A DNA stretch of 21,910 bases, taken from IMG/VR virus record IMGVR_UViG_3300009529_000056, positions 1 to 21,910 of that record; one strand, 5' to 3'. The translations under genes were made by a program, and so were the position numbers. Of the stretch, positions 1-21,910 are shown piece after piece. Under the pieces are notes generated by a model. The model saw nothing but the letters and a program-made list of their open reading frames with translations. It made no database searches and was not told the DNA's origin. Numbering within the stretch: position 1 is the first letter of the stretch; each line of letters starts with the position of its first letter. The stretch comes from a virus.

Positions 1-132
1 CCAACAAATACCAATTGCAAGAGATGGCGCAAAACTACTAACATCTTCACTATCTTTTATAGTAGATGTAAATTGTCCCGATTGCAGATACAATTTATGT
101 GCCTGTTCGCCTGACCAAGGTGTGTCAGCCAT
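1..132 (-). CDS. Start of an unknown gene running off the left edge
   Basis: An open frame starts at ATG 132-130 and stays open to the window edge (44 codons seen). It begins MADTPWSGEQAHKLYLQSGQ. A GGAG ribosome binding site lies inside the end of the preceding glycosyltransferase gene, and the start follows that gene's TAA by two bases, so it continues the same operon. No domain can be recognised from 44 residues. Its position after a glycosyltransferase gene would fit another accessory or glycan-related gene, but that is only a guess. Confidence 0.6.
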   Translation of the reverse strand, partial: MADTPWSGEQAHKLYLQSGQFTSTIKDSEDVSSFAPSLAIGICW

Positions 133-134
133 GA

Positions 135-773
135 TTATTTCTCCATATTATTAACCGCTTCAATCACTTCAATTAAACTGACTTCGTTTATGTGATGACA
201 CGGATAGTCAAAGTGCGCCCAAATTCTAAATCCAGCTGCCTTCACTTTTTGACAAAATGAATAATCACCACCAACTTCTACTGTACCGTCATTATTCCAC
301 TGTCGCATAAATGGTTGTTGCTCTTTTAATTTTGAAATTACGCGTCTTGCTACTAAAAAACAACCGCTACCAATTGCATCAACCTCTTGTAATCCATTTG
401 TATTAGAATGGGGTCGATAAGCTTCTTCTTTATTATCCCAATCAAGAGCGTTGAAATAATAAGGCCTATCCCCCTTTATTTTGTTGTGCCATATAGGAGT
501 TGGACAACCAATTAAGTCACAGTCGTATTCTACTAAATCTAACGGATTATTCATAGGTGGATTGTCATCATCTATACTGAGCCAAAAGTCCTCGCCGCCC
601 CGAAGAAAATCACGAACACAATGATGCAAATTATTAACGTATGGAGAATGAGTGGGACAATCATGACGAATCTGATAGCGGTGATCAGCCAACATCTTAC
701 AGACAGCGAAGTGAGTCATTTTATGAAGCCACCCCGATCCATTAGGTACAGTAATATAAATTGATTTTGACAT
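135..773 (-). CDS. Glycosyltransferase-like protein (GT-A fold, family 2-like)
   Basis: The 212-residue protein looks like a compact GT-A sugar transferase. It starts IYITVPNGSGWLHKM. A DDD cluster at residues 68-70 (LSIDDDNPP) stands where GT-A enzymes carry the metal- and nucleotide-sugar-binding DxD motif. Later segments GSGCFLVARRV (about 135-145) and GGDYSFCQKVKAAGFRIWAH (about 168-187) resemble the acceptor-side loop and the catalytic-acid region of family 2-like enzymes, with D170 a candidate base. There is no membrane segment, so it is probably cytosolic. The start ATG overlaps the TAA of the upstream HNH frame (TAATG). With the nearby sulfotransferase-like gene it may modify a surface glycan or a virion protein. 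Donor and acceptor cannot be read from sequence. Confidence 0.7.
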   Translation of the reverse strand: MSKSIYITVPNGSGWLHKMTHFAVCKMLADHRYQIRHDCPTHSPYVNNLHHCVRDFLRGGEDFWLSIDDDNPPMNNPLDLVEYDCDLIGCPTPIWHNKIKGDRPYYFNALDWDNKEEAYRPHSNTNGLQEVDAIGSGCFLVARRVISKLKEQQPFMRQWNNDGTVEVGGDYSFCQKVKAAGFRIWAHFDYPCHHINEVSLIEVIEAVNNMEK

Positions 774-1201
774 TATTTCTTTGAGTCTATCAAGTATTGT
801 ATGGCCGTAGCTAGAATTTTAATATCGTCTTTTGCTCTACCTAACATCACATTACAATTATTACAAAGTAATCCTCTTATTTTACCAGTAGAATGATTGT
901 GATCAATACAAAATCTTCCATAACCTCCAGGTATTTTTGTTTTACAAATTTTACATTTATTACCTTGTTTCTTTAATATTTTGTCATAATCTTGTAATGT
1001 AATGCCGCAGGAGCGTAATAAATGATTTTCTTTTGATCTTTCTTTCGCGCATTCAATACAATACGTATCAGTCAATTTATGACCACAAGAATTAAAATTA
1101 AATTCATAAAGAGATTTTATCTTCTCACATTTAGTACAATATTTACTATCTTCAGTTTCAAGTCATTCTAATTCTGCTTTTCTTTCTTTTGAAAATCCCA
1201 T
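773..1201 (-). pseudogene. Endonuclease VII-like HNH gene interrupted by an in-frame TGA
   Basis: Read from ATG 1201-1199, two bases after the upstream gene's TAA, the frame gives MGFSKERKAELE, then TGA at 1165-1163, then an uninterrupted 129-codon frame to TAA at 773. The part after the stop has a zinc-ribbon start (YCTKC, then SCG and CIEC), a second CKIC knuckle and the HNH core FCIDHNHSTGKIRGLLCNNC. That core matches the T4 endonuclease VII (recombination endonuclease) family and the intact relative at 7840-8466. Between the TGA and a TTG at codon 1075-1073 there is no ATG, GTG or TTG codon. A TTG start would lose the first CxxC and half of the first zinc site. A single CGA-to-TGA change would explain the break. 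Either the gene is dead, or it makes a shortened protein from a poor start. Confidence 0.7.
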
Positions 1202-1203
1202 AA

Positions 1204-1755
1204 TTAAACTACTTTAGCGTAAGTAGAAAAAATTGTAATATCCATATCAACTTTAGCATCGACCCACTTCTTTTTCATATTTTTACGAATGCCGCGATAA
1301 TTCTGCTCAGTTGGATCAAGACACTTTGTTCGTGCAACCATAATCTCTGCACTAGGTGGTTGAGCTATTTCTAAGTCTTCTAATTGTTTTCTAGCCACAA
1401 TACCTTGTAAAACATCTGTATCTAAAAATTCTGTTGGCATCCGCACTAAAGCACGCTCATTGTAAAATGTCTCAAAATTAACCTCATCAATAATTGAAAC
1501 AATATCGGGAAATTGTTTAACAGCAGCGTTGGCAAAATCTTCAGGAATTAAAGTACATGCAGTACCATGACTAGCACCAGTACCTAAATTTTCAATTTTA
1601 TCGTAAAACCAACCAATACCTTTTGAATCAATAAATTTTGACCACGGTTGATTATTACGTATAGATGAATCAATCGCATTAAAATCAGGCCAATCAGCTT
1701 CACCGTTAGGGCGTTGCTTTAAAATTACTTTAATAGGAACTAAATTAGTTTTCAT
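1204..1755 (-). CDS. Unknown phage protein, 183 residues
   Basis: The protein is soluble and mixed alpha/beta in appearance, with no signal peptide or membrane segment. It begins MKTNLVPIKVILKQRPNGEA and ends FSTYAKVV. The middle contains GTGASHGTACTLIPEDF and a Leu/Glu-rich stretch around residues 110-140. I do not recognise a family. It lies one base downstream of the sulfotransferase-like gene and two bases upstream of the broken HNH gene, so it is translated in the same run downstream of the capsid terminator. The N-terminal VPIKVILKQRPNGEADWPDF section resembles short beta-stranded phage proteins, but this is not enough for a function. Confidence 0.75.
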   Translation of the reverse strand: MKTNLVPIKVILKQRPNGEADWPDFNAIDSSIRNNQPWSKFIDSKGIGWFYDKIENLGTGASHGTACTLIPEDFANAAVKQFPDIVSIIDEVNFETFYNERALVRMPTEFLDTDVLQGIVARKQLEDLEIAQPPSAEIMVARTKCLDPTEQNYRGIRKNMKKKWVDAKVDMDITIFSTYAKVV

Positions 1756-1756
1756 T

Positions 1757-2269
1757 TTAACCTCTCAAAAAATTTTGAAGTAAATTAGTTAATTCTGAGT
1801 CTTTACGTTTACTACTAAAGTCAATACGCAAAGCATCACGATCTTCTAGTAATTTATTAATACCATTTAATCTAGTTAATAGTAATTGTTTACTTTCTTC
1901 TTCAGACCAACCATAATTAGCTATCATACTTCTAACAACTAATTGTGGTCTCCTAATGCACAAAATATATTGTGCTGGCCATTTCTGGTATTCTTGCCAC
2001 AGGTGACAGATTCTTGGGTCTTTAATGCCCCATCGTCCTCTATGACTGTTAACAAGTATATTTAATTGTTCTCGAAAATATTCAATGGAACATTGATTAC
2101 TCAATACAGCATGATTTAAATCACGAAAATCTAAATCTTCATAGTAACCTTGAGGATTAGTCGAATCAGGATCACGAAAATGTTTACCCATGGATATTCC
2201 TAAATTATTATGTAATAATCTAGCAATAGTGCTACTACCACAACGACCTGAGCCTAATACAATAATCAT
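1757..2269 (-). CDS. Sulfotransferase-like P-loop protein
   Basis: The 170-residue protein starts with a beta strand and a phosphate-binding loop, MIIVLGSGRCGSSTIARLL (residues 1-19). This fits the 5'-phosphosulfate-binding loop of PAPS-dependent sulfotransferases. Further matches are GYYEDLDFRDLN (about 49-60), a WGIKDPR segment and CIRRPQLVVRSM, which fits the 3'-phosphate-binding strand and helix of that family. At about 170 residues it is at the short end. Such enzymes move sulfate from PAPS to carbohydrate or other hydroxyls. A P-loop kinase-like role is the main alternative. The ATG overlaps the TAA of the membrane-protein gene upstream (TAATG). With the glycosyltransferase at 135-773 it could form a small glycan-modifying set. 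Confidence 0.7.
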   Translation of the reverse strand: MIIVLGSGRCGSSTIARLLHNNLGISMGKHFRDPDSTNPQGYYEDLDFRDLNHAVLSNQCSIEYFREQLNILVNSHRGRWGIKDPRICHLWQEYQKWPAQYILCIRRPQLVVRSMIANYGWSEEESKQLLLTRLNGINKLLEDRDALRIDFSSKRKDSELTNLLQNFLRG

Positions 2270-2547
2270 TAGTTATTTCCAGGTCTTTCAGGACGCTCTA
2301 CATATGGGCAACGATCACATAAACGTTCAACTACTCGTCCAACCCATTTCATTACTTCTGAATTTTGAACAAGTGCTGTTGTTCCTCTTTCTACAAGATG
2401 AACAAGAGTTTCTCTATAATAGTCTTCAAGTTTTTCAAGTCTTATAGATAAATGTTGTTCACGTTTCCAATCACGCCAAATAAAGAAAAGAATTACACCT
2501 ATTAATGGTCCAAACTCTCTAATCATGGAAATCCAATCAAAATCCAT
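2269..2547 (-). CDS. Small membrane protein with coiled-coil tail, holin-like
   Basis: The 92-residue protein has a short acidic start (MDFDWISMIREF), one hydrophobic segment GPLIGVILFFIW at about residues 14-25, a basic stop-transfer patch (RDWKREQ) and an amphipathic helix RLEKLEDYYRETLVHLVE that could form a coiled coil. The tail carries two Cys in CDRCPYVERPERP. One membrane pass followed by a charged helix is the layout of BhlA/XhlA-type phage membrane proteins linked to lysis, but sequence motifs do not prove this. GAGG lies just before the ATG. It is the first gene after the capsid terminator. Confidence 0.6.
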   Translation of the reverse strand: MDFDWISMIREFGPLIGVILFFIWRDWKREQHLSIRLEKLEDYYRETLVHLVERGTTALVQNSEVMKWVGRVVERLCDRCPYVERPERPGNN

Positions 2548-2569
2548 TATTCTACCTCTGTGTTAAATT

Positions 2570-2603
2570 AAAACTGGGATAGGGTAGGAACCCTACCCCA
2601 GTA
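2570..2603 (-). terminator. Rho-independent terminator after the capsid gene
   Basis: A 13-base-pair inverted repeat (2573-2585 with 2590-2602) surrounds a four-base loop. Twelve pairs are Watson-Crick. The thirteenth is A/C on the plus strand, but becomes a G-U wobble in minus-strand RNA, so the stem is continuous in that direction. In the minus-strand transcript a TTTT run follows the stem, then more A/T. It lies 17 bases after the capsid stop codon, as expected for the end of a head-gene transcript. The G-U asymmetry argues that it works for minus-strand transcription. Confidence 0.85.
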
Positions 2604-2619
2604 AATTTCCATGTCTAGG

Positions 2620-4032
2620 TTAACTAAGCAAGACGCAACCAAGATTCTTATCAAGCAATGCAACACCACACAGAAGATCCAAGGTTACAATTGTACCCTG
2701 GGTAGTGATATCATATTGCATAGTTGCACGCATTGCAACATCGTTGTAAATACCAACACTGGAACGAACACCAAGAGTAGTATCCGGCAGGGCCAGTGGA
2801 CGAGATACAAGCGCAAGAGCATTACGATGGAATGCAAGGTTAAACGAACCAATCGGCCCTGGATAAGCCTTATCTCCGTCAGTCACAACTTTGTCCAGCG
2901 GACGATCAAGCCACACATATTGACCAGTAGCACTGGCATAATCCTCAATAATAGTATATACATGACGGTCAGCACCCGTACCGAAAGCAATCATTTGCCC
3001 GGTAACAGGCGGCATATTAGCTGTATAACTTTCAAGATTGATAGCCTTTGCGTAACCAGCTGGATAAGAAACAGCAACATTAACCTCACACTGCTTAAAA
3101 GCAGTAATGACAGCATTAGCACCTACAGCAGATGTCAATCCACTGGTTAAAACAAGTGCAGTGGTATCAGTTGAAACGGTAGCCGACAGGATAACATGAG
3201 GTTGCCCTTCGCCCGCGATCCAAACATACTCACCAGCATTCACTTCATAACCGACAATGGTGCAATTCATTGTTACTTCGCCCTTGGGTTCAGCTTCATC
3301 CATGACGCCTGAAACTTTATCAACATTAGCGGTGTCAGCTAATGACGGTACATTTTGATCCATATAAGAATCAAAACCAAGTAAGCGACCTAAAGAAGCC
3401 TCACGTAAAGCTGTACCCGCATCACCACGTTTTTCAGCACTGATGAAAAGTTCAGTCTTCAGTAATTCAGTCTCAGCACTGGGACTAAGAACGATATTAC
3501 GACCACTTGGATAAGCCTTATTAACGTTCATCTTTTCCCGACACCCTAGAAGGTAGTCTTTAGCGTTATTGATTGTCATTTCCTGGAGACTACCAACAGC
3601 GTTATCAAGGAACCGATGTGCTTGACCAACTAAAACACGATCTACAGTTCGTGCGATTTGTTGAGCGGCGGGAGTAAGATACAGGTCAACTAAGTCCTGA
3701 AATGACTTACTAGACTCACCGTCTTTAACAGTAAATGTGACGTATACATGCTGATCCAGATTAACTGTTACATTAGTTGCAACAGCATCTTGTGCTACTA
3801 CGGAATCAGCGTCGGTCTTACGTGCTGTAGTAAACGTACCAGGCCGACGTGTATTTACAACGTCACCATAATTAGCGACTTCGTCGCTAAAATCTCGATG
3901 GACAAGGCGAGCCATGACCATATTCTCTTCGAGAATGGCCAGACTTTCCTGAGCCCAAAGCTGCGGGATTAGCGCAGTATTGTCGTTACCGGCATAACAT
4001 GCCAGAACGGGATTTGCATACAATAGATTCAT
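2620..4032 (-). CDS. Major capsid protein, P22 coat-like (HK97 fold)
   Basis: The 470-residue protein is the likely shell subunit. After a short leader (MNLLYANPVLACYAG) comes IPQLWAQESLAILEENMVMA and a charged N-arm. RTVDRVLVGQ at about 128-137 fits the spine helix of P22-type coat proteins. The segment of about 250-390 is rich in Gly, Val and Thr and probably forms inserted beta domains. The C-terminal part from about 401 (FHRNALALVSRPLALP, then GIYNDVAMRATMQYDI) is typical of phage coat C-termini. AGGAG (4039-4043) sits six bases before the ATG. The scaffold gene lies directly upstream and a terminator follows, the classical place for this gene. No prohead protease is visible in the window, in line with P22-like assembly without protein cleavage. 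Confidence 0.88.
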   Translation of the reverse strand: MNLLYANPVLACYAGNDNTALIPQLWAQESLAILEENMVMARLVHRDFSDEVANYGDVVNTRRPGTFTTARKTDADSVVAQDAVATNVTVNLDQHVYVTFTVKDGESSKSFQDLVDLYLTPAAQQIARTVDRVLVGQAHRFLDNAVGSLQEMTINNAKDYLLGCREKMNVNKAYPSGRNIVLSPSAETELLKTELFISAEKRGDAGTALREASLGRLLGFDSYMDQNVPSLADTANVDKVSGVMDEAEPKGEVTMNCTIVGYEVNAGEYVWIAGEGQPHVILSATVSTDTTALVLTSGLTSAVGANAVITAFKQCEVNVAVSYPAGYAKAINLESYTANMPPVTGQMIAFGTGADRHVYTIIEDYASATGQYVWLDRPLDKVVTDGDKAYPGPIGSFNLAFHRNALALVSRPLALPDTTLGVRSSVGIYNDVAMRATMQYDITTQGTIVTLDLLCGVALLDKNLGCVLLS

Positions 4033-4130
4033 GGCAAACTCCTATTTTTTGTGCCTCATAACTGCGCCCATACAACAGGGCAAATTACAGTATCGAGAAA
4101 ATCTAATACTCGCCCCTTTCTTTATTTATT

Positions 4131-5075
4131 TTAGTCGCGTTTCTTTAGCCCCAAGGCTTCTGGGTTTTCCCTACGGAGCTTACGATACTGATCAGGAGTC
4201 AGTTTCGTAGGATCAATGCGACCACTTTCACCCGATGTAACGCCGCCGGTAGCGGCTCCAGACCCAATTCCACTGACAACGTTGGCACGGAATAAGTTAC
4301 CCCAATACTCCGGTAACTCTTTCATTCGCTGCACAGCTTCTTGAGGCGTTCGGAGAGTAATAATTTTGTCTCCAGTTTTTTCGTCAATATCCTGAAAATC
4401 AACCATTGGAGCCATTTCCCCAATCTCATTACCGGCAGCATCCATTTTGTCTCTCATTTGAGTCATTGGAGTTAATAGACCAATAATTTGAGTGGGATTG
4501 AAAGCTTCTGCTCCAACTGCTGCATCTTGAAGTGATCGTTGAATAACAGAACCTTTATACATCGTCTCCCATTTAGTAGCAGAGTCACGTGATGTTTTTA
4601 ACTCGTTTTCATATCGCTCACGTTCTTGCTTCCGTTCATATTCAGCTTGCTGCTCTTTAGTACGAAATGTTTTCTGCAAATCTTGCAATTCGCCCTCAAA
4701 CTTACTTCGTTGTTCAGCAGCAAGATTCTTATCAGCAAGCATCTCCTGATAAGCGCCCTCTAATTTCTTGTATTTTTCTTGATGCTTTCGACGATCTTCT
4801 GCTAGATATGTATTTATGTCTTCTTGTGAAAATGCTTTCGCTTTTTCCGCCTCAGCCTCTTCAGCTGCTTGACGAGCTTCTGCAGCCTTTCGGTCAGCCT
4901 CATCCCTAGCTAGTTTAGCATCTTTTTCAGCTTGTTTTAGGCGGGATTCAATATTAACTTTACCTCTGCCATCAAGATTAGAACTCCCCCTATCGTTTGG
5001 ATCATCATCACCACCATCACCACCATCAAAACAAACTAAAACGGGGTCACCATACAATAATTCAAATTGAGACAT
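4131..5075 (-). CDS. Capsid scaffolding protein
   Basis: The 314-residue protein is very hydrophilic. It starts MSQFELLYGDPVLVCFDGG, then has a Gly/Asp-rich tract (about 18-35). A long charged region rich in Lys, Glu, Ala and Gln (about 45-180; AEKDAKLARDEADRKAAEARQ) is a clear coiled-coil candidate. A mixed domain follows (about 180-270), and the end is short and basic (LRRENPEALGLKKRD), fitting the positively charged coat-binding tail of scaffolds. It lies just upstream of the major capsid gene and has AGGAGG (5083-5088) seven bases before the ATG, implying high expression. The first residues echo the capsid protein leader, LLY-x-x-PVL-x-C. It could also be a minor internal protein, but scaffold fits best. 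Confidence 0.82.
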   Translation of the reverse strand: MSQFELLYGDPVLVCFDGGDGGDDDPNDRGSSNLDGRGKVNIESRLKQAEKDAKLARDEADRKAAEARQAAEEAEAEKAKAFSQEDINTYLAEDRRKHQEKYKKLEGAYQEMLADKNLAAEQRSKFEGELQDLQKTFRTKEQQAEYERKQERERYENELKTSRDSATKWETMYKGSVIQRSLQDAAVGAEAFNPTQIIGLLTPMTQMRDKMDAAGNEIGEMAPMVDFQDIDEKTGDKIITLRTPQEAVQRMKELPEYWGNLFRANVVSGIGSGAATGGVTSGESGRIDPTKLTPDQYRKLRRENPEALGLKKRD

Positions 5076-5167
5076 TATAGTCCCTCCTAACGTTTGTTAG
5101 TTAATACCCTACTAATAAAAGCATATTCAATGTTCTTAATAGGTATCAGAACAAAATGCATTAAACA

Positions 5168-5692
5168 CTATCCAGTACGACTTATAATAATTAAATCGCT
5201 GTCACGTAAAAATGGTTTCAATATTCGCCACGCCGTAGCACTTGGAACTCCATGCATAAGATGCTCTATTTGTGCTTGATTACGGGCATAAGTAGTTCGT
5301 ACAGACGCATATCCTTGGCTAACAACACCTAAATTTTCCACCTCAATATCAGGATCAACACCATCTAATAAAGTATGTGCAATTTCCCAACAGGCAATTT
5401 TAATCACTTCTGGGACATTGGTATCGTCGCCACGTGGGAACTCTAATTCTTGTGATGCCTCTGCATCACGAATCTCTTCTTCTGTAACGTCTAACTCGTA
5501 GTCATCAGCATCATATAGAATAGCATAAACAGCATGCTTATATCCTTTAAAATTAAGCCCGTCAATTATACGTGTAGCTGCAATAAGAGCTTTAGGGCGT
5601 TCGTTTGCATCTGAACCATACCATGCTTCCTCATGAAGTCGATTATCAAAATAACTATTAGCTTCTACAAGTGTACCATAATATGATGCCAT
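5168..5692 (-). CDS. Head-tail adaptor, DnaT-like/gp6-like
   Basis: The 174-residue protein begins MASYYGTLVEANSYFDNRLHEEAW. It contains SDANERPKALIAATRIIDGL (about 27-46), a QELEFPRGDD turn, and the PEVIKIACWEIAHTLLDG helix. This order (short N-helix, AL-x-x-AT-x-x-ID helix, Leu-x-x-PRG loop, long helix) is what I know from the putative DnaT-like or head-completion adaptor family of tailed phages, which sits under the portal and joins head to tail. It lies between the portal block and the scaffold. AAGGAG precedes the ATG. The stop is TAG, unlike most neighbours, which use TAA. Confidence 0.75.
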   Translation of the reverse strand: MASYYGTLVEANSYFDNRLHEEAWYGSDANERPKALIAATRIIDGLNFKGYKHAVYAILYDADDYELDVTEEEIRDAEASQELEFPRGDDTNVPEVIKIACWEIAHTLLDGVDPDIEVENLGVVSQGYASVRTTYARNQAQIEHLMHGVPSATAWRILKPFLRDSDLIIISRTG

Positions 5693-5704
5693 TATTTAAC
5701 TCCT

Positions 5705-6004
5705 TTAAATTGCAAGCCATTTATAAGCTTGATTAGCGGCGTCGGCAATTATATAAATTTTTCGCACATCATCTACAGGAATTTCCACTGTTTCCCCTGC
5801 TGCAAGTGGCCAACTATTATTAACTGTTATTTGATTATTTCCCCCAACGTAAATTGTATTAGCATTTCCAGCAGAGGCTTCAATTGTAACTTTACAAGAT
5901 ACATTAAAAGGTTCAGTTGTTAAAGCTTTGGCTGATGCTCCAACAGTATCATTACTTGTTATAAACGCTGATTTTGTTTGTTTTCCAATTACAACAGGAA
6001 GCAT
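5705..6004 (-). CDS. Small beta-rich virion protein, possible head decoration
   Basis: The 99-residue protein is made of alternating beta-prone stretches: ASAKALTTEPFNVSCKVTIEA, NTIYVGGNNQITVN, WPLAAGETVEIPVDDV and RKIYIIADAANQAYKWLAI. The PLAAGE-x-V-x-x-PVDD turn followed by KIYIIA strands recurs in short structural proteins encoded near phage portals (recalled, not searched). A head decoration or fibre-base role is likely but unproven. It starts four bases after the portal TAA, with a GGGGG ribosome binding site inside the portal gene's end, so translation is coupled. Confidence 0.6.
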   Translation of the reverse strand: MLPVVIGKQTKSAFITSNDTVGASAKALTTEPFNVSCKVTIEASAGNANTIYVGGNNQITVNNSWPLAAGETVEIPVDDVRKIYIIADAANQAYKWLAI

Positions 6005-6007
6005 TTG

Positions 6008-7840
6008 TTAATCCCCCTTTTTCTTTATATTATGACCCTTACCGCGCACAGGCTTTTTTGTTGTTTCTTTTAAAGTTGTTTCTGTAGCTTGTTTTCTTTC
6101 TTCCTGTCCCCCTTCTTCAGGTTTAGCAGAGATATCAGATACACCACGAGCGGCGGGGTTTTCTCCTACTTCTTGTTGAATCGGTGATTGAGCGAGTAAA
6201 ATACGTCGTGCCCGTTCTGCGTGATCTTCACGAGCTTGTAAATATTCATCATCAGGAAAACCAAGAGCCATGGAAGCAGTTTGTTCGCCACAAAGTCCAG
6301 ATTCCTTAGCTTGAATAATAATTGCTGGATCACTTGTTGTATATTCAGCTTGTTCAATTTCACGAGAAATTTTAGCCATTGTATCCACACTAATTTTACC
6401 ACCAAGCAAAGCTATTACAATATTTTTTGCTAACTCTTTTTTTATTGTTTTTCCTGGTACGGTATACATTAAATCAGATAATTTTCCAGCCTCTTCAATA
6501 CGATCTTTATCATCTTTAAGACTGTAACGATCTGGATATTTAACAGTAGCAATATAACGCTTTTTAGCATTCTTATCTTCAAAAGCTGCCCAATGATGAG
6601 CTATTTTTCGTTCAGCATTTTCTAAAACTAAACCAATATACGAAAGTCCAGCCTCTAAACCTTGATCACTTAATTTGAGTGCTTCGGCAGATGTTACCCG
6701 TCGTCCTACTTTATTCTGTACTGCTAAATTAACCAATTTACGGATATCATCTTCAAGTTTTTCTTGCAATTTAATTGATGCTTCTAAAGGCTCAGGAGAC
6801 GGATGGATAAATGCAGGGGGGGCTGCACGTAAATCATAAATACGCCCGTGAGAAGGTCCTATACGTGCTTCCCTAGCCATTGCTCGTTGACCACCAGTTG
6901 TAGCGGTACCGTCAGGATTTACACCATGCTTTAAATGATCACCAACAGCCCGCATATCTTGTTGTTCAATATAAAATGGAAAATTAGCTTTCAAAGCATA
7001 AGCAACGTCACTTGAACAAAGATTAAGTAATGCAACTTGATGTTTTGTTACATCTTTTATTAAACTAGCACCAATATCTAATATAACAAAGGGAATTTGC
7101 CGCAAAGCAAGAGTAATTGGTTCATCACCAATTGCTGGTTCCCCATTAGGGGTAATGGGATCACCCTCGTTATCGTAAAACTGAACGCGGACAAAACCAT
7201 CATCTTTGTCAATCCATAAAAGTCGATACCGTTCATATTCCCCACTCGGTAATTCAATAGTAGTGGCATCATGACTTACAAAATCAAGTCCTATATCACG
7301 TAAAAGAAGTGCTTGATATTCATTAGGATCTTCTGGCTTTGTACAAGACCAAGAGAGGATGTCTTCTACCTTATAACGATAAAGATATGGGCGAGCTTTT
7401 CCAACATCGGCAAGAGTTGGACCAGCAATACGTGGCGAATCAATAAATACACCAACTTTACCCATAACTAATAATTCAGTAAGAATGTTAACACCGACAA
7501 ATGCATTCATAGATGTGCCACGCATATCAACGCCACCAGATTCTCCTGCACATGCTTGCATATATGCCTGACTACCACCCTGTCGAACAGTATCTCGCAT
7601 TCGTTGAAAAATTGCATTTCTAATATCATTAATAGCAACTTTAACATATGTTGGAGTCGGTGATATATCCATTCGATTATAATAATCTGTATCAGATTCA
7701 CGCTCAGAGAATTTTTTTAGATTATTTTGAACAAAATAACTGCCGCCTTCATAACATTCACGCCAATCTTCCCACAAAGACATATCATAGGCAATAGAAG
7801 GGTGACGCGCATCAATAATTTTGAACTTATCCTCTGTCAT
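6008..7840 (-). CDS. Portal protein (DUF4055-like)
   Basis: The 610-residue protein has the size, position and pattern of a phage portal subunit, the ring at the head vertex through which DNA passes. Its N-terminal half has the wing and clip signature LWEDWRECYEGG, then ELLVMGKVGVFIDSPR and PYLYRYKVEDILSWS. Further on, QIPFVILDIG precedes LLNLCSSDVAYALKANFPF. A long helical region holds LEDDIRKLVNLAVQNKV and the stem-like ISREIEQAEYTT segment. The last 40 residues are highly basic (KKPVRGKGHNIKKKGD). I associate this pattern with DUF4055-type portals. GGAGG precedes the ATG, which overlaps the TAA of the upstream HNH gene (TAATG). Confidence 0.82.
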   Translation of the reverse strand: MTEDKFKIIDARHPSIAYDMSLWEDWRECYEGGSYFVQNNLKKFSERESDTDYYNRMDISPTPTYVKVAINDIRNAIFQRMRDTVRQGGSQAYMQACAGESGGVDMRGTSMNAFVGVNILTELLVMGKVGVFIDSPRIAGPTLADVGKARPYLYRYKVEDILSWSCTKPEDPNEYQALLLRDIGLDFVSHDATTIELPSGEYERYRLLWIDKDDGFVRVQFYDNEGDPITPNGEPAIGDEPITLALRQIPFVILDIGASLIKDVTKHQVALLNLCSSDVAYALKANFPFYIEQQDMRAVGDHLKHGVNPDGTATTGGQRAMAREARIGPSHGRIYDLRAAPPAFIHPSPEPLEASIKLQEKLEDDIRKLVNLAVQNKVGRRVTSAEALKLSDQGLEAGLSYIGLVLENAERKIAHHWAAFEDKNAKKRYIATVKYPDRYSLKDDKDRIEEAGKLSDLMYTVPGKTIKKELAKNIVIALLGGKISVDTMAKISREIEQAEYTTSDPAIIIQAKESGLCGEQTASMALGFPDDEYLQAREDHAERARRILLAQSPIQQEVGENPAARGVSDISAKPEEGGQEERKQATETTLKETTKKPVRGKGHNIKKKGD

Positions 7841-8466
7841 TATTTTTCCTCCGATATGCCACTGCTCGTCTGATACGCCATAAATCCAGTCGTACTTGCA
7901 GCCACTTCAATCCTATTCTCTCTAGAATCGACCTGGGATGTTTCTTTATCATGATGCATCTCTAAATAATCTGCGGCCTTCCGAAGAAGGTCTGGATTAT
8001 CTTTCATACAACCAAGAGCTTTATTACAGTGAGCACATAAAAGCCCTCTAATTTTACCAGTTTCATGGCAATGGTCAATAGCAAAACGAATTACATCCTT
8101 TCTCCCCACATCCTCTGAACCACAGATTGCACACTTATCTTCTTGAGCAAGATGCATTTTATTATATTCTCTTAAACCAATTCCATACATTGATTTCATA
8201 TTCCAATCAATCTTTTTATCAGCATTTTGATTTTCTCGTTTCCAACGAGAAACACATTTTTTATAACGACTAACTCTATCATCCCTTGTCCTTCGATCCT
8301 TATGAAAAGCATCTAAAGATTTTATCTTATTACAACCGCGACAAAATCTAAATTGATAACATTGAATACAAATTTTTGCATACTTATCTCGTGTTCGACC
8401 ATCATAATCAAATTTACTCAATAATTTAATTTTTTTACATTTACTACACTGCTTAGTTTTTATCAT
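7840..8466 (-). CDS. HNH endonuclease, T4 endonuclease VII-like
   Basis: The 208-residue protein has two zinc ribbons at the N-terminus (KQCSKCKKIK with CIQC, then FCRGCNKIK with KKC). Next comes a linker WNMKSMYGIGLREYNKM and the endonuclease VII core CAICG, FAIDHCHETGKIRGLLCAHC. His/Asp of IDHCH form the expected metal site and the Cys pairs the zinc site. Such proteins cut branched DNA or act as free-standing homing enzymes. It starts inside the terminase stop (ATGA) and ends on the portal start, so it sits exactly between two genes that are usually adjacent. Its last about 40 residues (after YLEMHHDKE) have no family match and end in the portal's ribosome binding site. Confidence 0.85.
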   Translation of the reverse strand: MIKTKQCSKCKKIKLLSKFDYDGRTRDKYAKICIQCYQFRFCRGCNKIKSLDAFHKDRRTRDDRVSRYKKCVSRWKRENQNADKKIDWNMKSMYGIGLREYNKMHLAQEDKCAICGSEDVGRKDVIRFAIDHCHETGKIRGLLCAHCNKALGCMKDNPDLLRKAADYLEMHHDKETSQVDSRENRIEVAASTTGFMAYQTSSGISEEK

Positions 8467-10133
8467 AAAAATCTGCCTATGTCCTTCCCTTGAACAATTG
8501 ATGCAGCTAGTGGCAAGCTTAGCTCAGCGTAACACAAAGCATGAGCAAAGTGATCATTTCCGGTTGTAAGATATGTAGCTTTAGGATTATTATTTTCATC
8601 TCGTTCATACGTCCTAACAAGATTTTTCATATGCTCCTTAAATTCCATACTCACATCTACCGGGAGCCAAATTCTGTCACTATGAAACCTCCCCAGTGTC
8701 GCATCCAGCCAATTTGTTCGATCACAAGTGATTATAGGTGCACCATCCCCCTCCTCACTTATTTGCATTTCTTTCCCAGTAACCCCTCTTCTATATCTAC
8801 ATAACCAAACATATCCTGGGAACCGTCTCGCAAATCTTCGAGCATCATTTATTTGTGGATCAGCATCAATGGTACATGCTAAAACTTGCCATTCTCGCAT
8901 TAATTGATCAAGTAATGTAAAATCTTCACCTGGTAATTTTCCCTCCCACAAAACTTTAGCATGTGCAGCAGCGTTTAAATCAAATCCATATTCAGTGACA
9001 AAATATTCTACTATAACAATATGATTCATTTTCCCCTGGTCGATTCCCATAACTATAGTACGTTCGCCCCCAATTTTTGGCCGTGGGTCATTCTTTGTAT
9101 GATTAGCAATTGCTTCTTCAAGTTCTGATTCAACAACTTGCCCACCGTCCGGAACAAAAGGCATTCCAAGTTTTGAATTATGAAATTCACATTGAGCAGC
9201 TTCATCACCTTGGCCACGAAAATAAGCTGTTACAATCTCACCTGGTGTAACAGTATAAGAATATAATTGATTAATGTACCAGGAACGATGATTTTCATCC
9301 GCTTCTGTACTTGTTACTTGCCACGCAGCCCTGTCTGGTGATAACCAATCTGGTTTATTCTCATGATCCAACTTACCACCGCACTCTTTACATTTTAGAA
9401 AACTTTCCTTACAACGGCGATCATTAACTACTTCCCCTACAATTTCTACGCAATCTGGCCAAACTAATTCTGTCCACTTATTACACTTCGGGCATTTGAA
9501 ACAATAATGTTCTTGTGTCCCTTGAAGAAATAATTTATGTATTCCATATTTTGGTACTGTTGGAGTGGAAATTGCCCACACAGCTTTTTTTATATGCCCA
9601 CTCAAACGTTCTAATGCTAACCAAATTTGTTTCTGATCCATTTCATCAATTTCATCAAGCATTAAAGTTGAAACTGGAATTGATTTTAAATTTGCATCAC
9701 CCCGACTTCCTCGAATATATAAATTTACCCCTGCTGCTTGTTTCAAACCTATTGTATTAACATCTGTGAATAAACTTTTTAAATATGGGGAATATAATAA
9801 TGCTGTATTAAATCGAGCTTTCGCAAAATCACTTGCATTATTTAATGTCGGGAGAACGTAGAGAACATCTTTTTTTAACACATCAATTGTATAAAACGCT
9901 CTATTGATCGCAATCTCTGTTATACCCATTTGAGCCGATTTCATTGTTGTATTAAATTCTGCATTGGAATCGTGAATTTCTTTACACCATGGGTGATACT
10001 TAAATCCATATGACCCTGAAAAAGGTTCCCCCATTACTCGACGATATTCAGCCCATCGCGAGCAACTTGTAAGTGTTCGACTTTTTAGACCTTCTGCAAT
10101 TATATTACGAAAATCATTTACTAAGCCACTCAT
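8463..10133 (-). CDS. terL: Terminase large subunit, GpA-like
   Basis: The 556-residue protein is the packaging motor and nuclease. The ATPase part has NTTMKSAQMGITE (61-73) as a deviant Walker A, LMLDEIDEM (157-165) with D160/E161 as Walker B and catalytic Glu, and ISTP (188-191) as the coupling motif. A zinc knuckle, CPKC (214-217) with CKEC (248-251), follows, as in lambda GpA-type terminases. The nuclease half shows acidic residues D365 (GIDQG), D423 (TIDADPQ) and D527 (NDHFAHAL). The start has little ribosome binding site and follows the upstream TAA directly, suggesting coupled translation. It ends TGA-TAA, two stops in a row, with TGA shared in an ATGA overlap. No small terminase is recognisable. 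Confidence 0.9.
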   Translation of the reverse strand: MSGLVNDFRNIIAEGLKSRTLTSCSRWAEYRRVMGEPFSGSYGFKYHPWCKEIHDSNAEFNTTMKSAQMGITEIAINRAFYTIDVLKKDVLYVLPTLNNASDFAKARFNTALLYSPYLKSLFTDVNTIGLKQAAGVNLYIRGSRGDANLKSIPVSTLMLDEIDEMDQKQIWLALERLSGHIKKAVWAISTPTVPKYGIHKLFLQGTQEHYCFKCPKCNKWTELVWPDCVEIVGEVVNDRRCKESFLKCKECGGKLDHENKPDWLSPDRAAWQVTSTEADENHRSWYINQLYSYTVTPGEIVTAYFRGQGDEAAQCEFHNSKLGMPFVPDGGQVVESELEEAIANHTKNDPRPKIGGERTIVMGIDQGKMNHIVIVEYFVTEYGFDLNAAAHAKVLWEGKLPGEDFTLLDQLMREWQVLACTIDADPQINDARRFARRFPGYVWLCRYRRGVTGKEMQISEEGDGAPIITCDRTNWLDATLGRFHSDRIWLPVDVSMEFKEHMKNLVRTYERDENNNPKATYLTTGNDHFAHALCYAELSLPLAASIVQGKDIGRFL

Positions 10134-10574
10134 TTACTCACTCTTATTTACACTATTTTCTATAGACTTATATTCAACCATAGGCGTCTTGGAGGCCGGA
10201 TAAGTTGATTTGGTCCGCTGCGTTATTTTTTTTACTTTTCGATTTATTGGTTTTTGATTCTTTTTTTTTGTTTTCTTTACTGGGGGTGAACATTCATGGG
10301 ATTCTGGCGCCGGGGGAGAAGTAATCGGATGTTCAAGTCGATCCACGAGTTCTTTATCATATTCACGCCAAGCTCCATCATAATACATAGCGGTTCCTTT
10401 ACATACATCATTAGCCTCCATAGCCTCCCAACAAATTGTTACAACATCCTTCTCATTATAAGAAAATTTAATTTCAGAGAGGGAAGTGCCTTTTTGTTTA
10501 ACAAAACTACCATCAGTAAAAATTATTCGAGCAACATATTTCGGATAATGTAGAAATGGATTCCGAAGTATCAT
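10134..10574 (-). CDS. Unknown protein with a basic, Pro/Lys-rich tail
   Basis: The 146-residue protein has a folded-looking N-terminal half (PKYVARIIFTDGSFVKQKG, then KDVVTICWEAMEAND, GTAMYYDGAWREYD) and a disordered tail from about residue 88, full of Pro, Lys and Ser (SPPAPESHECSPPVKKTKKK). The tail resembles a nucleic-acid-binding arm. AAGGGGAG precedes the ATG. It sits immediately upstream of the large terminase, the place where a small terminase is often found. I see no clear helix-turn-helix, so a small-terminase role is only a positional guess. Confidence 0.65.
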   Translation of the reverse strand: MILRNPFLHYPKYVARIIFTDGSFVKQKGTSLSEIKFSYNEKDVVTICWEAMEANDVCKGTAMYYDGAWREYDKELVDRLEHPITSPPAPESHECSPPVKKTKKKNQKPINRKVKKITQRTKSTYPASKTPMVEYKSIENSVNKSE

Positions 10575-10978
10575 TATTCTCCCCTTTGTTTAGTTTGATG
10601 GGGTAAACCCAACTCGTATTTATACTTTTTCATAACGACTTTTTGACTTTTATTTGTTATTTTCTTTTTTCTTTTCACCTGTTTAGGCGGCGGTTCAACA
10701 AATACAAGAAGGGTTAAAATGATTTCCAAAATAGCGGGCCAATTCTCAATTAACCACTCCCAAATTTGTTGCAAAAGTTCCACCCAATTAGTATCATCTT
10801 TTCTCAACCAAGGTGCTCCTGGAACTCGTTGTTCAATTACCTCTTGCCATTTTTGCACTGTGGCTAAATCATATGAACCAGTTTTAACCTTTTGATAAGT
10901 TTTGTAATCAATTAAATTGTGTCTGTATTGGCGTCTGGCAACCCGCCTTATTTTTCGACCAAAATTAAATGTAAACAT
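10574..10978 (-). CDS. Small basic protein with a hydrophobic helix
   Basis: The 134-residue protein starts with a basic region (FGRKIRRVARRQYRHN), continues with YKTYQKVKTGSYDLATVQKW, and has a strongly hydrophobic amphipathic stretch WEWLIENWPAILEIILTLLV at about 72-91. A Pro/Lys tail follows (EPPPKQVKRKKKITNKSQK). The basic head followed by a Leu/Ile/Trp helix matches the layout of the 86-residue protein at 16282-16542 (ELFELILTFIEALMEIF). GAGGAAG precedes the ATG, which overlaps the TAA of the upstream gene. It may be a peripheral membrane protein, but the function is unknown. Confidence 0.6.
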   Translation of the reverse strand: MFTFNFGRKIRRVARRQYRHNLIDYKTYQKVKTGSYDLATVQKWQEVIEQRVPGAPWLRKDDTNWVELLQQIWEWLIENWPAILEIILTLLVFVEPPPKQVKRKKKITNKSQKVVMKKYKYELGLPHQTKQRGE

Positions 10979-11322
10979 TAGTCTTCCTCTTCATTATCAA
11001 GATCATTCAACATTAAAAACAGCCACACTATTCCAAGCGAACCGAAACATGTTAATGTAATAACCATAAAAATCATTATAATTATCGTACTAAGTGGGTA
11101 AATACCCCAATAAAATGTACAAATAATTATTACTGCTAACCAATGCGATAAACAATAAGGACAATGAATTAATTCTTCCGCCCGTAAACCACACTTAGAA
11201 ATTAGCGCTCGCAATTTCTTTGTAATATTTGATTTTGTGATTGTCATAGAGATACTTGCTGTTGCAAGTGCTATGAATATCATTTCTAAGAGTAACTTAA
11301 AAGATATCATAATCAGCTTCAT
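10978..11322 (-). CDS. Membrane protein with a CPYCLSHW motif, DUF1360-like
   Basis: The 114-residue protein has three hydrophobic segments: SFKLLLEMIFIALATASIS (7-25), WLAVIIICTFYWGIYPLSTI (about 61-80) and IIMIFMVITLTCFGSLGIVWLF (about 80-101), then an acidic end (LNDLDNEEED). The motif HCPYCLSHWLAV at 53-64 lies at the start of the second segment. This Cys-x-x-Cys-Leu-x-x-Trp pattern before a transmembrane helix is what I recall for DUF1360 membrane proteins, of unknown function. The start overlaps the thioredoxin-like gene by 26 bases. Downstream Met codons at residues 5 and 14 are alternative starts, none with a clear ribosome binding site. Confidence 0.6.
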   Translation of the reverse strand: MKLIMISFKLLLEMIFIALATASISMTITKSNITKKLRALISKCGLRAEELIHCPYCLSHWLAVIIICTFYWGIYPLSTIIIMIFMVITLTCFGSLGIVWLFLMLNDLDNEEED

Positions 11323-11800
11323 TATGTTTTAAGTATTTTTTAATCTGATGCTCAGTTGTTAAACCAATAAAACGTTTAACTTCTTTATCGTTACCCCGAA
11401 TAATAATTGTAGGGAAAGCAGTAACACCCATCCTTTCTGCTTGTACAGGATATTTTTCTACACAAAAAATATGAATATCGTACCCCTCACCTATCAATTT
11501 GGTTACAATTAGTTTCATCTCTTTACACGGGGGGCAACCTTCCATACACCAAAAAAGCATACAATTGGGCTTAAATTTTAATTCTTGTTCCGTATTAATT
11601 ATTTGCGGCGGCATTTGATACTTAACTGGTTTCCCATCAACCATTTCTGGTATAGAAGGCGTTCTTACTGATTGTTCAATTACTCCACAAGCTTTTACTT
11701 GATTAATACAATCAGGTTGAGTAGTTTTATTATCAGATGCTATAAAACAAGCAAATGAAATATAAATTATTCCTAAAATAGTAATTGTAATCTTTTTCAT
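11297..11800 (-). CDS. Exported thioredoxin-fold protein with CPPC active site
   Basis: The 167-residue protein begins with a signal sequence or anchor (MKKITITILGIIYISFACFIAS). A mature part follows with a Cys-rich lead (DCINQVKACG) and a thioredoxin fold: MLFWCMEGCPPCKEM has the redox pair C89/C92 (Cys-Pro-Pro-Cys), and GVTAFPTIII supplies the cis-proline P130. The remaining helix, QIKKYLKHN, closes the fold. Such proteins reduce or form disulfides or bind partner proteins outside the cytoplasm. It lies directly downstream of the intein-bearing cysteine peptidase and before the CPYC membrane protein. The start has a weak ribosome binding site. Residue C18 could be a lipid anchor, but the lipobox (SFAC) is poor. 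Confidence 0.82.
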   Translation of the reverse strand: MKKITITILGIIYISFACFIASDNKTTQPDCINQVKACGVIEQSVRTPSIPEMVDGKPVKYQMPPQIINTEQELKFKPNCMLFWCMEGCPPCKEMKLIVTKLIGEGYDIHIFCVEKYPVQAERMGVTAFPTIIIRGNDKEVKRFIGLTTEHQIKKYLKHNEADYDIF

Positions 11801-11812
11801 TATAACACACTT

Positions 11813-14800
11813 TTACCAAATCTGATAATCTGGTAGCTTAATTCTTGGATATCCCACATATCCTGAAAGGGCAACGCTATCTCCTTGTCGTAACGCCGCA
11901 TCAATAATACTTGCATCAACCCAAAAACTACCCCCCGGTTGTCCATGTCGAGTAGGACCACTTACCCAATGAGAATTACCAGTCCAAACAGCACGCCCAT
12001 TTCGCCTAATATAAATTACCTGATTTGGAACTGTGACACAAAAAACTTCACCTTGATAAGGTAATAAAATAGGATTATACACTATACGTTGCTCAAGTGA
12101 TTTTATTTTAATCCCTATTCGATATTCAATGTGTCGAGTAATTCCACCTGTACCATTATTACGTCCACGCCTATCTATATATGAAATATCCCCTGCAAAA
12201 CCACAATGTAAGAGAAGGCGTTGAAAATCGTCAGCCAATTGTTTCGATGATGTATAATATGTTCGTTTAATACCTGTTAATCCTTGACTAATTGATCCAT
12301 CACCAAGCATTAAAGCATTATAGAGAATTCTTAATTGACGCGCTGAACAAGTCCAAATATAATCAGGTAAATATTTTTCATGTGCCTTACCAAAAGATTT
12401 TAATTCTTGTAATAATTCTTTTGAATGATTACGAAAATTATTTCTATCTTCATGAAATTTGAATGGCATTTTTGCTAAACAAGTCCGAATATGATTACGT
12501 CCTTCTTCATTTACTTGACAAATTCCAACCTCCCTGTTTATTCCATTTTTAACACCTTGAAAATATGATTGAGTTTCAGTAGTATATCCTTCTGATATAT
12601 AGTACCCAAGAAATTCTAACCATAAATCCATAGAAATTTCAAAATCACCTATTTTAAAAATTCTTTGATCTTGTTGTAAATTACATGCATCTTTTTTCAT
12701 TTTAATAGTTTGAATACATTCATCAGTTTGTTGTAAAAACCATTTAGTTGGTATAGAATTTTTCGCAATATAAAGATTATGATTTGGTGTTACAGCTAAA
12801 TCAATATCCCTTGATTTATGATGCCATAGATATCCATCATAAGAATATCGATGGTAGCAAGTAGGAAATTGATATTCAAGTTCGTGTGTTTTCCGATTTA
12901 AAGTAGCTACTTTCTCAATCTTTTTCAAATTTTTAAAAAGCTTCCAACCATATTCTGTAAGAATTTCTGTTTGTTCATCGACACAACCCCAGCTATTCTG
13001 AACAAGGGCACCAGGTCTTCGATATGCATCATCAATGCCTAAAATAATCATTGAGTGATACCAAGGACGACGTGATCGACGTAAAAAACCATCCCTATCT
13101 CTAGTGCTATTAAAACCAACACTACTGGATATTGCAACAGGGTAACCATTCGCTACAGCATCGCGACATTCTTCCCATGATCGAACAATAGAACAAGTTT
13201 TAACGGGGTGTAATTTACATAATGGTTCTAATTCATCAGGTACACCTTGTCCACGACGCCCTAATTGACGGGCTTTAGCACCACTGTATTCTGTAAAATC
13301 ATATGCCCCATCTAGATAAGGTAATCTAAGTAAAATACCCCAATCTTTTATAAACTCAGCTGCCCACACACCCATTGAACCATCGCCACGAATTCTACCC
13401 CCTCCAACTTCAATTCGTGACCCAGCATAAATAAGTTCAGTAGCACATTTTGTAACCCATCGTTCTGGTTTTAAATGCATCAAAATTTGAACCGCTGTTA
13501 ATACATCAGTACCAAGACCAAATGAATGTGCAACACAATTATGGACTGAGTAACTATTTGCAATAAATGAGTGATCATTTTCTACATCGAGACAATATAC
13601 ATGAGTCGCAACTTTAGAAATAGTAGAAATTGATTGTAATTTACACTGTAATCCTAAAAGATTTCTTTTCTGTTCCGGGTAAATTTTATTAGATATCTCA
13701 GGATATAATTTAACAGTATCCGCAACATTGAAACAAATTATATAAGCCTGAGCCTTACCCTCTTTAACTTTTATTTTGTTAGTTTTAGGGTTAAAGCCAC
13801 AATAATTTGCAAGACGTAACATATCTGTAATCATACTCTTTGACACACTTACACCTGAGCAATTTGGTCCTCGTCGAGAATCATACTTACGTTGTTTTCT
13901 CCCTGGGCAACTACCATCACCTTCAAGCCAACCTAATAAACATTCAAGTTGTACATCTCTTGATGCTGTTAATATTTCAGTTGGTATCTTTTTAGTATAA
14001 ACATTACCAGGCATAAGATACTTAAAAAACATAGCAACCGCTTTATTTTGACATCTCACATATTGTACAGTTGGTTTACTTGGTACTGAATAAATACTAC
14101 ACTTAATACTAAAAATTTGATCTATGAAAGTTGCAATTTTGTTAGCAAAATCATTTTCTTTTGACCCCAAATTAAAATCGACCCTACACCACTGGCCAGA
14201 ATTCCATTCAGTACCCTTTGCTCGACTACAACCCCCCTTTGCCAAATAAGCACCAATTATATAAGCTAATTTAGCATCAAGATGAATAAAACGATTTACC
14301 CATTTTGAAGAATGTTTTGCTCGTAATTTATCATCTTTAACTTCTGCATCAGGACAAATATCTAATAAATCCCATATTTTAGTAAGTTCTGGACCTCGAT
14401 ATCTTTGAATAAAGACTTTATCACTAAGATTCAAAGTGCCTGCTGGTTTCCATTGACCTTCATTAACCAAAATTAAGTGATCTGGCGTACAAACAATATC
14501 TTCAAGAATATCCGCAGCTTGAAAACGAATCATATGTTTATTATAAGGCTTCCGAATGGTTCGGGTAACTTTTTGTGATTGACCTAAATGACTTAATACC
14601 ATTTCTCCAACTTGAATATGTTCAATTTTCTTCCGACTACCATCTGCCATTGTTATCTTAGTCCCGGCTATTTTACAATCACCAATTTCCTGATAATGTG
14701 AAACAAGTGGACTTCCAGTAATTCGTTCATAGTATTTCCATAAAAGAACTACCTGCCCCTTCCCTGTTCCCTCAATTTGTTTATTTAATTGGCTTAAATA

Positions 14801-14986
14801 AGCATACTTGTTCTCTTGAACAAAAGCCTTTCTAGCCTCTATGTCATCAACCCAGCCACAAAATAACGGGCGGGTAGTATTTTCATATAATTTCGCTGGG
14901 GCCCCGCTGACAAATTTAGGTTTTAAGCCTAAAACAAATCCGCCTGTTATTCCTAACAAGTATCTTAATAATTCTCGCCTGTCCAT
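11813..14986 (-). CDS. Papain-like (C1) cysteine peptidase precursor with two inteins
   Basis: From ATG 14986 (GGAGG at 14992-14996, five bases away) the precursor has 1057 residues. The TTG at 14998 merely precedes that site. It opens with a twin-arginine-like signal, MDRRELLRYLLGITGGFVLG. The exteins form a C1-type peptidase: oxyanion Gln Q99, catalytic Cys C484 at the head of CVAHSFGLGTD, His H644 in WYHSMIILGID and Asn N664 in NSWG. Removing residues 104-483 and 668-1004 leaves about 340 residues with Cys 104, His 264 and Asn 284, which fits papain spacing. Before splicing, the active-site Cys is severed from its Gln loop, and the C-terminal strand GGSFWVDASI from NSWG. A prohead protease role is unlikely because of the export signal. 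The substrate is unknown; host envelope or cell surface protein is plausible. Confidence 0.85.
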   Translation of the reverse strand: MDRRELLRYLLGITGGFVLGLKPKFVSGAPAKLYENTTRPLFCGWVDDIEARKAFVQENKYAYLSQLNKQIEGTGKGQVVLLWKYYERITGSPLVSHYQEIGDCKIAGTKITMADGSRKKIEHIQVGEMVLSHLGQSQKVTRTIRKPYNKHMIRFQAADILEDIVCTPDHLILVNEGQWKPAGTLNLSDKVFIQRYRGPELTKIWDLLDICPDAEVKDDKLRAKHSSKWVNRFIHLDAKLAYIIGAYLAKGGCSRAKGTEWNSGQWCRVDFNLGSKENDFANKIATFIDQIFSIKCSIYSVPSKPTVQYVRCQNKAVAMFFKYLMPGNVYTKKIPTEILTASRDVQLECLLGWLEGDGSCPGRKQRKYDSRRGPNCSGVSVSKSMITDMLRLANYCGFNPKTNKIKVKEGKAQAYIICFNVADTVKLYPEISNKIYPEQKRNLLGLQCKLQSISTISKVATHVYCLDVENDHSFIANSYSVHNCVAHSFGLGTDVLTAVQILMHLKPERWVTKCATELIYAGSRIEVGGGRIRGDGSMGVWAAEFIKDWGILLRLPYLDGAYDFTEYSGAKARQLGRRGQGVPDELEPLCKLHPVKTCSIVRSWEECRDAVANGYPVAISSSVGFNSTRDRDGFLRRSRRPWYHSMIILGIDDAYRRPGALVQNSWGCVDEQTEILTEYGWKLFKNLKKIEKVATLNRKTHELEYQFPTCYHRYSYDGYLWHHKSRDIDLAVTPNHNLYIAKNSIPTKWFLQQTDECIQTIKMKKDACNLQQDQRIFKIGDFEISMDLWLEFLGYYISEGYTTETQSYFQGVKNGINREVGICQVNEEGRNHIRTCLAKMPFKFHEDRNNFRNHSKELLQELKSFGKAHEKYLPDYIWTCSARQLRILYNALMLGDGSISQGLTGIKRTYYTSSKQLADDFQRLLLHCGFAGDISYIDRRGRNNGTGGITRHIEYRIGIKIKSLEQRIVYNPILLPYQGEVFCVTVPNQVIYIRRNGRAVWTGNSHWVSGPTRHGQPGGSFWVDASIIDAALRQGDSVALSGYVGYPRIKLPDYQIW
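11975..12985 (-). mobile_element. Intein 2 (LAGLIDADG), inserted after the NSWG motif
   Basis: This in-frame insert of 337 residues (C668-N1004 of the precursor) starts CVDEQTEILTEYGWKLFKNL, a typical splicing block A. Block B is LAVTPNH with H736. The end, VPNQVIYIRRNGRAVWTGN, is followed by extein Ser1005 as the +1 nucleophile. The penultimate residue is Gly rather than the usual His, a variant I recall from phage and bacterial inteins ending in WTGN. A homing-endonuclease part lies between, with LEFLGYYISEG (acid E799) and LYNALMLGDGS (acid D896), so both LAGLIDADG helices keep their metal-binding acid. Host site: directly after NSWG in the peptidase. Confidence 0.9.
13538..14677 (-). mobile_element. 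Intein 1 (LAGLIDADG), inserted at the catalytic cysteine
   Basis: This in-frame insert of 380 residues (C104-N483 of the precursor) begins CKIAGTKITMADGSRKKIEH (block A). Block B is IVCTPDHLIL with H170. The C-terminal splicing blocks are HVYCLDVENDHSFIA and SYSVHN, with the standard penultimate His and terminal Asn. The next residue, extein C484, is both the splicing +1 nucleophile and the predicted catalytic Cys of the peptidase. Two LAGLIDADG-like helices are present: LAYIIGAYLAKGG, where Lys250 replaces the acidic residue, and LECLLGWLEGDGS, which keeps D357. The endonuclease may therefore be weakened or inactive while splicing residues look intact. Confidence 0.92.
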
Positions 14987-15001
14987 AATGCCCTCCAAAA
15001 A

Positions 15002-15877
15002 TTACTTTACAGCATTGGATGGAGTTACCGCATCAAAAAGAGCAGCGTAACTTCGCATTCCCTTAGCAATTTCTCGCCATGCTACAGCATGTTGTTCTGG
15101 TGTAACGAGAATCCCAGCCTCCGCACGGGACTTTAACTCTGTTTGAATTTCACGAAGAACGGGGAGCCAATCTGTTATTGAATCACCTAATGCTTGTCGA
15201 TTTGCATTAACTGTCGCCTCAATAATTGACTCAGTATCAGTTAAAACCCCTGCTGAAATCTGAGCAGCTACACCTTCAAAACTACCAGCAACATACAAAG
15301 TTTCATATTTAGAGCGTTGTGCTTGAGAACACCAATATGCTACCCATTCAAAAAGTACAGAACTGTCCGGCTTCCGTACATCAGGAATATTAGGATTGGG
15401 GGGATGGGGAGGGTCGGGGGGATTGGGAGGACCGGGATCACCACCTTCAATCGTTACAATATGGGTTACAATATCTATTGTACCTTGATAAGCACAACCA
15501 ACAATAAACATATATTCGCCAGGATGCCTAGCACTAAACACCGCTCGTTGACCCTCATCATAAACTTCAAAATCAATTGAATTAGGTACAAGCACCCACT
15601 TAAATGAGTCAGCTGTACTCTCAGATACATCAAATCGAACAAGTTCCCCCACTTCTGCTGATTCTTGAGCATTGATAACAATATCTGCTACTGTACCAGG
15701 TTCAACATTATCAGGCGCGTGTGATGCAGTAAGATTAGCATATATATTTGTACCCATATTCGTAACTGGGGAAGATGTGATGGATTCATATTGCATATAT
15801 GAACCAACTAATACACTGGTTCCAAATGTAACTGCAAGCATCAACGCAGCGGCTTGAAGATTTTTCTTAATATTCAT
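15002..15877 (-). CDS. Exported Pro-rich protein with an Ig/PKD-like domain
   Basis: The 291-residue protein has a signal or anchor (MNIKKNLQAAALMLAVTFGTSVLVG), a spacer, then a beta-sandwich candidate of about 65-145 (VGELVRFDVSES, FKWVLVP, ARHPGEYMFIVGCAY, IVTHIVTIEGG), which resembles PKD or Ig-like domains. A Pro-rich linker (147-166, PGPPNPPDPPHPPNP) joins it to a helical C-terminal domain with FEWVAYWCSQAQRSKYETLY and WREIAKGMRSYAALFD. It ends two bases before the peptidase's ribosome binding region and starts in an ATGA overlap with the 57-residue gene. It probably acts outside the cytoplasm together with the peptidase. I know no exact family. Confidence 0.7.
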   Translation of the reverse strand: MNIKKNLQAAALMLAVTFGTSVLVGSYMQYESITSSPVTNMGTNIYANLTASHAPDNVEPGTVADIVINAQESAEVGELVRFDVSESTADSFKWVLVPNSIDFEVYDEGQRAVFSARHPGEYMFIVGCAYQGTIDIVTHIVTIEGGDPGPPNPPDPPHPPNPNIPDVRKPDSSVLFEWVAYWCSQAQRSKYETLYVAGSFEGVAAQISAGVLTDTESIIEATVNANRQALGDSITDWLPVLREIQTELKSRAEAGILVTPEQHAVAWREIAKGMRSYAALFDAVTPSNAVK

Positions 15878-16047
15878 ATTTTACCCCTCGAAGATTTCAC
15901 AGGTTGAACTGCTACTATTTTAGAATTATTCGCTTCAGCAACAAACATTGCTTGATTCTTATCTGTATAAATAGTAAGTGGATAATTATTATCTGGTCTC
16001 ACAATAACATACCACTCAGTAGATTCTAGCTCGTTGTGATCTACCAT
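15874..16047 (-). CDS. 57-residue small protein, easily missed
   Basis: An open frame runs from ATG 16047-16045 to TGA 15876-15874. The product starts MVDHNELESTEWYVIVRPDN and includes YPLTIYTDKNQAMFVAEANN and an end KSSRGKI. It fills what otherwise looks like a 140-base gap. Its stop overlaps the ATG of the Pro-rich protein gene (ATGA), and its start overlaps the end of the zinc-ribbon gene by 32 bases, both typical for this operon. The amino-acid make-up (strand, turn, strand, helix) looks like a small folded domain. Function unknown. Confidence 0.65.
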   Translation of the reverse strand: MVDHNELESTEWYVIVRPDNNYPLTIYTDKNQAMFVAEANNSKIVAVQPVKSSRGKI

Positions 16048-16288
16048 GCCAGCGAACCTGCATATTTACCCAACACGTCTCACAAATTAAAGCCCCTGCG
16101 TACTTTATTTTGTTACCACATTTACAATGTTGAAAAATTTGTTGATCTGTTAATTTTTCTACTTGCAGGGGGTGAGGTGTAGGGGAACCTTGCCGCCTGA
16201 TTTTTCTAACTCGTTTCTTTCTACGAGTACAGCCTGCATATTCTTTCTTACGAACAATAATAGGATAATAATTTGATGCTTTTACCAA
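16016..16288 (-). CDS. Small basic zinc-ribbon protein
   Basis: The 90-residue protein starts at TTG 16288-16286, which overlaps the TAA of the gene upstream. There is no ATG in frame up to the preceding TGA, and GGAA lies eight bases before. The first half is strongly basic (CTRRKKRVRKIRRQG). The second half has a CKCGNKIKYAGALICETCW zinc-ribbon pattern, with Cys pairs at about 55-57 and 69-72, then a basic end. It may bind nucleic acid. The stop is TGA. The TTG start makes its exact N-terminus uncertain. Confidence 0.55.
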   Translation of the reverse strand: MVKASNYYPIIVRKKEYAGCTRRKKRVRKIRRQGSPTPHPLQVEKLTDQQIFQHCKCGNKIKYAGALICETCWVNMQVRWHGRSQRARIY

Positions 16289-16542
16289 TTGAAAATTTCC
16301 ATTAATGCTTCAATGAAAGTAAGAATAAGTTCAAAAAGTTCCTTTAGAAACTCAATATCAATATCCAGGCCCTCTGCTTTTCCCACATCTTGAGCAGCAG
16401 AATAAAATGCCATTTGAGCATCTGCATCACCGCGTTTAAGTTTTCGTAAAAACTTACCCGTTCGACAATCAAGATAAGTTAGTGCAGCTTTTCTAGCAAC
16501 ACGAATAGCTAATTGTCTTTTCTTACGTTTGTTTAATACCAT
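16282..16542 (-). CDS. Small basic protein with a hydrophobic C-terminal helix
   Basis: The 86-residue protein has a Lys/Arg-rich start (MVLNKRKKRQLAIRVARKAA), a middle LRKLKRGDADAQMAFYSAAQDV and an acidic, very hydrophobic end, IEFLKELFELILTFIEALMEIFNW, broken here by charged residues into an amphipathic helix. GGGG precedes the ATG. Its general plan is like the 134-residue protein at 10574-10978, so the two may be distant relatives. Function unknown; binding to membrane or to another virion protein is possible. Confidence 0.6.
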   Translation of the reverse strand: MVLNKRKKRQLAIRVARKAALTYLDCRTGKFLRKLKRGDADAQMAFYSAAQDVGKAEGLDIDIEFLKELFELILTFIEALMEIFNW

Positions 16543-16572
16543 ATTAAATCCCCTTATAAAATTAGAATTTTG

Positions 16573-16770
16573 TTACCGGCTAAGACGTGTCAAAGTTTGA
16601 GCTAGTGCACAACGACGACGAGCCAGAGGTGATAATTTACTTTTAGGTTGAGCACAAAAAGAACGCCAAGAAGTGAATCCCGCAGTTTTAGCCATTTGAG
16701 TTAATGCACCTTTTTTAATATCGGCTCCAGCGATCCATTTCTTCGCTTTCTTTTTTCGTTTCTCAGCCAT
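16573..16770 (-). CDS. Small basic phage protein of the KWI-x-GA type
   Basis: The 65-residue protein MAEKRKKKAKKWIAGADIKKGALT then continues with QMAKTAGFTSWRSFCAQPK and a basic end with LSPLARRRCALAQTLTRLSR. The pattern 'basic leader, KWI-x-x-A-x-K-x-GALT-x-x-AK-x-AG' is shared by small, probably DNA- or virion-associated proteins of many tailed phages (recalled, not searched). AAAGG precedes the ATG. Role is not established. Confidence 0.65.
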   Translation of the reverse strand: MAEKRKKKAKKWIAGADIKKGALTQMAKTAGFTSWRSFCAQPKSKLSPLARRRCALAQTLTRLSR

Positions 16771-16789
16771 GATTTACCTTTATCATAAT

Positions 16790-17674
16790 CTATTGGATAT
16801 ATGCTACTGAAGCCATGTATATCGTATAAGAAGTACTGGTAAGCTTATTATTCAAATACCAATGATAATATCCGTATCCAGTGGCTTCCGATGGTAAGTT
16901 AGTTGAAATATCAGCTATTTCTGCTCCACCTATTATAAATTTAACATGTCCACTTGTTCGCCCGTCAATTTCCCATGTACCACTTACTATTGAAGTGGTT
17001 ATATCTACAGTTGTTTGATTTGTACCATCTGCAACTGAAGCATACCATGTACCATCATTGTAAATGAAAGCAGCGTGTTTAGTGGTATATGTACTAGTTT
17101 GCAAATTGGTTATTAATATTTGCGACATTCCTATGAAAGCAGTAGTATTACCAGTAGGATAACCAGCTACTTTAGCTAAGGCAACTCCTTTTGTGAAATG
17201 CCACCCCACATTACTGATATTTCTACGTGCTGCAGAATTATTAGTTGTACCAGTTTTGACAGAACTCATTCCAAAATTATCTACAAGACTACCACTTCCA
17301 GATGTAAAAGAATTACAACTATCATAGGAATCAAAACAAGTGCTTATTATGTAACCATTGAATAAACTACGAACATAATGTAAGCCATTAAGTGTTCCTG
17401 AAATGTCCCCAGTAACCTCAAGCGTTCCACCTATGGTAATGTTGCCATCTGCATCTACCGCCAATGCAGGGTCAGGAGTACCATCACTCGCTACTAACTC
17501 GCTGTGTCTGTGTAGTGTGTCTGCAATGGAATTATCTGTAAGTGTTTCAAGCTCAGCCCCAGTTGCAGTAGTATCATTGTGGCTTGCGATGTTATGTGTA
17601 GCATCCAATGTATCAGCAGCTTGAAGTTGCTCAATAGTTCCATCTTTTACTACAAGTGGTTTTCGCGCAGCCAT
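16790..17674 (-). CDS. Tail fibre-like protein, possible receptor-binding tip
   Basis: The 294-residue protein begins MAARKPLVVKDGTIEQLQA and shares this start with the next protein upstream (MALRKPLVINAGSIEQIQ). A short collagen-free stalk follows (ADTLHRHSELVAS, then GNITIGGTLEVTGDISGTLN at about 76-95, typical beta-helical fibre stem). The C-terminal 195 residues have Gly/Ser/Thr/Tyr-rich beta strands (GWHFTKGVALAKVAGYPTG, FIYNDGTWYASVADGTNQTT, GYGYYHWYLNN), as in glycan-binding fibre tips. The start lacks a strong ribosome binding site and lies five bases after the upstream TAA. It may recognise the host surface, though this is only inferred from composition and place. Confidence 0.65.
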   Translation of the reverse strand: MAARKPLVVKDGTIEQLQAADTLDATHNIASHNDTTATGAELETLTDNSIADTLHRHSELVASDGTPDPALAVDADGNITIGGTLEVTGDISGTLNGLHYVRSLFNGYIISTCFDSYDSCNSFTSGSGSLVDNFGMSSVKTGTTNNSAARRNISNVGWHFTKGVALAKVAGYPTGNTTAFIGMSQILITNLQTSTYTTKHAAFIYNDGTWYASVADGTNQTTVDITTSIVSGTWEIDGRTSGHVKFIIGGAEIADISTNLPSEATGYGYYHWYLNNKLTSTSYTIYMASVAYIQ

Positions 17675-17679
17675 AGTAT

Positions 17680-18162
17680 TTACAATTTTATAGGTTGTGA
17701 GATTGATATTTCTAATTCAGTTGCACTAAGAGCTAATCCAACTCTAACTACAAATTGCCCACCAGTTATAGGTGCTGTAGCTGTTACTTCACCAACAGTT
17801 GTCGCGCTGAGATAATATATAGTACCAGCTGCTAAGCCGCCAGTTGTACCTGCTACTGCATCCCATTGCGCAGTTGTTGCGACAAGGATACCATCTGTTT
17901 GTATATTTCCACTAGCTGAAGCAGCAATAGAAACATCTTTTACTAAACCAAATACATCCTTAGTACCTGTAGCATCTGCTTTTGCAAGATCGATCTTACT
18001 AGCCGATTCACAATATACCGGAGCCCCAATAACAATTGGGCTAACATTATTGTTAGTCATACTAACAACATCTATTTCAGTTACAACTGCATCTAAAGTA
18101 TCACCTGATTGAATTTGTTCAATTGAACCGGCATTTATTACAAGAGGTTTGCGTAAAGCCAT
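17680..18162 (-). CDS. Fibre-like protein, shared N- and C-terminal modules
   Basis: The 160-residue protein is built from two modules. The N-terminus, MALRKPLVINAGSIEQIQSG, matches the next gene downstream. The C-terminal half, with TIYYLSATTVGEVTATAPIT, FVVRVGLALS and ELEISISQPIKL, matches the C-terminus of the next gene upstream. The beta-strand sequence YYLS-A-x-T-x-G-x-x-T-x-TAP is frequent in phage fibre and virion proteins. AAGGAG precedes the ATG. It is probably a minor structural protein or fibre adaptor. Confidence 0.6.
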   Translation of the reverse strand: MALRKPLVINAGSIEQIQSGDTLDAVVTEIDVVSMTNNNVSPIVIGAPVYCESASKIDLAKADATGTKDVFGLVKDVSIAASASGNIQTDGILVATTAQWDAVAGTTGGLAAGTIYYLSATTVGEVTATAPITGGQFVVRVGLALSATELEISISQPIKL

Positions 18163-18173
18163 AAAAAATCTCC

Positions 18174-18866
18174 TTATAATCGAATAGGTAATTCAATTTC
18201 AATGTCAAGCGTTATTGTGTTAATTGCTCGACCAACTCGAACTACATATTGACTACCAGTTGTAGGGGCTGTTGTTGTAATTTGCCCCACTGTTGCTGCA
18301 TCGAGAAAATAAGTAGCACCAGGGGTGAGTAATGTTGTACCTATTATATTTGTCCAATCTGTACGTACTACTCGACCTTCAGTGATATATTTACATGCAA
18401 ATGTTGCCTCAGTATTAGTGATAGAAAATCCAGCTACTTGAGTAGTATTGGCACTATTAGCTTGAGCCGGATTAACATGACCATTTGCTTTAAGATAAAT
18501 CGGATTACCAATTTTAACTTGTACATCCGCTTCCGCAGTGTGATAACTGTCAACACTTGCTGATATTGTAATAGCTTCTGCACTATGACTAATAGTAACA
18601 CCAGCACCTTCAACTAAATTCTTATATTCTAAAGCAATGCCGGCATCATTAACACCAAGGATACTATTTGCACTGCCTACCTCTTTTAGTAAATTTAAAA
18701 GAGCTAAATAAGAATGTAAAATTGCTTCTAAAGCAACAATTTCACTAATCTTACGACTATTTAATGTTGGATCACCTATACTATCTATATTACGATCAGG
18801 GTAACTTTCTGTTGTACCATCCCAAAGTCCGTTAGGAAAGATAGGTGTTTTGTTAAACTTAGTCAT
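18174..18866 (-). CDS. Fibre-like protein with WDG N-module
   Basis: The 230-residue protein begins MTKFNKTPIFPNGLWDGTTE, followed by a helix AILHSYLALLNLLKEVGSAN, then beta-rich segments and a C-terminal module (TYFLDAATVGQITTTAPTTG, YVVRVGRAINT, DIEIELPIRL) shared with the 160-residue protein downstream. The N-terminal WDG motif recurs in the coiled-coil protein upstream (FPEKIWDG). The layout suggests an appendage protein with an attachment end and a trimerising or binding end. The start codon lies twelve bases downstream of the previous stop and has little ribosome binding site. Confidence 0.6.
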   Translation of the reverse strand: MTKFNKTPIFPNGLWDGTTESYPDRNIDSIGDPTLNSRKISEIVALEAILHSYLALLNLLKEVGSANSILGVNDAGIALEYKNLVEGAGVTISHSAEAITISASVDSYHTAEADVQVKIGNPIYLKANGHVNPAQANSANTTQVAGFSITNTEATFACKYITEGRVVRTDWTNIIGTTLLTPGATYFLDAATVGQITTTAPTTGSQYVVRVGRAINTITLDIEIELPIRL

Positions 18867-18878
18867 TAGCTTATTGTG

Positions 18879-19418
18879 CTAGTTTACTGGTTGAAAGGAT
18901 AATAATTCACTGATATCATTAACACGTTGTGTTAACTCTTGAACACGTTTACTTGTAGCTTTTTCATATTGCCCCATACGCAGTCGTGTTTTATTTTCCA
19001 TTCCCTGTTCATATTTCTTAACATTATCTTTAAATTTTTGGTAATCAGCTGTATGGGCGAAAAGTTGTTGTTGTAAAGCCTGAACAAGACGTATTAATGT
19101 ATCTAATCTTTCGTCTATACCATCCAATTTATCAATACGTTTCTCTACTGCTTTAACATCTCTTTTAAGATCAGCGGGTAGGGTCATATCTTTAACTTTT
19201 CTAAGATAAGCCGCTATATTACTTCTACCGTCTTCTATTAACTGTTTCAAATTTGGCATTGTTTCAAGAGTATCAGTTAAGTCAAGTAAATAACGCTGCG
19301 TAGCTTGCAACTCTCTGGTAATAGTACACCAGTCCTCATATCCAGGAGCACAAATATCAGTTAAATTGGAACGGGCAGCAGATCGCCCGTCCCATATTTT
19401 CTCTGGAAAATTTATCAT
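18879..19418 (-). CDS. Coiled-coil virion-type protein
   Basis: The 179-residue protein starts MINFPEKIWDGRSAARSNL, then is almost fully helical. Hydrophobic heptads with Lys/Glu/Asp (DVKAVEKRIDKLDGIDERLD, then IRLVQALQQQLFAH) span about residues 50-170. There is no membrane segment or signal. It shares the FP-x-x-(I/L)WDG start with the next gene downstream. AAGGTTG precedes the ATG. It fits a fibre stalk, tape-like or assembly factor; the function is unknown. Confidence 0.65.
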   Translation of the reverse strand: MINFPEKIWDGRSAARSNLTDICAPGYEDWCTITRELQATQRYLLDLTDTLETMPNLKQLIEDGRSNIAAYLRKVKDMTLPADLKRDVKAVEKRIDKLDGIDERLDTLIRLVQALQQQLFAHTADYQKFKDNVKKYEQGMENKTRLRMGQYEKATSKRVQELTQRVNDISELLSFQPVN

Positions 19419-19427
19419 AATTCAACC

Positions 19428-19619
19428 TTAAATTTCGATTGACTTCTGAGTAATGAATCTTAGAATAACGTTTACACCACCTTGAATGGCAACTAATATT
19501 GCTACCCATTCTGTATTACTGGCAATAAGATCATGCCCTATAGAATAACCGAGAATACCAGCTGCGAATGTTAAAACGTTTACCCATACCATTTTACTTT
19601 GCCAAAAGCGCTTTGTCAT
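19428..19619 (-). CDS. Small two-pass membrane protein, holin-like
   Basis: The 63-residue protein starts MTKRFWQSKMVWVNVLTFAAG, and has two hydrophobic segments, VWVNVLTFAAGILGYSIG (about 11-28) and WVAILVAIQGGVNVILRF (about 38-55), separated by HDLIASNTE. Basic residues frame it (KRFWQSK, QKSIEI). This pattern (WQSK at the start, ILGY-x-IGH, AIQGGVN-x-x-LRF at the end) is common in small phage membrane proteins often listed as holins. GGAAGGAAG precedes the ATG. Holin is likely by size and topology but not shown. Confidence 0.6.
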   Translation of the reverse strand: MTKRFWQSKMVWVNVLTFAAGILGYSIGHDLIASNTEWVAILVAIQGGVNVILRFITQKSIEI

Positions 19620-19634
19620 GATTTACTTCCTTCC

Positions 19635-19680
19635 ATCAGGACACTTTTTATGTGTTTTCATAAATTTTCGTATTCCTGAT
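19635..19680. repeat. Nested inverted repeats in the leader of the holin-like gene
   Basis: Outer arms ATCAGGA (19635-19641) and TCCTGAT (19674-19680) are perfect complements. Inner arms TTTATG (19647-19652) and CATAAA (19659-19664) are also perfect, with a six-base loop. A 12-codon minus-strand mini-frame (ATG 19661 to TAA 19623, MKTHKKCPDGRK) lies within and ends just before the holin-like gene. With AT-rich DNA, chance is a real possibility. No poly-T tract makes it a terminator. Confidence 0.4.
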
Positions 19681-19704
19681 TATTAGAGAATTAAAAACTT
19701 ATCC

Positions 19705-21864
19705 TTACCGTAAGCCCATCGCTTTCAGCAATTTAACTTCAACCTCAGCATTTTTATCCTGAATTGCTGCTTCCTTGGCTAATGCTCGAAGAGTTACGTT
19801 TTGTGGCATACGAACATGCGATGCATGTGTTCCAGCAATAGTGATTGTTGCGGGTGTCACACCTTGCAGTGGTGGTGTCCCACTAATAACGCCGGCAATA
19901 TTCAAAACAGCCCAACCAAGTCGATTAGTTTGCCCATTAGTTGTTATAGTTATAGCACCAACTGTCCCGCCGCCAAGATCAACATCATTGATTATGGTAG
20001 TAGTATGATTAAGTTCATCAACAGAATCACCATCAAAAGTTAAGACAAGAGCATTCGTAGTTAACGGGCCACCAGAAACTGTAATGTCACCTGGTGAATA
20101 AGCAGTTATGTTACCATTTGCAGCCGTATCAACTATTGTTTGAATAGCGGCATTACTTGAACTGTATTCAATATTTGCTGTATTAAATGCAGCTTCACCA
20201 TTTACATTAATTGTAAGTGTAAAGTTACCGCTTGTCACTGCAACGGGGTAAATTGCAATTGATTGCACTTCATCTACTAGAGTAACACCTTCATTTGTTG
20301 TAGATATGGAACCGGCTGTTCCAGGACCGGTTAAATCAACATTAGTAATTACAGTATCACCCTGATTAGTTCCATCTACAGAGAAACCATCAAAAGTTAA
20401 GACAACAGCAGCATTAGTAAGATCACCACCGGTAACAGAAATATCACCATTTACCCAGCCAGTAATATTTCCGGTCGCAGCTGTATTAATGGCACCTTCG
20501 ATAGCAGCCGCATCTGCATTATAAGCAATGTTATCTGTTAGAACTGCGGTATTAGTAGTTACATTAATTGTAAGTGTATAATTACCACCATTAGCCGTAC
20601 CATTAAATGTTGCAACTGATTGAACTTCATCTGTGGCGTTAACACCTGGCGTAGTTGTAGATATAGCACCAAGTGTCCCGTTTGCCAAATCAATATTAGC
20701 AGTTGTAACTTCACCTTGATCGGCCATATGCACAGAATTACCGTCATATGTTAAAACAAGAGCAGCATTAGCAAGATCACCACCAGAAACAGAAATGTCA
20801 CCATTCGTCCAGCCAGTTACATTACCAGTCGCGGCTGTATCAATCAAACCTTCAACAGTGGCAGCAGTCGAACTCCATAGAATATTAGCTGTTGTAGCAG
20901 CTTCATCATTTACATTAATTGTAAGTGTGTAATTACCACCATCAACTGAGCCATCAAATACTGCAATTTCTTGAACTTCATTAGTACCAGCGGCACCTTG
21001 ATTTGTTGTAGATACAGCACCAACTGTTGGCTCACCTTCTAAATCAATATCATTGAGTACAACTTGTGTATGATTAGCTTCATTAACAGAAGCACCATTA
21101 TACGTTAAAACAATGGCAGCATTAGCAAGATCACCACCAGTAATAACAATGTCACCATTTACCCAGTCAGTAATATTTCCGGTTGCGGCTGTATTAACAA
21201 TACCTTCAATAGTAGCTGCATCTGAACTCCATAGAATATTTGCTGTATCAAACGCATCTTCACCTTCTACATTAATCGTAAGTGTATAGTTGCCACCATT
21301 AACTGTACCTGCATAAGGCTCAATTTGTTGTACTTCATCAACAGGGGCAACACCTTCATTTGTTGTAGATACAGCACCAACTGAGCCACCGGCAAGATTA
21401 ACATCATTAATTACTGCAGCACCGTGATTTGCTATATTAACAGAACTACCATCATATGTTAAAACAGCGGCACCGGCATTGAGATCGCTGGTTAATGCAA
21501 CAGAAATATCACTAGCTGTCCAATCTGTTATGTTTGCCGCATTTGCAGCTGCATCGATTGCTGCTTCAACGGTAGCTGCATTTGCATCATATTCAATGTT
21601 CGCTGTTGTAAATGTAGTCCCATCTCGTAAAGTAAACGTGAGTGTAAACTTACCACTTGTTACTGTACAGTTATATGCCGCAATCGATTGAACTTCATCC
21701 GCAGCCGCGTAACCAGATGGATAATCAGGATCACCTTGTAAAGCTTTTAATTCCTTTAGATTCTTCGTAATTACACGATGAACGGCTACAGGACTACGAC
21801 CTGTAGTTGCATTACCCGTATCAATTGTCTGAGCATTTGCTAAAATATCAGTATAGACGCCCAT
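19705..21864 (-). CDS. Repeat-rich appendage protein with five DEVQ repeats
   Basis: The 719-residue protein has a 55-residue head (MGVYTDILANAQTIDTGNAT onward), five tandem repeats of about 118 residues (56-647) and a 72-residue tail beginning RLGWAVLNIAGVISG and ending in a helix (ALAKEAAIQDKNAEVEVKLL). It has no signal peptide or membrane segment. The repeats are beta-stranded (GGNYTLTINVN, ALVLTYDG) and may form a fibre or decoration on the virion. AGGAG is nine bases before the ATG. It is the first gene of the run visible on the right side. I recall related repeats from planctomycete and phage proteins. Confidence 0.75.
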   Translation of the reverse strand: MGVYTDILANAQTIDTGNATTGRSPVAVHRVITKNLKELKALQGDPDYPSGYAAADEVQSIAAYNCTVTSGKFTLTFTLRDGTTFTTANIEYDANAATVEAAIDAAANAANITDWTASDISVALTSDLNAGAAVLTYDGSSVNIANHGAAVINDVNLAGGSVGAVSTTNEGVAPVDEVQQIEPYAGTVNGGNYTLTINVEGEDAFDTANILWSSDAATIEGIVNTAATGNITDWVNGDIVITGGDLANAAIVLTYNGASVNEANHTQVVLNDIDLEGEPTVGAVSTTNQGAAGTNEVQEIAVFDGSVDGGNYTLTINVNDEAATTANILWSSTAATVEGLIDTAATGNVTGWTNGDISVSGGDLANAALVLTYDGNSVHMADQGEVTTANIDLANGTLGAISTTTPGVNATDEVQSVATFNGTANGGNYTLTINVTTNTAVLTDNIAYNADAAAIEGAINTAATGNITGWVNGDISVTGGDLTNAAVVLTFDGFSVDGTNQGDTVITNVDLTGPGTAGSISTTNEGVTLVDEVQSIAIYPVAVTSGNFTLTINVNGEAAFNTANIEYSSSNAAIQTIVDTAANGNITAYSPGDITVSGGPLTTNALVLTFDGDSVDELNHTTTIINDVDLGGGTVGAITITTNGQTNRLGWAVLNIAGVISGTPPLQGVTPATITIAGTHASHVRMPQNVTLRALAKEAAIQDKNAEVEVKLLKAMGLR
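19924..21699 (-). repeat. Five-copy coding repeat, about 355 bases each
   Basis: In protein terms each copy starts with (D/N)EVQ-x-(I/V)A, continues with GNYTLTINV, a strand (A)N-I-x-(W/Y), a helix A-x-(I/V)-x-x-x-(I/V)-x-TAA-x-GN-(I/V)-T, GD-I-x-(I/V)-GG-x-L, A-x-VLT-(F/Y)-(D/N)G-x-SV and ends GA-(I/V)-STT-x-x-G. Copy starts are at residues 56, 175, 294 and about 410 and 529. Copies 2-4 are most alike, and the first and last have diverged most. The DNA copies show clear similarity but are not identical. Confidence 0.8.
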
Positions 21865-21910
21865 TTTTCATTTCTCCTAGTATTTACTTAACGTATTTAC
21901 TTAACTCTTC

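Follow-up and report, generated by a model that had tools for sequence, protein, structure and literature searches.

Two inteins in a predicted papain-like peptidase of an uncultivated tailed-phage lineage, one of them bordered by the presumed catalytic cysteine

The inteins of RtcB sit before an active-site cysteine, i.e., the active site of the host protein includes their +1 residue or neighbours of it, a situation that is also encountered at the phage locus described here. The same likeness extends to DNA polymerases, topoisomerases and helicases, in which inteins are found at catalytic or ligand sites (PMC5874633), and insertion into a catalytic site is common among inteins in general (PMC5874633, PMC5784728). 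Inteins within peptidase subunits have been reported for the ClpP and Lon proteases (PMC5784728), while the inteins of mycobacteriophage TerL and of other phage proteins (PMC5050341) share with those of the present locus that they are phage-borne, are associated with homing endonucleases, reside in functional motifs of phage-specific proteins and occupy several insertion sites per family. The homing cycle through which such elements pass has also been described (PMC1654191).

The window, i.e., the whole stretch of virus DNA analysed here (21,910 bases; positions 1-21,910 of IMG/VR record IMGVR_UViG_3300009529_000056), represents a structural module of a tailed phage with genes for a P22-type coat protein, a scaffold, a portal and a GpA-type terminase, which bears out the phage origin attributed to the peptidase gene by the first-pass annotation. 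The window is probably a fragment, since nine related records span 26 to 125 kb. The intein-containing precursor gene of the papain-like peptidase is located at positions 11813-14986 on the minus strand and encodes 1057 residues, with an ATG at 14986, a GGAGG sequence five bases upstream of it and a stop codon at 11813-11815. Its upstream neighbour encodes a membrane-anchored secreted-type protein (15002-15877, minus strand) and its downstream neighbour a thioredoxin-like protein with a leader (11297-11800, minus strand; Pfam Thioredoxin, E 8.5e-7), synteny being conserved for both. The gene order, i.e., anchored secreted-type protein, peptidase, thioredoxin-like protein, often a DUF1360 protein, terminase and portal, is kept in approximately 30 contigs, and the peptidase gene is a core gene of this uncultivated lineage of tailed phages, which are viruses of bacteria. 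No recognisable homologue was found in any cultured phage of the collection searched. Two free-standing ORFs of the endonuclease VII/HNH type (773-1075 and 7840-8466, both on the minus strand) are present amid the structural genes of the window, and an endonuclease VII/HNH-like ORF is also found between terminase and portal in the relatives L004 (7285-7737) and L005; these ORFs are further mobile endonucleases in the structural module. The window also encodes, at 19705-21864 (minus strand), a tail-type protein of 719 residues, whose translation contains several copies of a repeat of ~100 residues each.

Alignment with intein-free orthologues from viral contigs and conservation among homologues divide the precursor, always on the minus strand, into an N-extein (residues 1-103; 14678-14986), intein 1 (residues 104-483, 380 residues; 13538-14677), a middle extein (residues 484-667; 12986-13537), intein 2 (residues 668-1004, 337 residues; 11975-12985) and a C-extein (residues 1005-1057; 11816-11974). 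The domain matches returned for the precursor (Pfam Intein_splicing, E 5.9e-9, and LAGLIDADG_3, 4.8e-10; NCBIfam intein_Cterm, 3.6e-7) are far from chance. Removal of residues 104-483 and 668-1004 yields joined exteins of 340 residues and restores a continuous alignment with the intein-free orthologues, two of which (L002 and L003) are 67-69% identical to the joined exteins across all 340 residues and read through both junctions as continuous YQEIGD-CVxH and NSWG-xxW. As expected of an intein, the insertion is in frame and absent from homologous genes, the first-site insertion being absent in 26 of the 33 proteins on the peptidase tree; in these 26, both junctions can be recognized exactly. 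The first-pass annotation had placed two independent LAGLIDADG inteins at exactly these borders and had recognized the cysteine of the peptidase as the +1 residue of the first; both statements hold, Cys484 being located at the junction, invariant and the presumed nucleophile, and the intein-free homologues that it suggested looking for do possess extein junctions at the same places.

The cysteine at junction 1, the WxHx(M/L/Q) motif and NSWG are present in every compared homologue row that covers them, in agreement with the earlier expectation that Cys, His and Asn would be retained. The annotation had also described the catalytic centre as broken by the two inteins, with the second ending after NSWG. 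While the cysteine is indeed at junction 1, the triad is not split, as Cys484, His644 and Asn664 (of NSWG) all reside within the middle extein; similarly, intein 2 does adjoin NSWG, but it begins after this motif and ends in WTGN immediately before Ser1005. Intein 1 lies between Cys484 and the invariant Gln99 of the N-extein, the presumed oxyanion-hole residue, while intein 2 opens the NSWG/xxW loop and cuts off the last 53 residues.

For the host protein, a structure model of the 342-residue, intein-free orthologue L002 was built from 17 sequences (pLDDT 75.6, pTM 0.80). A Foldseek comparison of this model with the PDB returned 208 matches at E <= 0.001, the best being xylellain (E 7.8e-12), with Lpg2622 and cathepsins also among the best, which upholds the papain-like fold proposed earlier; each of the 50 best matches listed is a cysteine protease or the zymogen of one, and the matches in BFVD include phage Peptidase_C1 proteins. 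In papain, the catalytic cysteine starts a long central helix, and the long central helix of the L002 model (107-127) likewise starts at Cys107, in a protein in which Cys, His and Asn occur in that order with an NSWG motif. An alternative assignment of Cys484 to the structural cysteine of papain, which derived from a weak hmmsearch alignment, was ruled out, as L002 Cys107 begins the central helix and follows the invariant Gln. Judged by its sequences the family is divergent: Pfam Peptidase_C1 (PF00112) scores 17.4 bits on L002, below the cut-off of 20.7, and matches 3 of 17 relatives at E <= 0.1, while the invariant Gln is located five residues before the Cys, as compared to six in papain. Because of this sub-cut-off score and spacing, the protein is called papain-like here without being assigned to family C1A.

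The N-terminus carries twin arginines (residues 3-4) followed by a hydrophobic stretch and represents a putative Tat-type leader, as the first-pass annotation had suspected; the RR pair is invariant in an alignment of 19 rows, and Pfam TAT_signal matches 4 of 17 relatives (best E 0.0011). A role of the peptidase as a lysis enzyme was considered: a distant phage relative of the peptidase adjoins an endolysin gene, which is suggestive only, and searches for Amidase_2, Phage_lysozyme and SLT returned no match in nine related records. A cellular branch of the family is represented by leaderless, intein-free homologues in Mucilaginibacter chromosomes (L080, 7977-8903, and L081), which have no phage neighbours of the type found in the window. 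Two relatives (L005 and L027) have a frameshift in the peptidase ORF, reflecting either a sequencing error or a pseudogene.

Intein 1, which is recognized by Pfam and NCBIfam and is present at this position in L015, L017 and L028 as well, possesses the full canonical set of splicing residues, i.e., Cys104 as its first residue, Thr167 and His170 of the TxxH motif, the penultimate His482, the terminal Asn483 and Cys484 at +1. Of the acidic residues expected in each of its two LAGLIDADG helices, the second motif retains Asp357, while the first contains Lys250 (AAG; 14237-14239, minus strand) where the three relatives encode Glu (GAG/GAA). Loss of a LAGLIDADG acid normally abolishes cleavage, and the endonuclease of intein 1 in the window is therefore probably dead, although a sequencing error could also account for the Glu-to-Lys change, which comes from one contig. 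Intein 2, which L028 also carries at this site and of which a part is visible there in L029, has the core residues Cys668, Thr733 and His736 (TxxH), Asn1004 and, at +1, Ser1005, and its endonuclease appears intact, both LAGLIDADG acids (Glu799 and Asp896) being kept. The penultimate and block-F histidines, which are usual but not universal, are both missing from intein 2, whose C-terminal end reads VWTGN: they are replaced by Gly1003 and Gln989, respectively. The C-terminal cleavage of intein 2 may therefore be slow, but the loss is probably tolerated, since its orthologues lack the same residues (Gly and Gln in L028, Gly and Arg in L029); a Gly-Asn ending is also found in intein-2 relatives within other phage genes. 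One further phage protein (L030) contains two inteins of the intein-2 type in a single ORF.

Carriers were located by scanning the viral_contigs collection with the peptidase and with intein 2, while a scan of viral_contigs with intein 1 alone, for which window-specific peptide patterns were used, returned no match. Among the relatives, the first (Cys) site is polymorphic: it is either empty, occupied by a full-length intein (the window, L015, L017 and L028) or occupied by a mini-intein without endonuclease, of 158 residues in L071 and 130 residues in L073; L072 starts inside an intein at this catalytic-Cys site. The ends of the mini-inteins resemble those of intein 1 (37-48% identity over the first 75 residues and 58-88% over the last 24) and not those of intein 2 (20-24% and 38-42%, respectively), and the mini-inteins are for this reason probably endonuclease-less alleles of intein 1. 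The 83-kb phage record L028 independently carries both inteins, while in L029, whose contig does not reach the upstream part, the second site is occupied by intein 2. The L028 phage also encodes many host-metabolism genes, including those for glucose-6-phosphate dehydrogenase, IMP dehydrogenase, a sugar epimerase and band-7 proteins (L087-L091).

On the tree of 33 peptidases (26 without a first-site intein, seven carriers), the Cys-site intein requires seven changes for its seven carriers, which is no better than shuffled labels. In the close pair L073/L067, in which one site is empty, DNA alignments reach the intein from both sides and break there. Between carriers, synonymous identity of the exteins is at the level expected from codon usage (z -0.5 to 1.7), while that of the inteins is above it (z 1.9 to 5.0); for example, for the window versus L028 the z values are 2.6 and 4.5 for the two inteins and -0.5 for the exteins. 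The inteins thus diverged later than their host genes, and this retention of synonymous identity in the inteins but not the exteins indicates that they have moved horizontally, although the number of carriers compared is small. Both inteins are under purifying selection in the comparison of the window with L028 (dN 0.23 and 0.18; dS 1.39 and 1.16).

We consider it likely, at a probability of roughly 0.87, that two mobile inteins, unrelated to each other, have invaded a papain-like peptidase with a Tat leader in the two stretches where its coding sequence is most conserved; they would be homing parasites that are removed by traceless splicing. The sequences themselves show what this reading draws on: splice junctions and motifs, sites that are empty in relatives, a scattered distribution and a later divergence of the inteins. 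From established intein biochemistry, the 1057-residue chain would be expected to fold two Hint domains, each of which would excise itself, intein 1 through Cys104 and Asn483 with the presumed catalytic Cys484 of the host as the final acceptor nucleophile, and intein 2 through Cys668, Asn1004 and Ser1005. The outcome would be a traceless peptidase of 340 residues that could then be exported. Tat normally exports folded proteins, and splicing is therefore expected to precede export. The precursor itself is probably inactive, since the splicing centre would hold Cys484 away from Gln99; a structure prediction of the full precursor (pLDDT 48) was too poor for use. Persistence of the inteins would be due to their endonucleases, through which the gene segment is copied into alleles that lack it, active-site codons being the most conserved targets for such homing. 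The empty, active, mutated and endonuclease-free alleles observed at one site match the states of the homing cycle (PMC1654191). Furthermore, the preference of inteins for conserved functional sites (PMC5874633, PMC5784728, PMC2814812) is sufficient to explain the positions observed here, in line with the caveat in the first-pass annotation that parasite insertion alone would be enough.

That annotation had proposed splicing as a zymogen switch. In the version of a switch weighed here, conditional splicing, governed by redox, metal or host state, would silence the peptidase in the cytoplasm and activate it in time, the inteins being kept for this purpose. The probable inactivity of a precursor whose nucleophile is occupied is consistent with such a role, as are the persistence of mini-inteins without endonuclease at the same site, the thioredoxin-like gene that adjoins the peptidase gene in most relatives, and the conditional splicing known for other inteins (PMC6195587, PMC7360933, PMC5790916). 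However, most orthologues in the same gene order lack an intein, each carrier needs a separate change on the tree, the inteins are younger than the exteins, and residues -1 to -3 (IGD) do not include a cysteine that could form the redox trap known from other inteins. Scattered and dispensable inteins, sisters with empty sites, mini-inteins and a mutated endonuclease are features of a homing cycle; nothing in the comparative data requires conditional splicing, and we regard the switch as very unlikely. Little credence is likewise given to a weaker form, in which slow or conditional splicing of intein 1 and of the mini-inteins would time the activation of the exported peptidase, a parasite having become an activation delay in some lineages.

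That the host protein has a papain fold but another activity, e.g., that of a transglutaminase-like or a binding protein, is improbable: although the sub-threshold Pfam score, obtained for the first alignment member, and the Gln-to-Cys spacing could be read in this manner, every homologue covering them has Cys, His and Asn arranged as in papain and within the matching motifs (WxHxM, NSWG), and the PDB and BFVD matches point to peptidases. A broken gene, i.e., a loss of splicing in at least one intein that leaves the window with a dead peptidase, would accommodate the histidines missing from intein 2 and the Lys in the endonuclease motif of intein 1, which indicates some decay. This reading seems highly improbable in view of the intact junction nucleophiles and terminal Asn residues, the family-invariant residues retained by the extein, the purifying selection on both inteins and the Gly-Asn ending that intein 2 has in common with its relatives in other phage genes.

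Compared with the systems described at the outset, invasion by homing parasites as proposed here concerns a different type of host protein. Unlike TerL and other phage intein hosts (PMC5050341), this host is not a nucleic-acid enzyme but a secreted-type papain-like peptidase; the intein-bearing proteases ClpP, a serine peptidase, and Lon, which is ATP-dependent and unrelated, are not papain-like (PMC5784728). RtcB belongs to another host family, as do the DNA polymerases, topoisomerases and helicases, and at the present locus a second intein adjoins the motif that contributes the Asn to this active site. With the bacterial papain-like proteases xylellain and Lpg2622 the phage protein shares its fold, but only 14-15% sequence identity, and it differs from them by its Tat-type leader and its Gln-x4-Cys spacing. 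The Peptidase C1A of Thermoanaerobacterium phage THSA-485A, linked through the distant homologue L006, is also a phage-encoded papain-family peptidase, yet it is very distant, adjoins an annotated endolysin and has no intein. The occurrence of empty, intein-bearing, endonuclease-mutated and mini-intein alleles at a single active-site codon in one phage lineage provides a compact natural series in which to test whether an active-site intein is never more than a parasite or can turn into a regulator, and the series is equally suited to the question of how precursor splicing squares with Tat export of a folded enzyme. No report of inteins in cysteine, papain-like or phage peptidases was found in the literature searched, i.e., open-licence papers; the mechanism and the genetics are familiar, while both this host family and the twofold use of its catalytic cysteine are new to that literature. 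A papain-like peptidase hereby joins the known intein hosts, with one residue that would be both the splicing acceptor and the presumed catalytic nucleophile.
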